Origin: Streptomyces sp. GKU 895
Lineage (GTDB): Bacteria > Actinomycetota > Actinomycetes > Streptomycetales > Streptomycetaceae
Assembly (NCBI GenBank): GCA_002027195.1
Contig: MWJO01000009.1
Span: forward strand, 1-64,000
Direction of reading: 5' to 3'
Length of the DNA: 64,000 nt
The notes beneath the pieces were generated by a model. That model was not told where the DNA came from. It saw only the letters and a list, made by a program, of their open reading frames with translations, and searched no databases. The translations under genes were made by a program, and so were the position numbers. Positions 1-64,000 of this stretch are shown piece by piece; position 1 is the stretch's first letter; every line of letters starts with the position of its first letter.

Positions 1-1
1 G

Positions 2-787
2 GGGGCCGGGCTGGGCGGGCTGGCGCTGCAGGCGGGGACACGGGGGGCGTATCTCGGGGTGTTCGCGCTGGACGTGGTGAGCTTCGCGGTGTGTGCGGGG
101 GTGCTGCTGCGGCTGCCTGCGGTGGCGCCCGTCGCCGCTGAGCGGAAACGGCCCGGCGGCCGCCCTGTCCTGCGCGACCGGCGCTATGTCGCCGTCACGC
201 TCCTCAACACCGTTCTGCTGCTGCGGATGCCGCTGCTCAGCCTCGCGCTGCCGCTGTGGATCGCCGAGCGGACCGACGCACCGGCGTGGCTGGTCTCCGC
301 GCTGTTCGTGCTCAACACCGGGGCCGTGATGCTGTTCCAGGTGCGGATGGCACGCGGGGTCACGGGGCTCGCGTCGGCCACGCGCGCGGTGCGTCGGTCG
401 GGGTGGGTGATGCTGGCGGCGTGCGCGGTGTTCGCGCTCTCGGCGGGCGGGTCGGCGTGGTGGGCCGCCGGGGCGCTGGTCGTCGGGGCGGTGCTCCAGG
501 TCGTCGCGGAGATGGGGCAGTCGGCAGGGTCCTGGCAGCTCTCCTTCGACCTGGCGCCGGCCGACCGGGTCGGCGAGTACCAGGGCTTCTTCGGCACCGG
601 GGTGACGGTGGCGCGGACACTGGGTCCGCTCGTGCTGACCGCGCTGCTGCTCGGGTGGGGTACGGCGGGCTGGCTGCTGCTGGGAGGGGCGACGCTCGTG
701 GCGTCGTACGCCATGGGGCCGGTGGCGCGCCGCCGGGGCACCGTCGCCCGGCCGGAGGTCAGGCCACAGCCGGTGCTCGCGAACTGA
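2..787 (+). CDS. MFS transporter, C-terminal part (5' end outside window)
   Basis: The frame is open from base 2, so the start lies upstream of the window; 261 codons remain. The protein is very hydrophobic with about six predicted membrane segments separated by short basic loops, for example around residues 55-75, 80-95, 115-160 and 185-210 of the visible part. It ends in a short polar tail. This pattern fits the second half of a drug-efflux type MFS permease, but no substrate can be named. Its last 29 bases overlap the convergent CitG-like gene, so the two share a 3' boundary. Confidence 0.75.
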   Translation, partial: GAGLGGLALQAGTRGAYLGVFALDVVSFAVCAGVLLRLPAVAPVAAERKRPGGRPVLRDRRYVAVTLLNTVLLLRMPLLSLALPLWIAERTDAPAWLVSALFVLNTGAVMLFQVRMARGVTGLASATRAVRRSGWVMLAACAVFALSAGGSAWWAAGALVVGAVLQVVAEMGQSAGSWQLSFDLAPADRVGEYQGFFGTGVTVARTLGPLVLTALLLGWGTAGWLLLGGATLVASYAMGPVARRRGTVARPEVRPQPVLAN

Positions 788-1600
788 CCACGGTCGGCAG
801 CGAGTCCAGGAACAGCGCCCCCGCCAGCAGCCCCGCGCTGCCGCGGGGGCTCCACGCGCGTGTGCGCAGGTCCTCGTCGAAGGCGGCGAGGGCCGTGGCG
901 CCCGCCGCCGTGGACGTGCCGCCCGTTTCCAGGACCTCGCGGGCGCCCGCCTGGACGTGGCGCAGACCCAGCGGGCCCGCGGTGTAGAGGAGTTCGGTGT
1001 CCTGGAGGGTGGACATCACGGTGAGCAGGGCGTCCAGCCGGGCCTGCGCCTCCGTGGCGCCGGCCTTGCGGGCGGCGGCGATCGCGTCCAACGCCCGCCG
1101 TACGTGCGGGAATCCGGCCCGCGCCTCACCGCGCGCCCCGGCGGCGCCGTACTTCGCCGACACCGACGAGCCGCGCGACGGCCGCCGCGGGGCCCGCTTG
1201 TCGGGGTGCCGGGCGATCCGTTTGGCGGTCGCGGCGACCTCCCAGCCCGTGGTCCCCGGGTTCAGGGCGGCCGCGGCCACCAGCAGGCCCAGCGCCCACA
1301 GGGCACCCCGGTGGCCGCCGCCCGCGAGGCCCACCGAGTGCTCGGTGCAGCGGCCGATCGCGCCGAGTTCCGTACGGAGCCCGGGAGTCGGCTCGCCGGT
1401 GCGGCGGGCGGCGGCGGCCATGGCCGCGAGGCCGGGCACGAGCGCCTTCGCCGACCAGCGCAGGGCGCTGTGGTCCACGCGCGTGCGCGGGCGTCCAGGT
1501 CGCGCGGGTCGGGCAGTCCCGGCTTGGGGGCCAGGGCCAGTTGCCCGGTCAGCGCGGTCACGGCGGCCTGCGCCAGCGCTTCGTCCTCGCGGCTGCTCAT
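759..1600 (-). pseudogene. CitG/MdcB-like triphosphoribosyl-dephospho-CoA synthase, frameshifted
   Basis: The N-terminal part starts at ATG 1600 (MSSREDEALAQAAVTAL, then LALAPKPGLPDPRDLDA), which is the family's opening helix and glycine/proline loop. The rest is one frame over and runs from about 1478 to 759 (VDHSALRWSAKALVPGL, SVGLAGGGHRGALWALGLL). Joining the frames near 1480-1500 gives a continuous CitG-type protein of about 280 residues, so a single base has been lost in a CG-rich run. Family members make the triphosphoribosyl-dephospho-CoA precursor of citrate or malonate lyase prosthetic groups. No citrate lyase genes are visible here, so the substrate is uncertain. Either a true pseudogene or an intact gene with a sequence error; the number of similar cases in this window favours the latter. 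Confidence 0.7.
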
Positions 1601-1609
1601 GGCCGTACC

Positions 1610-2557
1610 TTACGAGGACGCCGAGGCGGTGGCAGTGGCGCTTTCGGACGGAGCGTCGGACGGCGGCTCGCCGGTCGGCCCGCCGCTCGGGGGCGTACCG
1701 CCGTCACCGCCGCCGCTGCCCGCACCGGTGTTCTCGGCGTCGGGGTCGATGCCGAGGGTGAGGAAGCCCTTGTAGCCCTTGGACGGGTCGGCCTTCTTGA
1801 CCGCCTTGAGGGTGAGCAGGCCGCTGGAGGCGCCGCCGCCGTCGTACACCATGTCGTTGTCCAGGGTGGTGTAGCTGCCGGAGTGCCGGGAGTAGGGCTC
1901 CAGGGTGAAGATCTCCTGGGCGATGTCGTCGTCGAAGAAGAACTGGCCGGTGTAGTTGACCTTGCCGCCCTCGTAGGTGCCGTCCTCCTTCTCGCCGCCG
2001 GTGTGGACCTTGACGTGGATGTGGCAGGTGCGCGGGGTGTACCAACCCGGGAAGATCGTCTCGAACTTGACGACCCCGTTGGCGTTGGCGATCTGGTAAC
2101 CGCGCAGGTAGGTGGCGTCGTTGGCGGTGGAGCCGTCCTCGCTCTCGGCGGGGGCCGAACCGCCGGGGTTGGCGGTGGTGTAGCCGGAGTAGTAGCCCCA
2201 GGCGTCGCAGTGCCAGATCTCCACGGCCGCGCCGGGGACCGGGGTGCAGCCGTCGGTGGCGTCGACGACCGTCAGGCGCAGGGTGAGCGGGACGCCGCTC
2301 TTGCCCTCGGTGATGTCCTTCCTGACCAGGGCGCCGTCCAGGTAGTACGGGCCTTCGGTGACGCTCGTCATGAGCGTCATGCACGCGCTCTCGGAGCTGG
2401 TGGTGGACGCGGTGGCGGTGGTCTCGGCGGTGGTGCCGGTGTCGGCGAAGGCCGACTGGTAGCCGGCGACGGCGAGGCCGCCCGCGGCGACCGTGCCGCC
2501 GGTCACGGCGAGAGCGCGGCGCCGGGTGATCGTCTTGTCCCTGTGGTTTCCCGTCAT
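1610..2557 (-). CDS. Secreted intradiol ring-cleavage dioxygenase-like protein (Tat signal)
   Basis: 315 residues. Residues 11-40 form a twin-arginine signal (TRRRALAVTGG plus a hydrophobic stretch ending in AFA), so the folded protein is probably exported. The core matches the beta-subunit fold of catechol and protocatechuate dioxygenases: TEGPYYLDG near residue 67, EIWHCDAWGYYSGY near 113-126 and GWYTPRTCHIHVKVH near 171-185. The last supplies one Tyr and two His ligands of the non-haem Fe(III), and the GYYSGY segment supplies the second Tyr. Secreted Streptomyces members of this family act on lignin- or catechol-derived aromatics. The last 45 residues are Gly/Pro/Ser-rich, probably disordered. 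It stands alone, 10 bases from the CitG-like gene, with no other aromatic-degradation gene nearby. Confidence 0.85.
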   Translation of the reverse strand: MTGNHRDKTITRRRALAVTGGTVAAGGLAVAGYQSAFADTGTTAETTATASTTSSESACMTLMTSVTEGPYYLDGALVRKDITEGKSGVPLTLRLTVVDATDGCTPVPGAAVEIWHCDAWGYYSGYTTANPGGSAPAESEDGSTANDATYLRGYQIANANGVVKFETIFPGWYTPRTCHIHVKVHTGGEKEDGTYEGGKVNYTGQFFFDDDIAQEIFTLEPYSRHSGSYTTLDNDMVYDGGGASSGLLTLKAVKKADPSKGYKGFLTLGIDPDAENTGAGSGGGDGGTPPSGGPTGEPPSDAPSESATATASASS

Positions 2558-2661
2558 GATCGGGAAGTTAGGGACGCTGTCCGTCAGGGGAATCGGAGGA
2601 GGCTGAGAGCCGCCTGTGAATGCCGAGAAAGCTGAAATCCCGTCTCTTCAGGGGGCTTTCG

Positions 2662-3222
2662 TCACAGCTGCGGGTCGTCGTCGTGCAGGATCTTCTGGAA
2701 CATCCGGTGGTCCCGCCACTCGCCGTCGATGTGCAGATAGCGCGGCGCCAGGCCGATCGGTTCGAAGCCGCTCTTCTCCAGCACGCGTTGCGAACCGGCG
2801 TTGTCCACGACCGTGGTGGCCTCGATGCGGTGCAGTCCGACCGTCTCCCGCGCGGCCCGGCTCACCCGCTCCACGGCGGCCGTCGCCAGGCCCCGGCCCT
2901 GCTGGTCGGCGGCGATCCAGTAGCCGAGGTAGGCGCTGCGGAACGGCCCCAGGATGATGCCGGTCAGGGTGATCGCGCCCACGATCCGCCCCTCGGCCTC
3001 CAGGTGCCACGGCACGAGCCGGCCCTCCGCGAACTGCCGGAGCCGCTCGTCCAGACGTATCCGCTGGCCCGCGACCGTGAAGAAGTCCTCGGGGCGGCGC
3101 GGCTCCCACGGCTCGAGATGCTTGCGGTTGGCGACGTAGGCGGCGCACAGCGCCTCTGCGTCACCGGGCGCGGCGGGACGCAGGACCACACCACCGGGCA
3201 GCTCTTCGGACTCGATCTCCAT
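2662..3222 (-). CDS. GNAT N-acetyltransferase, RimJ/RimL type
   Basis: 186 residues. It has the order expected of RimJ-like acetyltransferases: an N-terminal LRPAAPGDAEAL strand-helix, a central HLEAEGRIVGAITL beta hairpin, the acetyl-CoA pyrophosphate loop LGYWIAADQQGRGLATAAVE (around residues 98-118), then the conserved VDNAGSQRVLEKSGFEPIG segment. Proteins like this acetylate alpha-amino groups of ribosomal proteins or small molecules; the target here cannot be told. It is followed on the same strand, separated by a short gap, by no obvious partner. Confidence 0.85.
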   Translation of the reverse strand: MEIESEELPGGVVLRPAAPGDAEALCAAYVANRKHLEPWEPRRPEDFFTVAGQRIRLDERLRQFAEGRLVPWHLEAEGRIVGAITLTGIILGPFRSAYLGYWIAADQQGRGLATAAVERVSRAARETVGLHRIEATTVVDNAGSQRVLEKSGFEPIGLAPRYLHIDGEWRDHRMFQKILHDDDPQL

Positions 3223-3285
3223 GCCGCGACCCTAACCGCGGCCACTGACAACGGCAGTTGGGCCGTGCGCAGAGCGCTGGAGAGC

Positions 3286-3735
3286 CTAGACCGCCATGAG
3301 CGGAGCGTCCTTCTTCCACTTGAGGATCTTGTCGAAGCTGACCACCGCACCGCCCCGGCCCGGCGTGTTGCCGATGTGGACGTGGTCGGCGAGTTCCTGG
3401 ATCAGACACAGGCCGCGGCCGTGCTCCGCCTCGCTGGGCGCGCGGCGGACGGCCGGTGCGGAGCGGACGAACCCGGGTCCGGAGTCGGCGACCTCGATCC
3501 GGCACTTCTCGCCGTCCAGGTACGCGGTGACGCGGTACGCCTCCGAGGTGCCGCCCTGCCCGGCGTCCCCGCCGTGCTCGACGGCGTTGGCGCAGGCCTC
3601 GCTGAGGGCGACGGAGAGGTCGTAGCAGACGTCGGGGTCGACGCCCGCGGTCTCCATGGTGCCGAGCAGCAGGCGCCGGGCGAGCGGAACGCTCGCAGCC
3701 TCGCGCCGCAGATGGAGTGACCACCAGATGCTCAT
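3286..3735 (-). CDS. RsbW-like serine kinase / anti-sigma factor ATPase domain protein
   Basis: 149 residues made almost wholly of one HATPase_c_2 (GHKL) domain. The N box reads ALSEACANAVEHGGDA (about 47-62), the G1 box EVADSGPGFV (about 88-97) and the G2 box EHGRGLCLIQELADHV (about 113-128). Streptomyces encodes many such stand-alone kinases that bind sigma factors or phosphorylate anti-anti-sigma proteins, often affecting development or antibiotic production. No sigma factor or STAS-domain gene is adjacent, so its partner must be encoded elsewhere. The start at ATG 3735 keeps the short N-terminal strand. Confidence 0.85.
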   Translation of the reverse strand: MSIWWSLHLRREAASVPLARRLLLGTMETAGVDPDVCYDLSVALSEACANAVEHGGDAGQGGTSEAYRVTAYLDGEKCRIEVADSGPGFVRSAPAVRRAPSEAEHGRGLCLIQELADHVHIGNTPGRGGAVVSFDKILKWKKDAPLMAV

Positions 3736-3966
3736 GCTCCAGCCTCCCGGCCGCGGCTCGACATACCGTTACGTATTGCCGCCCGTGCCCGTGTGTAAGC
3801 ACACTGTCGACGTGACGCCGCCCATATGGGGGATGCGTAGGGGGCGTCGGATGGGGTATGTGGGGCCGTTCGCAGCAGAAGGTGACCTTCCGGTCGTACG
3901 ACCCGTACGTCATCTTGTGGACCTGCCGTATGGCGGCCGTAAGGCCAGTGCGATGATGAGCCCGCC
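3736..3966. other. Divergent intergenic region with a 12-bp palindrome
   Basis: This 231-base gap separates the kinase and the copper-associated membrane gene, which are divergently transcribed. It holds a perfect palindrome GGTCGTACGACC (3892-3903) and a shorter one CCCATATGGG near 3820. Either could be an operator, for example for a copper regulator, but neither matches a motif I can assign with confidence. Confidence 0.35.
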
Positions 3967-4779
3967 ATGACTGCCCCCCACCCACGCACGGCGCGCACCG
4001 GAACCGGCCTCCGGGTCCTGCGGGCCGCGGTGTTCGCCGCGGTCTGCGTCGTGCTGGCCGCGGGCGGGCACGCGCTCGCCTCCTGCGCCACGGTTCCGCT
4101 GTGGACCCTCGGCGCGGGATTCCTCGGGGCAGCCGTGGTGGCCGCACCGCTCGCCGGGCGGGTGCGATCGCTGCCGGGCATCGCGGCGCTGCTCACGGCC
4201 GGACAGGTCGTGCTGCACACGCTGTTCGGACTGGGGCAGCACACCGTCGCGGCCAAGCCGTCGATGGCCTCCATGTCCGACGCCTCACTCGTGGAGCAGG
4301 CCGCCCGCCTGGTCTGCGGGACCACCGCGGCGGCGATCAGCCCGGCCCAGGCGGCCCGCCTCCTCACCGAGGCCCGCCTCTACCCGGGCCCGCACATGCA
4401 CGCGTCCATGGACATGTCCGCGGACTCCATGTCCGGCGGTTCCTCCGTCTCGCTGCTGCCCTCCCTGCCGATGCTGCTCGGTCACGTCCTCGCGGCCCTG
4501 GCCGCCGGCTGGCTGCTGCGCCACGGCGACCTGGCCCTGCTGCGGCTGGCCGAACTGTCGGCGCACGGCGTCGCCGAGGGGGCGCTCGTACGGTCCCTGC
4601 GCGGGGCGCTCGCCCTGGTCCGCGCCCTGCGTGCCGGGCTCCCCGGCGCACCGCTGACCGGCCCGGCGCTGCCGCGCACCGCGCTGCTCGCGCCGGCGGA
4701 ACCCCGTACCACCGCACTCCAGCACACGGTGATCAGGCGCGGCCCGCCGGCCGCCGAGGTTCTCGTCCTCGCCGCCTGA
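3967..4779 (+). CDS. Met/His-rich membrane protein of the copper locus, function unknown
   Basis: 270 residues. It has about four hydrophobic segments (residues 18-36, 45-62, 72-86 and 160-178). Between segments 3 and 4 a loop carries a cluster of Met and His (HMHASMDMSADSM near residues 140-152), with an earlier SMASMSD. Such Met/His clusters often bind Cu(I). It is the first plus-strand gene before ycnI, sco, ecuC, copCD and dtpA, which also act on copper, so a role in copper handling is inferred from position and composition only. The C-terminal 60 residues are Ala/Pro/Arg-rich. I do not recognise a named family. Confidence 0.7.
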   Translation: MTAPHPRTARTGTGLRVLRAAVFAAVCVVLAAGGHALASCATVPLWTLGAGFLGAAVVAAPLAGRVRSLPGIAALLTAGQVVLHTLFGLGQHTVAAKPSMASMSDASLVEQAARLVCGTTAAAISPAQAARLLTEARLYPGPHMHASMDMSADSMSGGSSVSLLPSLPMLLGHVLAALAAGWLLRHGDLALLRLAELSAHGVAEGALVRSLRGALALVRALRAGLPGAPLTGPALPRTALLAPAEPRTTALQHTVIRRGPPAAEVLVLAA

Positions 4780-4925
4780 CACGACGCGCGCCACTTCCCG
4801 GGAAGGGAGGCCGCCGTCGTGCGGCCCACGCACGCGTGCCCGGGTCCGACACCCGTCGGCACCTCCACGCGCGCGTACCCCTCTTCATCACCGGAATCAC
4901 CTCTCGAAGTGGAGTGCCCCTTTTC

Positions 4926-5840
4926 ATGAAGACCTCTCGTATCGCCGCCGTCGGCGCCCTCACCGCCTCGGCCGTCGTCGTCCTGTCCTCCCCCGCGTTC
5001 GCGCACGTCAGCGTGCAGCCCGAGGGCACCGCGGCGAAGGGCGGCTACGCGGTCGTCGACTTCAAGGTGCCGAACGAGCGCGACAAGGCCTCGACCACCA
5101 AGCTGGAGGTCACCTTCCCGACCGACCACCCGCTCGCCTCCGCGATGCCGGAGCCGATCGACGGCTGGGACGTCAAGGTCACCAAGGCCACGCTCGACAA
5201 GCCCATCGAGATGCACGGCGAGAAGATCGACCAGGCCGTCTCCAAGATCACCTGGACCGCCACCGGCAAGGGCATCGAACCCGGCTTCTTCCAGAAGTTC
5301 CCGGTCTCCGTGGGCGCCCTCCCCGAGGACGCGGACGAACTGACCTTCAAGGCGATCCAGACGTACTCCAACAAGGAGGTCGTCCGCTGGATCGAGGTCC
5401 AGCAGGACGGCCAGGAGGAGCCGGAGAACCCGGCGCCCGTGCTGACGCTGTCCGAGGCGACCGAGGACGGCCACTCGCACGGCTCGGCGGACGCCGAGAA
5501 GGCCTCCGACGACTCCAAGGCGGCCGAGAACACCGCCGCCGAGACCGCCGCCCCCGCCGACAGCAGTGACACCACCGCCCGGGTGCTCGGTGTCGTCGGC
5601 ATCGTCGTCGGCGCCCTGGGCGTCGCCTACGGCGTGCTCGCCGGGCGCGGCGCACGGGCGCCGACGCCTGAGTCCGACCGTCCGCGCGCTGCACCGGGGG
5701 CGGTACGGCCGCCCGTACCGCCCCCGGTGCACGCCGGAGCCATCACATCTGGGACATTTCTCTATGCGCAAGAAGACGTTCGCCGCGGCCGCCCTGCTCG
5801 CCGCCGCCTCCCTGACCCTGACCGCCTGCGGCAGCGGTGA
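4926..5840 (+). CDS. YcnI-like (DUF1775) copper-binding membrane-anchored protein, 3' end probably frameshifted
   Basis: Starts at ATG 4926 with a signal peptide (residues 1-25). Cleavage after AFA leaves an N-terminal His (HVSVQPEG), the copper ligand of YcnI-type proteins; a family Trp is present in GWDVKV. The DUF1775 domain covers about 26-170, followed by an acidic His-containing linker and one transmembrane helix near 216-235. As written, the frame runs on to 5840, through a strong terminator hairpin and 77 bases into sco. Adding one base near 5645-5655 would end the protein at TGA 5669-5671 with a short basic cytoplasmic tail, as expected. I therefore take about 4926-5671 as the real gene. 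Probable periplasmic copper acquisition role. Confidence 0.8.
   Translation: MKTSRIAAVGALTASAVVVLSSPAFAHVSVQPEGTAAKGGYAVVDFKVPNERDKASTTKLEVTFPTDHPLASAMPEPIDGWDVKVTKATLDKPIEMHGEKIDQAVSKITWTATGKGIEPGFFQKFPVSVGALPEDADELTFKAIQTYSNKEVVRWIEVQQDGQEEPENPAPVLTLSEATEDGHSHGSADAEKASDDSKAAENTAAETAAPADSSDTTARVLGVVGIVVGALGVAYGVLAGRGARAPTPESDRPRAAPGAVRPPVPPPVHAGAITSGTFLYAQEDVRRGRPARRRLPDPDRLRQR
5690..5731 (+). terminator. Strong hairpin between ycnI and sco
   Basis: A perfect 18-bp inverted repeat (5690-5707 with 5714-5731) with a 6-base loop. No T-run follows, which is usual for Streptomyces terminators. It may end or attenuate the ycnI transcript before sco. Confidence 0.75.
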
Positions 5841-6417
5841 CGACACCGGTTCGCCCGTCTCCGTGGTCTCCGAGGACTCCGCCAACACCAAGGCCGCCAT
5901 CGTCCTCGACAAGCCGTTCGAAAAGCCGGACCTCGTCCTCACGGACACCAACGGCAAGAAGTACGACCTGCGCGAGCAGACCGAGGGCCGGCCGACGCTG
6001 ATCTACTTCGGCTACACCAACTGCCCCGACGTCTGCCCGACGACCATGAGCAACATCGCCGTGGCCAAGAGCAAGCTGCCCAAGGCCCAGCAGGACGAAC
6101 TGCGGGTCGTCTTCGTCACCACCGACCCCGACCGGGACACCCCCAAGGCACTCGGCAAGTGGCTCAAGGGCATCGACCCCCAGGTCGTCGGCCTCACCGG
6201 CGACTTCGCCACCATCCAGGCCGGCGCCCGCACCCTCGGCATCACCATCGAGGCACCGCACAAGGACAAGAACGGCAAGATCGTCTCGACGCACGGCACC
6301 CAGGTCGTCGCCTTCTCCCCGAAGACCGACGGCGGATACGTCCTCTACACCGAGGAAGCCACCGTCGACGACTACATCAAGGACCTCCCCAAGCTCGTCA
6401 AGGGAGAGACCCCGTGA
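5764..6417 (+). CDS. sco: Sco1/SenC copper chaperone lipoprotein
   Basis: 217 residues. A lipoprotein signal ends in the lipobox LTAC (residues 18-21), so the protein is anchored on the outer face of the membrane. The thioredoxin-like Sco fold carries the metal motif CPDVC (after YFGYTN, near residue 86) and the distal His in SSTHGTQV-type context (THGTQVV near residue 178). Sco proteins deliver copper to the CuA centre of cytochrome c oxidase and, in Streptomyces lividans, are linked to morphological development. Its stop overlaps the ecuC start (GTGA), so the two are translationally coupled. Confidence 0.93.
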   Translation: MRKKTFAAAALLAAASLTLTACGSGDDTGSPVSVVSEDSANTKAAIVLDKPFEKPDLVLTDTNGKKYDLREQTEGRPTLIYFGYTNCPDVCPTTMSNIAVAKSKLPKAQQDELRVVFVTTDPDRDTPKALGKWLKGIDPQVVGLTGDFATIQAGARTLGITIEAPHKDKNGKIVSTHGTQVVAFSPKTDGGYVLYTEEATVDDYIKDLPKLVKGETP

Positions 6418-6866
6418 GGCGCACCGCCGCCCTCCTCGGCGCCACCCTGACCGGGACCCTGCTGCTCGCGGGCTGCGGCTCCTCCGACGACGACGCGGCC
6501 GACCTGTCCGTCTCCGGCGCCTACATGCCGCAGCCGGTCTCCGACTCGATGGCCGCCGGCTTCCTGACCGTCACCAACAAGGGCGGCACGAAGGACGAGC
6601 TGACGTCCGTGACCAGCGACCTCGGCGAGGTCACCATGCACGAGACCGTCGACGCCGCCATGCAGGAGACGAAGCGCCTCGACGTCCCCGCACACGGTCA
6701 ACTCGTGTTCAAAAGCGGCGGCACCCATCTGATGTTCGAGAAGCTGAAGCACCAGCCGAAGCAGGGCCAGACCGTCTCCGTCGAACTGCACTTCGCCGAC
6801 TCCGACCCGGTCACCGTCGAGATGCCGGTGAAGTCCGCGACGTACACCCCCAAGACCGGTCACTGA
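6414..6866 (+). CDS. ecuC: ECuC/PCuAC-type extracytoplasmic Cu(I) chaperone
   Basis: 150 residues from GTG 6414, with the GTGA overlap with sco and an AGGGAGAG ribosome site upstream. A lipobox LLAGC (residues about 14-18) predicts a lipoprotein. The PCuAC cupredoxin-like domain shows the copper motif in the expected spacing: Met-His in VTMHETVDAAM, then a second Met about ten residues on, and His-x-Met in THLMFEKL. Such proteins bind Cu(I) outside the cell and pass it to Sco or to cytochrome oxidase. In S. lividans the orthologue transfers copper to Sco (from memory). Confidence 0.9.
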   Translation: MRRTAALLGATLTGTLLLAGCGSSDDDAADLSVSGAYMPQPVSDSMAAGFLTVTNKGGTKDELTSVTSDLGEVTMHETVDAAMQETKRLDVPAHGQLVFKSGGTHLMFEKLKHQPKQGQTVSVELHFADSDPVTVEMPVKSATYTPKTGH

Positions 6867-6880
6867 GGGAGGGAACCACC

Positions 6881-8800
6881 TTGACGCAGACCATCGCCCC
6901 CCGCGTACGGGTCCTGGTGCTGCTGCTCCTCGCGGCCACCGGACTGCTCCTCGCCGGTGCCGGGCCGGCCTCCGCGCACGCCGCGCTGACCGGCAGCGAA
7001 CCTCAGCAGGGGACGGTGGTCGACAAGGCCCCGGACCAGGTCACGCTCACCTTCTCCGAGAAGGTCGCGATGTCCGACGGCTCCCTGCGGGTCCTCGACC
7101 CCAAGGGCAAGCGCGTCGACCAGGGCAAGGCGTCCAACATCAGCGGCACCACCTACGCCGTCCAGCTGCACGGCGGCCTGCCCGACGGCACGTACACCGT
7201 CACCTACCAGGTCGTCTCCGAGGACAGCCACCCCGTCGCCGGGGCCTACACCTTCTCCATCGGCGCCCCCTCGCAGACCAGCGTCTCGGTCGCCGACCAG
7301 ACCGTCGGCGGCGGAGTCGTCGGCTGGCTCTACGGCTTCGGCCGCTACGTCTCCTACGCCGGCTTCGCCGTCATGATCGGCGGCGCCGCCTTCGTCCTCG
7401 CCTGCTGGCAGCGCGGCTCCGGAGTACGGGCGGTCCAGCGCACCGTCGTCTCCGGATGGCTCGCGCTCACCGCGGCCACGCTCCTGCTGCTGCTCCTGCG
7501 CGGCTCCTACACCAGCACCGGGACCGTCGGCGACGTCTTCGACCTGAGCCTGCTCGGCCAGGTGCTCCAGACCAAGACCGGCGCCGCGCTCGTCTCCCGG
7601 CTGCTGCTGCTCGCCGCGGCCGCGCTGTTCATCGCCGTGCTCTTCGGGGCGTACGACAAACGCGAGGACGAGGAGAAGCGCGACCTGACCTTCGGGCTCG
7701 CCATCGGCGGCACCGTCGTCGCCGCCGGGCTCGCCGCGAGCTGGGCCATGGCCGAGCACGCCTCCACCGGCCTCCAGACGGGCATCGCGATGCCCGTCGA
7801 CGTGATCCACCTGCTGGCCGTCGCGGCCTGGCTGGGCGGCCTGTGCACCCTCCTCGTGGCCCTCTACCGCGCAGACACCCCCATCGAGCGCTCCGCCGTG
7901 AGCCGCTTCTCCACCCTCGCCTTCGGCAGCGTCCTCACCCTCGTCACGACCGGCATCTACCAGTCCTGGCGGCAGCTCGGCTCCTGGTCCGCCTTCACCG
8001 AGACCAGATACGGCCAGCTGCTGCTCGTCAAGATCGGACTCGTGGCACTGCTCGTCGGCATCGCGTGGATCTCGCGACGGTGGACGGCACGACTGGGCGA
8101 GGCCGGGGCGCTGGTGACCACGGACGCCGAAGAGGCCGACGACACGGAAGACACCGCCGTACGGGAGAAGGAGCACGTCGGCGCCAAGGCAGCCGGCGCC
8201 GACTCCGTACGCGCCGCCCAGCTCGCCCGGCAGCGGGCCGCCGTCGACGCCGCCCGGCGCAAGCGGCAGCGAGACGCCGACCCCGACCGGTTCGGGCTGC
8301 GCCGCTCCGTGCTCGCCGAGGCGGGCGTCGCCGTGGTCCTGCTCGCCGTCACCACCGTGCTCACCCAGACCGAGCCCGGACGCACCGAACAAGAGGCCAA
8401 GGCAGCCACGTCCTCGTCCGCCTCCTCCTCGTCCTCGTCCTCCTCCGCCGACTCGTCCGCCGCGGTCACCCTGGACATGCCCTTCGACACCGGCGGCGAG
8501 GACGGCAAGGGCGTCGTCCGGGTCGACCTCAACCCCGCGCGCGTGGGCGCCAACGAGATGCACGTCTACGTGGAACGGCCCAACGGCCGGGCCTTCGACG
8601 TCCCCGAGGTGAAGGTGTCCTTCACCCTGGAGGCCAAGAGCATCGGGCCACTGCCCGTCACCCCCGACCGCATCACCACCGGCCACTGGTCCGCCGCCGG
8701 TGTGCAGCTCCCCATGGCGGGCGACTGGAAGATCGCCGTCACCGTGCGGACCTCCGACATCGACCAGACCACCGTCTCCAAGAACGCGCAGATCGGCTGA
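6881..8800 (+). CDS. CopC-CopD fusion, copper resistance/uptake membrane protein
   Basis: 639 residues from TTG 6881, chosen because GGAGGGAACC lies just upstream. A signal peptide ends in ASA, exposing an N-terminal His (HAALTGSEP), the CopC copper ligand; a second CopC His sits in EDSHPVAGAY (near 113). Residues about 33-130 are CopC. About eight transmembrane helices follow (150-400), with conserved His in the CopD core (AEHASTG, DVIHLLA). A long basic, Ala-rich cytoplasmic loop (415-480), another helix and a Ser-rich linker lead to a C-terminal extracellular beta domain (about 530-635) like YtkA. Likely moves copper across the membrane for Sco/ECuC and secreted cuproenzymes. Confidence 0.88.
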   Translation: MTQTIAPRVRVLVLLLLAATGLLLAGAGPASAHAALTGSEPQQGTVVDKAPDQVTLTFSEKVAMSDGSLRVLDPKGKRVDQGKASNISGTTYAVQLHGGLPDGTYTVTYQVVSEDSHPVAGAYTFSIGAPSQTSVSVADQTVGGGVVGWLYGFGRYVSYAGFAVMIGGAAFVLACWQRGSGVRAVQRTVVSGWLALTAATLLLLLLRGSYTSTGTVGDVFDLSLLGQVLQTKTGAALVSRLLLLAAAALFIAVLFGAYDKREDEEKRDLTFGLAIGGTVVAAGLAASWAMAEHASTGLQTGIAMPVDVIHLLAVAAWLGGLCTLLVALYRADTPIERSAVSRFSTLAFGSVLTLVTTGIYQSWRQLGSWSAFTETRYGQLLLVKIGLVALLVGIAWISRRWTARLGEAGALVTTDAEEADDTEDTAVREKEHVGAKAAGADSVRAAQLARQRAAVDAARRKRQRDADPDRFGLRRSVLAEAGVAVVLLAVTTVLTQTEPGRTEQEAKAATSSSASSSSSSSSADSSAAVTLDMPFDTGGEDGKGVVRVDLNPARVGANEMHVYVERPNGRAFDVPEVKVSFTLEAKSIGPLPVTPDRITTGHWSAAGVQLPMAGDWKIAVTVRTSDIDQTTVSKNAQIG

Positions 8801-8806
8801 ACCACC

Positions 8807-10099
8807 GTGGCTGACCAGTCCCTTCCGCAGACGCGGACGCCGGAGAAGGCAGTTAATGACGGCGTTTCCGAAACTGCCCTCCCCAAGGAGGGCCTTTCGC
8901 GGCGCCGACTGCTCGGCACCGCCGGTGCCACCGGGCTCGTGCTCGGCGCGGCCGGCGGAGCCGTGGGATACGCCGCCCGGCCCGCCGAGGCCACCCCGCT
9001 GACCTCGCTCGGCGCCGAGGAGGTGATGTTTCACGGGAAACATCAGCCCGGCATCCTCCAGGGCCTCCAGGCCCGCGGCCACCTCATCGCCTTCGACTTG
9101 GCTGCGGGCGCGGGCCGCAAGGGCGCGGCCGCACTACTGCGCCGCTGGTCGGAGACCGCACGACGGCTGATGGCGGGCGAGGCCATGGCGAGCGACGACA
9201 CGGACGTCGCCCGCGACGCCGGCCCGTCCTCGCTGACGATCACCTTCGGCTTCGGACACAGCTTCTTCGCCCGGACCGGGCTGGAGAAGCAGCGGCCCAT
9301 CGCCCTCGATCCCCTGCCCGACTTCTCCTCCGACCGGCTCGACAAGGCACGCAGCAACGGCGACCTGTGGGTGCAGATCGGCGCCGACGACGCCCTGGTC
9401 GCCTTCCACGCCCTGCGCGCGATCCAGAAGGACGCGGGCGGCGCGGCGAAGGTCCGCTGGCAGATGAACGGCTTCAACCGCTCGCCGGGCGCCACCGCCC
9501 ACCCCATGACCGCCCGCAACCTGATGGGCCAGATCGACGGCACCCGCAATCCGAAGCCGACGGAAGCCGACTTCGACCGGCGGATCTTCGTCCCCTCCTC
9601 CGGGGACCCCGCGTGGATGGCGAACGGCTCCTACGCCGTCGTACGCCGTATCCGCATGCTCCTCGACGACTGGGAGCAGCTCACGGTCAAGGCGCAGGAG
9701 CAGGTCATCGGGCGCCGCAAGGCGGACGGGGCGCCGCTCACCGGGGGGTCCGAGACGACCCCGATGGACCTGGAGAAGACCGACGCCAAGGGTGATCTGG
9801 TGGTCCCCCTCAACGCCCACGCCCGCATCACCCGACCCGACCAGAACGGAGGCGCGGCGATGCTCCGCCGCCCCTGGTCCTTCCACGACGGCATCGACAC
9901 GGACGGCCTCCCGGACGCGGGCCTCCTCTTCGTCTGCTGGCAGGCCGACCCGCTGCGCGGCTTCGTCCCCGTCCAGCGCAAGCTCGACCGCGGGGACGCG
10001 CTGTCGCGGTACATCCGCCACGAATCGAGCGGGCTGTTCGCGGTGCCGGGCGGTGCGGCGGAAGGGGAGTACGTCGGGCAGGGACTGCTGGAGGACTGA
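8807..10099 (+). CDS. dtpA: Dye-decolorising peroxidase DtpA, Tat-exported
   Basis: 430 residues, 6 bases after the CopCD stop. A twin-arginine signal (LSRRRLLGTAG, residues 30-40, then a hydrophobic stretch) predicts export with bound haem. DyP hallmarks are the GxxDG motif in GQIDGTRNP (near 244), the axial His in LNAHARITRP (near 338) and the RRPWSFHDG segment. The S. lividans orthologue is a Tat substrate needed for maturation of the copper oxidase GlxA and for aerial development (from memory), which agrees with the operon here of copper chaperones plus peroxidase. The segment coding for MFHGKH includes a one-mismatch parS sequence (9028-9041), as the local reading frame accommodates it without disturbing known motifs. 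Confidence 0.93.
   Translation: MADQSLPQTRTPEKAVNDGVSETALPKEGLSRRRLLGTAGATGLVLGAAGGAVGYAARPAEATPLTSLGAEEVMFHGKHQPGILQGLQARGHLIAFDLAAGAGRKGAAALLRRWSETARRLMAGEAMASDDTDVARDAGPSSLTITFGFGHSFFARTGLEKQRPIALDPLPDFSSDRLDKARSNGDLWVQIGADDALVAFHALRAIQKDAGGAAKVRWQMNGFNRSPGATAHPMTARNLMGQIDGTRNPKPTEADFDRRIFVPSSGDPAWMANGSYAVVRRIRMLLDDWEQLTVKAQEQVIGRRKADGAPLTGGSETTPMDLEKTDAKGDLVVPLNAHARITRPDQNGGAAMLRRPWSFHDGIDTDGLPDAGLLFVCWQADPLRGFVPVQRKLDRGDALSRYIRHESSGLFAVPGGAAEGEYVGQGLLED
9028..9041. other. parS-like site inside dtpA (13/14)
   Basis: GTTTCACGGGAAAC differs from the Streptomyces ParB-binding site GTTTCACGTGAAAC at one central base. It lies inside a coding region and codes for FHGK. Confidence 0.6.
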
Positions 10100-10185
10100 G
10101 CGCGCACGAACGGTCGCAGCGGCGTTCGGTCACGCCGGTTCACTCGGCGGTGGGGCTGCCCCGGGACGAGTGTCCGGCGTTGCGC

Positions 10186-10411
10186 AAGGGCCTGTCCGGC
10201 GGATCAGGTCGCGGGAAAGTGACGGGACCTCGTCGGGGGCACGTGAGCGGGGTTTGGTGCGTCGAGCTGCAAGGCGGAGGAGGGCGGCGACGCGATGGGG
10301 GTCCCCCCGCTCGAGCGAAGTCGAGAGTGGGGGAGTCGGCAACCGACGACCACGCCGCAGATCGGCGTGCCAAACCCCGCGTCTGCGGCATGATCCGCCG
10401 GACAGGCCCTT
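10186..10411. mobile_element. MITE-like intergenic element with terminal inverted repeats (copy 1)
   Basis: The ends are a perfect 21-bp inverted repeat (10186-10206 and 10391-10411, core GGGCCTGTCCGGCGGATCA). A second, inner inverted pair GCGGGGTTTGG / CCAAACCCCGC lies at 10247-10257 and 10370-10380. No open frame inside looks coding. A related, shorter and more diverged copy sits at 27064-27206. The size, paired ends and lack of genes fit a non-autonomous, MITE-like repeat. It ends about 20 bases before pheA and so probably contributes to that promoter or leader. Confidence 0.7.
10296..10336. repeat. Short Streptomyces intergenic palindrome nested in the element
   Basis: A hairpin-forming segment: a CCCCC-rich arm with GCTCGAG, a short loop CGAAGT, and the matching CGAGAGTGGGGG arm. 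This exact type of palindrome is scattered between genes in many Streptomyces genomes (from memory). Here it is nested inside the larger inverted-repeat element. Confidence 0.65.
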
Positions 10412-10430
10412 GGCCCATTAGGGTGAGGCC

Positions 10431-11363
10431 ATGCCAGCCAGCTATGCGTACCTCGGTCCCGAGGGCACCTTCACCGAAGCCGCCCTGCGCACGCTTCCGG
10501 AGGCCGCCACGCGGGAGCTGATCCCGTACGTGTCCGTGCAGTCCGCCCTGGACGCGGTGCGCGGCGGCGAGGCCGAGGCCGCGTTCGTGCCGATCGAGAA
10601 CTCCGTCGAGGGCGGCATCACCACCACCCTCGACGAGCTGGTCGCGGGCGCGCCGCTGATGATCTACCGCGAGGTGCTGCTGTCGATCACCTTCGCGCTG
10701 CTGGTCCGGCCCGGTACGAAACTCTCGGAGATCAAGACCGTCTCCGCGCACCCGGCCGCCCAGCCGCAGGTCCGCAACTGGCTGAAGAAGAACCTCCCGG
10801 ACGCCCACTGGGAGTCCGCAGCCTCCAACGCCGACGCCGCGCGACTGGTCCAGGAGGGGCAGTACGACGCCGCCTTCGCCGGAGAGTTCGCCGCCGCCCT
10901 GTACGGGCTGGAGGCCCTGGAGACCGGCATCCACGACGCGGAGAACGCGCAGACCCGGTTCGTCCTGGTCGGCCGCCCCGCCCGGCCCGCCGCACCGACC
11001 GGAGCCGACAAGACCTCCGTCGTGCTGTGGCAGCGCGACGACCACCCCGGTGGCCTGCGCGACCTGCTCGGCGAGTTCGCCACCCGCGGCATCAACCTGA
11101 TGCTGCTCCAGTCCCGGCCCACCGGCGCCGGCATCGGCAACTATTGCTTCTGCATCGACGCAGAAGGCCACATCTCCGACCGCCGGGTCGCCGAGGCCCT
11201 GATGGGGCTGAAGCGGATCTGCCTGGAGGTGCGGTTCCTCGGTTCGTACCCGCGTGCGGACGCGACCGAGGCCGAGGTGCGGCCGCCGCTGCGCGGGACG
11301 TCGGACGACGAGTTCGTGGCGGCGTCGGACTGGGTGGCGCGCTGCCAGGACGGACGCTTCTAG
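10431..11363 (+). CDS. pheA: Prephenate dehydratase
   Basis: 310 residues. It converts prephenate to phenylpyruvate in phenylalanine synthesis in the cytoplasm. The catalytic periplasmic-binding-like domain covers about 1-185, with YLGPEGTFTE at the start, PIENSVEGGI (near 46-55) and the catalytic TRF in NAQTRFVLVG (near 173). A C-terminal ACT domain (about 197-275; VLWQRDDHPGGLRDLL, LMLLQSRPTGAGIGNYCF) gives feedback control by phenylalanine. GGTGAGG just before the ATG is a good ribosome site. It is a single-gene unit: dtpA ends 330 bases earlier and a long non-coding gap follows. Confidence 0.95.
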   Translation: MPASYAYLGPEGTFTEAALRTLPEAATRELIPYVSVQSALDAVRGGEAEAAFVPIENSVEGGITTTLDELVAGAPLMIYREVLLSITFALLVRPGTKLSEIKTVSAHPAAQPQVRNWLKKNLPDAHWESAASNADAARLVQEGQYDAAFAGEFAAALYGLEALETGIHDAENAQTRFVLVGRPARPAAPTGADKTSVVLWQRDDHPGGLRDLLGEFATRGINLMLLQSRPTGAGIGNYCFCIDAEGHISDRRVAEALMGLKRICLEVRFLGSYPRADATEAEVRPPLRGTSDDEFVAASDWVARCQDGRF

Positions 11364-11947
11364 CGCGCCGAGCCGCGTTACCGGACCGTTTCCCGTGCGT
11401 TCGGGGAGCGTTTCCGTCCATCCCTACCTGCATATTTTCGTTATCCACAGGAGTTATCCACAGGCCGTCATCTCGACCTGGGGACAAGTCGACATGGAAG
11501 CGCCACCTAGTCGACAAATCGTCCTACAGTGCCCAACTTCGTCCACAGCCCCACAGGTCACTCTTCGTCCACCCGTTTCCCTTGATCAATCCTTTGGGGC
11601 GACCCATTTACACCCGAAAGTGGGCGTGAAGAGCGTTTGGATCGGGAATTCTCAGCACGCGGGATCCGATCGGGAATGATCAATTCCGAAGTCCACAGAT
11701 CTTTCGCACAGCCTGTGGATAACTCTGAGGCGCTGTGGATTCCTGTGGACGAAGCGGCCCCCAAGTCCCGCTCCCCGCAAGGGAATCGAGTCAACCCGCC
11801 GTTAACCTCTTGCTTCGTTCCAGGGAGTGAGACGCCTTTTATTGACACGCTCCCCTACACAGGGCATTTCCCCCATAACGGTATGCAAGGGGTCGCCGCG
11901 GAATAGTGAGTCGTGGGCGCTCACCCGGCACCGGTAGCCTTGAGCGC
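11364..11947. other. 584-bp non-coding region with a cluster of DnaA boxes
   Basis: No convincing gene lies between pheA and serS. Three perfect TTATCCACA boxes are present: plus strand at 11441-11449 and 11454-11462, only 13 bases apart, and minus strand at 11714-11722. TCGTCCACA-type boxes lie at 11539-11547 (plus) and 11744-11752 (minus), and an 8/9 match at 11479-11487. AT content is higher than in neighbouring genes. DnaA-box clusters outside oriC can titrate DnaA or regulate transcription; one near oriC has been reported to restrain initiation in S. coelicolor (from memory). The right end must also contain the serS promoter; a TAGCCT -10-like hexamer sits about ten bases before its GTG. 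Confidence 0.75.
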
Positions 11948-13225
11948 GTGATTGACCTTCGCCTGCTCCGTGAGGACCCCGACCGAGTGCGCGCGTCGCA
12001 GCGCGCCCGTGGAGAGGACGTCGCCCTCGTCGACTCCCTCCTGTCTGCCGACGAGCGGCGCAGGTCGTCCGGCGTCCGCTTCGACGAGCTGCGTTCCGAG
12101 CAGAAGTCGCTCGGCAAGCTCATTCCCAAGGCCTCCGGGGACGAGAAGGCCGAGCTGCTGAAGAAGGCGAGCCAGCTGGCCGCCGACGTCAAGGCGGCCG
12201 ACGCCGAGCAGCACGAGGCCGACGAGGAGACCAAGCGCCTCGCCCTCCAGCTCGGCAACCTCGTCCACCCCGACGTGCCCGTCGGCGGCGAGGAGGACTT
12301 CGTCGTCCTGGAGACGCACGGCACCATCCGCGACTTCGGCGCCGAGGGCTTCGAGCCCAAGGACCACCTGGAGCTCGGCGAGGCGCTGGGCGCCATCGAC
12401 GTCGAGCGCGGCGCCAAGGTCTCCGGCTCGCGCTTCTACTACCTGACCGGTGTCGGCGCCCTCCTGGAGCTCGCGCTCGTCAACGCGGCGATCGCGCAGG
12501 CCACCGAGGCCGGCTTCGTCCCGATGCTCACCCCCGCGCTGGTCCGCCCGCGCGCCATGGAGGGCACCGGCTTCCTCGGCCAGGCCGCGGAGAACGTGTA
12601 CCACCTGGAGAAGGACGACTACTACCTGGTCGGCACCTCCGAGGTCCCGCTCGCCGCGTACCACATGGACGAGATCCTGGAGGCCGACCAGCTGCCGCTG
12701 CGCTACGCCGGCTTCTCGCCGTGCTTCCGCCGTGAGGCCGGCACGTACGGCAAGGACACGCGGGGCATCTTCCGCGTGCATCAGTTCGACAAGGTCGAGA
12801 TGTTCTCGTACGTCGCCCCCGAGGACGCCGAGAACGAGCACAAGCGGCTCCTGGACTGGGAGAAGCAGTGGCTGACCGGCCTGGAGCTGCCCTTCCAGGT
12901 CATCGACGTCGCCTCGGGCGACCTGGGCGCCTCCGCCTCGCGCAAGTACGACTGCGAGGCGTGGATCCCGACCCAGGGCAAGTACCGCGAGCTGACCTCG
13001 GCGTCCAACTGCGACAGCTTCCAGGCGCGCCGCCTGGCCGTCCGCATGCGCGACGGCAAGAAGGTGCAGCCGCTGGCGACCCTCAACGGCACGCTGTGCG
13101 CCGTACCGCGCACGATCGTGGCCATCCTGGAGAACCACCAGCAGGCCGACGGCTCCGTCCGCGTCCCCGCGGTGCTGCGCCCGTACCTGGGCGGCCGTGA
13201 GGTGCTGGAGCCGATCTCCAAGTGA
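11948..13225 (+). CDS. serS: Seryl-tRNA synthetase
   Basis: 425 residues from GTG 11948 ([15 protein letters not shown]), the usual family start. The N-terminal tRNA-binding coiled-coil arm spans about 30-100. The class II catalytic core follows: the [10 protein letters not shown] substrate segment near 232, motif 2 in [21 protein letters not shown] (about 262-282) and motif 3 in [17 protein letters not shown] (about 380-396). It charges tRNA-Ser (and tRNA-Sec if present). The upstream gap carries DnaA boxes, and the mRNA may have a very short leader. Its TGA overlaps the next GTG start (GTGA), coupling a HAD phosphatase to it. Confidence 0.96.
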
Positions 13226-14046
13226 GCGACGCGCCTTCGACCTCGGCCGGGGGATTTCCCTACCGGCTGATCGCGACCGACCTCGACGGCACGCTCCTGC
13301 GCTCCGACGACTCGGTCTCGGACCGCACCCGTGCCGCGCTCGCCGCGGCCACGGCGGCCGGTGCCGCGCACATCGTGGTGACCGGCCGCGCGGTCCCCTG
13401 GACCCGGCACATCCTCGACGACCTCGGCTACGAGGGCCTCGCGGTGTGCGGGCAGGGTGCTCAGGTGTACGACGCCGGGGCGCACCGGCTGCTGACGTCC
13501 GTGACGCTGGACCGGCAGCTGGCCGGGGTGGCGCTCGCGAAGATCGAGGCGGAGGTCGGTCCGCTGTACCTGGCGGCCAGCCGCGACGGGCTGGACGGAG
13601 AGGTGCTGGTCGGGCAGGGTTACGCGCTCACCGGTGATCTGCCGACCACCCCCTTCACGGACGCGGCCGATCTGTGGTCCGCGCCGCTGAACAAGATCTA
13701 CATACAGCATCCGGAGCTGTCCGACGACGAGCTGGCGGAGGCCGCTCGGCAGGCGGCGGGCGGGTTCGTGAACGTCGCGATGGCGGGCGCGGGCATCGTG
13801 GAGCTGCTGCCGCTGGGGCTGTCGAAGGCGACGGGGCTGTCGCTGGCGGCACGCCGGCTCGGTGTGAAGGCCGCGGACACGATCGCCTTCGGTGACATGC
13901 CCAACGACATTCCCATGTTCGGGTGGGCGGCTCGGGGCGTGGCGATGGCCAACGCGCACGAGGAGCTCAAGGCGGTGGCCGACGAGGTGACCTCCTCCAA
14001 CGAGGAGGACGGGATCGCCGTGGTGCTGGAGCGGTTGCTCGGCTAG
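13222..14046 (+). CDS. HAD-IIB (Cof-type) sugar/nucleotide phosphatase
   Basis: 274 residues. HAD motif I is DLDGTLL (near 19-25), motif II the VVTGR strand (near 52-56), and motif [12 protein letters not shown] (near 226-235), with the large alpha/beta cap of the IIB subclass between. Such enzymes dephosphorylate small sugar or nucleotide phosphates; the substrate is unknown. It starts within the serS stop codon and is probably translated from the same mRNA. A paralogue lies at 24954-25859. Its stop overlaps the convergent gene's stop in a shared CTAG. Confidence 0.88.
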
Positions 14047-14480
14047 GGCCGGCTGCTGGGCCGGGGCCGGTCGGTGAAGCGGCTGAAGCCGGCCTGCAGG
14101 GTGTGGAAGGTGACGGTGCCGCCGCCGAGCATCTCGGCCTTGCGGCGCAGCTGCTCCGCCGCGTCCGGGCTCGGTCGGCCGTAGACGTCGATGGAGTTCA
14201 TGCGGATGAGCTCGCGGAAGGCACGGAACTTCGGTCCGCCGAGTTCCATGTGGAGTTCCAGGGACGCCGGGTCGGGGTGGACTGCCACCGTGGTCATCGT
14301 GGTCCCGGACTCGTCGATGTAGAAGCGGTAGGCGATCAGTTGCGGCTCGCGGGCCTCGATGAAATCGGCGAGGTCGAGCATGCCTTCCCTGACCTCGGCG
14401 AGCTTGCCTTCTCGGATGTCCGAGCGGTCGATGTAGTAGATGGGTTCCGTGATGTCCGCCATGCCTGTTTTGCCCGTCAT
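14043..14480 (-). CDS. Small conserved protein, probably ABM/dimeric alpha-beta barrel type
   Basis: 145 residues if it starts at ATG 14480; ATG 14462 (MADITEPIYYIDRSDIREGK) is an equally plausible start. The pattern of a strand, then REGMLDLADFIEAREPQLIAYRFYID, then DESGTTMTTVAVHPDPASLELHMEL, resembles the antibiotic-biosynthesis-monooxygenase or stress-responsive ferredoxin-like fold, but no catalytic motif can be named. It reads toward the HAD gene and its stop shares CTAG with it. The tRNA-like sequence lies just upstream of its start. Confidence 0.7.
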   Translation of the reverse strand: MTGKTGMADITEPIYYIDRSDIREGKLAEVREGMLDLADFIEAREPQLIAYRFYIDESGTTMTTVAVHPDPASLELHMELGGPKFRAFRELIRMNSIDVYGRPSPDAAEQLRRKAEMLGGGTVTFHTLQAGFSRFTDRPRPSSRP

Positions 14481-14505
14481 GGCGCCTGAACGTAATCGTG
14501 TCTTG

Positions 14506-14608
14506 CGGAGGATGCACGGATCGAACGTGCGCGGAGTTTCCCCCGACCTCGACTTGCTTTTAATTGAGCACAGCGCAAGCCGGTGCCTTGCCTCTCGGCC
14601 AATCCTCC
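14506..14608 (-). tRNA. Class II tRNA-like sequence (Ser-type body) with abnormal anticodon arm
   Basis: Read on the minus strand, a 7-bp acceptor stem closes perfectly (GGAGGAT at the 5' end with ATCCTCC, then discriminator G). T8, a GCC/GGC D-stem with A14, GG and A21, and A26 follow as in bacterial tRNA-Ser. The T arm is canonical (GCACG-TTCGATC-CGTGC). A variable arm GGGG-GAAA-CTCC is present. The stretch between A26 and the T-stem is 53 nt, about 16 longer than in a normal tRNA-Ser. It folds best as an 8-bp stem (CGGCTTGC/GCAAGTCG) with a 17-nt loop, so no anticodon can be assigned safely. No CCA is encoded. Either a decayed or an unusual tRNA. Confidence 0.6.
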
Positions 14609-14870
14609 GGGTGGGCGGCCCACGCGAGAGCGACATCGCGTGCTCGAAGCGGCCGCCCCGGGCAGTTCCGGGCGGTGGACTCGACGGTGGGGTAACTACA
14701 CCGGAGTCCTCCGCGGACTGCCCTGACGGGGGCTGGACGTACTGTCGTGCATGGACATCGCCCGGCTCCTCTCCCAGAACGTGGCGCCGGTGTCACTCTC
14801 CGGCGGGGACACAACCATCGTGCCTGTGCAGGGAGTTGGATGCCACTGAATTAATCGGCCGTCTGTTCGC
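14609..14870. other. Intergenic region; one possible 32-codon reading frame
   Basis: There is no conserved gene I recognise. A plus-strand frame 14751-14849 codes for a 32-residue peptide beginning MDIARLLSQNVAPV and ending VGCH. It lacks a clear ribosome site, although GGGGGCTGG lies 15-20 bases upstream. It could be a small protein or chance. Confidence 0.25.
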
Positions 14871-15107
14871 CTACCGGCGTCGCCACCTGCGGCGCCGCCC
14901 CTTGCTGAAGAACCACCCCGCCGGCGGCTCGTCGGAGCGCCAGGGCTGCGGTTCGGGGGCTTCCTCGCGCCAGCGGGCGGCGAGCATACGGGCTCGGGCG
15001 GACGGCTCCGAGGTCTCCGCGGAACGTATGAAGTCCTCGTCCAGGACGAGCCGGTCCCAGGTGTCGTCCCCGGACCGGTCCCGTTCGTCGTGGTGCGCGT
15101 CCGCCAT
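14871..15107 (-). CDS. Small conserved actinobacterial protein, function unknown
   Basis: 78 residues, polar and charged: an acidic N-terminal half (MADAHHDERDRSGDD, LVLDEDFIRSAETSEPSARARML) followed by WREE, the motif EPQPWRSDEPPAGWFFSK and a strongly basic tail RGRRRRWRRR. I recognise this as a small protein found widely in Streptomyces, with no known activity. GGAGG lies just upstream of the ATG. The basic tail suggests nucleic-acid or membrane contact, which is only an inference. Confidence 0.75.
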   Translation of the reverse strand: MADAHHDERDRSGDDTWDRLVLDEDFIRSAETSEPSARARMLAARWREEAPEPQPWRSDEPPAGWFFSKGRRRRWRRR

Positions 15108-15202
15108 CCCCGTCCTCCTAGCAGTGCATCCCCGTCGATCCAGTGTGCCGAGGCAGGGGTGAAGCCCTCGTCAATAAGAGCAGCGTTCACTCCTCCCGGC
15201 GC

Positions 15203-15922
15203 CTACTCCTCGCCCGCCAGCGTCAGCGTCCGCAGCTTCTGCCCCGCGTACCAGGTGGCCAGCACGGTCACCGCGACCAGCAGGACCGTCGCCGTGACGA
15301 TGCCGACGTCCGAGGTGACCAGGTCCCCGCCGGCGACCTTGTGGGCCACCGCCAACGACCACTGCTGGACGCTGAGCGTGCGCGCACCCGAGACCAGGGA
15401 GCCGAACAGGGCTTCCCAGACGAGGGCGTAGACGAGGCCGAAGACGACCGCGTGCCGGGACACCGTGCCGAGCAGCAGGAAGAGGGCGGCGTAGGCGATG
15501 GAGGAGACCAGCGCGGCGACCGTGTAGGCGACGGCGATCTGCTGGCCGTTGCCGTTGAGGATGAGGCCCGCGACCAGGGTCGGCAGGGCCGAGAAGACCA
15601 TGGTGACCGCGATCGCGACGATCAGCTTGGTGAAGATGATCGTGGGCCGCTTGATCGGCTTGGACAGCAGGTACACCACGGAGCCGTCGTCGATCTCCGG
15701 GCCGATCGCGCCGGTACCGGCGATGACGCCGATGATCGGCACCATGGTGGCGAGGGCGAGGCCGCCGAGCAGGTCGGACGCGGTCTGGTCGTCGGCGCCG
15801 ACCAGGGCGCGCACGATCACCGAGATCACGATCAGCAGCAGGGGCAGGGCGCCCAGGATGAGGGCCCGGCGGCGGCCGAGCAGGGCCCGGTAGGTGAGCC
15901 GGGCGACTGTGGGGTCGTACAT
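15203..15922 (-). CDS. ABC-2 type transporter permease (second permease of the operon)
   Basis: 239 residues with six transmembrane segments (roughly 20-38, 55-75, 98-125, 130-150, 160-178 and 205-225). The GPEIDDGSVVYLLSKPIKR loop is typical of ABC-2 permeases. AGGAGT lies 5-10 bases before ATG 15922, 26 bases after the paired ATPase gene. It is the last gene of a four-gene minus-strand operon (ATPase, permease, ATPase, permease). The cargo is unknown. Confidence 0.88.
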   Translation of the reverse strand: MYDPTVARLTYRALLGRRRALILGALPLLLIVISVIVRALVGADDQTASDLLGGLALATMVPIIGVIAGTGAIGPEIDDGSVVYLLSKPIKRPTIIFTKLIVAIAVTMVFSALPTLVAGLILNGNGQQIAVAYTVAALVSSIAYAALFLLLGTVSRHAVVFGLVYALVWEALFGSLVSGARTLSVQQWSLAVAHKVAGGDLVTSDVGIVTATVLLVAVTVLATWYAGQKLRTLTLAGEE

Positions 15923-15948
15923 CTTCGGACTCCTAAGCCGATGTGCCG

Positions 15949-16860
15949 CTACGCCGCGACCAGGTAAGAGAACACGGACTCGAGGGACTCGTCGGACGGC
16001 GAGACCGTCAGCAGCCGGATGCCGTGGTCGCGGGCGACCTTCGGCAACAGGGCCGTGAAACGGCCGAAGTCGACGGCCTGGATGAGCAACGCGCCCTCCG
16101 CCAGGTCGACTTCGATGCCGGACGTCGACGGGTCGGCGATCAGCGCGGCCGCGAGGGTGCGGTCGTCGCTGGAGCGCACCAGGTAGCGGTGCGGGCGGTC
16201 GGTCATCAGGCGGCGGATCTTGCGGAAGTCGCCACTGGCCGCGTGCCGTCCCGCGACCACGACCTCGATGTGCCAGGCGAGTTGCTCGACCTCTTCGAGG
16301 ATGTGGGACGAGAACAGGACCGTGCGGCCCTCGTCGCCCATGCGGCGCAGCAGGTCCATGAGCTGCATGCGCTGGCGCGGGTCCATGCCGTTGAAGGGCT
16401 CGTCGAGCAGGAGCAGCGAGGGGTCGTGGACCAGTGCGCTCGCCATCTTCACGCGCTGGCGCATGCCCTTGGAGTACGTCTGGATCTTGCGGTCCTGCGC
16501 GTATTCCATCTCGACCGTGGCCAGCGCCTTCTGGGCGGCCTTGGCGCCCAGGCCGTGCAACTCGGCGTTGGCGACGACGAATTCGCGGCCGGTGAGGAAG
16601 TCGTACATCGCCTCGCGCTCGGGGACGATGCCGATGTGTTGGTAGATGGCCTCGTTGCGCCAGGTCGGCTGCCCGTCGAGGGTGACGGTGCCGGTGGACG
16701 GGGCGAGAAAGCCGCCCATCATGTTGATGAGGGTGGACTTTCCGGCGCCGTTGGGGCCGAGAAGGCCGGTGACGCCGGGGCCGATCGTCATGGTGACGTC
16801 GTTGACGGCGACCACGTTGCCGAACCAGCGCGAGACGTGGTCGATGGAGAGCGTGGTCAC
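15949..16860 (-). CDS. ABC transporter ATP-binding protein (second ATPase)
   Basis: 303 residues from GTG 16860, which overlaps the preceding stop (GTGA). Walker A GLLGPNGAGKST (about 33-44), signature YSKGMRQRVKMA (about 129-140), Walker B LLLLDEPFNGMDP (about 150-162) and the switch His in LFSSHILEE are all present. The C-terminal third (about 215-300) is a beta-rich extension seen in ATPases paired with ABC-2 exporters. Nucleotide hydrolysis by this subunit presumably powers the adjacent permease. Confidence 0.92.
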   Translation of the reverse strand: MTTLSIDHVSRWFGNVVAVNDVTMTIGPGVTGLLGPNGAGKSTLINMMGGFLAPSTGTVTLDGQPTWRNEAIYQHIGIVPEREAMYDFLTGREFVVANAELHGLGAKAAQKALATVEMEYAQDRKIQTYSKGMRQRVKMASALVHDPSLLLLDEPFNGMDPRQRMQLMDLLRRMGDEGRTVLFSSHILEEVEQLAWHIEVVVAGRHAASGDFRKIRRLMTDRPHRYLVRSSDDRTLAAALIADPSTSGIEVDLAEGALLIQAVDFGRFTALLPKVARDHGIRLLTVSPSDESLESVFSYLVAA

Positions 16861-17765
16861 AGTCCCACCTTCTTGTAGCGGCGCATCATGAGGCCGTAGC
16901 TGGCGGCGATCAGGCCGAGGACGACGAGGACGTACACCACGCCCTGGCCGGTCGAGGGGCCGTGCCCGCCGGGCAGGGAGGGGGTCGCGCCGAGGAAGGC
17001 GGACTGCACGCCGTCGATGAGCGTGACCGGCGAGAACAGGCCCATCCACGGGATGGCGGAGGTGCTGCCCTGGGTGTCGGCGATGGCCTGGAGGGTGGTG
17101 ACGGCGCCGTAGGAGATGGTGAAGACGGCGATGACGGCCGCGATGCCGAAGCCGCGCCTCGGGGTGACGGCGGCGATGACCAGGCCGATGCCGGCGAACA
17201 GCAGCGAGAGCAGTGCCACGGAGACGAGTCCCTGCGCGAATCCCTTGGTCTGGTCGGTGAAGTCCAGCTTGGCCAGCAGTGCGCCCACGTAGAGGACGAG
17301 CAGGGGAGCCGCGGTCAGGATGAACATCGCCGAGGCCAGCGCCGCGTACTTGGCACGGACGTAGTCGGCGGTCTCGATGGGCCGCGAGAAGTACAGCGGC
17401 ACGGTCTTGAAGCGCAGGTCGCGCGAGACGGACTGGGGGGCCTGCGAGGCGACGTACAGGCAGATCACGGACTGCATGATGATCGCGTAGCGCGTGTAGT
17501 CGACCGGCAGGTCGTTGGCCTTGGTGGCGACCGCGACGGCCACCATGATGAGCGCCGGGACGCACATCACGACGAACAGCAGCATCGGCAGCACCTTGGA
17601 CTTCACCGAGCGGCCGAGGCCGTAGGCGCCGCGCAGGGACTGCGAGTACAGGGACCGGGTCGCGTAGGAGCGGCCGAGGCGGGGGCCGTCGTAGGAGCGG
17701 TAGCCGATGTTGTGGATGCGGGTCTGGTCGCCCGCGGGGGTGGCGACCGGGTGTTCAGCTGCCAT
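16857..17765 (-). CDS. ABC-2 type transporter permease (first permease)
   Basis: 302 residues. A cytoplasmic N-terminal segment (1-55, with the IHNIGYRSYDGPRLGR motif seen in this family) is followed by six transmembrane segments (about 60-80, 97-112, 138-160, 180-205, 212-235 and 270-288). It overlaps the upstream ATPase by 11 bases and the downstream ATPase by 4, so all are co-translated. Confidence 0.88.
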   Translation of the reverse strand: MAAEHPVATPAGDQTRIHNIGYRSYDGPRLGRSYATRSLYSQSLRGAYGLGRSVKSKVLPMLLFVVMCVPALIMVAVAVATKANDLPVDYTRYAIIMQSVICLYVASQAPQSVSRDLRFKTVPLYFSRPIETADYVRAKYAALASAMFILTAAPLLVLYVGALLAKLDFTDQTKGFAQGLVSVALLSLLFAGIGLVIAAVTPRRGFGIAAVIAVFTISYGAVTTLQAIADTQGSTSAIPWMGLFSPVTLIDGVQSAFLGATPSLPGGHGPSTGQGVVYVLVVLGLIAASYGLMMRRYKKVGL

Positions 17766-18735
17766 GGCCGACGGCCTCCTTCCGCTGCTGTTCCTCGGTC
17801 TCCTGGTCGTCCTTGAAGACCTCCGAGATGTGGTGGCGGCGCTGTTCCATGCGGACCAGGCCGAGGCCGAGGTCAGCGACGACGTCCCGGACGACGTCGT
17901 ACGTCTCCTCGCCCTGCGCGGTGAGCAGCAGGATGTGGCCGGCGCCGGGCAGGCCGCTGCCCGCCTCGACGCTCACCCCGCGCGCGTGGAGCGCTTCGCG
18001 GACCGCGCGGGTGCCGTCGGGGTGCTCGTCGGTGTCGGTGACCTCGATCGCGAGGGTGGTGGTGGTCTGGGTGAAGTCGGTGGTGGAGCTGGAGCGCAGG
18101 AGCTTGCCGCCGTCGACGACGACCACGTGGTCGCAGGTGCGTTCCAGTTCGCCCAGGAGGTGGGAGGTGACCAGGACCGAGATGCCGAAGTCGGTGTGGA
18201 TGCGCCGGATCAGGGCGAGCATCTCGTCGCGGCCGACCGGGTCCAGGCCGTTGGTCGGCTCGTCCAGGAAGACCAGCTGCGGGTCGTGGACGAGGGCCTG
18301 GGCGAGCTTCACGCGCTGCTTCATGCCGGTCGAGTAGCCGCCGATGGGGCGGTAGCGCTCCTCGTACAGCCCGACATGGCGCAGGGTGTCCGCGGTACGC
18401 TCGCGCGCGGCGGCGGGCGGCAGTCCTGACATGCGCGCCATGTGGACGACGAACTCGGTGGCCGAGACGTCGGGCGGCAGGCAGTCGTGCTCCGGCATGT
18501 ACCCGACGCGCTCGCGGATGGCGCCGCCCTTGGTGGCGACGTCGAGGCCGAGCACCTCGGCGCGGCCCTCGGTGGCGGGGGACAGACCCAGCAGGATCTT
18601 GATCAGTGTGGACTTGCCGGCTCCGTTGGCTCCGACGAGTCCCGTCACACCGGGTCCGACGTCCACGGAGAGCCGGTCAAGCGCGGTCACCCGGGGGAAC
18701 CGCTTGCTCAGGCTTTCGGTCGCGATCACAGTCAC
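17755..18735 (-). CDS. ABC transporter ATP-binding protein (first ATPase)
   Basis: 326 residues if started at GTG 18735 (VTVIATESLSKRFPRV); the frame is open to 18831, so an upstream start cannot be excluded. Walker A GLVGANGAGKST, signature YSTGMKQRVKLA, Walker B LVFLDEPTNGLDP and the H-switch in LVTSHLLGE are intact. The ATPase domain covers about 1-215 and is followed by an extra C-terminal domain. First gene of the four-gene ABC operon that runs leftward to 15203. Confidence 0.9.
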   Translation of the reverse strand: MTVIATESLSKRFPRVTALDRLSVDVGPGVTGLVGANGAGKSTLIKILLGLSPATEGRAEVLGLDVATKGGAIRERVGYMPEHDCLPPDVSATEFVVHMARMSGLPPAAARERTADTLRHVGLYEERYRPIGGYSTGMKQRVKLAQALVHDPQLVFLDEPTNGLDPVGRDEMLALIRRIHTDFGISVLVTSHLLGELERTCDHVVVVDGGKLLRSSSTTDFTQTTTTLAIEVTDTDEHPDGTRAVREALHARGVSVEAGSGLPGAGHILLLTAQGEETYDVVRDVVADLGLGLVRMEQRRHHISEVFKDDQETEEQQRKEAVGHGS

Positions 18736-19001
18736 GTCTTCGACAGTAGTGACCCGCGCCACTCGGGTCGTCACACCGCAGAGCTGTCTTCGGGTCAGCC
18801 TCCAGACGTACGGGCCCGTAGGGGATGCCATGCCTGAGAGTTACGGAAGGGCCGCGCGGCGGGCTCGGCCGAGGGTTTCCCACCCGGTTCTCCACAGGCC
18901 GACCCGGCCTATTGACGCAGCCTCTAACAACTGTCACATTCGGCGGTGTCAAGTTACGGGCACGTAGCGCAGTCGGCGTGGACTGGGTGGGACGGGGTGG
19001 C

Positions 19002-19844
19002 ATGACGACGGCGGTGGCAGGCGAACGGGCGGCGGAGCTGCGGGGATTCAGGAAGGTCCAGCGGCTGGCGTACGAGTGCGCCGAGGCCGTGGCGGCACGG
19101 CTGGAACCCGGAGTGACCGAGCGCGAGGCGGCGCGGATGCAGCGCGACTGGCTGCGCGAGCGCGGAGTGCGGGACTGGTTCCATCTGCCCTTCGCCTGGT
19201 TCGGCGACCGCACGGCGTTCGTGAACTTCCGCGTCCCGCTCCAGTTCTTCCCCACCGGCCGGCGTCTGGAGCCCGGGATGCCGTTCATCCTGGACATGGC
19301 CCCGGTCCACGACGGCTTCACCGCGGACATCGGCTACTCGGGCTCGCTCGGCCCGAACCCCGTGCAGGACAAGCTGATGGACGACCTGGAGGCGCACCGC
19401 GAGCTGATCCTGCGCGAGGTGCGCGAGCGGCGTCCGCTGCGTGCGATCTACGAGGACGTGGACCGCCTCATGGTCCGCCAGGGCCACGCGAACCGGCACC
19501 GCGCCTACCCCTTCGGCGTGATCGCCCACAAGGTGGACCGGGTGAAGGAACGCCGCTGGTCACCGAAGGTCTTCGGGTTCGGCACCCAGTCCCTGAAGGG
19601 CCTCGCGGCCGACGCGCTGCACGGCCACCGCGAGGGCTGGTCCCCGCTGTGGTCGCCGTACCGCTTCTCCGACCACCCGCCGCAGCCGGGCCTGTGGGCG
19701 GTCGAACCGCACCTCGGATTCCGGGGCACGGGCGCGAAGTTCGAGGAGATCCTCGTGGTCACCGACTCCAGGGACCCCGAGGAGAGCGCCTTCTGGCTGG
19801 ACGACGACCTGCCGCATGTGCGGCGCTGGGCGGAGGCGAAGTGA
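19002..19844 (+). CDS. M24-family metallopeptidase-like protein (creatinase/aminopeptidase P fold)
   Basis: 280 residues from ATG 19002, preceded by GGGACGGGGTGG. The pita-bread fold is visible: REAARMQRDWLRERGVRDWFH at the N-terminus, then FILDMAPVHDGFTADIGYSG, where the D-x-(10)-D metal ligands of M24 proteins sit (near 104 and 113), and a late VEPHLGFRGTGAKFEEILVVT containing the final Glu ligand. Some canonical metal-binding His residues are hard to place, so activity as a peptidase is uncertain. It lies just before the hydrolase-SDR fusion in the same direction. Confidence 0.75.
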   Translation: MTTAVAGERAAELRGFRKVQRLAYECAEAVAARLEPGVTEREAARMQRDWLRERGVRDWFHLPFAWFGDRTAFVNFRVPLQFFPTGRRLEPGMPFILDMAPVHDGFTADIGYSGSLGPNPVQDKLMDDLEAHRELILREVRERRPLRAIYEDVDRLMVRQGHANRHRAYPFGVIAHKVDRVKERRWSPKVFGFGTQSLKGLAADALHGHREGWSPLWSPYRFSDHPPQPGLWAVEPHLGFRGTGAKFEEILVVTDSRDPEESAFWLDDDLPHVRRWAEAK

Positions 19845-19931
19845 CTGGGTCGGTACTCGACGACGCGCGTGGGCGCCGGACGGAAGGGACGTGACCGGGT
19901 GGGTGCGGCGCTGGGCGGAAGGGACGTGAGC

Positions 19932-21683
19932 ATGCTGGAGAACGCGCGGGAGCGCCGGGTGCGGACCGGCGGTGTCGAGCTGTGCGTCGCCGAACTGGGG
20001 GAGCCCGGCCGGCCGACCGTAGTGCTCGTGCACGGTTATCCGGACAGCAAGGAGGTGTGGGCGCAGGTCGCCGCCCGGCTCTCCGACCGCTTCCACGTCG
20101 TGCTCTACGACGTCCGGGGCCACGGCCGCTCCACGGCGCCGCGACCGCTGCGGGGCGGCTTCACCCTGGAGAAGCTGACGGACGACTTCCTGGCCGTGGT
20201 GGACGCGGTCAGCCCTGACCGTCCGGTGCACCTGGTCGGGCACGACTGGGGCTCGGTGCAGTCCTGGGAGTTCGTCACCGTGGCGCGCACGGAGGGCCGT
20301 ATCGCGTCCTTCACCTCGATGTCCGGGCCGTCCCTCGACCACTTCGGACACTGGATCAACACGCGCCTCAGGCGCCCCACCCCGCGCCGGGTCGGCCAAC
20401 TCCTCGGCCAGGGTGCCAAGTCCTGGTACGTGTACGCGCTGCACGCGCCCGTGCTGCCCGAACTGGCCTGGCGCGGCCCGCTCGGCAAGGTGTGGCCGCG
20501 CGTCCTGGAGCGGTTCGAGCGGGTCCCCGGCGACGGCTATCCCACCTCGTCCCTTCCCACGGACGCGGCCCACGGAGCCTGGCTGTACCGGGACAACGTA
20601 CGGGCCCGCCTGCGCCGCCCCCGCGCGGACGCCTACGCGCACGCGCCCGTGCAGCTCATCACGCCGCTCGGCGACGCGTTCCTGTCGGAGCGGCTCTACG
20701 ACGAACTGGAGCAGTGGGTGCCGCAGTTGACGCGCCGCACCCTGCCGGCCCGGCACTGGATACCCCGCTCCCGGCCCGACCAAGTGGCCGCCTGGATCGG
20801 AGAGTTCGTGACAGTCAACGAGAGCGGCAGGACGGTCACCGCGCCGAGCGGCAAGTACGCCGACCGGTTCGGCGGGCAGTTGGTGCTGGTCACCGGCGCG
20901 GGCAGCGGCATCGGGCGGGCGACGGCGTACGCGTTCGCCGAGTCCGGCGCGCGCGTGATCGCCGTCGACCGCGACGCGGAGGCCGCGGCCCGCACCGCCG
21001 AGATGTCCCGGCTGCTGGGGGCGCCCGAGGCCTGGGCCGAGACGGTCGACGTCTCCGACGAGCAGGCCATGGAGAAGCTCGCCGACAAGGTCGCCGCCGC
21101 GTACGGGGTGGTGGACGTCCTGGTCAACAACGCCGGGATCGGGCTGTCCGGGTCCTTCTTCGCCACCACCCCGGAGGACTGGAAGAAGGTCCTCGACGTG
21201 AACCTCTGGGGCGTCATCCACGGCTGCCGGCTGTTCGGCAGGCAGATGGCCGAGCGCGGACAGGGCGGCCACATCGTCAACACCGCGTCGGCGGCGGCGT
21301 ACCAGCCCTCCAAGGCGCTGCCGGCCTACAGCACCTCCAAGGCGGCGGTGCTGATGCTCAGCGAATGCCTGCGCGCGGAACTCGCCGGCCAGGACATCGG
21401 CGTGAGCGCGATCTGCCCCGGCTTCGTCAACACCAACATCACCTCGACCGCGCGCTTCGCCGGCGTCGACGGCGAGGAGGAGAAGCGGCGCCAGAAGAGG
21501 ACCGCACGGCTGTACGGGCTGCGCAACTACCCGCCGGAGAAGGTCGCGGACGCGATCCTGCGGGCGGTCGTGCGCAACGAGGCGGTCGTGCCGGTGACAC
21601 CGGAGGCGCGCGGCGCGCATCTGATGTCCCGGTTCACGCCCCGCGCGCTCCGGGCGATCGCACGGTTGGAACCCCCGCTGTGA
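19932..21683 (+). CDS. Alpha/beta-hydrolase fused to short-chain dehydrogenase
   Basis: 583 residues from ATG 19932, with GGAAGGG eight bases upstream. Residues about 1-290 are an alpha/beta-hydrolase (VLVHGYPDSKEVW, then GHDWGSVQSWEF, in which the nucleophile is Asp as in epoxide hydrolases and haloalkane dehalogenases). Residues about 300-580 are a classical SDR: NAD(P) loop VTGAGSGIGRATAYAF, LVNNAGIGLSG, catalytic Ser in NTASAAAY and YSTSK. Fusion of the two suggests sequential steps on one hydrophobic substrate, such as opening then oxidising or reducing a lipid-like molecule. Substrate unknown. Confidence 0.88.
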   Translation: MLENARERRVRTGGVELCVAELGEPGRPTVVLVHGYPDSKEVWAQVAARLSDRFHVVLYDVRGHGRSTAPRPLRGGFTLEKLTDDFLAVVDAVSPDRPVHLVGHDWGSVQSWEFVTVARTEGRIASFTSMSGPSLDHFGHWINTRLRRPTPRRVGQLLGQGAKSWYVYALHAPVLPELAWRGPLGKVWPRVLERFERVPGDGYPTSSLPTDAAHGAWLYRDNVRARLRRPRADAYAHAPVQLITPLGDAFLSERLYDELEQWVPQLTRRTLPARHWIPRSRPDQVAAWIGEFVTVNESGRTVTAPSGKYADRFGGQLVLVTGAGSGIGRATAYAFAESGARVIAVDRDAEAAARTAEMSRLLGAPEAWAETVDVSDEQAMEKLADKVAAAYGVVDVLVNNAGIGLSGSFFATTPEDWKKVLDVNLWGVIHGCRLFGRQMAERGQGGHIVNTASAAAYQPSKALPAYSTSKAAVLMLSECLRAELAGQDIGVSAICPGFVNTNITSTARFAGVDGEEEKRRQKRTARLYGLRNYPPEKVADAILRAVVRNEAVVPVTPEARGAHLMSRFTPRALRAIARLEPPL

Positions 21684-21777
21684 GGCCGGGGGCTGTCCCT
21701 CGCGGGGTCCTCGTCGGCCGGTCGCGCACCCCGCTGTGCCGGACTCCGCGCAGGTCACCGGCGGCGCGGGCGATCCC

Positions 21778-22717
21778 GTGAGCACCGTTTCCGCGTACCG
21801 GATCGAAGACCTCGCGCACCGCAGTGGCGCCACCGTCCGCACCATCCGCGCCTACCAGGACCGGGGCCTGCTCCCCCGCCCGGAGCGGCGCGGCCGGGCC
21901 AACGTCTACTCGGACGCCCATCTCGCCCGCCTCCACCAGATCGCCGCCCTCCTCGACCGCGGCTACACCCTGGCCTCCATCAAGGAGTTGTTGGAGGCCT
22001 GGGACGCCGGGCGCGGGCTCGGCGGGGTGCTCGGGCTGGTCGCCGAGGTCGACGGGCCGTGGAGCGACGAGGAGGCGGTGCGGATCTCGCGCGCGGAGCT
22101 GGACGAGCGGTTCGGCGGCACTCCGGACGCCGCGGCGGTGGCCGACGCCGTGGAGCTCGGCGTGCTGGAGCCGGTGCCGGGCCACGCGGACTCCTTCCTC
22201 GTCCCGAGCCCCCAAGAGCTTTCCGTGGCCGTCGAGTTGCACGCGGCGGGGGGTACCGCTGTCCGCGATCGCGGGGCATCTGCGGGAGTTGAGGGGTCAG
22301 GTCGAGCACATCGCGGCCCGTTTCCTGGAGTTCACCACCGAGCACGTCTTCGCCCGCTACCTCGACGGGCCACACCGGCCGACCGACGCGGAAGCGGCCG
22401 AAGCAGCCTCTCTCGTACGACGGCTGCGGCCGCTCGCGCAGCAGACCGTGGACGCCGAACTCGCCCGTGCCATGCGCCTGTTGGCGGTGCGGCAGCTGAG
22501 ACAGCACCTCGGCACGGACGAGGGGGCGCTGGAGCGTTCCGCGACCCGGATGGTGGTGCTGCCCGAGGAGACGATGCGGGCCGTGGAAAGGCTGGTTGGG
22601 GAGGAGCGGGTGGCGGAGTTCGTGGCGTTGGCGGCTGAACGGGAGGTGAGGGCGCGGGCGTTGGACGCGCTCACGTCAAGGGGAGGTCCCCCAAGCAAGC
22701 TTGACGAAGAGGGCTGA
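21778..22717 (+). pseudogene. MerR-family regulator, frameshifted
   Basis: Starts at GTG 21778. The winged helix is complete: YRIEDLAHRSGATVRTIRAYQDRGLLPRP (about 5-34), then a helix bundle that ends near HAAG. At 22244-22249 a run of six G shifts the frame: with five G the reading continues GVPLSAIAGHLRELRGQVEHIAARFLEF to a stop at 22715-22717, restoring a protein of about 312 residues. The C-terminal half is helical and lacks Cys, so it is not a metal sensor of the CueR type. Direct target genes are unknown; kptA is the nearest downstream gene. Probably intact in the organism. Confidence 0.75.
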
Positions 22718-22729
22718 CATGACAGGGAG

Positions 22730-22783
22730 TTGTCCACAGAACCGCCAACTGGCCTGTGGATAACACTACTTGGTTGTGGATCA
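22730..22783. promoter_or_regulatory. Three DnaA boxes upstream of kptA
   Basis: A perfect TTGTCCACA (22730-22738, plus), TTATCCACA (22755-22763, minus) and an 8/9 match TGATCCACA (22775-22783, minus) lie within 54 bases, between the MerR gene and kptA. Confidence 0.65.
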
Positions 22784-22840
22784 AACATCCGGAGCAAAAT
22801 CATTCGCGTGATTCACGTCTCGCCCGTCACGCTGAAGGAC

Positions 22841-23388
22841 ATGGACGAACGACGCACCGTGAAGGTGTCGAAGTACCTCTCGAAGCACCTGCGCCATCAG
22901 CCGGAACGCATCGGGCTCACGCTCGACGAGGGCGGCTGGGTGGAGATCGACACGCTGATCGCGGCGGCGGCAGCGCACGGCTTCCGCTTCACCCGGGAAG
23001 AGATGGACCACGTGGTCGCCGCCAACGACAAGAAGCGCTTCGCCGTGGAAGGCACCCGCATCCGTGCCAGCCAGGGCCACAGCATCGACGTGGACCTGGG
23101 ACTGCCCCGGCGACGCCACCGCCGTACCTCTACCACGGCACCGTCGCCCGCAGCCTGGACGCGATCCGCGCCGAGGGGCTGCGGCCCATGAACCGGCACG
23201 CGGTGCACCTCTCGGCGGACCGCGAGACCGCGACCCGGGTGGGCGCCCGGCGGGGCCGCCCCGTCGTGCTCTCGGTGGACGCCGGCGCCATGCACCGCGA
23301 CGGCCATGTCTTCCACGTCAGCGCGAACGGCGTATGGCTGACCGAGGCGGTACCGCCGCAGTACCTGCGGTTCCCCGCGCCGCACTGA
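22841..23388 (+). pseudogene. kptA: RNA 2'-phosphotransferase (Tpt1/KptA), frameshifted
   Basis: Start taken at ATG 22841 (MDERRTVKVSKYLSKHLRHQPE, the conserved family opening); GTG 22808 in the same frame is possible. The N-terminal winged helix is followed by the ADP-ribosyltransferase-like domain. The frame breaks at 23105-23108: adding one C to the CCCC run joins GHSIDVDLGLP to PATPPPYLYHGTVARSLDAIRAEGL. The rest is complete to [13 protein letters not shown]. KptA uses NAD to remove a 2'-phosphate from RNA. Bacteria have no tRNA splicing of the yeast type, so the bacterial role is open. Expected length is about 182 residues. Confidence 0.85.
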
Positions 23389-23467
23389 CCCCTCGTCGCC
23401 GAGCACCACCGACGAGGGCCCCGTAATTCCCTCCGCGGCCCGGGGCTGACCCGGCATGATCGGCGGC

Positions 23468-23911
23468 ATGGACCGTCTTCCCACCACCGAGGCCGCCGTC
23501 ACCGCCCTCCGCGCGCTCGCCGCCGAGTACGCGCTCGCGATCGAGGTGACCCATGACATCGGCGCCGACCAGACCTCGCGCCGCACGGCCGCGGGCGTCG
23601 GCGTCACCGCGGACCCCGACGGCTCCCTGCCCCACGAGGCCTACGTCGAGCTCGGCGGCCGCCCCCGGGTGGACGTGCGGCTCTACGCCGACGACGACGC
23701 GCTGATCACCGTCGACGGCGTCGAATGCCCCGACATCGCCCGCGACGACGTGCCCGCGTTCCTGCGCGCCCTCTACGAAGGACACGCCTGGGTCAAGACG
23801 CGCCGCTTCCCGCCGGGCAACTTCCTGATGGTCCCGCTGCCGGGCGACCGGGTGCACAAGGAGTTCATCCTGGTCGGCCTGAGCCCATGGCTGAGCAGCC
23901 GCGCGCGGTGA
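23468..23911 (+). CDS. Conserved hypothetical protein
   Basis: 147 residues from ATG 23468 (ATG 23456 is also in frame). Soluble, acidic, with strand-helix alternation: [21 protein letters not shown], an acidic hairpin [21 protein letters not shown], and an aromatic/basic C-terminus [22 protein letters not shown]. No signal peptide, membrane segment or catalytic motif can be seen. I do not recognise a function. It is found between kptA and the LLM oxidoreductase in the same direction. Confidence 0.7.
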
Positions 23912-23945
23912 CTCCAGGGCGGTCGGATCATGACCGTGGGTCACT

Positions 23946-23959
23946 GTTTCACGTGAACC
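23946..23959. other. parS-like site (13/14)
   Basis: GTTTCACGTGAACC, one base off the consensus, in the gap just before the LLM gene. Confidence 0.65.
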
Positions 23960-23983
23960 CGATCGGCCGCATACGCTCGAAAC

Positions 23984-24886
23984 ATGAGTCTGCGTCTGAG
24001 CACCGTGATCCTCCCGTACCGCCGCTGGCCCGACGGGGGCCGTGCGGCATGGCAGCGGGCGGAGCAGCTCGGCTTCCACACCGCGTACACCTACGACCAC
24101 CTGTCCTGGCGGACCTTCCGCGACGGACCCTGGTTCGGTGCCGTGCCGACGCTGACCGCCGCCGCGGCCGTCACCGACCGGCTGCGCCTGGGCACGCTGG
24201 TGACCTCGCCGAACTTCCGGCACCCGGTGACCCTCGCCAAGGAACTGATCTCCCTCGACGACATCTCCGGCGGCCGTGTCACGCTCGGCATCGGTGCGGG
24301 CGGTACCGGCTTCGACGCCACCGTCCTCGGCCAGGAGCCGTGGACGCCGCGCGAGCGCGCCGACCGGCTGGCGGAGTTCGTGCCGCTGCTGGACCGGCTG
24401 CTGACGGAGGACTCGGTGTCGTACGAGGGCGACTTCTACTCGGCGCACGAGGCCCGCAACATCCCGGGCTGTGTGCAGCGGCCGCGGCTGCCCTTCGCGG
24501 TCGCCGCCACCGGACCGCGCGGGTTGCGGCTCGCCGCACGGTACGGACAGGCGTGGGTGACCACCGGCGACCCCAAGCTGTACGAGAACGGCACTCCTGA
24601 ACAGTCGATTCAAGCCATTCGCGGACAGGCCGAGAAGCTGGCCGACGCGTGCGCCGAGATCGGGCGGGACACCAACGAACTCGGCAAGATCCTTCTCACC
24701 GGATTCACCCCGGACCGCGGCCGGCCGCTGGAGTCGCTCGACGCGTTCGTGGACTTCGCGGGGCGCCACCGGGACCTGGGCTTCACCGAGATCGTGATCC
24801 ACTGGCCCATCCCCGACTCGGACTTCGCCGCCGACGAGAAGGTCTTCGAGCAGATCGCCATGGAGGCCCTGGCGCAGCTGGGCTGA
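23984..24886 (+). CDS. LLM-class flavin/F420-dependent oxidoreductase
   Basis: 300 residues with a bacterial-luciferase-like TIM barrel: [14 protein letters not shown] near 33-46, [42 protein letters not shown] (about 67-107, the cofactor-phosphate loop), and the [28 protein letters not shown] segment near 168-195. Actinobacterial members often use coenzyme F420 rather than FMN, but this cannot be settled by eye. Substrate unknown. The gene has its own short upstream gap that contains a parS-like site, and is followed by a HAD phosphatase. Confidence 0.85.
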
Positions 24887-24942
24887 GACCACTGTGGGTG
24901 AGGGGGCAGGTGGGAGGCTGTAATCACTCACCTGTGCAGCCT

Positions 24943-24960
24943 CCTGCACGGCCGTGCAGG
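24943..24960. promoter_or_regulatory. Perfect 18-bp palindrome before the HAD gene
   Basis: CCTGCACGGCCGTGCAGG reads the same on both strands and lies directly before the HAD gene's reading frame. It could be an operator or a small terminator of the LLM gene. Confidence 0.5.
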
Positions 24961-25859
24961 CATATGCGGGAGAATGGCCGGGTGACTTCAGCGACTCGAC
25001 AGCCCGAGACCCCGGCGCCGCCGTCCCGCCGCGCCTGATAGCCACCGACCTCGACGGCACTCTGCTGCGCGACGACAAGTCCGTCTCGCCCCGCACGGTC
25101 GCGGCGCTCGCCGCCGCCGAGGACGCGGGGATCGAGGTCTTCTTCGTCACCGGCCGCCCCGCTCGCTGGATGAACGTCGTCAGCGACCACGTCCACGGCC
25201 ACGGCCTCGCCATCTGCGGCAACGGCGCCGCGGTCGTCGACCTGCACGGCGGCCCCGGCGCCCACCGGTTCGTGAAGGTGCGCGAGCTGGCCAGGGAGAA
25301 CGCGCTGGACGCCGTACGCCTGCTGCGGGACGCGGCGCCCGGCACGGTGTACGCGGTGGAACAGACGTACGGCTTCCACCAGGAGCCGGACTATCCGAAG
25401 CTGCACATGGAGATCCCGGACGAGCTCCAGCCCGCCGAGAAGCTGCTGGCGGCGGACGGGCCCGGCGCCGCCGAGCCGGTCCTGAAGATCCTCGCCTTCC
25501 ACCCCACGCTCGACCCGGACGCCTTCCTCACCCTGGCCCGTCTCGCCATCGGCGACATCGCCAACGTCACCCGCTCCAGCCCCAGCGCCCTGCTGGAGAT
25601 CAGCGGCCCGGGCGTCTCCAAGGCCAGCACCCTCGCCCTGTGCTGCGCCGAGCGCGGCATCTCGCACGAGGAGGTCGTCGCCTTCGGCGACATGCCCAAC
25701 GACGTCGAGATGCTGACCTGGGCGGGCCGGTCGTACGCCATGGGCAACGCGCACCCCGACGTGCTCGCCGCAGCCTCCGGCCGGACGGTCGACAACAACG
25801 AGGACGGTGTCGCGGTCGTCATCGAGCAGTTGGTGGCGCAGCGCGAGGGCCTGTCCTAG
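24954..25859 (+). CDS. HAD-IIB (Cof-type) phosphatase, N-terminus probably frameshifted
   Basis: HAD motif [14 protein letters not shown], motif [11 protein letters not shown] and motif [13 protein letters not shown] are intact, with the large IIB cap between. The reading frame is open from GTG 24954, but the likely natural start is GTG 24982 in another frame ([16 protein letters not shown]), which would join at about 25025-25033 if one C were added. The first 25 residues given here should therefore not be trusted. It is a paralogue of the HAD gene at 13222-14046. Its stop shares CTAG with the convergent M23 peptidase. Confidence 0.8.
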
Positions 25860-26920
25860 CCGACGGGCACACCCCGGGCCGCCAGCCACGGCACCGGGTC
25901 CACCCCCGAGCCCAGCTCCGGGGTGACCCGCACCTCGAAGTGCAGGTGCGGGCCGGTGGAGTTGCCGGTGGTGCCCGACTGACCGATCCACTGCCCCGCC
26001 GCCACGTGCTCGCCCTGGTCGACGGTGACGGCGGCGAGATGGGCGTACTGCGTGTAGTAGCCGCCCGGGTGCTCGATCACGATCTCCATCCCGAAGGCGC
26101 CCCCGCAGGACACCGTCACCACCCGGCCCGCGCCCACCGACCGCACCGGCGTGCCGATCGGCACCGCGAAGTCCTGCCCGGTGTGCCGGTTGGCCCACCG
26201 CGAGCCACCGCTGCCGAAGCCCGCGGACAGCTCGTACGTCTCGACCGGCGTGACCCAAGGACTCGTGGCCTGGAACGCCGGCTGATCCAGCCGGACGGCT
26301 CCGGGACAGGAACCCGCCGCGACCGAGGCGTCCGCCTGGTCCTGCAACTGCCGGCGCGCCTCTTCGAGCTTCTGCTCGATCCCCGTCTTCAGCTCGGCGA
26401 GTCCGGCGTTCCGCTGCTCCAGCGACTGCCACGCGGTCGCGGCCTCCGCCTCGTCCGCGGCGAGCTTCGCCTCGGCCCGCCGGCTCTTCTCGATGGCGTT
26501 GTCCACGGCCAGGTTCGTCTGGGAGAACACCTGCTGACCGCGCATCAGCTGCTCGGGGCTGCCGGCGAGGATGATCTGCGCGGTGAGCGGAAGGTCGCCG
26601 CCGCTGCGGTACTGGGCGCGCGCGATCCGGCCCAGATCCTCGTGCAGGGCGGCGATGTCCCGGCGCTCCCGGTCCAGCAGCGCCTCCAGCCGCTGCACCT
26701 TCGCCCGCTGCGCCTCCGCCTCCAGCCGCCCCGCCTCGTACTGCTGCGTCGCCACCGCCGCGTCCTCGTACAACCGCGCCACCTGCGCGCTGATCCCGGC
26801 ATCCGTACCGCCGTCGACGGGCGCCTGCTTCTCCGCGGCATCCGTCGGGCGGGCCGCCAGGACGGCGAGCGCGCACAGCAGGGCCGGGACGAGCAGCGGA
26901 TGGCGTCGGGACGGTCGCAT
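25856..26920 (-). CDS. Secreted M23-family peptidoglycan endopeptidase-like protein
   Basis: 354 residues. Signal peptide about 1-28 (LLVPALLCALAVLAA...DAA). Residues about 40-205 form a long Glu/Arg/Ala-rich coiled coil of the EnvC/NlpD type. The C-terminal LytM domain (about 235-350) carries the zinc motif: HTGQDFAVP (His and Asp) and HLHFEV (His-x-His). Such proteins cut peptide cross-links in peptidoglycan or activate amidases; with an intact HxxxD and HxH the domain may be catalytic. It is transcribed toward the HAD gene and is the last coding unit before the cyd-region kinase. Confidence 0.88.
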   Translation of the reverse strand: MRPSRRHPLLVPALLCALAVLAARPTDAAEKQAPVDGGTDAGISAQVARLYEDAAVATQQYEAGRLEAEAQRAKVQRLEALLDRERRDIAALHEDLGRIARAQYRSGGDLPLTAQIILAGSPEQLMRGQQVFSQTNLAVDNAIEKSRRAEAKLAADEAEAATAWQSLEQRNAGLAELKTGIEQKLEEARRQLQDQADASVAAGSCPGAVRLDQPAFQATSPWVTPVETYELSAGFGSGGSRWANRHTGQDFAVPIGTPVRSVGAGRVVTVSCGGAFGMEIVIEHPGGYYTQYAHLAAVTVDQGEHVAAGQWIGQSGTTGNSTGPHLHFEVRVTPELGSGVDPVPWLAARGVPVG

Positions 26921-27063
26921 GCCAGCGATCCTGACCCGGGCCCTCGCGGGCGGTCCTGTTGGAGTCGTACGGCCGGGGGACAGCCGGCCTCGGACGAGTC
27001 AGTCGTACGACTGAACGGCCGCCGTGGGGATGCGGAGTGACGGACCGTCATGCTGGGCGGCTC

Positions 27064-27206
27064 AGGCCTGACCGGCCGATCAGGTCGCAGGAGATCGGCG
27101 GTGCCTCATTGGCGCCGGCGAGCGGGGTCTGGCGCGCTGGAATGCGACACGGCAGGCCGGCGTGCCAGACCCCGCGTCTGTGGGCATGATCCTCCGGCCA
27201 GGCCCT
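27064..27206. mobile_element. MITE-like intergenic element (copy 2, shorter and diverged)
   Basis: This resembles the element at 10186-10411. It has outer ends AGGCCTGACCGGCCGATCA and TGATCCTCCGGCCAGGCCCT that are imperfect inverted repeats, and an inner perfect pair GCGGGGTCTGG / CCAGACCCCGC. It lacks the nested hairpin of copy 1. Its right edge reaches the stop codon of the histidine kinase (27205-27207), so it may have reset that gene's 3' end. Confidence 0.55.
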
Positions 27207-28895
27207 AGGCGAGCGGTGCCTCCCACACCACCGTCGTACCGCCTCCGTCCGCTCCGATGCCCGGCCCGTGCCGGCTGTCGCCGCCGAGGGACTCCGCGCG
27301 TCGCTTGAGGTTCTTCAGGCCGCTGCGGCGCCCGCCGTCCGGGATGCCCACGCCGTCGTCCGCGACGGTCAGGCGGACGCCCTTCCGGCCGTCCGGCAGG
27401 ATCACGTCGGCATCCACGACGACCTCGATACGGGAGGCCCGGGCGTGCCGGAAGGCGTTGGAGAGGGCCTCGCGCAGGGCCGCGATGAGGTTCTTGCCGG
27501 TGAGGTCGCCGACCAGGGCGTCCACGGGTCCGACAAATCGGTGCGAGGGCTTGAAGCCGAGCGGCACCGCGGCCGTGTTGATCTCCCGCAGCACGCGGGT
27601 GCGCAGCCCCGAGGGCGCCTCGGCCGGCCCCTGCTGGAGCGCGAAGATCGCGGTGCGGATCTCCTGGATGGTGACGTCGAGTTCGTCGACGGCGTTGCCG
27701 ACGCCCTCGCGCACCTCCGGCACGACCGATCTGCGCTGCGCGCTCTCCAGCATCATCCCGGTGGCGAACAGCCGCTGGATGACGAGGTCGTGCAGGTCAC
27801 GGGCGATGCGGTCGCGGTCCTCGTAGACGGCGAGCCGCTCCCGGTCGCGCTGCGCGTCGGCCATCATCAGCGCGAGCGCGGCCTGCGAGGCGAACTGGAT
27901 CGCCAGCGTGCGGTCGGTCTCCGTGAACGGCCGCTCCCCTCGCGCCCGCGGGGTGACCAGGGCGCCGAGGATCCGGCCGTCGCTGTGCAGGGGCACCATC
28001 ATGGTGGGCCCGTAGCCGTGCGCCAGCGTGGTGATCATGCGGGGGTCGCCGGCCGCGTCCTCCAGGAACACCGCCTGTCCGTCGAGGAGTTCGGCGACGA
28101 TCCCGCTCTCCGGCGGCACGACCGTGCCCAGCATGGCCGACGGACGGTCCGCGGCCACGGCCGCGATCTCCAGACCGCCCTCGTCCGCGGGCAGCAGCAC
28201 GATGCCGGCGGCCGAACCCGACAGCTTGCGGGCCTGCTCGGCGACGACCTGGAGGGCGTCATCGGCGTCGCGCCCGACAGCAGGGCGGTGGTGACGGCGA
28301 CCGAGCCGTCGATCCAGTGCTCGCGCTGCTGGGCCGCCTCGTACAGCCGGGCGTTGCCGATCGCGATCCCGGCCTCGGTCGCCAGCACCCGGACCATGGT
28401 GAGGTCGTAGTCGTTGAACGGCTGCCCGCCGTGCTTCTCCGTGAGGTACAGGTTCCCGAAGATCTCCCCCTGGACGCGGATCGGGAGGCCGAGGAAGCCG
28501 CGCATCGGCGGATGATGCTCGGGGAAGCCGCAGGAGCGCGGGTCGGTGGTCAGGTCCGCGAGCCGCACCGGCTCGGGATCGCGGACGAGGGCGCCCAGCA
28601 AACCCCGGTGCCCGTCCGGCAGGCGTCCGATACGGCGCGCGGTCGCCTCGTCGACCCCGTGGTAGACGAAGTCCGCCAGGCCCCGCCCGTCCTCGTCGAC
28701 GACCCCGATGGCCGCGTAGCGGGCACCCGTCAACTCCGCCGCGGTCTCGCAGATCCGGTCCAGCGTGGAGTGCAGTTCGAGCCCGCTGCCGACGGACCGC
28801 ATGGCCTCCAGCAGCTGCGGCACCCGCGCGGTCAGCTCGGCCGACAGCGTGGGAGGCAGCGGACCGGAGCCGAGGCGGCGCGTGGTGTCGGACAT
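27205..28895 (-). pseudogene. DevS/DosS-like sensor histidine kinase (GAF-GAF-HisKA_3-HATPase), frameshifted
   Basis: Starts at ATG 28895 (MSDTTRRLG). With the frame repaired the protein has about 563 residues. GAF1 spans about 45-190, containing FPEHHPPMRGFLGLP, which resembles the haem-binding region of mycobacterial DevS/DosS. GAF2 follows (about 210-350), then the dimerisation/phospho-acceptor box DRIARDLHDLVIQRLFATGM with its His, and a C-terminal ATPase domain (LREALSNAFRHARA, VADDGVGIPD, GLKNLKRRAE). One base is missing near 28270: restoring a G in GCG(G)AC joins LLSGA to DADDALQVVAEQ. Adjacent to cydDC on the same strand, so it may adjust bd oxidase to oxygen, NO or redox. No response regulator is next to it. 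Confidence 0.82.
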
Positions 28896-28977
28896 GAGCC
28901 GAGCGTAATTAGTCCCATTTAATACAGAAAGTCGGAGGCAGGTCGCGTGGGAGGCCGCGCTGAAGGTCGCCCGCTGC

Positions 28978-31900
28978 CTACGCCGTGAGCGCCGGCGCCT
29001 CCGCATCCGACTCCCGCTCCGCCATCTCCCGCAACGGCCCCTCCTCCGCGGCCAGCTCCGCGTAGGCGCCCCGCTGCACGACCCGCCCCCTCGTCGAGCA
29101 CGACGATCTCGTCCACCGCCTCCAGTCCGGCGAGCCGGTGGGTGATGAGCAGTGTCGTACGCCCCTCGGTGGCGGTGAGTAGATCGGCGGTGAGCGCGTC
29201 GGCTGTGGGCAGGTCGAGATGCTCGGCGGGCTCGTCCAGGACGAGGACGGGGAAGTCGGCGAGCAGCGCCCGGGCCAGCGCCAGCCGCTGCCGCTGCCCC
29301 CCGGACAGCCGCGCCCCGTGCTCGCCGACCAGCGTGTCCAGCCCGTCGGGCAGTCCGTCGGCCCAGTCGAGCAGCCGGGCCCGCCGCAGGGCATCACGGA
29401 GGTCCGCCTCGGTGGCGTCCTTCTTGGCGAGCAGCAGGTTCTCCCGCAGCGAGCTGTCGAAGAGGTGCGCGTCCTGGGCACACAGTCCGACGAACCGCCG
29501 CACGTCGTCCCCCTCCAGGCCGTACGCGTCCACGCCGCCGAGCGTGTACGAACCGGCCTGTGCGTCCAGGAACCGCAGCAGCACCTGCGCGAGGGTCGTC
29601 TTGCCGGACCCGGACGGGCCCACGACGGCGATCCGGCGGCCTTCCGTGACGGTCAGGTCGAGATCCACGAGGGCGTCCCGCTCCTGCCCGGCGTACCGGG
29701 CGGACAGCCCCTTCACGACGACCGGGAACGGCGACGCGGGCAGCTCGCACGGCCGCTCCGGCTCCCGTACGGGTTCCGGGGCGTCCAGCACCTCGTACAC
29801 CCGCTCCGCGCTCCTGCGGACCCGCTGGCGGTACTGCACGGCGAGCGGGAGGCCGAGGACGGCCTCGAAGGCGGCCAGCGGGGTGAGGACGACGACGGCC
29901 ATGGCTACGCCGCCGAGCCGTCCTTCGGCGACCGCCTGGGCGCCCGCGAGCGCGGTGGCGGCGACGGTGAGGCCGGAGACCAGCGCGGTGAGGCCGTCAC
30001 CGAGGGCGGTGGCGGTGGCGCCGCGCGAGGCGATCCGGGTGAGCACGCCGTCGGCTTCGCGCGCTTCGGCGGTACGTGCGGGCAGGGCACCGGCGACGGC
30101 CAGTTCGGCGGTCCCGGTCAGCAGGTCGGTCACTCGCGTCGCCAGTACCCCGCGCGTCGGCGCCAGCCTGCGCTCCGCACGCCGGGCCACCGCACCGGTG
30201 ACCAACGGCACCCCGGCCCCGGCCGCCAGCAGCCCCACGGCGAGTGCGGCACCGGCCTCGGGCAGCAGCCAGGCCGTGAAGCCGACGGACGCGGCGGACA
30301 CGGTCAGCGCCGCACCCGCGGGCAGCAGCCAGCGCAGCCAGTAGTCCTGGAGAGCGTCTACGTCGGCGACGAGCCGCGACAGCAGGTCACCCCGGCGGGT
30401 CCGCCGCAGCCCGGCGGGCGCCAGCCGCTCCAGACGCCGGTACACGGCGACCCGGGTGTCGGCCAGCATCCGCAGCACGGCGTCGTGCGACACGAGGCGT
30501 TCGGCGTAGCGGAACACGGCCCGCCCGATCCCGAAGGCGCGCGTGGCCGTGACGGCCACCATCAGATAGAGCACGGGCGGCTGCTGCGAGGCCCGCGAGA
30601 TCAGCCACCCGGAGGTCGCCATGAGCCCGACGGCACTGCCGAGCGCGAGGCTCCCGAGCAGCAGGGCGAGCGCGAGCCGACCGCGCCGGGGACCCGACAT
30701 GGCACGGACGCGGGCGAGGACACGGCGGCTTTCGGCTGCGGGGACGGCCACGTCGGCGGGGTCGGCGGTCCTGGCTGTAGCGGCGCCCGAGGGGCCTGCA
30801 ATCTCCACGGCGTCCGCGGCCTCTGTGGACGAACGCGTCGCCGCCTCGACCTGACGACGGCCCTCAGCCTCACCAGGGGCCTGAGTCGTGCCGGCCTCGG
30901 CGGGGACCGCGGGCACGGGCTCGGCCAACCGCACCACCCGGTCCGCCACCCCCAGCAACGCCGGCCGGTGCACGACGAGGAGCACGGTGCGCCCCACCGC
31001 CAGCCTCCGCACCGCCGCCACGACCTCGGCCTCGGTGGCCCCGTCGAGCGCGGCGGTCGGCTCGTCGAGCAGCAGTACGGGCCGGTCCGCTAGGAACGCC
31101 CGCGCCAGCGCGAGCCGCTGCCGCTGACCGGCGGACAGCCCGGCCCCGTCCTCGCCGAGCACGGTCTGGGCACCCTGCGGCAGCGCGCCGACGAAGTCCA
31201 GGGCCCCGGCGTCCGTGAGCGCCTGCCGTACGGCGGCGTCGTCCGCGTCGGGCCGTGCCAGCCGCACGTTCTCCGCAATGGTCCCGGCGAACAGCTGAGG
31301 CCGCTGCGGCACCCACGCGACCCGTGATCGCCACTGGTCGAGGTCGGCGTCGGCGAGATCGACTCCCCCGGCCAGCACCCGCCCCTCGGCGGGCCGCACG
31401 AAGCCCAGCAACACATTCAGCAGCGTGGACTTGCCCGCCCCGCTCGGCCCCACCAGGGCGACCGTCTCCCCGGGCTCGACAGCGAAGGACACGTCCCGCA
31501 CGGCGTCACCGGACCGACCCGGGTAGCGAACGGTGACGCCTTCGAAGGCCAGCGCACCGGCCGACGCTCCGCCCGGCACGACAGCCGTACCCACCGCCGG
31601 CGCAGGCGTCTCCAGCACCTCGAAAATCCCCTCGGCGGCGGCCAGCCCCTCCGCCGCCGCGTGGTACTGCGCCCCGACCTGCCGCAGCGGCAGATACGCC
31701 TCCGGCGCCAGCACGAGGATGACCAGCCCGTCGTACAGGGCCATCTCACCGTGCACCAGCCGCATGCCGATCGTGACGGCGACGAGGGCCACAGACAGCG
31801 TGGCGAGCAGTTCCAGCGCGAAGGAGGAGATGAAGGCGATCCGCAGCGTCCGCATGGTCGCCTGCCGGTACTCGCCGGTGATGCGCTTGATCGACTCGGC

Positions 31901-32565
31901 CTGCGCCTTGGCCCGGCCGAACACCTTCAGGGTCGGCAGTCCGGCTACGACGTCGAGGAAGTGCCCGGAGAGCCGGGACAGCAGCTGCCACTGACGGTCC
32001 ATCCGGGACTGGGTGGCCCAGCCGATCAGCACCATGAAGACCGGGATGAGCGGGAGAGTGCCCACGATGATGGCGGCCGAGACCCAGTCCTCGGTGACCA
32101 CCCGCGCCAGCACCGCCACCGGCACGACCACGGCCAGCCCCAGCTGCGGCAGGTAGCGCGCGAAGTAGTCGTCCAGGGCGTCGACGCCCGCGTGGCGAGG
32201 GCGACCAGCGAACCGGTCCGCTGTCCGCTCAGCCACCCCGGCCCGAGCGCCGTGGCCCGCTCCAGCAACCGCCCCCGCAGTTCGGACTTCACCGCCGCAC
32301 TCGCCCGATGAGCGGCGAGCTCGGTGAGCCAGGACACCAGGGCGCGACCACCGGCCACGGCGACCAACAGCAGCAGGGGAGTGCGCAGTTCAGCGGCCGA
32401 CATCCCGTGCTGGAAGGCGCCCACCACCACCTCGGCGATGAGCATCGCCTGGGCGATGACCAGCGCCGCCCCGACGACGCCCAGACCGACGACCGCCGCC
32501 ATGAAGAGGCGAGTGGCGCGGGCGTAGCGGAGCAGACGCGGATCGATTGGTTTCACGTGAAACAC
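28978..32565 (-). pseudogene. cydDC: CydDC fused heterodimeric-type ABC exporter, two frameshifts
   Basis: About 1195 residues if read through, with both halves in one chain as in Streptomyces. GTG 32565 starts 3 bases after the cydB stop. CydD: six membrane helices (about 20-325), Walker A GPSGAGKSTLLNV, signature LSAGQRQRLALA, Walker B PVLLLDEPTAALDG. A linker rich in Ala/Glu is followed by CydC: helices about 605-900, Walker A GPSGSGKTTLAQV, signature LSGGQRQRLALA, Walker B PVLVLDEP. It exports glutathione-like thiols or haem needed for cytochrome bd assembly. Frameshift A near 32187-32189 (a G lost in a GGG run) and B at 29086-29090 (an extra C). The intended tail is RVVQRGAYAEL...APALTA, ending at 28978. 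Confidence 0.88.
32550..32563. other. Perfect parS site over the cydDC start
   Basis: GTTTCACGTGAAAC, all 14 bases. It starts two codons into cydDC, so it codes for FHVK and lies 5 bases from the cydB stop. Confidence 0.85.
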
Positions 32566-32568
32566 ACC

Positions 32569-33573
32569 TCAATGCGTGGCTTCGGCGATGTGCTGCGTTC
32601 CGATGCGCTTGCGGAACACCCAGTAGGTCCAGCCCTGGTAGAGCAGGACGACCGGCGTGGCGATCGCCGCACACCAGGTCATGATCTTCAGGGTGTACGG
32701 GCTCGACGAGGCGTTGGTGACCGTCAGGCTCCAGTCCTCATGGAGCGAGGACGGCATGACGTTCGGGAAGAGCGACAGGAAGAGCATTGCCACGGCGGCC
32801 ACGATGGTCACGCCGGACAGCGCGAACGACCAGCCCTCACGCCCGGCCTGATTGGCCACCAGGGCGGCGACCAGGGCGGCGACGGCCACGACCAGGGCGA
32901 CCAGGCTCTTGCCGTCACCGCTGTCGACCTGCGTCCACAGCAGGAAGATCACCGCGAACACGGCCGTGACGAGCCCGACCTGGAGCGCCAGCTTGCGGGC
33001 CCGTTCCCGGATGTCCCCGACGGTCTTGAGCGCCGTGAACACCGCCCCGTGGAAGGTGAACAGCGTGAGCGTCACCAGGCCGCCGAGGAGGGCGTAGGGG
33101 TTGAGCAGGTCCCAGAAGGTGCCGACGTACTCGAAGTTCTCGTCGATCTTCACGCCCCGCACGATGTTGCCGAAGGCGACGCCCCACAGGAAGGCGGGGA
33201 TGAGCGAGGTCCAGAAGATCGCGGTCTCCCAGTTGCGCTGCCAGGTCTCCTCGGGCCGCTTCGCCCGGTACTCGAAGGCGACGCCGCGGACGATCAGGCA
33301 GACCAGGATGATCAGCAGCGGCAGGTAGAAGCCGGAGAAGAGCGTGGCGTACCACTCGGGGAACGCGGCGAAGGTCGCGCCGCCCGCGGTGAGCAGCCAG
33401 ACCTCGTTGCCGTCCCAGACGGGGCCGATCGTGTTGATCAGCACCCGCTTCTCGGGCCGGTTGCGGGCCAGCAGCTTGGTGAGGATGCCGACCCCGAAGT
33501 CGAAGCCCTCCAGGAAGAAGTAGCCGGTCCACAGGACGGCGATGAGCACGAACCAGACGTCGTGAAGTTCCAT
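32569..33573 (-). CDS. cydB: Cytochrome bd ubiquinol/menaquinol oxidase subunit II
   Basis: 334 residues with eight or nine transmembrane helices, beginning MELHDVWFVLIAVLWTGYFFLEGFDFGVG, the standard CydB opening. FLWGVAFGNIVRGV and WDGNEVWLLTAGGA are family motifs. CydB is the non-haem partner in the bd-type quinol oxidase, reducing oxygen at low tension without pumping protons. Spacing of 18 bases after cydA with GGGAG as ribosome site, and 3 bases before cydDC, shows one operon. Confidence 0.95.
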   Translation of the reverse strand: MELHDVWFVLIAVLWTGYFFLEGFDFGVGILTKLLARNRPEKRVLINTIGPVWDGNEVWLLTAGGATFAAFPEWYATLFSGFYLPLLIILVCLIVRGVAFEYRAKRPEETWQRNWETAIFWTSLIPAFLWGVAFGNIVRGVKIDENFEYVGTFWDLLNPYALLGGLVTLTLFTFHGAVFTALKTVGDIRERARKLALQVGLVTAVFAVIFLLWTQVDSGDGKSLVALVVAVAALVAALVANQAGREGWSFALSGVTIVAAVAMLFLSLFPNVMPSSLHEDWSLTVTNASSSPYTLKIMTWCAAIATPVVLLYQGWTYWVFRKRIGTQHIAEATH

Positions 33574-33591
33574 GACTCGATCTCCCTCGGC

Positions 33592-35105
33592 CTAGTACGA
33601 GAAGGCCATCGGCTTGTCGGCGTCACGGGTGTCGCCGCCGATCTTCGTGGGCGGGTTGAGGTCGCCTCGGTGAGCTCGGGCGGTCCCGCCTTGACGTACT
33701 TCACGAGCAGCTTGACCTCGACGACGGCGAGGATGGCGTACAGCGTGGTGAAGACGATCATCGAGGTGAGGACCTCGGCCTGGGAGACACCGGGGGAGAC
33801 CGCGTGGCGGGTCTGCAGGACGCCGTAGACGACCCACGGCTGGCGGCCCATCTCGGTGAAGATCCAGCCCCAGGAGTTGGCGATCAGCGGGAAGCCCATG
33901 GTCAGGACGGCGATCCGCCAGTACCACGTGGTGAGCTTCGGGCCGAGGGCCTTCTTGCCGCGGGGCAGCAGCACGAGATGCGGCACCTCGTCGTCGGCCA
34001 CCCGCAGGTGCTGCGGCAGCAGGAACTTCTTGCGGGTCAGCCAGAGTCCGAGCAGGCCGATCGCGAAGGACGTCATGCCGAAGCCGATCATCCAGCGGAA
34101 GCCCCAGTAGGCGACGGGGATGTTGGGCCGGTAGTCGCCGGGCCCGTACTTCTCCTGCTCCATCTTGTTGATGTCGTTGATGCCGGGGACGTACGAGGTG
34201 AAGTCGTCCTTGGCCAGGAAGGACAGCAGGCCCGGGATCTCTATGGCGACCTTGTTGTGGCCCTTGTCGACGTCACCGACGGCGAAGACCGAGAAGGGTG
34301 CCGGCTTCTCGCCGTCCCACAGGGCCTCGGCGGCGGCCATCTTCATCGGCTGCTGCTCGTACATGATCTTGCCGAGGGTGTCGCCGCTGACCGCGGTGAG
34401 CAGACCACCGACGATGACGGTGACCAGGCCGAGCCGCAGCGAGGTCTTCATGTCGCTGATGTGCTTCTTACGCAGCAGGTGGAAGGCGGAGACGCCGACC
34501 ATGAAGGCGCCACCGGTCAGGAACGCGGCGGACAGGGTGTGGAAGGCCTGGGCGAGCGCGGTGTTCTGCGTCAGCACCGCCCAGAAGTCGGTGAGTTCGG
34601 CCCTCCCCTTCGCCTCGTTGATCTTGTAGCCGACCGGGTGCTGCATCCACGAGTTGGCCGCGAGGATGAAGTACGCCGACAGGATCGTGCCGATCGAGAC
34701 CATCCAGATGCAGGCCAGGTGGATCTTCTTCGGCAGCTTGTCCCAGCCGAAGATCCACAGCCCGATGAACGTGGACTCGAAGAAGAAGGCGATCAAGGCC
34801 TCGAAGGCGAGCGGGGCGCCGAAGATGTCACCGACGAACCGCGAGTAGTCGGACCAGTTCATGCCGAACTGGAACTCCTGCACGATGCCGGTGACCACAC
34901 CCATCGCGATGTTGATCAGGAAGAGCTTGCCCCAGAACTTCGTCGCTCTGAGGTACTTCTCCTTCTCCGTGCGCACCCAGGCGGTCTGCAGGCCGGCCGT
35001 GAGGGCCGCGAGCGAGATCGTCAGGGGGACGAAGAGGAAGTGGTAGACGGTGGTGATGCCGAACTGCCATCGCGCCAGTGTCTCCGGCGCCAGAGCCAGG
35101 TCCAC
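33592..35105 (-). pseudogene. cydA: Cytochrome bd oxidase subunit I, frameshifted at its C-terminus
   Basis: Starts at GTG 35105 (VDLALAPETLARWQFG), with AAGGAG upstream. Nine transmembrane helices are visible. The haem-ligand His of TVYHFLFVP (helix 1), the AFHTLSAAFLTGG helix and GWIFTEMGRQPWVVYGVLQT are all present. One base is lost near 33661-33666, just before the end: the normal tail is ELTEADLNPPTKIGGDTRDADKPMAFSY, ending at 33592; the frame as given runs on into cydB. The lost base looks like a G in GCGGAC, the same context as in the kinase. Expected length is about 504 residues. First gene of the cydA-cydB-cydDC operon. Confidence 0.93.
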
Positions 35106-35186
35106 GTCGTCAGTCTCCTTACGTGCCGTGGTACATCGGCAGTTTGCCCCTTATGTCACACATCAATGGAGCAACCGGGACACGCT

Positions 35187-35202
35187 TGTGAACGCGTTCA
35201 CA
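35187..35202. promoter_or_regulatory. Rex operator upstream of cydA
   Basis: TGTGAACGCGTTCACA is a perfect 16-bp palindrome that matches the Streptomyces Rex operator. In S. coelicolor, Rex represses cydABCD when the NADH/NAD+ ratio is low, so the site gives a direct link from redox state to bd oxidase expression. It lies 82 bases before the cydA start codon. Confidence 0.88.
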
Positions 35203-35333
35203 TTCACAAGCAATTATGACGCACTGATTTTCGACGCCGACCCGGGGGCCCCGATTGGGCCGTGTGGCACTGCACACACGGGCCGTGCGGCACCTCTTGG
35301 CAGCAACTTCAACATATTGTTGAATGACCGGCC

Positions 35334-35708
35334 ATGCAGATACGGATCTCCTGGCCCTCCGGCCATCTCACCGCGACCCTCGACGACACCCCGACGGCCG
35401 AGGCTCTCGCCAAGGCGCTGCCGCTCGTCTCCACCGCCCACACCTGGGGACAGGAGGTCTACTTCGACACCGGCGTCTCGGTTCCACGTGAAACAAGCGC
35501 CCGGCAGATCGTGGAGCCCGGCACCGTGGCCTTCTGGACCGACGGCGACGCCCTCGCGCTCCCCTACGGACCCACGCCGATCTCGCGGGGCGACGAGTGC
35601 CGCCTCGCGAGTCCGTGCAATGTCGTGGGCCGGCTGGACAGCGACCCGGATCTGTTGGCGTCCGTGCGGGACGGCGACCCCGTCCGCGTCGAACGGGTGG
35701 AGAGCTAG
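35334..35708 (+). CDS. Cyclophilin-like fold protein
   Basis: 124 residues. The sequence alternates short strands, with MQIRISWPSGHLTATLDDTPTAEALAKALP followed by VYFDTG, GTVAFWTDGDALALPYGPTPIS and NVVGRLDSDPDLLASV. This fits the TM1367/cyclophilin-like family of small beta-barrels, of unknown function. There is no signal peptide or catalytic motif. A parS-like site (35481-35494) lies inside and codes for VPRET. The stop falls in the first of three tandem 24-bp repeats shared with the convergent hisC end. Confidence 0.72.
   Translation: MQIRISWPSGHLTATLDDTPTAEALAKALPLVSTAHTWGQEVYFDTGVSVPRETSARQIVEPGTVAFWTDGDALALPYGPTPISRGDECRLASPCNVVGRLDSDPDLLASVRDGDPVRVERVES
35481..35494. other. parS-like site inside the cyclophilin-like gene (13/14)
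   Basis: GTTCCACGTGAAAC, one mismatch to the ParB consensus, in coding sequence. Confidence 0.6.
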
Positions 35709-35770
35709 AGCTCCTTACGGACGGAGAGCTAGAACTCCTTGCGAAAGGAGAACTAGAGCTCCTTGCGGAA
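35699..35770. repeat. Three tandem 24-bp repeats of the hisC 3' end
   Basis: Units 35699-35722, 35723-35746 and 35747-35770 differ by a few bases. On the minus strand each reads approximately Phe/Val-Arg-Lys-Glu-Leu/Phe-stop. Only the third supplies the hisC C-terminus; the other two repeat the stop and tail downstream. Each unit also contains the palindromic core GGAG...CTAG...CTCC. Confidence 0.8.
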
Positions 35771-36832
35771 CCCTTCCGCCACCTTCAGGAAGATGTCGTT
35801 CGCCTCGGCTTCCCCGACCGTCACCCGCACACCCTCGCCCGGGAACGGCCGGACCACCACGCCGTGCCGTTCGCACGCCGCCGCGAAGTCCACCGTGCGC
35901 TCCCCCAGCCGCAGCCACACGAAATTGGCCTGGGTCTCGGGCACCGTCCAGCCCTGAGCGCGCAGCCCCTCGACCACGCGGTTGCGCTCACACACCAGGG
36001 AGCCCACCCGGCCGAGCAGTTCGTCCTCCGCACGCAGCGACGCGATCGCCGCCTCCTGCGCGAGCTGGCTGACGCCGAAGGGCACCGCGGTCTTGCGCAG
36101 CGCCGCCGCCACCGGCTCATGGGCGATGGCGAACCCGACACGGAGGCCGGCGAGACCGTAGGCCTTGGAGAAGGTCCGCAGAACGCAGACGTTGGGACGG
36201 TCGCGGTAGAGCTCCACGCCGTCCGGCACCTCGTTGTCGCGGATGAACTCGCGGTACGCCTCGTCGAGGACGACGAGCACATCGCTGGGCACCCGGTCGA
36301 GGAAGCGCTCCAGCTCCGCCCGCCGCACGACCGTGCCCGTCGGGTTGTTGGGGTTGCAGACGAAGATCAGCCGCGTCCGGTCGGTGATGGCCGCGGCCAT
36401 CGCGTCCAGGTCGTGCACATCACCGGGCGTCAGAGGAACCTTCACCGAGGTCGCGCCGCTGATCTGCGTGATGATCGGGTACGCCTCGAAGGACCGCCAG
36501 GCGTAGATGACCTCGTCGCCGGGTCCCGAGGTCGCCTGGATCAGCTGCTGGGCTACGCCGACCGAACCCGTGCCGGTGGCCAGGTGCGCGAGCGGGACGC
36601 CGAAGCGCTCGGACAGCTCGTTCATCAGGCCCGTGCAGGCCATGTCCGGGTAGCGGTTGAAGGACGAGGCCGCCGCCGTGACGCTCTCCATCACGCCCGG
36701 AAGGGGCGGATAGGGGTTCTCGTTGGAGGAGAGTTTGTAGGCGACCGGGCCGTCGGCCGCGGCGGGCTTGCCCGGCTTGTAGGTGGGGATACCCTCCAGC
36801 TCGGCGCGCAGCTTGGGGCTCGTCTCGCTCAC
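35753..36832 (-). CDS. hisC: Histidinol-phosphate/aromatic aminotransferase (PLP, class I/II)
   Basis: 359 residues from GTG 36832, chosen for AGGAGGA just upstream; the frame is open to 36892. Fold type I signatures: [15 protein letters not shown], the NPNNPTGTV loop (near 155-163), LDEAYREF (near 187) and the PLP lysine in [16 protein letters not shown] (near 217). It transfers an amino group to imidazole-acetol phosphate in histidine synthesis, or to aromatic keto-acids. It stands apart from any his operon, so it is probably a second HisC-like enzyme rather than the pathway one. Its last codons lie in the tandem repeat. Confidence 0.9.
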
Positions 36833-37261
36833 CGCAGTCCTCCTCGCGACCACCGGCGGCCCCGTCGCCGCCGCCGGCTTCCAATACTCCACACCTTATG
36901 AGGATTCGGCGCCGGTGCGTACAGGGGAGACGCAGGAGATCTCGAACCCCACCAGCCACACAGGCATCAGGGGCATCACCGCCCGAAGGCAGACGAATCG
37001 CAGGGCGCTCTCACATATATCTATGCGCCGGTGGTGCGCGCCGTGGCGCGCATCCCTCGTGAAGGTGAGTTGAGACCTCTTCGAAACATCGAGGACTTGG
37101 CAGGCTCATGCGTGCCGACAAGTCACGTAGTGGCATTGAATCGCTCAACTCCCTTTTATTCGAAGGGAATTGACGGGTGATGACCATGCAGAAACGTGCC
37201 TGTCAACGCGTGCATATGCGTCCGCACTACCCCACCGCATGAGCCCTACTATCGGCTCGCC
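36833..37261. other. Divergent 429-bp intergenic region
   Basis: No gene visible. It must hold the divergent promoters of hisC and the LacI gene. A hairpin with arms CTCCCTTTTATTCGAAGGGA-like is seen at 37149-37168, which may be an operator half of a LacI-type site. AT content is higher than average. Confidence 0.4.
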
Positions 37262-38374
37262 ATGACAGCAGCAGGGAAGCACCAGGTGAGCCGCGCGGAA
37301 ACCTCACGTCGAGGCAGCCGGCCGGGCCGGGCGGGCATCAGAGATGTGGCCGCCGCCGCCGGAGTCTCCATCACGACCGTCTCCGATGCCCTCAACGGCA
37401 AGGGCCGGCTCCCGGACGCCACCCGGCGCCATGTCCGAGAAGTCGCCGACCGACTGGGGTATCGCCCCTCGGCGGCGGCCCGAACCCTCCGTACCGGCAA
37501 GTCGGGACTCATCGGCCTGACCGTGACGACATACGGGGATGAACCTTTCACCTTCACGGAGTTCGCGTACTTCGCCGAGATGGCCCGGGCCGCCACCTCG
37601 GCCGCGCTCGCCCGCGGCTACGCGCTCGTGATCCTCCCGGCCACCTCGCGCCACGACGTGTGGTCGAACGTCGCCCTGGACGGCACGGTCGTCATCGATC
37701 CGTCCGACCAGGACCCGGTCGTCAGCGAACTGGTCCGGCAAGGACTGCCGGTGGTCTCCGACGGCCGCCCGGCCGGCGAGCTCCCGGTGACCGCGTGGGT
37801 CGACAACGACCACGAGGCCGCCGTGCTCGGCATCCTCGACCACCTGGCCGACGCCGGCGCCCGCCGCATCGGCCTGCTGACGGGGACCTCGACCGACACG
37901 TACACCCATCTGTCCACGACGGCGTACCTGCGCTGGTGCGAACGCGTCGGCCAGGACCCCGTGTACGAGGCCTATCCGGCCCACGACCCGTGTGCGGGCG
38001 CCGTCGCCGCCGACCGGCTGCTGGCCCGGCCCGACCGGCCGGACGCCGTCTACGGGCTGTTCGACCCCAACGGCACCGACCTGCTCGCCGCCGCCCGCCG
38101 CTACGGACTGCGCGTACCGGAGGACCTGCTTCTGGTCTGCTGCAGCGAATCCACCGTGTACGCCAGCACCGAGCCGCCCATCACCACCCTCTCGCTGAAG
38201 CCGCGGCGCATCGGCACCGCGGTCGTCCAGCTCCTCATCGACGCCATCGAGGGGGTCGAATCGGACCAGCCGGTCGAGCAGGTGATACCGACCGAGCTGA
38301 TCGTGCGCACGTCGTCCCAGCGCCGCCCGCCGCGGACGACCGTCAGCCCGCCCCGGTCACCGGAGGAGAAGTAG
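37262..38374 (+). CDS. LacI-family transcriptional regulator
   Basis: 370 residues from ATG 37262. The DNA-binding helix-turn-helix and hinge are IRDVAAAAGVSITTVSDALNGKGRLPDATRRHVREVADRLGY (about 26-66). The C-terminal half is a periplasmic-binding-like ligand domain (ESTVYASTEPPITTLSLKP is the usual late motif). It most likely represses a carbon-utilisation gene, but no transporter or sugar enzyme is next to it. The region upstream is shared with hisC. Confidence 0.88.
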   Translation: MTAAGKHQVSRAETSRRGSRPGRAGIRDVAAAAGVSITTVSDALNGKGRLPDATRRHVREVADRLGYRPSAAARTLRTGKSGLIGLTVTTYGDEPFTFTEFAYFAEMARAATSAALARGYALVILPATSRHDVWSNVALDGTVVIDPSDQDPVVSELVRQGLPVVSDGRPAGELPVTAWVDNDHEAAVLGILDHLADAGARRIGLLTGTSTDTYTHLSTTAYLRWCERVGQDPVYEAYPAHDPCAGAVAADRLLARPDRPDAVYGLFDPNGTDLLAAARRYGLRVPEDLLLVCCSESTVYASTEPPITTLSLKPRRIGTAVVQLLIDAIEGVESDQPVEQVIPTELIVRTSSQRRPPRTTVSPPRSPEEK

Positions 38375-38594
38375 AACGCGGACGTCGTACGGCCGTCACC
38401 GGGTCGTCAGCAGGTGGCCGAAGCCCGGCCCAATCGGGGCGAAAGCCGCGGTGAACTGGACTCTTGCGCCGATTCACCACCCCTGGGTCATCACATGGCG
38501 CGATCCGCATTCCTATGATGGGCCCACGACACCGCGGGCCGCTGCGACCAGGCAGTCCGAAGCGGTGCAGATGCGGCGCGATGGTGGAGGGCTG

Positions 38595-39677
38595 ATGACT
38601 CAGGGGGCCGGTCAGGGACCCGAGGCGGAGCGGACGGCGACGTTGCGCGACTTCCGGGTGCCCGCGTACGTCCACGAGACCGGTCCGTACGGCCACAGCA
38701 CGCACCCCGGCGACGTCGCGCCGCCCCACGAGGAGGCGTACCCCGAGGCCTACCCGGAGGGGTACACCCCGACGGAGCGGAACCTTCCGGTCGTCAACCG
38801 TGGTGACACGCTTCAGGTGAGCGTCGACCCGACCGTGGTCCCGCAGCCCGTGGACGGGCCGGGCGCCCTGTTCGTCGTAGGCGATGTCCACGGCTATCTC
38901 GACGAGCTGGTGGCGGCCCTCCAGGAGAAGGGCCTCATCGACTCCGCGGGCAACTGGTGCGCCGGCACCGCCCGGCTGTGGTTCCTCGGCGACTTCACCG
39001 ACCGCGGTCCGGACGGCATCGGCGTCATCGACCTCGTGATGCGGCTGTCCGCGGAGGCCGCCGCGGCCGGCGGCTACTGCAAGGCCCTCATGGGCAACCA
39101 CGAGCTGCTGCTGATCGGCGCGAAGCGGTTCGGCGACACCCCCGTCAACTCCGGCGCGGGCACCGCCACCTTCCAGGCGGCCTGGCTGCTCAACGGCGGG
39201 CAGAAGACCGACATGGACCGCCTCCAGGACCACCACCTGCAGTGGATGGCCCGCCTCGACGCCATGGAGGCCGTCGACGGTCATCTGCTCGTCCACTCGG
39301 ACACCACCGCCTACCTCGACTACGGCGACTCGATCGAGGCGGTGAACGACACGGTCCGCGAGACCCTCACGCGCAACGACGCGGACGAGGTGTGGGACCT
39401 GTTCCGCAAGTTCACCAAGCGCTTCTCCTTCCGCGACGAGGGCGGCGCCGACCATGTGCGCTCCCTGCTCGATACGTACGGCGGGACCCGGATCGTTCAC
39501 GGGCACAGCCCGATTCCCTACCTCCTGGGCGAAGTCGGCTCCGAGGACGGCGAGGACGGGGGCGGTCCCGTGGTCGAGGGACCGCACGTCTACGCCGACG
39601 GGCTGGCCATCGCGATGGACGGCGGCGTGACCATGGCCGGAAAGCTGCTGGTCCAGCAACTTCCGCTGAATATCTGA
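38595..39677 (+). CDS. Metallophosphoesterase (calcineurin-like)
   Basis: 360 residues from ATG 38595, with GGAGGG four bases before. The dimetal motifs are in order: GDVHGYLDE (near 96), GDFTDRGPDG (near 134), GNHELLL (near 168), a His in LVHSDTT (near 232) and GHSPIPYL (near 301). Acidic, soluble; a Pro/Tyr/Glu-rich N-terminal segment (20-75) is not part of the catalytic fold. Probably a phosphodiesterase or protein phosphatase. It follows the LacI gene in the same direction after a 220-base gap. Confidence 0.88.
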   Translation: MTQGAGQGPEAERTATLRDFRVPAYVHETGPYGHSTHPGDVAPPHEEAYPEAYPEGYTPTERNLPVVNRGDTLQVSVDPTVVPQPVDGPGALFVVGDVHGYLDELVAALQEKGLIDSAGNWCAGTARLWFLGDFTDRGPDGIGVIDLVMRLSAEAAAAGGYCKALMGNHELLLIGAKRFGDTPVNSGAGTATFQAAWLLNGGQKTDMDRLQDHHLQWMARLDAMEAVDGHLLVHSDTTAYLDYGDSIEAVNDTVRETLTRNDADEVWDLFRKFTKRFSFRDEGGADHVRSLLDTYGGTRIVHGHSPIPYLLGEVGSEDGEDGGGPVVEGPHVYADGLAIAMDGGVTMAGKLLVQQLPLNI

Positions 39678-39876
39678 AGGTTCAGCGGGCAGACGATCCC
39701 CCATGCCGGAGCGATCGGAGACCGCGCAGGCCAGGGCCCAATTTCTGGAAACCCCCTGTCAACCTGTGCGGTGACCGCTCTACCATCGGCTTATCCGTAG
39801 CAGGCTCCCCTCCGTTTCTGCCCGACGGCTCACAGTCATGCGAGCCCCAAGCCCTACGGAGCATCGGGGGATGCAC

Positions 39877-40737
39877 ATGAACAGCGTTCCGCAGCACCTG
39901 CTGAGCGAGGACCGCCAGGAATACGAGCGGATCCTCGATGAGGCGCTGCGCTCCGCCCCACACCGCCCGGAACTGGCCGCTGTGGGACAGCGGCTCAATC
40001 CCGAACAGCTGCGCACCATGGCGCTGAACGCCACCGCGATCATCACGGCGGCCGCGGCGACCGAGTACCAGCACTACGTGAAGGTCCGCGAGGAACTGCG
40101 CCAGCCGGCGCCGTCCACCCCGACGTCCGTGCGCGAGACCGGCTCCGCGGAGTCCGGTTCCGGCGCGGCGGGGCTCGCCGCCACCATGGGAGAGGTCGCC
40201 GAGACCGCCGGCGCGGGCGCCGTCGCCGTCGTCGCGGTGCTGGCTCCCGTCCTCGCCGGAACCGCCGCGGCGATATTCCTGCTGGTCGGCTACATCCTCA
40301 AGATGCTCGACCCCGAACAGGCGTTCGCGAAGACGATGCTGACCACGGGTTGGGTCTTCGGTGCGATGACGGCGGTGGCGATCCTGGTCGCCGCCGTGGG
40401 GCTCCTCCTCACCGCTCTGCGCAACCGCCCCTCGCTCGTCGACACCGGGCCGTACGCCGAGCTGACCGGGGAGGTCGCCCGCGCCAGGGAAGCCTGGCAC
40501 GACGCCCTGCTGGAGCGGGGTGTCCTGCCCTTCCTGCGGGACGCCCTGGCGGACCCCGGCACCGCGGCCGCCCTGCACCGCACGCCACCGCAGACGCCCA
40601 GCCGCATGCCGAACCTCGGCTACGACCGCCCGGGCTTCAGCAGCCCGGACGACGGCCCCTCGGGCTCCCGCCCCAGCTTCACCAGCCCGGACTACACCAG
40701 CCCGGACTTCGGCGGCCCCGAACACCAGCCGGAGTGA
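39877..40737 (+). CDS. Membrane protein of unknown function with Pro/Ser-rich tail
   Basis: 286 residues from ATG 39877 (six bases after GGGGG); ATG 39871 is also possible. The N-terminal 75 residues are helical and soluble (LLSEDRQEYERILDEALRSAP). Two transmembrane helices follow (about 113-138, AGAVAVVAVLAPVLAGTAAAIFLLVG; and 152-178, the FGAMTAVAILVAAVGLLLTAL segment). A soluble helix (190-225) and a disordered tail with repeated SPD(Y/D)/FTSPD motifs end the protein. I recognise it as a conserved Streptomyces protein but cannot name a function. Confidence 0.75.
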   Translation: MNSVPQHLLSEDRQEYERILDEALRSAPHRPELAAVGQRLNPEQLRTMALNATAIITAAAATEYQHYVKVREELRQPAPSTPTSVRETGSAESGSGAAGLAATMGEVAETAGAGAVAVVAVLAPVLAGTAAAIFLLVGYILKMLDPEQAFAKTMLTTGWVFGAMTAVAILVAAVGLLLTALRNRPSLVDTGPYAELTGEVARAREAWHDALLERGVLPFLRDALADPGTAAALHRTPPQTPSRMPNLGYDRPGFSSPDDGPSGSRPSFTSPDYTSPDFGGPEHQPE

Positions 40738-40740
40738 CCT

Positions 40741-40791
40741 CCGGCTTGCGCCCCTCGCCGCGACCAACGCCTCCGGGGGAGCGCAAGCCGG
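40741..40791. terminator. Hairpin terminator between convergent genes
   Basis: Arms CCGGCTTGCGC (40741-40751) and GCGCAAGCCGG (40781-40791), extended by CCC/GGG, form a long stem just after the stop of the membrane protein and before the end of the convergent gene. Probably bidirectional. Confidence 0.7.
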
Positions 40792-40808
40792 ATGTCCGGC
40801 GGTCGGCT

Positions 40809-41336
40809 TCAGAACGTCGCCCATTCCGAGGCCGGGAGACGGTGGTAGGCGTCGTCGATCCATTCAGGCGAGAGGAAGACCGGCCGGGTCAGGACGACGT
40901 CTCCGGCCCTCTGTCCGCACATCACGAGCCCGAGCGACTGTGAGCCGGGGTCGGCCCCGGGCATGAAGAAGAGTTCGGTGTAGGGCTCTCTCACCTCGGC
41001 CCGGTCGATGAGCCACTGCTCCATCTCCGAGGGCACCCGCCCAACCAGCGCCGTACCGTCGGACAGGACCTGAGGTCCAAAGCGCGCGTCCACCGTTGCG
41101 CCGGCCAAGCGGACCTCATCCGCGTAGTAGACCGTCAGACCCACCCCGGTGAACCGCTCCTGACGCGTCACGGTGTCGCCCCACGGAATGCTCGTGGAGT
41201 GGTCGGCCGCCACCTCGCCAAGTACATCGGCGACCTCGGCGGGATCCATCCCGAACCTCAAAGGTCCAATGCCCATGAGTGGTTCCAGAGCCCATCGCAA
41301 CCGCTCGTCGTCAGGCTTCACATCCCATATGCCCAT
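40809..41336 (-). CDS. Hypothetical accessory protein
   Basis: 175 residues, acidic, no signal or membrane segment: MGIWDVKPDDERLRWALEPLMG, IPWGDTVTRQERFTGVGLTVYYADEVRL and a central beta-rich part. Its small size, acidity and isolated placement next to another orphan gene resemble polymorphic-toxin immunity-type proteins, but no homology can be asserted. It lies beside a partial copy of the thiC 3' end and is likely strain-specific. Confidence 0.6.
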   Translation of the reverse strand: MGIWDVKPDDERLRWALEPLMGIGPLRFGMDPAEVADVLGEVAADHSTSIPWGDTVTRQERFTGVGLTVYYADEVRLAGATVDARFGPQVLSDGTALVGRVPSEMEQWLIDRAEVREPYTELFFMPGADPGSQSLGLVMCGQRAGDVVLTRPVFLSPEWIDDAYHRLPASEWATF

Positions 41337-41418
41337 GCCCGCAGCCCACCCGCTCCTACCGATCCAGCATCAGGCCGGCAGCCTACGGTGGCTTCGTCAC
41401 CGAGCTGCTCGGCGAAGC

Positions 41419-41492
41419 GCCGGCGGCAGATCCACCCGGTTCCCGCTCGCCGCGAACTCCTTTGCCTTCCGGTGCAACCCGTCCGCGATCTC
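41419..41492 (-). repeat. Partial duplicate of the thiC 3' end (copy A)
   Basis: About 85 % identical over 74 bases (11 mismatches by eye) to 42576-42649, the last 25 codons of thiC, including a 25-base stretch with no change. On the minus strand it still reads [10 protein letters not shown]. The WD40-like gene lies between copy A and thiC. Confidence 0.75.
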
Positions 41493-42484
41493 TAGTCCTC
41501 CCTTCCCGGAAGGGTGATGACCGCGATGGTGTCCGGCTGGGCCACGGCCAGGCGGGTGCCGTCCGGGTGCAGGGCGGCGACGGGGGTCGGAATGTGAGTG
41601 ACGCCGTAGCTGCCGTCTCTTCGGGGCACCTCCACGGAGGGCCACTCCGCCACCACGGCACCCGTCGTGACGTCGAGCAGCCGCGGATGCCCGTACAGCG
41701 AGACGACCGTGTCGCCGCGTGGGATCAGAGTGCCGAGGCAGAAATCGACAGTGCTGCGATGGATCCACCGCCCTGCGGAGAGCGACCACACCCCCAGTTG
41801 CCGTGGGCCCAGAGCAGGGGTCTCCTCATCGTCGAGAGGCTCCTCGCCGGTGGTCGCGACAGCCACGCGGTCACTGTCGAGCCAGCAGGCCGAGGCGACC
41901 TCCGCCACGATGCCCGGGTTCTCAGGCAGCACACCACGGCCGTCGAGCACCGCAGGGTCGGTCAACGCACTGGTCAGGTCGAAGACTTCGACCACCCCGT
42001 ACGGATGCCACAACCAGCCGGCCGACAGCAGGTGAGTCCCATCGGGGCTCACCGCCAGCCGGGAGTGGAAGACGTCCTTGGGTTGACGGTCGCCATCGGT
42101 GAGCCGCTCTCCCGAATCCGCGTCCTCGACCTCCAGGACGTTGTATTCCTCCGGGCAGTGGACCAGAACCTCGCGGCCGTCCCGCAGCATCCCGAGTGCC
42201 ACCGGATAGTCGTAGGCATCAGCCTGGTAGTAGCTCCGGTTCAGCTCCCGGACGAGCCGGTCACCATCGAGCAGCAGGGCCTTGGTACCGCGCTCGGCAT
42301 AGATGACGGAGTAGCGACCGGACGGGGAGACGACACTCCGGTCGAAGGGAGACCCGTAAATGACCGAAGCAGGCCGCTCCACGCCGTCGGGACCCCATCG
42401 GCGGCCCCCACCCACCACATCGACCAGTTCATCGCCGTCCCACACCAGCGACTGCGCCTCAGCCGTCACTTTGAGAACGATCAA
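41492..42484 (-). CDS. WD40-like beta-propeller hypothetical protein
   Basis: 330 residues, no signal peptide. Repeats of the type SPSGRYSVIYAERG, SPDGTHLLSAGWLW and LHPDGTRLAVAQPD, each about 40-50 residues apart, with W/D/G-rich turns, fit a six- or seven-bladed propeller of the WD40/PD40 type. No catalytic motif. It lies between thiC and a partial thiC copy with no co-oriented partner, so it may be a recently inserted accessory gene. Function unknown. Confidence 0.7.
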   Translation of the reverse strand: MIVLKVTAEAQSLVWDGDELVDVVGGGRRWGPDGVERPASVIYGSPFDRSVVSPSGRYSVIYAERGTKALLLDGDRLVRELNRSYYQADAYDYPVALGMLRDGREVLVHCPEEYNVLEVEDADSGERLTDGDRQPKDVFHSRLAVSPDGTHLLSAGWLWHPYGVVEVFDLTSALTDPAVLDGRGVLPENPGIVAEVASACWLDSDRVAVATTGEEPLDDEETPALGPRQLGVWSLSAGRWIHRSTVDFCLGTLIPRGDTVVSLYGHPRLLDVTTGAVVAEWPSVEVPRRDGSYGVTHIPTPVAALHPDGTRLAVAQPDTIAVITLPGRED

Positions 42485-42518
42485 GACCCCACCACCCCCT
42501 TTTCCCCTGGCGCACGAT

Positions 42519-42556
42519 GGCGCCGCTCCGAAGGCACTCTCCTTCGGAGCAGCGCC
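42519..42556. terminator. thiC terminator hairpin
   Basis: A perfect 10-bp stem GCTCCGAAGG (42525-42534) / CCTTCGGAGC (42541-42550), extended by GGCGCC/GGCGCT-type arms, directly after the thiC stop on the minus strand. Confidence 0.75.
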
Positions 42557-42568
42557 AATTGACGGACG

Positions 42569-44564
<1,996 letters not shown>

Positions 44565-44645
44565 GTGTACAAAGGTGGCTCCACGCTAGCGTCAATTCGG
44601 GCGCGGTGAACAGGGGGCCCCTGCCGTTCTTGCGATGATCGGTCG

Positions 44646-46451
44646 GTGACCACGACACCGCAGCCCCCGTATCCGCCCGAGCCACCCCGTGGCCCCGGCC
44701 GCAGAGGCGGCGCTCAGCCCGGGCCGGATGACTGGAACAGGCCTGGGTCGGACGAATGGCACGAGTCCGGGTCGGATGACTGGAACGGGTCCGGGTCGAG
44801 CGGCTGGAACGGGCCCGGCCCTGGCGGGGGATTCCAGCACGGCCCCCGACCCGGCGGCCGGGTCGAACGCGGGTCGGCAAGCGGCGGCGGATACCACCCT
44901 GGTCACGACCCCGGTCACCACTCTCCCGGCGCACCCGGCCACAGCCATGAGCACGCCCACGACACGGGTGGCGGGCACGGCGGCCTCCCAAGGGAAGGCA
45001 GCGGCGCAGGGGATGCCGGTGGCGCGGGAGGTGGCGGTGGCGCGGGAGGTGGCGGTGGGCACGGTCACTCGCACGGCCACAGTCACAGCCACGGCCCCGC
45101 AGCCCCCGTCTCCCAGCACCTGCGCAAGGTCATCGCGGCGATCCTCATCCCGTTCGGCGCCGCCGTTCTGGTGGGCCTCGCCGTGCTGTGGCCCGGCGGC
45201 GCCCCCGCGCACGAGCGCACCGGCGTCGGCTTCGACCGGCAGACCCAACAGGCCACCGTCACCAAGGTCGACGAGGTGAGCTGCAAGTCCGTCAACGCCT
45301 CGGGCGAGACGCCGACCGGCGACACCTCTACCGCCGAGGGCTCCTCCGCCCAGCAAGAAGCCGGCGGCACCTGCAAGAAGGCCACCATCCGCGTCGACAC
45401 CGGGAAGGACAAGGGCCGTACGTTCACCGAGATCGTGCAGCCGGACCAGTCGCGGCAGCTGCACGAGGGCCAGAAGGTCGTGGTCGCCTACGAGCCCTCC
45501 GCCCCGAAGGACCTGCAGTACTCGGTCACCGACGTGAACCGCCGGTTCCCCATGGCCCTGCTCGCCGGCATCTTCGCCCTGGCCGTCGTGATCGTGGGTC
45601 GGTTGCGCGGTGTCATGGCCCTGGTCGCGCTGGCGATCAGCTTCATGATCCTGAACTTCTTCATCCTGCCCGCGATCCTCCAGGGCTCGAACCCGCTGGT
45701 CGTGGCCGTGATCGGGTCGAGCGCCATCATGCTGATCGCGCTGTACCTGTGCCACGGGCTGTCGGCGAGAACCTCCGTCGCGGTGCTCGGCACGCTGATC
45801 TCGCTGCTGCTGATCGGCATCCTCGGCTCGCTGTTCATCGGCTGGGCGGCGCTCACCGGCAACACCGACGACAACACCGGTCTCATCCACGGCCTGTATC
45901 CGTCGATCGACATGAGCGGTCTGCTGCTCGCCGGCGTCATCATCGGCTCGCTCGGTGTACTCGACGACGTGACGGTCACGCAGACCTCGGCGGTCTGGGA
46001 GCTGCACGAGGCCAACCCCTCGATGGGCTGGCGCGGCCTGTACCGCGCGGGCATCCGCATCGGCCGCGACCACATCGCCTCGGTCGTCAACACCCTCGTC
46101 CTCGCCTATGCGGGCGCGGCGTTGCCCCTGCTGCTGCTCTTCTCGATCGCGCAGAGCAGCGTGGGGACGGTCGCCAACAGCGAGTTGGTCGCGGAGGAGA
46201 TCGTGCGGACGCTGGTCGGCTCGATCGGCCTGGTGGCGTCCGTCCCGGTCACGACGGCCCTCGCCGCGCTGGTGGTCTCGGCCGACCGGCCTGGCTCCGG
46301 CACGGATCCGGCGGGCGGCGAGCCGACTCCGGCGGGCACGCAGGCCTCCTCACAAGCGGGGACACAGGCCGGGTCGTACGGCACACAGGGCGCCCAGGCT
46401 CCGCAGCCGGCCGCCGCACGGGGTGGCCGCGGGCGTCGCCGCAAGCACTGA
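44646..46451 (+). CDS. YibE/F-family membrane protein with His/Gly-rich N-terminus
   Basis: 601 residues from GTG 44646. Residues 1-150 are disordered, with DW-G-S repeats then His-rich stretches (HSHEHAHD near 100 and HGHSHGHSHSHG near 138-149). Six to eight transmembrane helices follow: one near 165, a large extracytoplasmic loop (about 185-295), then FPMALLAGIFALAVVIVG and on to 540. The SLGVLDDVTVTQ and LVASVPVTT motifs are typical of YibE/F proteins. Transporter or channel of unknown substrate; the His cluster suggests a metal. Divergent from thiC. Confidence 0.82.
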   Translation: MTTTPQPPYPPEPPRGPGRRGGAQPGPDDWNRPGSDEWHESGSDDWNGSGSSGWNGPGPGGGFQHGPRPGGRVERGSASGGGYHPGHDPGHHSPGAPGHSHEHAHDTGGGHGGLPREGSGAGDAGGAGGGGGAGGGGGHGHSHGHSHSHGPAAPVSQHLRKVIAAILIPFGAAVLVGLAVLWPGGAPAHERTGVGFDRQTQQATVTKVDEVSCKSVNASGETPTGDTSTAEGSSAQQEAGGTCKKATIRVDTGKDKGRTFTEIVQPDQSRQLHEGQKVVVAYEPSAPKDLQYSVTDVNRRFPMALLAGIFALAVVIVGRLRGVMALVALAISFMILNFFILPAILQGSNPLVVAVIGSSAIMLIALYLCHGLSARTSVAVLGTLISLLLIGILGSLFIGWAALTGNTDDNTGLIHGLYPSIDMSGLLLAGVIIGSLGVLDDVTVTQTSAVWELHEANPSMGWRGLYRAGIRIGRDHIASVVNTLVLAYAGAALPLLLLFSIAQSSVGTVANSELVAEEIVRTLVGSIGLVASVPVTTALAALVVSADRPGSGTDPAGGEPTPAGTQASSQAGTQAGSYGTQGAQAPQPAAARGGRGRRRKH

Positions 46452-46585
46452 CGCCGGGTCGGCCCCGAGCCGGCCAGAACACACAGAGCGACACCCGCAC
46501 AACGCCACCCCTCCCCCAGAAGAAGCGTTCCTGCGCTCCTCCACACTCGCGCTGAAGCGTTCCGCCTCCCTGCCGGTGTGATGCT

Positions 46586-47023
46586 TCAGCCTGCGCTCTG
46601 CTCCTCCGCCAGGATGCGGTCCAGCGCCTCGTCGAGGTGGGCGTCGAAGTCCGCGAGCGCCCCTTCCTGTCCCAGTGGCACCAGCTTGTCGGTGCGGTCG
46701 AGGAAGGCGATGAGCGGCGCCGTCGACGAGCGGAACAGCGCCTGGTCGACGCCGACCTGAAGCCGGATCAGCACCTCACCGAGCGTCTCGTGCTCGGCCG
46801 GCGCGATGCGCACGTCCCCGTCGCCGCTCGGCCGCCCCACGCCGTCGATCAGCAGCTCACGGCCGAAGGCCCAGGTCACAGGGGCGTCCCCGGGGAGGTG
46901 GAAGGTCAGTCGCACCGCGTAGGGATCACAGGTCTCGTAGCGCAGCTCCACCGGGATACGGAACGACAGCTCCTCGGACACGAGAAAGCTCATCATGACC
47001 TCTGCCTGTACGGACTCGTCCAT
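46586..47023 (-). CDS. ssgA: SsgA-like sporulation cell-division activator
   Basis: 145 residues. It matches the start and core of S. coelicolor SsgA (ESVQAEVMMSFLVSEELSFRIPVELRYE, GDAPVTWAFGRELL, FLDRTDKLVPLG), which is found only in morphologically complex actinomycetes. SsgA promotes septum formation in aerial hyphae by localising SsgB/FtsZ and marks sites of germination and branching. It lies 99 bases downstream of ssgR on the same strand; in S. coelicolor its transcription depends on SsgR. Confidence 0.95.
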   Translation of the reverse strand: MDESVQAEVMMSFLVSEELSFRIPVELRYETCDPYAVRLTFHLPGDAPVTWAFGRELLIDGVGRPSGDGDVRIAPAEHETLGEVLIRLQVGVDQALFRSSTAPLIAFLDRTDKLVPLGQEGALADFDAHLDEALDRILAEEQSAG

Positions 47024-47122
47024 CGTCTACCCCGTCATCTGCGGTCGACTGGCCGGGAATGATCCCTCTGACTCTGATGGAATCTTGCTGAACGTATACG
47101 AGAGATCACAAGGAGTGAGTTT

Positions 47123-48097
47123 TCAGATACTGATAGAGATCGCGAGCGACCCCAGAAGCTGTCCGATCTCGCTCTGCAACTGACGTGTGGCGTCCATCAG
47201 ACGATCCGCCTGATGGGAGGGGAGAGAAATGGCCAGGGTCGCGGCGGTCGGTCCGATCGTGATCGGGATCGCCGCGCACACCGTGCCGAGCGCGTACTCC
47301 TGGTGCTCGAAGACCGGCTCCATCCGCCCCACCCGGTCGAGGCGCCGGAGCAGGGTGTGGTTGTCGTGCACGGTGTACGGGGTGATCGCCTGCACCGGGT
47401 AGCGCTCGAGGTGGTCACGGCGGGCGCTTTCGTCGAGTTGGGACAGCAGACACTGACCGATGGCGTGCGCGTGCCCGGTCTCCCGGAAGTCGGCCCACTC
47501 CTCCACCGCGGGGTTGCCCGGGGTGTCGGAGACGCACATGACCTCGATCTCGCCCTCGCGGTACATCGCGTAGTACACGGGTACGCCGATGACGTCCCGC
47601 CAGTGGGCCAGCGCCTCGACGACCGTGCTGCGACGTTTCTGCTTGGCCCCGCTGCTGCTCAGCCGTTCGGTTGCCTCGCCGAGGAAGAACAGGCCCTTGT
47701 CCCGGCGCAGATAGCCCTCGTGCACGAGGGTGCGCAGCAGGTGATAGGCGGTCGGCAGGGCCAGGCCGGTCTCACGGGCCAGTTGCTTGGCGGGGGCGCC
47801 GTGTTCATGCCCGGCGACGGACTCCAGCAGACGCATCGCGCGCTGGACGGAGCCGATGAGGGTCGTGGAGTGGGTCTGCTCCCGCTGGTCGGCGTGCTCC
47901 GCCTGCTCCTGCCGTTCGGCAGGCGTCGCCGGGTGCCGCCCGACGGAAGTTGCCGGTCGCATGGGGGCCGTTGGTCGGACGGGAGGAGCTTCTGGTCGTA
48001 CAGGAGTGGCCTGTCGAGCGGAAGTCGCCGGTCGTGGCGGAGGCGCCGTCTGTACGGGGACATGGAGTTCTGCGGGTGCGGTGTCAACCGTGGCCAA
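47123..48097 (-). CDS. ssgR: IclR-family activator of ssgA
   Basis: 324 residues from TTG 48097; GGGAGTG lies five bases upstream, supporting this rare start. Residues 1-80 are Pro/Ala/Arg-rich and probably disordered, longer than I expect in other SsgR proteins. The winged helix is SVQRAMRLLESVAGHEHGAPAKQLARETGLALPTAYHLLRTLV (about 85-128), followed by the IclR effector domain (about 150-315) with DVIGVPVYYAMYREGEIEVMC. It is the ssgA activator in S. coelicolor. Note that no SsgR is found outside sporulating actinomycetes. Confidence 0.9.
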   Translation of the reverse strand: MATVDTAPAELHVPVQTAPPPRPATSARQATPVRPEAPPVRPTAPMRPATSVGRHPATPAERQEQAEHADQREQTHSTTLIGSVQRAMRLLESVAGHEHGAPAKQLARETGLALPTAYHLLRTLVHEGYLRRDKGLFFLGEATERLSSSGAKQKRRSTVVEALAHWRDVIGVPVYYAMYREGEIEVMCVSDTPGNPAVEEWADFRETGHAHAIGQCLLSQLDESARRDHLERYPVQAITPYTVHDNHTLLRRLDRVGRMEPVFEHQEYALGTVCAAIPITIGPTAATLAISLPSHQADRLMDATRQLQSEIGQLLGSLAISISI

Positions 48098-48312
48098 GGG
48101 TCACTCCCGAAGCGCGAGGGGGCTGCCCGTGCGGGGGGACACGGGAGGGGGTGTACGCCGCTCGCGGGGGATCGTCCCCGCGTCGAATTCCGGACTTTAA
48201 CCGCCCGCCACCGCTCACAGACGGCCTGAGCCGAAAACTTCCCTCTCGCGAGGGAACCGGTGATTCCTGTTACCGATCACCGATGCCCGTCACACCGATG
48301 CCCCCTCGGACC

Positions 48313-48525
48313 TCACCAGTCGCTGCGCGACGAGGAACTCGTCGTGAACTTCCGTACGACGTAGATGAGCCCGCCGACCAGGGCCACGAAGACGAGTGCC
48401 TTGAACAGCAGCCAGACGACGAAGTGCAGGACGCTGGCTATCAGCCCGCCGAACACGACCAGAGCGATGACGGGCACCGCGACCCACTTCACCCACCACG
48501 GCAGTCCCGCGAAGATCTCACGCAT
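48313..48525 (-). CDS. DUF5326-family small membrane protein
   Basis: 70 residues from ATG 48525, with AGGTAAGG upstream. Two hydrophobic helices (about 8-28 and 34-55; LPWWVKWVAVPVIALVVFGGLI, then FKALVFVALVGGLIYVV) are followed by a short basic-Ser tail (RKFTTSSSSRSDW). I recognise this as a short conserved Streptomyces protein of unknown function. Confidence 0.8.
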   Translation of the reverse strand: MREIFAGLPWWVKWVAVPVIALVVFGGLIASVLHFVVWLLFKALVFVALVGGLIYVVRKFTTSSSSRSDW

Positions 48526-48672
48526 CGCCCTTACCTCTCTCGTCCTGGCTTCTCTTGTCACCGGATCTTCCGATGTCCTGCTTCGATGCTAGGACGGGCA
48601 AGGGCCCGAACGGGGGCCTCGCACCCCTCGTCCTCCCCTGATCGAACCCCTAGGGAACCCCGAGGCGACGGC

Positions 48673-48990
48673 TCAGCTCTCCGGGGGAGAGAAGACCACC
48701 AGAACCCGCAGATCCTCGCTGATGTGGTGGAACTTGTGGGCGACACCGGCCGGCACGTACACGACGCTGCCACGGGCCACCTGGGTCGTCTCCAGACCCA
48801 CCGTGATCGCGGCACGGCCGCTCACGACGAAGTAGACCTCGTCCTGGTTGTGCGGCTTCTGTGGATCATGCGCACCAGCGTCGAGCGCGTACAGGCCGAC
48901 GGACATGTTCCGTTCCCGCAGAAACTGCAGGTAGGCGCCCTCGTTGGAAGCGCGCTCCGCCTCCAGTTCGTCCAGCCGGAATGCCTTCAT
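48673..48990 (-). CDS. Small cupin-domain protein
   Basis: 105 residues forming one cupin barrel. Motif 1 reads KPHNQDEVYFVVSG (near 45-58, with His, Asp/Glu ligands) and motif 2 VPAGVAHKFHHI (near 80-91). The metal-binding His/Glu are largely in place. Many such small cupins bind a metal and act on polyketides or sugars; the substrate is not known. It ends 61 bases from the divergent holin-like gene. Confidence 0.85.
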   Translation of the reverse strand: MKAFRLDELEAERASNEGAYLQFLRERNMSVGLYALDAGAHDPQKPHNQDEVYFVVSGRAAITVGLETTQVARGSVVYVPAGVAHKFHHISEDLRVLVVFSPPES

Positions 48991-49050
48991 CGCCGTTGTC
49001 CACCCTCGTCACACTGCTGGTAACCGATCTCTTCTGCCACGATCAGACAC

Positions 49051-49428
49051 ATGAAGAATTTTGTAGTCAAGACGATCGCCAACGCGGGCGCCCTGGCGGT
49101 CGCCGTATGGCTGCTCGACAAGATCACCCTGACCGGTGACAGCACGGGCAAGAAGATCGGCACCCTGATCCTGGTCGCGCTGCTCTTCGGCGTGGTGAAC
49201 TTCCTGGTCAAGCCGGTCGTGAAGCTGCTCAGCCTCCCACTGCTCATCCTCACGCTCGGTCTGTTCACCCTGGTCGTCAACGCGCTGATGCTGCTGCTGA
49301 CGTCGTGGCTGGCCGACAAGCTCGATCTGAGCTTCCACGTCGACGGCTTCTGGACCGCCGTCGTCGGTGGCCTGATCATCTCGATCGTGTCCTGGGCGCT
49401 CAACGTCGTCCTTCCCGACGGGGACTGA
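49051..49428 (+). CDS. Phage-holin-like (4-TM, PF04020) membrane protein
   Basis: 125 residues with four hydrophobic helices (about 5-22, 37-52, 63-90 and 103-120); the LILVALLFGVVNFLVKPVVKLLSLPL segment is diagnostic of the mycobacterial-type holin-like family. Such proteins are widespread in actinobacteria and not phage-linked here. It precedes ptpA by 8 bases, so they are probably co-transcribed. Confidence 0.88.
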   Translation: MKNFVVKTIANAGALAVAVWLLDKITLTGDSTGKKIGTLILVALLFGVVNFLVKPVVKLLSLPLLILTLGLFTLVVNALMLLLTSWLADKLDLSFHVDGFWTAVVGGLIISIVSWALNVVLPDGD

Positions 49429-49436
49429 GCCCGAGG

Positions 49437-49928
49437 ATGACCTACCGCGTCTGCTTCGTGTGCACCGGCAACATCTGCCGCTCGCCGATGGCCGAGTCCG
49501 TCTTCCGCGCCCGCGTTGCGGAGGCCGGGCTCAACGACCGGGTCGAGGTCGACAGCGCCGGCACGGGCGGCTGGCACGAGGGCGACGGCGCCGACCCGCG
49601 CACCGTCTCCGTCCTGGAGGAGCACGGGTACGACAGCGCCCACACGGCCCGCCAGTTCCAGCCGTCGTGGTTCGCCCGCCTCGATCTCGTCATCGCCCTC
49701 GACCACGGCCACCTCAAGGCCCTGCGACGCCTCGCGCCGACGCCGGAGGACGCGGCGAAGGTGCGTCTGCTGCGCTCGTACGACGCGTCGGCGGGCGACG
49801 ATCTCGACGTCCCGGACCCGTACTACGGAGGCATGGACGGTTTCGAGGAGTGCCTCGAGATGGTGGAGACGGCGAGCACAGGCCTGCTCGACGCCGTACG
49901 TGAGGACGTGGGAGGACAGGCGGCATGA
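49437..49928 (+). CDS. ptpA: Low-molecular-weight protein tyrosine phosphatase
   Basis: 163 residues. The catalytic P-loop is CTGNICRS (C9 to S16), with the general-acid Asp in VPDPYYGG (near 125). It removes phosphate from tyrosine in cytoplasmic proteins and in S. coelicolor/S. lividans affects secondary metabolism. ATG 49437 sits 8 bases after the holin-like stop with GAGG before it. Its TGA overlaps the next start (ATGA), coupling the downstream PLP lyase. Confidence 0.92.
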   Translation: MTYRVCFVCTGNICRSPMAESVFRARVAEAGLNDRVEVDSAGTGGWHEGDGADPRTVSVLEEHGYDSAHTARQFQPSWFARLDLVIALDHGHLKALRRLAPTPEDAAKVRLLRSYDASAGDDLDVPDPYYGGMDGFEECLEMVETASTGLLDAVREDVGGQAA

Positions 49929-51064
49929 CGGAGACGACCGGGACCACCGGGGAGGGCACGCGCGCGGTGCGGGCCGGGCTGCCCGAGCCCGTCAAGAACG
50001 AGCCCACCCTTCCCGGCCCGGTCTTCGCCGCTCACTTCCATCTGCCGGGCGACGTCAAGGGGCCGTACACCTACGGCCGCGACGAGAACCCCACCTGGAC
50101 CCTGCTGGAACGGGCCGTCGGCGAGTTGGAGGCTCCCGGGCAGGACGACGTCGAGACGCTCGTGTTCGCCTCCGGCATGGCCGCGATCTCGTCGGTGCTG
50201 TTCTCGCAGCTGCGCGCCGGTGACACGGTCGTCATGCCGGACGACGGCTACCAGGCGCTGCCCCTGGTCCATGAGCAGCTGCGGGCGTACGGCATCCAGG
50301 TGCGGACCGCGCCGACGGGCGGGGACGCCCAGTCGGCCGTGCTGGAGGGCGCGCGGCTGCTGTGGATCGAGACGCCGTCGAATCCCGGGCTCGACGTGTG
50401 CGACATCCGTCGGCTCGTGGACGCGGCACACGCGCGTGGTGCCCTCGTCGCGGTCGACAACACGCTCGCCACGCCGCTCGGACAGCGCCCGCTGGACCTT
50501 GGGGCCGACTTCTCCGTGGCGAGCGGCACCAAGCAACTCACGGGGCACGGAGACGTTCTGCTGGGATACGTCAGCGGCCGCGACGCCGAGACGATGACGG
50601 CCGTACGACGCTGGCGCAAGCTCGTCGGGGCGATCCCCGGTCCCATGGAGGCCTGGCTCGCGCACCGGTCGATCGCCACGCTCCAGCTGCGCGTCGAGCG
50701 GCAGAGCGCCAATGCGCTGGCCGTCGCCGAGACGCTGCGCGACTGGCCCGAGGAACTCGGGGTGCGCTACCCGGGGCTGCCCGGCGACCCGTCGTACAAG
50801 ATCGCCTCGCGGCAGATGCGCCGCTTCGGGTGCGTCGTCTCCTTCACGCTGCCCACGCGCGCGCGTGCCGAGCGTTTCCTCGACGCCCTGCGGCTCGTGG
50901 ACGACGCGACCAGCTTCGGCGGGGTGCGTTCGACGGCCGAGCGGCGGGGGCGCTGGGGCGGCGACGCGGTGCCGGACGGTTTCGTCCGCTTCTCGGCCGG
51001 CGCCGAGGACACCGAGGACCTGGTGGCGGATGTACGGCGAGCCCTGCGGGAGTCGGCCGATTGA
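49925..51064 (+). CDS. Cystathionine gamma-lyase-type PLP enzyme
   Basis: 379 residues. The Cys/Met-metabolism PLP fold is clear: YTYGRDENPTWTLLERAV (near 48-65), FASGMAAISSVL (near 79), LLWIETPSNPGLDVCDI (near 140) and the PLP lysine in ASGTKQLTGHGDVLLG (near 200). A VRSTAERR-type loop at the C-terminus agrees with the family. It cleaves or forms C-S bonds in trans-sulphuration; whether lyase or synthase is not decidable. Overlaps ptpA by 4 bases. Confidence 0.88.
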   Translation: MTETTGTTGEGTRAVRAGLPEPVKNEPTLPGPVFAAHFHLPGDVKGPYTYGRDENPTWTLLERAVGELEAPGQDDVETLVFASGMAAISSVLFSQLRAGDTVVMPDDGYQALPLVHEQLRAYGIQVRTAPTGGDAQSAVLEGARLLWIETPSNPGLDVCDIRRLVDAAHARGALVAVDNTLATPLGQRPLDLGADFSVASGTKQLTGHGDVLLGYVSGRDAETMTAVRRWRKLVGAIPGPMEAWLAHRSIATLQLRVERQSANALAVAETLRDWPEELGVRYPGLPGDPSYKIASRQMRRFGCVVSFTLPTRARAERFLDALRLVDDATSFGGVRSTAERRGRWGGDAVPDGFVRFSAGAEDTEDLVADVRRALRESAD

Positions 51065-51291
51065 GCCGTACACGTACCCGCCGGTCGGTGTCCGGCTACG
51101 TACAACGGACGTCCGAGCCTCCCCCCTCGTGGCTCGGACCGTCCTCGGTTCCGCGCGCGAAGAACCGCGCGAACAAGGCTAGTTGACTCTGTGTCAGTGT
51201 CCAATCACAGTAGCGACAGAGACCTATCGACAAATTTATAGTTGGGGCCCGGCCGGGGGCCGGCACAGGGCTCGGATGCGGAGGGCGTGGC

Positions 51292-52197
51292 ATGGATCTG
51301 GCCTTGTTGCGGACCTTCGTGACCGTGCACCGGGCCGGCTCCTTCACCCGCGCCGCCGCACTGCTCGGTCTGTCGCAACCGGCTGTGACCTCGCAGATCC
51401 GCACTCTGGAAAGGCAGTTGGGCCGGCCCCTGTTCCTGCGGCAGGCCCGCGGCGTGACCCCGACGACCATCGGCGACGAGCTCGCCCACAAGGCGGCGCC
51501 TCATCTGGACGCCCTCGTGGAGATCGCCGAGACCGGCCTCGACGACGAGTCCTCCTTACGGACCCTGCACCTCGCCGGGCCACCCGAGTTCACCGCGGAA
51601 CGGGCCCTGCCCGCGCTGACCGAGCTGACCGGCGAGGACGGCCAGGGCTTCGCACTGCGCGCTTCGTTCGGAAACGCCGAGGAGACGCTGGAAGGGCTGG
51701 CCGCCGGGCATCACGATCTGGCCATCAGTACGGCCCGTCCACGCGGCGCCCTGCTCACGGCGACTCCGCTCTGCGACGAAGTGCACGTCCTGGTCGCCTC
51801 CCCCCGCCGGGCGGAGCAGATCGGCTCGAGCCTGCTGCGCCGCAAGGGAGCGCACGCCCTGAAGGACGTCCCGGTGGTCGAGGTGCACGAGTCACTGCCG
51901 TTCGTCTCCCGCTACTGGGCGTCCGTCTTCGACTCCCGTCCGGCCGCCCCGGGCACGGTCATCGTCCCCGATCTGCGTGCGGTGCTGGCCTGTGCGGTGG
52001 CGGGGGCGGGGCTGGCGGTGCTGCCCAGATACCTGTGCGCCGAGGCCCTGGAGCGGGGGGACGTGGTCGCGCTGCACCATCCCGCGGTACCACCGCTGCG
52101 CACGTACTTCCTGGTGGTCCGCACCGGCACCCTGGCCATGCCCCATGTCGCACGGGCCCACGACTGGTTGCTGAGGGCGGCCGACGACTGGGGCTGA
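51292..52197 (+). CDS. LysR-family transcriptional regulator
   Basis: 301 residues. The winged helix (about 1-60: MDLALLRTFVTVHRAGSFTRAAALLGLSQPAVTSQIRTLERQLGRPLF) is standard. The co-inducer domain follows (about 88-295) with the type 2 periplasmic-binding fold. The 227-base gap upstream contains a CTATCGAC...AATTTATAG stretch that could form a LysR recognition site. Regulated gene unknown; it may be autogenous or act on the lyase. Confidence 0.9.
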   Translation: MDLALLRTFVTVHRAGSFTRAAALLGLSQPAVTSQIRTLERQLGRPLFLRQARGVTPTTIGDELAHKAAPHLDALVEIAETGLDDESSLRTLHLAGPPEFTAERALPALTELTGEDGQGFALRASFGNAEETLEGLAAGHHDLAISTARPRGALLTATPLCDEVHVLVASPRRAEQIGSSLLRRKGAHALKDVPVVEVHESLPFVSRYWASVFDSRPAAPGTVIVPDLRAVLACAVAGAGLAVLPRYLCAEALERGDVVALHHPAVPPLRTYFLVVRTGTLAMPHVARAHDWLLRAADDWG

Positions 52198-52250
52198 CCT
52201 GCGGTTCTCCATGGGTCACCGGGTGCACTCGATCAATGACCGCATGCGAT

Positions 52251-52264
52251 GTTTCACGTGGAAC
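52251..52264. other. parS-like site (13/14)
   Basis: GTTTCACGTGGAAC, one mismatch to the consensus, between the LysR gene and the Nudix gene. Confidence 0.65.
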
Positions 52265-52285
52265 CAAGCGGGCCACATTTCACCC

Positions 52286-52768
52286 ATGACCGTCCGACCC
52301 GTGGTCAAGCGCACCGCACGTGCCGTTCTCCTGGACGGCGACGACTTGATCCTGATCAAGCGCACCAAGCCCGGTGTGGATCCCTACTGGCTCACCCCCG
52401 GCGGGGGCGTGGAGCCGAGCGACACGACCGTCGTCGACGCCCTGCACCGCGAGGTGTACGAGGAACTCGGCGCCAAGATCACCGACGTGGTGCCCTGCTT
52501 CGTCGACACCGTGGAGCACATCGGCGAAGACGGCGGCGCGAGCGGAGTGAAGGTCCAGCACTTCTTCGTCTGCCGTCTGGAGTCCATGGACACGTCACTG
52601 CGGCACGGCCCCGAGGTGGACGAGCCCGTCGGGGAGTACGAGATCGTGCGGGTGCCGTTCACCCGGGTCGGGATCGCCTCCGTCCATCTGGTGCCGCTGT
52701 CGCTGCGGCACTACCTGGACGGCAACATCGAGGGCGTACGTGCCATGCACGCGCCGGACCTGGGATGA
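52286..52768 (+). CDS. Nudix-family hydrolase
   Basis: 160 residues. The Nudix helix is REVYEELGAKI (near 58-68) with the preceding GGGVEPSDTT loop; the first Glu of the classical box is replaced by Thr, but the metal-binding EE is intact. It hydrolyses a nucleoside diphosphate linked to something. ATG 52286 is chosen from the family length; the frame is open further upstream. No partner gene is adjacent. Confidence 0.88.
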   Translation: MTVRPVVKRTARAVLLDGDDLILIKRTKPGVDPYWLTPGGGVEPSDTTVVDALHREVYEELGAKITDVVPCFVDTVEHIGEDGGASGVKVQHFFVCRLESMDTSLRHGPEVDEPVGEYEIVRVPFTRVGIASVHLVPLSLRHYLDGNIEGVRAMHAPDLG

Positions 52769-52783
52769 GGCGGCTGCGGGCAC

Positions 52784-54100
52784 TCAGTCGCCGATGACGA
52801 CGAGCTCCTCCACCGAGTCGTGGCGGATGCGCTCGGAGGGGACGCCACTGTCCCTCAGCGCGTCCACACCCTTGCGGATCATCCCGGGCGGGCCCGAGAC
52901 ATAGGCGTCGAACTCCTTCCAGGGGCCGTACCGGCGGATCGCGTCGGGGAGCTGGAGGCGCGCCTGCTCATCGATGACGGCGCGCACGGAGAGCCACGGG
53001 TGGGACTGCTGGAGGCGGAGCATCGTGTCGATGTCGTACAGGTCGACGTCGGTGCGCGCGCCGTAGAACACCTCGACCGGCCGCCGCTCGCCGTGTTCGG
53101 CCACGTCCTCGACCAGCGCCTTGATGGGCGCTATGCCGGTGCCGCCACCCAGGCAGAGAAGACCGCTGTCGGTGGTGTGGTCCACGGTCATCGAGCCGGC
53201 TGGCGGGCCGAGGCGGAGGACGTCACCGGGCCGGGCGCGGTGCACCAGGGCGCCGGAGACCCAGCCCGCGGGGACGGCCTTCACATGGAACGACAGCAGG
53301 CCGTCGGAGCGGGGCGCCGAGGCGAAGGAGTAGTGCCGCCAGATCCGCGGCCACCAGGGCGTCTCCAGGCTGGCGTACTGCCCGGCGAGGAAGGGATAGG
53401 GCTGGTCCGGGCGGACGGTGACGACGGCGACGTCCGGGGTCCTCAGGTCGTGCGCCACGACCTCCGCGCACCACCAGGCGGGCGCCCGCTGTTCGTCCGC
53501 GGCCGCCGCGTCGATCATCACCTGCGAGATCGTCGTGTACGCCCGGACCCAGGCCGCCTCGAACTCCGGGCCCCAGATGGGCTCGGCGTACTGGTGCAGG
53601 GCGCCGATGAGGCACTCGCCGACGGCCGGATAGTGCTCGGGACGCGTGCCGTACTTGCGGTGGCCGCGGCCCAGGTTCTGGAGGTAGTCGACGAGGACGG
53701 GGCTGTTGTCGATGTGTTCCGCCGCGGTGAGCAGCGCCTTGAGCAGCCGGTCCCGCTGGGTGTCCATCGCCGCGGGGAAGAGCGAGCGCAGTTCGGGGTG
53801 GCGTACGAAGAGCAGGGCGTAGAAGTACGAGGTGACCTTGTCAGCGACCGGGCCGACCTCCGCCATGGTCCTGCGGATGAGAACCGCGTCCGGGGAGGTT
53901 TCCTGGGCCCTCGCGGGGGCGGCCCACTGAGGGGGCACGCGCTGTTCGGCGGGCGCGGCTGTCTCCGGTGACACGGGTGCCGGCACGGGAGACGCCGGCT
54001 CGTCGCCCGGTGGCGTCGCCGGCTGCTGGTACGGCGTGAACCAGCCGCCCCGGCCACCGGAAGCGCCGTTCTCGGCCGATGTGGTGGTCGGAGCGTCCAT
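52784..54100 (-). CDS. Globin-oxidoreductase (flavohaemoprotein-like) with Pro-rich N-terminus
   Basis: 438 residues from ATG 54100 (GAGGCGAGG seven bases before); ATG 54127 is possible. Residues about 1-70 are Pro/Ala-rich and disordered. A single globin domain follows (about 70-200; EVGPVADKVTSYFYALLF, CLIGALHQYAEPIW with the proximal His). Then an FAD domain (RHYSFASAPRSDG) and NAD domain (LGGGTGIAPIKALVED). The architecture is that of flavohaemoglobins, which turn NO and O2 into nitrate. The N-terminal extension is unusual. Confidence 0.85.
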   Translation of the reverse strand: MDAPTTTSAENGASGGRGGWFTPYQQPATPPGDEPASPVPAPVSPETAAPAEQRVPPQWAAPARAQETSPDAVLIRRTMAEVGPVADKVTSYFYALLFVRHPELRSLFPAAMDTQRDRLLKALLTAAEHIDNSPVLVDYLQNLGRGHRKYGTRPEHYPAVGECLIGALHQYAEPIWGPEFEAAWVRAYTTISQVMIDAAAADEQRAPAWWCAEVVAHDLRTPDVAVVTVRPDQPYPFLAGQYASLETPWWPRIWRHYSFASAPRSDGLLSFHVKAVPAGWVSGALVHRARPGDVLRLGPPAGSMTVDHTTDSGLLCLGGGTGIAPIKALVEDVAEHGERRPVEVFYGARTDVDLYDIDTMLRLQQSHPWLSVRAVIDEQARLQLPDAIRRYGPWKEFDAYVSGPPGMIRKGVDALRDSGVPSERIRHDSVEELVVIGD

Positions 54101-54284
54101 GGTGTGCCTCGCCTCGAACATCTTCATTGGCCGCAGCGCGCTCAGCGCAGCATCGCATCGTGCGGGGACACCCCGGCCGCATAACCGAAAATGCGGGTCT
54201 TCGATCTCTCCGTCGCGTTAGGCTGCGTCGCCTCGTTCTCGGTCCCCATGGACAGGCAGGGACGCGCATCATGCATGCGCGCAA

Positions 54285-54917
54285 TTACCTTGCGCGGCGC
54301 ACCAGTTCATAGGCTTCCCACAGGTCCTTCCCCGCATAGGAGTGGGTCGCGAGACCGGCCAGATGACGGTCAGCATTGACCGCGACGGAGACCGGAACCA
54401 CGCCGAAGAGGTCCTTGTCCGACGACGAGTCTCCATACGCGACACACTCAGCCCGGGTGACCCCGAACTCCTCGCACAGCCGATCGGCGATCAGCACCTT
54501 GGCCGCGGCGTTGAGCGCTCCGGCCGGATCCACCGGCTCGGTGAACGGCACGGCCGGAAAACGCGATCCGTATGCCGCATGCGCACCCCAGGCCATGAGC
54601 CGCTCGACGAAGAAGGAGGGAGAAAGCGACACAACGGCGCAGTAGTCCCCGCTGCCCCGGATCTCCTCCCAGACCTCGCGAATACGGGCCAGCCACGGCG
54701 CGCCCTCGAATGCGGCCGTCACATGGGCGTCCGTGAGATCCGCCCACAGGGTGTAGACCTGCGCCGCATAGTCGGCCGGCTCGATGAGTCCCGACGAAAC
54801 CGCCTGATCGAGGGCCACGGTCTCGGCCTCCAAGCCGAGTTGCCGGGATATCTCGACCGGAGCGGAGGTGCCGTGCAGCAGCGTGCCGTCGAGATCGAAG
54901 AGATGAAGTCTGGCCAT
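54285..54917 (-). CDS. HAD-IB phosphatase (SerB-like)
   Basis: 210 residues from ATG 54917. Motif I is LHLFDLDGTLLHG (near 4-15), motif II VVSLSPSFFV (near 94) and motif IV VAYGDSSSDKDLFG (near 161). This resembles phosphoserine-phosphatase-like HAD-IB proteins, but many act on other phosphomonoesters. No serine-pathway gene is adjacent. Upstream, the parS site at 55014-55027 lies 97 bases away. Confidence 0.85.
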   Translation of the reverse strand: MARLHLFDLDGTLLHGTSAPVEISRQLGLEAETVALDQAVSSGLIEPADYAAQVYTLWADLTDAHVTAAFEGAPWLARIREVWEEIRGSGDYCAVVSLSPSFFVERLMAWGAHAAYGSRFPAVPFTEPVDPAGALNAAAKVLIADRLCEEFGVTRAECVAYGDSSSDKDLFGVVPVSVAVNADRHLAGLATHSYAGKDLWEAYELVRRAR

Positions 54918-55013
54918 GGAACCCGAGGCTAACGGGGTTGGCTGAGGCCTGAGGCTGCCCGGTCGGCTTTCGTGCGGTGTCGCGAACGGGGCGGCTGCCT
55001 GCGGTTCGCCCAT

Positions 55014-55027
55014 GTTTCACGTGAAAC
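55014..55027. other. Perfect parS site
   Basis: GTTTCACGTGAAAC, all 14 bases, in the divergent gap between a HAD gene and a GNAT gene. Confidence 0.88.
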
Positions 55028-55138
55028 AACGGGCGGCTGTCGCCAGGCCGTGCAGGCGGCTACGGCATGGCCAAAAGCTCGTACCTCTCCCCGGAAACGG
55101 GTGGACGTCAGGGGTGCCCGTCAGACAGCCTGACCTGC

Positions 55139-56005
55139 GTGTCGACACCTTCCCCCGCCGCTCTGCCCATCCGCCGTCTGACGCATCGCGATCTCGCCGC
55201 CTGCGCCGACCTGTCCGAGAACCGGGGGTGGCCGCGAGAGGAGCACAAGTGGGGCTTCCTCCTCGCCGCCGGGACGGGATACGGCATCGACGACCCCGAG
55301 GGTGGTCTCGTCAGCGCCTGTGTCGTCACCGAGTACGGACCGCAGGAGCGCCCGGATCTGGGGGCCATCGGCATGGTCCTGGTCGCCGAACGACACGCCC
55401 GCCAGGGGATCGGGCGCCGGTTGATGCGCCATGTGCTAGCGGCTATGGGCACCACGCCCCTGACCCTGCACGCGACTCCCAACGGCCGCCCCCTCTATGA
55501 GGAACTCGGCTTCAAGGCCACCGGGCGGGCGGAAATGGTGCGTGGGCATTTCAGGGCCGCCGGCTACCGGCCCACCGTCGTGACACGGGCGGCCACCGGT
55601 GGGGACCTCTCCGCCATTCTCCGGCTCGACGAAGAGGTGTTCGGCGCCGACCGCACCCACATCGTCACGCGGCTGCCCGCCTTCGCCGACCAGCTGCGGG
55701 TCGCGGAGGAGAACGGCCGGATCATCGGGTACGCGGCCGCGTGGCCCAACATGGACACCCACGTGGTGGGACCGCTCGTCGCCCGGGACACCGAGACGGC
55801 GAAGGCTCTGATCGCCTCCCTCGCCGCCCACACCGACCGACCGCTGCGCACCGACATCGATGTACGACACGAAGAGCTGCTGGCGTGGGCGCGGGCACAC
55901 GGCCTGGAGTCCGTCGCCTACAACGCGGTCATGACCTACGGCATCCCGGAGCTGCCGGGTGACTGGAGCCGGCGGTTCGCGCCGGTGACGGTGGCGGCGG
56001 GCTGA
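55139..56005 (+). CDS. Tandem-GNAT acetyltransferase
   Basis: 288 residues from GTG 55139 (ATG 55067 also in frame). Two GNAT domains are visible: the first has the acetyl-CoA loop LVAERHARQGIGRRLMRHV (near 79-97), the second a weaker, modified loop. Enzymes of this double-domain type are common in Streptomyces and of unknown substrate. Followed by a good terminator at 56047-56081. Confidence 0.78.
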   Translation: MSTPSPAALPIRRLTHRDLAACADLSENRGWPREEHKWGFLLAAGTGYGIDDPEGGLVSACVVTEYGPQERPDLGAIGMVLVAERHARQGIGRRLMRHVLAAMGTTPLTLHATPNGRPLYEELGFKATGRAEMVRGHFRAAGYRPTVVTRAATGGDLSAILRLDEEVFGADRTHIVTRLPAFADQLRVAEENGRIIGYAAAWPNMDTHVVGPLVARDTETAKALIASLAAHTDRPLRTDIDVRHEELLAWARAHGLESVAYNAVMTYGIPELPGDWSRRFAPVTVAAG

Positions 56006-56046
56006 GGTGGCCCCGGTCCCGGGGCGAGAGGGTCCGGCATACGACT

Positions 56047-56081
56047 GCGTCGGCCCCCCGAACTCCTCGGGGGACCGACGC
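56047..56081. terminator. Bidirectional terminator
   Basis: 15-bp stem (56047-56061 with 56067-56081, one C-A mismatch) and a 5-base loop lie between the convergent GNAT gene and MFS gene. Confidence 0.8.
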
Positions 56082-56093
56082 TTCCGTCTCGGA

Positions 56094-57344
56094 TCAGTGG
56101 TGAGCGGCGGCTCGCTGTTCGGCCGTCGGCACGGCTCCGGCGACGACCGCGCTGGGCGTGCCGGACCTGTCATCCCGGCGCTCCAGGGCCGCCGAGAGAA
56201 CAGCGAGGCCCAGGGCGCCCGCGGCGAGGGCGGCGCCCACCCAGTTGGGGGCGGTGTAGCCGAGGCCCGCGCTGATGACCAGGCCGCCGAGCCAGGCGGA
56301 GAGCGCGTTGCCGAGGTTGAAGGCGCCGATGTTCACGGCCGAGGCGAGCGTCGGGGCACCGTGTGCCTGGTCCAGGACGCGCTTCTGGAGCGGCGGGACG
56401 GTGGCGAAGCCGAGGGCGCCGATGAGCGCGATCGTGACGGCCGCGAGCACCTTGTTGTGCGCGGTGACGGTGAACAGCGCGAGGACGATCGCGAGGGCGC
56501 CCAGGGAGACGTACAGCATGGGCATCAGGGCGCGGTCCGCGTACTTGCCGCCGACGAGGTTGCCTCCGACCATGCCGAGCCCGAAGAGGACGAGCAGCCA
56601 GGTGACCGAGCCGTCGGCGAAACCGGTGACATGGGTCATCATCGGTGCGATGTAGGTGATCGCCGCGAAGACGCCGCCGAAGCCGAGCACGGTCATCGCC
56701 ATGGCGAGCAGGACCTGGGCGTTCTTGAAGGCGGCCAGCTCGTGGCGCAGGTGCACGCCCTCGGGCTTGGGCATGTCGGGGACGAGCTTGGCGATGCCTG
56801 CCAGGCCGAGGACTCCGAGGGCGGCCACGATGGCGAAGGTGACGCGCCAGCCCACGGTCTGTCCGACGAGGGTGCCCAGCGGCACGCCGACCACGTTGGC
56901 GACGGTGAGGCCGGTGAACATCATCGCGATGGCGCCGGCCTTCTTGTCCGGGGCGACCAGGTCGGCGGCGACGACCGACCCGATGCCGAAGAAGGCGCCG
57001 TGGGCGAGCGAGGCGACGATCCGGCCGATGAGCATGACGCCGAAGGTGGGGGCGAGGGCGGAGAGCAGGTTGCCGACGATGAACAGGCCCATCAGCGCCA
57101 TCAGCATGCGCTTGCGGGAGACCTTGGTGCCGAGCACCGTCATGAGTGGGGCACCGAACATGACGCCGAGCGCGTAGCCCGTCACCAGGAAGCCGGCCGT
57201 GGGGATCGAGACACCGAAGTCGCCCGCGACCTCGGGCAGCAAGCCCATGATCACGAACTCGGTGGTTCCGATGCCGAAGGCCCCGATCGCGAGGGCCAGG
57301 AGCGCGAGAGGCATGGAGGTCTGCACCTTCCCGGTTGGTTGCAT
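56094..57344 (-). CDS. MFS efflux transporter, AraJ/YdhP-like
   Basis: 416 residues with 12 transmembrane helices, beginning AIGAFGIGTTEFVIMGLLPEVA, the first-helix motif of the YdhP/AraJ drug-sugar efflux group, and DFGVSIPTAGFLVTGYALGVMFGAP. The loop after helix 2 carries LGTKVSRKRML. Divergent MarR regulator at 57457 probably controls it. Substrate unknown; typical members export drugs or arabinose-like sugars. Confidence 0.9.
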   Translation of the reverse strand: MQPTGKVQTSMPLALLALAIGAFGIGTTEFVIMGLLPEVAGDFGVSIPTAGFLVTGYALGVMFGAPLMTVLGTKVSRKRMLMALMGLFIVGNLLSALAPTFGVMLIGRIVASLAHGAFFGIGSVVAADLVAPDKKAGAIAMMFTGLTVANVVGVPLGTLVGQTVGWRVTFAIVAALGVLGLAGIAKLVPDMPKPEGVHLRHELAAFKNAQVLLAMAMTVLGFGGVFAAITYIAPMMTHVTGFADGSVTWLLVLFGLGMVGGNLVGGKYADRALMPMLYVSLGALAIVLALFTVTAHNKVLAAVTIALIGALGFATVPPLQKRVLDQAHGAPTLASAVNIGAFNLGNALSAWLGGLVISAGLGYTAPNWVGAALAAGALGLAVLSAALERRDDRSGTPSAVVAGAVPTAEQRAAAHH

Positions 57345-57377
57345 GAGCGCTTTACGTTCGATGACAATACTTGCAGA

Positions 57378-57415
57378 CGCTTGTTAATTGCAAGCGCAGG
57401 CTATTGCGAGCCTGC
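57378..57415. promoter_or_regulatory. Two inverted repeats, candidate MarR operators
   Basis: CGCTTGTTAATTGCAAGCG (57378-57396; arms CGCTTG/CAAGCG) and GCAGGCT/AGCCTGC (57396-57402 with 57409-57415) lie in the divergent gap between the MFS and MarR genes. Regulators of this family usually bind such sites and repress the transporter and themselves. Confidence 0.65.
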
Positions 57416-57456
57416 CCTATCCTGGTTTCAGCCGTTCCGGGACGAAGGAAGCGCCA

Positions 57457-57915
57457 ATGACAGCGACGGACCCCGCACTCACCGCCCTCGCCCAGGGCTG
57501 GTGCGCCCTCTCCCTGCTGCACGGGAGGATCGAGGCCCACATCGAGCGGGCCCTCCAGGCCCGGCACGACCTCAGCGTGCGCGAGTACTCCCTGCTCGAC
57601 GTCCTCAGCCGGCAGCACGACGGGGACGGCGGGCACCTCCAGATGAAGCAGGTCGCCGACGCGGTCGTGCTGAGCCAGAGCGCCACCACCCGACTGGTGA
57701 CACGTCTGGAGGACCGCGGCCTGCTGACCCGGTACCTGTGCCCCACCGACCGCCGCGGCATCTACACCAACGTCACCGCGGAAGGCCTGGCTCTGCTGGA
57801 GGAGGCGCGACCGACCAATGACTCCGCCCTGCGCGAGGCACTGGACGAAGCGGCCAAGAACCCCGAGCTGGAACCTCTGGTGAAGGTCGTCGAGTCGCTG
57901 AAGGTGCCCGCATAG
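57457..57915 (+). CDS. MarR-family transcriptional regulator
   Basis: 152 residues from ATG 57457. The winged helix (about 35-100) includes LSVREYSLLDVLSRQ, LQMKQVADAVVLSQSATTRLVTRLEDRGLL and the wing CPTDRRGIYTNVT. Helices at both ends form the dimer. It is divergent to the MFS efflux gene and, by comparison with the family, likely represses it until it binds a small phenolic or drug-like ligand. Confidence 0.9.
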   Translation: MTATDPALTALAQGWCALSLLHGRIEAHIERALQARHDLSVREYSLLDVLSRQHDGDGGHLQMKQVADAVVLSQSATTRLVTRLEDRGLLTRYLCPTDRRGIYTNVTAEGLALLEEARPTNDSALREALDEAAKNPELEPLVKVVESLKVPA

Positions 57916-57924
57916 GCTGACGGC

Positions 57925-58377
57925 ATGGGAGATCTTGGAATACGCGCCGCCGGTGCCGACGACGTCGCCCCGATCGTCGCCATGCTCGCCGACGATCCGC
58001 TGGGTGCGCAGCGCGAGTCGCCGGACGACCTCGCGCCCTATCTGACCGCGCTGGAAAGGCTCAGCGCCGACCCGAACCAGCATCTGGTCGTCGCCGTCCG
58101 CGAGGGCCGTGTCGTCGGCACCCTTCAGCTCACGATCATTCCCGGGCTGTCCCGGCGCGGCTCGACCAGGTCCATCATCGAAGGCGTCCGTGTGCATGCC
58201 GATGAGCGTGGCAGCGGACTGGGAACCCAGCTCATCGAATGGGCCATCGAGGAATCCCGGCGCCAGAACTGCCAGTTGGTGCAGCTGACCTCTGATGCCA
58301 CCCGCATCGACGCCCACCGCTTCTATGAGCGACTGGGCTTCGAGGCCTCGCACGTGGGCTTCAAACTGCCGCTCTGA
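57925..58377 (+). CDS. GNAT acetyltransferase
   Basis: 150 residues. The acetyl-CoA loop reads VRVHADERGSGLGTQLIEWAI (near 91-110), with the C-terminal RFYERLGFEASH. Ten bases after the MarR stop, so probably co-transcribed. Substrate unknown. It ends just before a palindrome that contains a parS site. Confidence 0.87.
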   Translation: MGDLGIRAAGADDVAPIVAMLADDPLGAQRESPDDLAPYLTALERLSADPNQHLVVAVREGRVVGTLQLTIIPGLSRRGSTRSIIEGVRVHADERGSGLGTQLIEWAIEESRRQNCQLVQLTSDATRIDAHRFYERLGFEASHVGFKLPL

Positions 58378-58390
58378 CTTCCACACAGCG

Positions 58391-58424
58391 GCGGGGGCCT
58401 GTTTCACGTGAAACAGGCCCCCGC
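58391..58424. terminator. 34-bp perfect palindrome: terminator with parS at its centre
   Basis: Both halves match exactly (58391-58407 and 58408-58424). The centre is a perfect parS site (58401-58414); the outer arms are GCGGGGGCCT and AGGCCCCCGC. It is placed between two convergent stop codons (58377 and 58430), so as RNA it would fold into a strong terminator for either transcript. Confidence 0.85.
58401..58414. other. Perfect parS site at a palindrome centre
   Basis: GTTTCACGTGAAAC, 14/14, the central part of the 34-bp palindrome between convergent genes. Confidence 0.88.
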
Positions 58425-58429
58425 ATCGC

Positions 58430-59814
58430 TCAACCGATGCCGCGCCACCCTTCCGGGTCCACCCCACCAGGCACAGGCGCCCCCTCGTCGTACGGCTCAC
58501 GCGTGAACACGAACGACCCGAGGTCCAGATGGCTCACGCTGCCGTCAGGCCGCCGTACGGCCCGCAGAAGCTCTCCGGCGTAGTAACCCTCCAGCCCGGT
58601 CCAGGTGCCGTCGCCGTTGGCGCGGAAGCGCGAGCGTCGGCCGCCGCCGGACAGCGGCCCCATCGAGACGCCCCCCTCGGAGGTGAGCCGCAGGGCGAAG
58701 ACATGGGTGCCCCAGTACCACTGACCCGCCAACTCCAGGACGTCCGCGTCGACTTCGGGCAGCGGGCGCCACGGCTCGGGAAAGCACGGCTCGGCGTCCG
58801 CGACGATCCGGACCAGGTCGGCGCCCACAGCGGACAGCGCCGGGCCGGACGTGCAGTTGGCCAGCACCACCGCAGCGACATCGTCCGCCACGCTGATGGT
58901 GAGATTCGCCAGGAATCCCGGCAGAGAACCGGAGTGCCCCACGAGCAGCCGGCCGTCCCGGTGCTGGATCTGCATCCCGAGACCGTAAGTGGCGCCGTCG
59001 ACCACATCGGCGGCCTCGGCCGGCGCGGCGGGCGTGCGCATCTCCCGCACCGACTCCGCGCTCAGCACCCGGTCGTCCCCCTTCGCCAGGAAGGCCGCGA
59101 ACTTGGCCACGTCGCCGGTGGTGGACCAGAGTTGGCCCGCCGCCGCCATCCTTCCGAGGTCCTCGGTGGGCTCCGGCAGCATCACATCGGCCCACGGATG
59201 CACGGCCCAGCCGCCCGCGTGCGGGGCCGACGGATGGGCACTCGTGCGGTCCAGGCCCAGGGGCTCGAGCACTTCACGCCGCAGGACCTCCTCCCATGAG
59301 GCGCCGCGCACCTTCTCCACCAGAGCGCCCAGCAGGGTGTAGCCGGGGTTCGAGTAGTGATGGCGGCGGCCGGCCGGATGCAGGAAGGGCTGTTCGCCGA
59401 GAACGTCGGACAACTCGGGACGCAGGGCCCCCGGGGTCCGCTCCCACCACGGGCTGGGTGCTCGGCAGCCAACCCGGCCGTGTGCGCGAGCAGTTCGGCG
59501 ATCGTCGCCTCCCCCGCGCCGGTGCCCGGAAGGTGCTTCTCCAAGGGGTCGCCGAGGTCAAGCAGTCCCTCGTCACGCAGCCTCAGCACAAGCACGGCGG
59601 TGAAGGTCTTGGTGATCGAGCCGATCCGGTACTGGACGTTCTCGTCCGGGCCGTGGCCGTCCACCGAGGTCCGTGAGCCGTGCCAGACGGCCCGGCCGTC
59701 CCGCACGACCGCCGCGACCAACGACGGCGCCCGTCCCTCGGCCTGCGCCACGGCAATCCGGTGCAACAGGGCACGACGCGTGCCGGGAAGCAGCAGTTCC
59801 TGAGATGTCGTCAT
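58430..59814 (-). pseudogene. Serine beta-lactamase/class C PBP-like hydrolase, frameshifted
   Basis: From ATG 59814 (MTTSQELLLPGTRR). The SxxK motif is SITK (near 67-70), the second motif YSN (after RRHH) and the third HSG. With the frame repaired the protein has about 461 residues and no signal peptide, so it is probably a cytoplasmic esterase or D-aminopeptidase rather than a secreted lactamase. One base is lost near 59450: restoring a T gives PARWWERTPGALRPELSDVLGEQPFLHPAG. A C-terminal beta-barrel (about 350-460) follows the catalytic domain. Confidence 0.82.
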
Positions 59815-59857
59815 GGCCCCAGTCCACCCCGCCAGGTACCCGGGCGTCGAGTTCATT

Positions 59858-59874
59858 CCGCCCGGGCCGGGCGG
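59858..59874. terminator. dnaB terminator hairpin
   Basis: CCGCCCGGGCCGGGCGG, an almost perfect palindrome placed directly after the dnaB stop on the minus strand. Confidence 0.6.
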
Positions 59875-59875
59875 C

Positions 59876-61348
59876 TCAGGTCTGGGCCATGTCCACGAAG
59901 CGTGAGTAGTGGCCCTGGAAGGCGACCGTGATCGTCGCCGTCGGGCCGTTACGGTGCTTGCCCACGATGATGTCCGCCTCGCCCGCGCGCGGCGACTCCT
60001 TCTCGTAGGCGTCCTCGCGGTGCAGCAGGATGACCATGTCGGCGTCCTGCTCAATGGAGCCGGACTCACGCAGATCGGACACCTGGGGCTTCTTGTCCGT
60101 GCGCTGCTCGGGGCCACGGTTCAGCTGCGAGAGCGCGATCACCGGGACCTCCAGCTCCTTGGCCAGCAGCTTGAGGTTTCGCGACATGTCCGAGACCTCC
60201 TGCTGACGGCTCTCGGAGCGCTTGCCGGACTGCATCAGCTGGAGATAGTCGATGATCACGAGCTTGATGTCGTTGCGCTGCTTGAGCCGACGGCACTTCG
60301 CACGGATCTCCATCATCGACAGGTTCGGGGAGTCGTCGATGTAGAGCGGCGCCGCCGAGACCTCGGGCATCCGGCGCGCCAGGCGCGTCCAGTCCTCGTC
60401 CGTCATGGTGCCGGACCGCATGTGGTGCAGGGCCACCCGCGCCTCGGCCGACAGCAGGCGCATCGCGATCTCGTTGCGCCCCATTTCGAGGGAGAAGATG
60501 ACGCTCGGCAGGTTGTTCTTGATGGACGCCGCCCGGGCGAAATCCAGTGCGAGCGTGGACTTACCCATGGCGGGACGGGCCGCGATGACGATCATCTGAC
60601 CCGGGTGCAGCCCGTTGGTGAGGGAGTCGAGGTCCGTGAAGCCGGTCGGCACCCCGGTCATCTCACCGGTGCGGGAGCCGATCGCCTCGATCTCGTCGAG
60701 CGCGCCCTCCATGATGTCGCCGAGCGGGAGGTAGTCCTCGCTGGTGCGCTGCTCGGTGACCGCGTAGATCTCGGCCTGGGCGCGGTTGACGATCTCGTCG
60801 ACGTCGTCGTCGGCCGCGTATCCCATCTGGGTGATGCGGGTACCGGCCTCCACCAGCCGTCGCAGCACCGCCCGCTCATGGACGATCTCCGCGTAGTACT
60901 CGGCGTTCGCCGCCGTCGGGACCGTCTGTACGAGGGTGTGCAGATACGATGCGCCGCCGATCTTGTTGATCTCGCCGCGCTTGGTCAGCTCGGCGGCGAT
61001 CGTGATGGGGTCGGCCGGCTCGCCCTTGGCGTAGACGTCGAGGATCGCCTGGAAGATCGTCTCGTGGGCCGGCTTGTAGAAGTCGTGGCCCTTGATGACC
61101 TCGACGACGTCGGCGATGGCGTCCTTCGACAGGAGCATGCCGCCGAGCACGGACTGCTCCGCGTCGAGATCCTGCGGTGGCACACGCTCGAACGACGAGC
61201 CCCCACCGTCCCATTCACCGTTCTCCCGGCCGCGGTCGTGCTGCTCGTCGCGGCCCCGGCCTGCGTCGCCGCGTCGGCGCGAGGCAGGCAGGCGATCACT
61301 GGGACCGCTGTCGGCCCACGGATCGTCCAAGGGCTCGGAAATGCTCAC
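59876..61348 (-). CDS. dnaB: Replicative DNA helicase
   Basis: 490 residues from GTG 61348, chosen for GGAGGTGG just upstream; the frame is open to 61417. An acidic Arg/Gly-rich segment (1-50) precedes the N-terminal DnaG-interacting domain (PQDLDAEQSVLGGMLLSKDAI) and the RecA-like core with Walker A AARPAMGKSTLALDFA (near 230), Walker B LVIIDYLQLM (near 340) and the arginine-finger region. No intein or insertion. Located near oriC in Streptomyces, as expected. It is divergent to the MATE gene. Confidence 0.96.
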   Translation of the reverse strand: MSISEPLDDPWADSGPSDRLPASRRRGDAGRGRDEQHDRGRENGEWDGGGSSFERVPPQDLDAEQSVLGGMLLSKDAIADVVEVIKGHDFYKPAHETIFQAILDVYAKGEPADPITIAAELTKRGEINKIGGASYLHTLVQTVPTAANAEYYAEIVHERAVLRRLVEAGTRITQMGYAADDDVDEIVNRAQAEIYAVTEQRTSEDYLPLGDIMEGALDEIEAIGSRTGEMTGVPTGFTDLDSLTNGLHPGQMIVIAARPAMGKSTLALDFARAASIKNNLPSVIFSLEMGRNEIAMRLLSAEARVALHHMRSGTMTDEDWTRLARRMPEVSAAPLYIDDSPNLSMMEIRAKCRRLKQRNDIKLVIIDYLQLMQSGKRSESRQQEVSDMSRNLKLLAKELEVPVIALSQLNRGPEQRTDKKPQVSDLRESGSIEQDADMVILLHREDAYEKESPRAGEADIIVGKHRNGPTATITVAFQGHYSRFVDMAQT

Positions 61349-61806
61349 CGAGCCACCTCCTCCCGTCCGCCGAGCGGACCTCGCCGTGCCTCTCTTTCTA
61401 CGGCACGGCACTGACAAATAAGAGGCCCAACTCCGTTTGCGGCGCGTCGGTTTTGTGATGGTTTTCGGGCCGACGGACGGAGCGGGCGCCGGACCACGGT
61501 AGGCCTGTCGGCACCGTCAGCCAATCTGGTTATCCACAGGCCATGTGGACGACGGCCCCGATGCTGTGGAGAACTCGACGAAACCTGTGCACGACCCGGT
61601 GGACAGGCCTGTGAACAAGCTCGCCTCCTTGTCGAAGGAACCGCTCTGACCTGCACACTTCCCGTCCACCGGCTGTGCAGAAGAAAAACTTTCCCAGTCG
61701 GACCAAGATCAGGCCGCGCGACGTCCACAAGCGCGCGGCACAAGACTTCGAGTAAGGGTCACTAATCAATTGCATCTATTACCTGTGGACGATTAGATTG
61801 ATGCTC
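61349..61806. other. Intergenic region of dnaB/MATE with DnaA boxes
   Basis: About 458 bases without a gene. DnaA boxes: TTATCCACA (61530-61538, plus), TCGTCCACA on the minus strand at 61544-61552 and 61784-61792, and TTCTCCACA (61565-61573, minus). The dnaB promoter must lie here too. A -10-like TAGATT (61794-61799) ends seven bases before ATG 61807, which suggests a leaderless MATE mRNA. Confidence 0.65.
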
Positions 61807-63144
61807 ATGACACACGCTCCCGCGACCTCGCGCGCCGCACGTCGACAGCACGACCGAGAGATCGTCGCACTGGCCGTTCCGGCCTTCGGCGCGCTCGTCG
61901 CCGAGCCCCTCTTCGTCATGGCGGACAGCGCGATCGTGGGCCACCTCGGCACCGCACAACTCGCCGGTCTGGGCGTCGCCTCGGCCCTCCTGACGACCGC
62001 GGTCAGCGTGTTCGTCTTCCTCGCCTACGCCACCACCGCGGCCGTCGCCCGGCGGGTCGGCGCAGACGACCTTCAGGCCGCCATCCGCCAGGGCATGGAC
62101 GGCATCTGGCTCGCCCTCCTGCTCGGCGCCGCGGTCATCGCCGTCGTGCTGCCCACGGCACCCGCCCTGGTGGAGCTCTTCGGCGCCTCGGACACCGCCG
62201 CCCCGTACGCGACCACCTATCTGCGGATCTCGTCCCTCGGCATCCCGGCGATGCTCATCGTCCTCGCCGCCACAGGCGTCCTGCGCGGCCTGCAGGACAC
62301 GAAGACGCCGCTGTACGTCGCCATCGGCGGCTTCGTCGCCAACGCCGCCCTCAACGCAGTCCTCGTCTACGGAGCCGACCTCGGCATCGCCGGCTCTGCC
62401 TGGGGCACCGTCATCGCCCAGTGCGGCATGGCCGCCGTCTATCTGGCCGTGGTCGTACGCGGGGCGCGTGCCCATGGGGCCTCCCTGCGTCCTGACGCGG
62501 CAGGCATCAGGGCCTCGGCCCAGGCCGGTGTCCCCCTTCTCGTCCGCACCCTCTCACTCCGCGCGATCCTGATGATCGCCACGGCGGTGGCGGCCCGTCT
62601 CGGCGACGCGGACATCGCGGCACACCAGATCATCCTGTCCCTGTGGAGCCTGCTCGCCTTCGCCCTGGACGCGATCGCCATCGCGGGGCAGGCCATCATC
62701 GGCCGCTATCTCGGTGCAGGCGATGCCCAGGGCGCCCGCGAGGCCTGCCGCCGCATGGTGCAGTGGGGCATCGCGGTCGGAGTCATCCTCGGCCTGGCGG
62801 TCGTGGTGACCCGGCCCGCGTTCCTACCGCTGTTCAGCAGCGACTCCGCCGTGAAGGACGCCGCCCTGCCGGCCCTGCTCGTCGTGGCACTCTCACAACC
62901 GATCTGTGGGATCGTCTTCGTCCTGGACGGTGTGCTGATGGGGGCGGGCGACGGCCCGTATCTGGCCTGGGCGATGGTGCTGACCCTGGCCGTCTTCACC
63001 CCCGTGGCGCTGCTCGTCCCGACACTCGGCGGAGGTCTCACCGCCCTGTGGGGAGCCATGACGCTGATGATGGCGGTCCGCATGCTGACGCTGTGGATGC
63101 GCGCCCGGTCGGGACGCTGGATCGTCACGGGAGCCACCCGCTGA
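61807..63144 (+). CDS. MATE-family efflux transporter
   Basis: 445 residues if started at ATG 61807 (ATG 61801 and TTG 61798 are in frame). Twelve transmembrane helices in two similar halves: EIVALAVPAFGALVAEPLFVMADSAIVGHLGTAQLAGLGVA opens the first, VPLLVRTLSLRAILMIATAVAARLG the second. The acidic residue in helix 1 and the Pro of helix 1-2 fit the DinF/MATE group. It exports cationic drugs in exchange for Na+ or H+. No ribosome site; the mRNA may be leaderless. Confidence 0.9.
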   Translation: MTHAPATSRAARRQHDREIVALAVPAFGALVAEPLFVMADSAIVGHLGTAQLAGLGVASALLTTAVSVFVFLAYATTAAVARRVGADDLQAAIRQGMDGIWLALLLGAAVIAVVLPTAPALVELFGASDTAAPYATTYLRISSLGIPAMLIVLAATGVLRGLQDTKTPLYVAIGGFVANAALNAVLVYGADLGIAGSAWGTVIAQCGMAAVYLAVVVRGARAHGASLRPDAAGIRASAQAGVPLLVRTLSLRAILMIATAVAARLGDADIAAHQIILSLWSLLAFALDAIAIAGQAIIGRYLGAGDAQGAREACRRMVQWGIAVGVILGLAVVVTRPAFLPLFSSDSAVKDAALPALLVVALSQPICGIVFVLDGVLMGAGDGPYLAWAMVLTLAVFTPVALLVPTLGGGLTALWGAMTLMMAVRMLTLWMRARSGRWIVTGATR

Positions 63145-63145
63145 C

Positions 63146-63159
63146 GTTTCACATGAAAC
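63146..63159. other. parS-like site (13/14)
   Basis: GTTTCACATGAAAC, one mismatch, first of three sites between the MATE gene and rplI. Confidence 0.7.
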
Positions 63160-63189
63160 ATGCTCGAGCGGGGTGCCGGGTTCTGCGGT

Positions 63190-63203
63190 GTTTCACGTGA
63201 AAC
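63190..63203. other. Perfect parS site
   Basis: GTTTCACGTGAAAC, 14/14, second of three sites. Confidence 0.88.
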
Positions 63204-63218
63204 GTCGCGGGCGAACGT

Positions 63219-63232
63219 GTTTCACGTGAAAC
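63219..63232. other. Perfect parS site
   Basis: GTTTCACGTGAAAC, 14/14, third of three sites, 29 bases from the second. Confidence 0.88.
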
Positions 63233-63241
63233 GGCCAAGCA

Positions 63242-63276
63242 AGAGGGGCCGTACCCGATGCGGGTACGGCCCCTCT
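63242..63276 (-). terminator. Terminator after rplI
   Basis: A perfect 15-bp stem (63242-63256 with 63262-63276), loop of five bases. It lies 28 bases after the rplI stop on the minus strand. Confidence 0.85.
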
Positions 63277-63303
63277 CACGACTGCTCAAACCGAGCGCAG
63301 CGA

Positions 63304-63750
63304 TCAGGCCGCGACGACCTCGATGTTGACCTTGGCGGCAACCTCGGGGTGCAGACGCACGGACGTCTCGTGGGCGCCCAGGGTCTTGATGGGCGAGCCC
63401 AGCTCGATGCGGCGCTTGTCGACCTCGGGGCCACCGGAAGCCTTGATCGCGGAGGCGATGTCGGCGGGGGTGACGGAACCGAAGAGACGACCGGCGTCGC
63501 CGGAGCGAACGGCCAGACGGACCTTGACGGCCTCGAGCTGGCCCTTGATCTGGTTGGCCTGCTCGATGGTCTGGATCTCGTGGATCTTGCGAGCGCGACG
63601 GATCTGCTCGACGTCCTTCTCGCCACCCTTGGTCCAGCGGATAGCGAACTTCCGCGGGATCAGGTAGTTGCGAGCGTAGCCGTCCTTGACGTCGACGACG
63701 TCGCCAGCGGCACCGAGGCCGGAGACCTCGTGGGTGAGGATGATCTTCAT
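63304..63750 (-). CDS. rplI: Ribosomal protein L9
   Basis: 148 residues. The N-terminal domain ([36 protein letters not shown]) binds 23S rRNA, followed by the long central helix and the C-terminal domain ([20 protein letters not shown]). It follows rpsR with 18 bases between them on the minus strand, as part of the rpsF-ssb-rpsR-rplI group. Confidence 0.97.
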
Positions 63751-63768
63751 TAGTCGGTCACCCTTCCC

Positions 63769-64000
63769 TTAGCGCGCGGTGGACGTGTAGGGCAGCAGCG
63801 CCATCTCACGGCTGTTCTTGACGGCCGTGGCGACGTCACGCTGGTGCTGCGTGCAGTTGCCGGTCACGCGACGGGCACGGATCTTGCCGCGGTCGGAAAT
63901 GAACTTCCGCAGCATGTTCGTGTCCTTGTAGTCCACGTACGTGACCTTGTCCTTGCAGAAAGCGCAGACCTTCTTCTTAGGCTTGCGCACAGGCGGCTTC
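63769..64000 (-). CDS. rpsR: Ribosomal protein S18 (5' end outside window)
   Basis: The frame runs to the window edge ([15 protein letters not shown]...); the first few codons are outside. The zinc-type residues CAFCKDK and NCTQHQRD are present, so this is the Cys-containing (C+) form and not the zinc-independent paralogue. It is co-transcribed with rplI. Confidence 0.95.

Follow-up and report, generated by a model that had tools for sequence, protein, structure and literature searches.

A conserved tRNA-Ser-like gene with an enlarged anticodon arm adjoins a structured RNA in Streptomyces

The window, by which we mean the whole 64,000-nucleotide stretch of Streptomyces sp. GKU 895 DNA that was analyzed, carries a real and conserved locus that is not a simple decaying gene, namely, a probably non-decoding tRNA-Ser-like gene joined to an unregistered Streptomyces RNA. 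The reading that we favor, with slightly better than even confidence, is that a tRNA-Ser of the mobile-array type was captured near serS and became established as the 3′ portion of a structured RNA specific to Streptomyces, here in a form that does not decode. Observed in the sequences are the fold of the gene, its conservation and covariation, a near-constant spacing between RNA and tRNA, the redundancy of the tRNA, its affinity to a tRNA of a foreign cluster, and the scatter of the enlarged-arm form (class B) over the tree. A first-pass annotation of this DNA had drawn attention to the tRNA-like gene; the upstream structured RNA, the homologues with a normal loop (class A), the foreign affinity, and the scattered occurrence of class B go beyond it. 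The features are listed in Table 1.

Table 1. Features of the tRNA-Ser-like locus and its neighborhood, in window coordinates
Feature	Position	Strand	Basis or remark
serS, seryl-tRNA synthetase	11906..13225	plus	Pfam PF00587 and PF02403; ORF called mechanically, actual start may lie further inside
HAD hydrolase gene, convergent neighbor	13222..14046	plus	Pfam PF08282; source of the tree
139-aa ORF 3′ of the tRNA	14046..14462	minus	no Pfam match; start chosen by the analyst
tRNA-Ser-like gene, class B	14506..14608	minus	fold, sequence, model R1 match of 160.9 bits
Acceptor stem	14608-14602 with 14513-14507	minus	fold, sequence
D arm	14599-14585	minus	fold, sequence
Enlarged anticodon arm	14550..14582	minus	fold and covarying stem in 31 distinct class B arms
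Anticodon-arm stem	14582-14575 with 14557-14550	minus	8 bp, one G·U
Anticodon-arm loop	14574-14558	minus	17 nt, GCUGUGCUCAAUUAAAA
Variable arm	about 14546-14532	minus	fold, sequence
T arm	14530-14514	minus	fold, sequence
Discriminator G	14506	minus	sequence
Three-way-junction hairpin, ends 4 nt before the tRNA	14613..14658	minus	alignments A1 and A2, covariation
Junction parts: outer stem, mini-hairpin GCUUCGAGC, inner hairpin	outer stem 14658-14651 with 14620-14613	minus	
Structured RNA core (model R2), three-way junction included	14612..14775	minus	R2 match of 169.9 bits, E 6e-27
Probable 5′ part of the structured RNA	14776..14847	minus	conserved AGUGGC... and GCACAG..., alignment of 75 loci; start from conservation only
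78-aa ORF 5′ of the RNA, same strand	14871..15107	minus	no Pfam match; stop about 24 nt before the conserved RNA

The minimum-energy fold of positions 14608 to 14506 is a class II tRNA with a 7-bp acceptor stem (GGAGGAU/AUCCUCC), a 3-bp D stem, a long variable arm, and a 5-bp T stem with the T loop UUCGAUC; G1 lies at 14608, the discriminator G73 at 14506, and CCA is not encoded. The folding energy is -45.9 kcal/mol (z = -2.69), and 3 of 200 shuffled sequences were equally stable. With its class II cloverleaf, variable arm, G73, acceptor stem, and T loop the body corresponds to that of a decoding tRNA-Ser, and the departure lies in the anticodon region, where an 8-bp stem and a 17-nt loop replace a 5-bp stem and a 7-nt loop with a serine anticodon. 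The first-pass description of a complete tRNA-Ser body in which only the anticodon region is abnormal is thereby borne out with exact coordinates, as is the placement 1.3 kb after serS, which ends at 13225, leaving a gap of 1.28 kb, and lies on the opposite strand.

ARAGORN made no tRNA call anywhere in the window, and Rfam reported no tRNA either at gathering score for the whole window or at E 10 for 14400-14700. These gene-finder runs had been proposed as a check. The window gene was not called, whereas among 30 homologous loci ARAGORN reported tRNA-Ser(gct) for the 19 with an ordinary loop and gave no call for the 11 with an enlarged arm. Because 19 of 19 short-loop loci and 0 of 11 enlarged-arm loci were called, the enlarged arm is the likely cause of the missing calls. 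As an exception, the Rfam tRNA model detects one class B copy (L061). The sole Rfam match in the window at gathering score is the Streptomyces sRNA Scr3920 (RF02828, 142.2 bits), at 51104-51228 on the minus strand. The start of the 139-aa ORF 3′ of the tRNA was set by hand, since the mechanical ORF (14043-14636) would read through the tRNA; this ORF is absent from this place in at least four other loci (L014, L017, L019, and L029), in which the 3′ end of the HAD gene adjoins the tRNA. No consensus promoter or terminator was found for the RNA/tRNA unit.

Homologues were sought by BLAST and then with a covariance model, R1, comprising leader and tRNA and built on 30 sequences. Of 392 Streptomyces genomes, 158 have an R1 match at E ≤ 1e-10, more than chance would give; two or more of these matches are relics. 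The 158 genomes comprise the 150 strongest matches (at least 103 bits) and 8 genomes with a best E between 7e-14 and 2e-11, two of which hold relic or decaying copies (G133, locus L080, and G206, locus L283). The remaining genomes gave weak R1 matches near 1e-5, as expected of ordinary tRNA-Ser, or matches to the junction only or to relics (best 1.6e-7). R1 matches outside the genus, two in one genome and one in another, were discarded as tRNA-Ser genes of ordinary shape.

Class frequencies were taken from the match spans of the 150 strongest matches, the 8 further genomes lying outside this classing, and loci L131 to L248, which were located via the junction hairpin, are unusable for frequencies. 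By span, 25 of the 150 are class B, and all 25 sequences were read; the other 125, part of which were read, have the length of class A, normally with a GCU loop. In the set of loci used for the tree (see below) the anticodon of class A is GCU in 69 of 69 arms, and the 27-43 pair is missing in 67 of 69. Four loci outside the main tree cluster (L009, L070, L129, and L130) keep G27·U43 like the cluster tRNA described below; everywhere else in the tree set, in class A as in class B, C27 is unpaired. A rarer form, by inspection, allows 7 bp around a 3-nt loop (L171, L193, and L247).

The enlarged arm was examined in alignment A3, which holds 31 of the 34 distinct class B arms (L074, L184, and L244 were hard to align and were omitted). 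Its stem is paired in 98.8% of the cells, compared with 26 to 38% in slid controls, and 19 cells carry changes on both sides, compared with a shuffled mean of 6.3. In 500 shuffles none matched the stem in cells paired, in cells changed on both sides, or in covariation score; the number of pairs with a two-sided change, which is 3, does not exceed the shuffled level, being reached in 170 of 500. Among wobble cells 35 are G·U and none A·C, which points to a structure kept as RNA on the tRNA strand. The compensatory changes in the long stem that the first-pass annotation had asked for are thus present across the 31 aligned arms. In the folds of all 34 class B sequences, neither the acceptor nor the arm has fewer than 6 pairs. 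Identity in the 3′ T-arm/acceptor part is 0.95 in these 34 sequences and 0.97 in class A, both upper bounds because some T-arm and acceptor positions are set by the search pattern, and it falls to 0.31 and 0.33, respectively, in the 3′ flank. The class B arm looks to be under selection and not decaying, because its stem pairs in 98.8% of the cells with compensatory changes, and the view that the body is selected stands as well, given the covarying stem and a body about 95% conserved next to a 3′ flank at background.

These data bear on the possibility that the gene is a pseudogene, derived from a foreign tRNA gene that had become superfluous and in which the anticodon arm was the first part to be disrupted. 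The gene is dispensable, clear relics occur in six loci of other species (L078, L082, L085, L096, L139, and L283), and class B is scattered across the tree, all of which would suit decay. An apparently decaying copy is also found in L080, where the gene, around position 4461 on the plus strand, has a very long, C-rich runaway anticodon arm and an 8-nt T loop. A relic, however, would lose acceptor and T-arm pairs as fast as those of the anticodon arm, and such pairs are kept in the 25 class-B-span genes among the 150 strongest matches; together with the stem covarying over 31 arms and the body conserved above a background-level flank, this makes decay unlikely here. The "recent pseudogene" of the first-pass annotation is consequently not supported for the window gene, though true relics exist in other species.

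Its second proposal, a small intron in the anticodon loop whose splicing yields GCU, has in its favor that the class B arm equals a class A arm with about 18 nt inserted after UUGC. However, when the 34 distinct class B arms were searched for one contiguous excision leaving 17 nt with U33-GCU and 3 or more stem pairs, L270 was the sole arm to allow it; the window's arm is among the 33 that do not. Most class B arms moreover read AGUC where class A has AGCC, and the insert belongs to a continuous covarying stem. We consider an intron extremely improbable. The remaining proposal, a non-decoding tRNA, fares better and is probable, judging from a tRNA-Ser-like body that appears selected and is altered in the anticodon region alone. 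The class B loop has the consensus RCUGUGUUYGAUCA and resembles the gene's own T-loop stretch GUUCGAUC; that the loop arose by duplication of this stretch is only a guess.

Upstream of the tRNA lies a conserved RNA that consists of the junction hairpin and about 120 nt before it. The spacer CACCC (the last C of the stem plus ACCC) separates the two parts in 155 of 166 loci containing both, and the other 11 have spacers of 5 to 7 letters; spacers of up to 12 were allowed, and some genomes were fetched more than once. Within the RNA 45 pairs were found, 16 of them with two-sided changes, and the covariation score was 0.158, compared with 0.090 in shuffled alignments, none of 500 shuffles being as high. 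Alignment A2 of this region comprises 25 of 32 chosen loci, the remainder having missed the search pattern, and the covariance model R2 was built on 25 sequences. The alignment of leader and tRNA contains 15 G·U and 1 A·C wobbles and clearly favors the tRNA strand; the upstream alignment A2, with 33 G·U and 19 A·C, gives a weak strand signal. A short plus-strand ORF in the conserved upstream stretch was rejected by inspection, since neither its frame nor its start is kept.

R2 was found in 77 of 150 Streptomyces genomes at E ≤ 1e-4, in 81 of 147 genomes across the order at E ≤ 0.01 (one genus of five), and in 11 of 188 genomes across the class at E ≤ 0.001 (one genus of 87); the structured RNA is Streptomyces-specific as far as searched. 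Rfam assigned it to no family, and at E 10 it returned only chance-level miRNA and RAGATH-32 matches. As to YrlA-type Y RNA, the Rfam models used gave no match at the locus apart from the tRNA. Among the first 150 genomes, R2 was present in 57 of 57 with an R1 match (E ≤ 1e-10) and in 20 of 93 without, a co-occurrence that is partly built in and not independent, as the two models share the junction hairpin. A pattern for the 5′ half of the tRNA occurred with zero mismatches only at this locus among the matches listed; the remaining listed ones are tRNA-Cys genes with 3 mismatches, apart from one decaying copy. Species without the tRNA have relics or other hairpins after the junction. In five loci (L086, L087, L089, L091, and L092), which have no tRNA, the outer stem of the junction hairpin is much longer, and one strand is T-rich past this stem in L089; the element is perhaps a terminator between the convergent genes.

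Near-constant spacing, co-occurrence, and the vicinity of serS would also be expected if the upstream RNA were a tRNA-sensing leader of the T-box kind with the tRNA as its ligand in cis. Yet no T-box covariance model matched even at E 10, no gene lies consistently downstream on the minus strand in the loci that were read, and the class B loop has no pairing preference for its own upstream RNA: the mean pairing energy was -16.61 kcal/mol with the species' own RNA and -16.54 kcal/mol with those of other class B species, the own RNA being the better partner in 15 of 34 cases. A sensing leader is therefore, in our estimate, highly improbable.

The extra tRNA-Ser is redundant for decoding, the ordinary tRNA-Ser(GCU) being kept. 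The window's own genome has four ordinary tRNA-Ser genes (GCU, UGA, CGA, and GGA), and an ordinary tRNA-Ser(GCU) was found in 147 of 150 genomes, the misses being G028, G120, and G139, the last a draft genome in about 1010 contigs that does have the extra gene. The acceptor stem and G73 agree with those of the host tRNA-Ser(GGA). All 84 distinct class A/C genes score best against a tRNA-Ser(GCU) of a foreign cluster when this is compared with five host tRNAs from the window's genome. Mean identity of the 84 genes is 0.762 to the cluster tRNA, 0.698 to host Ser(GGA), 0.642 to Ser(UGA), 0.631 to Ser(GCU), 0.629 to Cys, and 0.577 to Ser(CGA), and L129 reaches 0.828 with the cluster tRNA. The class B copy of the window also scores higher against the cluster tRNA (31.0) than against the host tRNA-Ser(GGA) (28.5), by a narrow lead. 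An origin from tRNA-Cys, considered on account of BLAST matches at 84%, was rejected, because full-length scores favor the cluster tRNA-Ser.

The reference tRNA-Ser(GCU) (L280) lies beside His, Arg, and Met tRNA genes in a tRNA cluster of another actinobacterial family. This cluster, read as two 1-kb stretches with 4 and 5 tRNA genes (the mobile-array criterion being at least 20 tRNA genes in a mobile context), presumably is a mobile array. The clusters in L280 and L281, both of genome G708, contain tRNA-Ser(GCU) and tRNA-Ser(CGA) that resemble the class A body. Since the class A body is nearest to the cluster tRNA-Ser(GCU), class A is likely the ancestral form. Partly similar tRNA-Ser stretches were seen in phages (12 records in each of two phage comparisons, mostly of non-Actinobacteria) and in plasmids (15 records); the full unit of structured RNA and tRNA had no match in the phage and plasmid collections.

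Such affinities would also fit a role in anti-defense, in which array-type tRNAs replace or shield tRNAs that are cut by anticodon nucleases, class A serving as the replacement and class B as an uncut form or decoy. tRNA arrays have been called a putative antidefense system in the accessible text of one report (PMC12803027), the body is nearest to the foreign-cluster tRNA-Ser(GCU) and has matches in phage tRNA-Ser genes and plasmid stretches, and states scattered over species would suit a shifting arms race. A class B tRNA, however, could not substitute for a cut decoding tRNA, and we regard this role as quite unlikely.

The distribution of the two arms was followed on a tree of the neighboring HAD gene with 166 loci, left from 189 rows after removal of those sharing both HAD end and arm; it is a quick tree in which 62 of 163 inner branches are open. 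The presence and absence of the tRNA require 20 changes, compared with 50.6 after shuffling for the no-tRNA label, which includes relics as well as genes missed by the strict pattern, such as L146. The tRNA was thus lost or decayed many times and is dispensable. Class A is clustered (34 changes compared with 52.8 in shuffles, none of 500 as low). Class B, in contrast, is dispersed nearly as widely as a shuffled label: it requires 25 changes, compared with a shuffled mean of 27.9, and 29 of 500 shuffles were as low. At least 14 of the class B changes are forced by well-supported branches, and class A versus class B alone requires 22 changes. Distances between class B arms do not track the tree, with a Mantel rho of 0.10 that was reached in 951 of 5000 permutations, and thus give no sign of long vertical maintenance of class B.

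In the sister sets that were read, the arm accounts for most of the difference between class A and class B loci, which often have details of the junction, the variable arm, or the 3′ flank in common. The arm therefore seems to have been repeatedly exchanged or converted over a tract of some tens of bases. A search for a donor of the class B cassette in the window's own genome found only the gene itself, and in 384 Streptomyces the cassette pattern matched 28 times, at the locus in 13 cases and elsewhere in 15, compared with 17 control matches; the one off-locus match that was read lies within an apparent coding sequence. We tentatively propose, as a possibility well short of even, that an arm cassette at this captured tRNA-Ser 3′ of a Streptomyces noncoding RNA has been swapped many times, independently of the species tree, between a decoding GCU form and the conserved non-decoding hairpin with the consensus loop given above. 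If this were true, one charged-tRNA platform would be switched between translation and a separate RNA function.

How the favored arrangement could work may be outlined as follows. After capture of a mobile-array tRNA-Ser near serS in Streptomyces, the structured RNA and the tRNA would most likely be made as one common transcript. RNase P recognizes the acceptor-T arm, and SerRS recognizes the long variable arm and the acceptor/discriminator, not the anticodon. RNase P would cut at the tRNA 5′ end (14608), CCA would then be added, and the tRNA fold might serve the maturation or stability of the RNA, be charged by SerRS as a chargeable noncoding platform, or both. Class B would keep the acceptor, T, D, and variable arms without decoding AGC/AGU, while in class A species the same slot would hold a chargeable, redundant tRNA-Ser(GCU) that probably still decodes. 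The presence of GCU in 69 of 69 class A arms argues for a use of the anticodon there, a point left unexplained by a module for processing alone, and classes A and B may do partly different jobs.

A seryl donor outside translation, used by an enzyme of cell-wall, lipid, or natural-product synthesis that takes Ser-tRNA, would equally call for charging, which is plausible for a body with a long variable arm, G73, and an acceptor stem like that of host tRNA-Ser(GGA). No aminoacyl-tRNA transferase was found, however, among the four nearest genes scanned with Pfam, and such a role explains neither the kept anticodon of class A nor the link to the structured RNA, so that we think it very unlikely.

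Pseudo-tRNAs are easily missed by gene finders, as was the window gene by ARAGORN and Rfam. Class B is conserved over dozens of species and has sister genes with a normal loop in near-identical loci. The locus thus offers a clean natural comparison, the same site and body with and without an anticodon, and a direct test of why a tRNA body is kept when decoding is impossible. The scatter of class B poses an evolutionary puzzle in its own right, whether very short recombination exchanged the cassette or conversion occurred repeatedly.

Among the listed matches in the open-licence literature, no description of this Streptomyces locus was found by title or abstract. One parallel in layout is eukaryotic: in MALAT1/mascRNA a tRNA fold lies 3′ in a noncoding RNA and is cut by RNase P during 3′-end processing. 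The Streptomyces locus likewise has a tRNA fold at the 3′ side of a noncoding RNA, unlike the eukaryotic case in its bacterial setting and in a cut that is here predicted.

The published work that follows is compared on the basis of the accessible portions of each source. From the list of Streptomyces coelicolor sRNAs by Panek 2008 (PMC2422843) itself, no entry could be placed here. The WblC regulon includes six tRNAs that are not named in the text seen, and the gene number of the region was not found in the main text of that paper (PMC7157823). The tRNA-Other of Bacillus cereus is a pseudo-tRNA outside translation that RACE places inside larger RNAs extended on both sides; it has a Trp anticodon, is poorly lysylated, lies at a genomic island, and can be deleted without lethality (PMC3399842). 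Our gene resembles it as a tRNA-like element probably outside translation and differs from it in its Ser type, its enlarged covarying anticodon arm, and the near-constant junction to a structured RNA (PMC3399842). Allo-tRNAs, selC* tRNA-Cys, and tRNA-Pyl are, like it, natural tRNAs with noncanonical arms, but they are described as active in translation, and those whose anticodon stem length is stated have 6 bp, unlike the 8-bp stem and 17-nt loop here; no arm of this kind was found among the noncanonical tRNAs in the accessible part of that review (PMC7609411). With the mobile tRNA arrays of Actinobacteria the locus shares a tRNA-Ser(GCU) body nearest to a cluster tRNA and redundant with the host set, whereas it is a single gene with no array or endonuclease seen, at a conserved chromosomal site and with a remodeled arm (PMC5966550, PMC12803027). 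GOLLD, the large RNA of mycobacterial tRNA arrays (PMC9569102), differs from the present RNA, which is shorter, has no Rfam match, and occurs only in Streptomyces in what was searched; in both cases a structured RNA adjoins an array-type tRNA.
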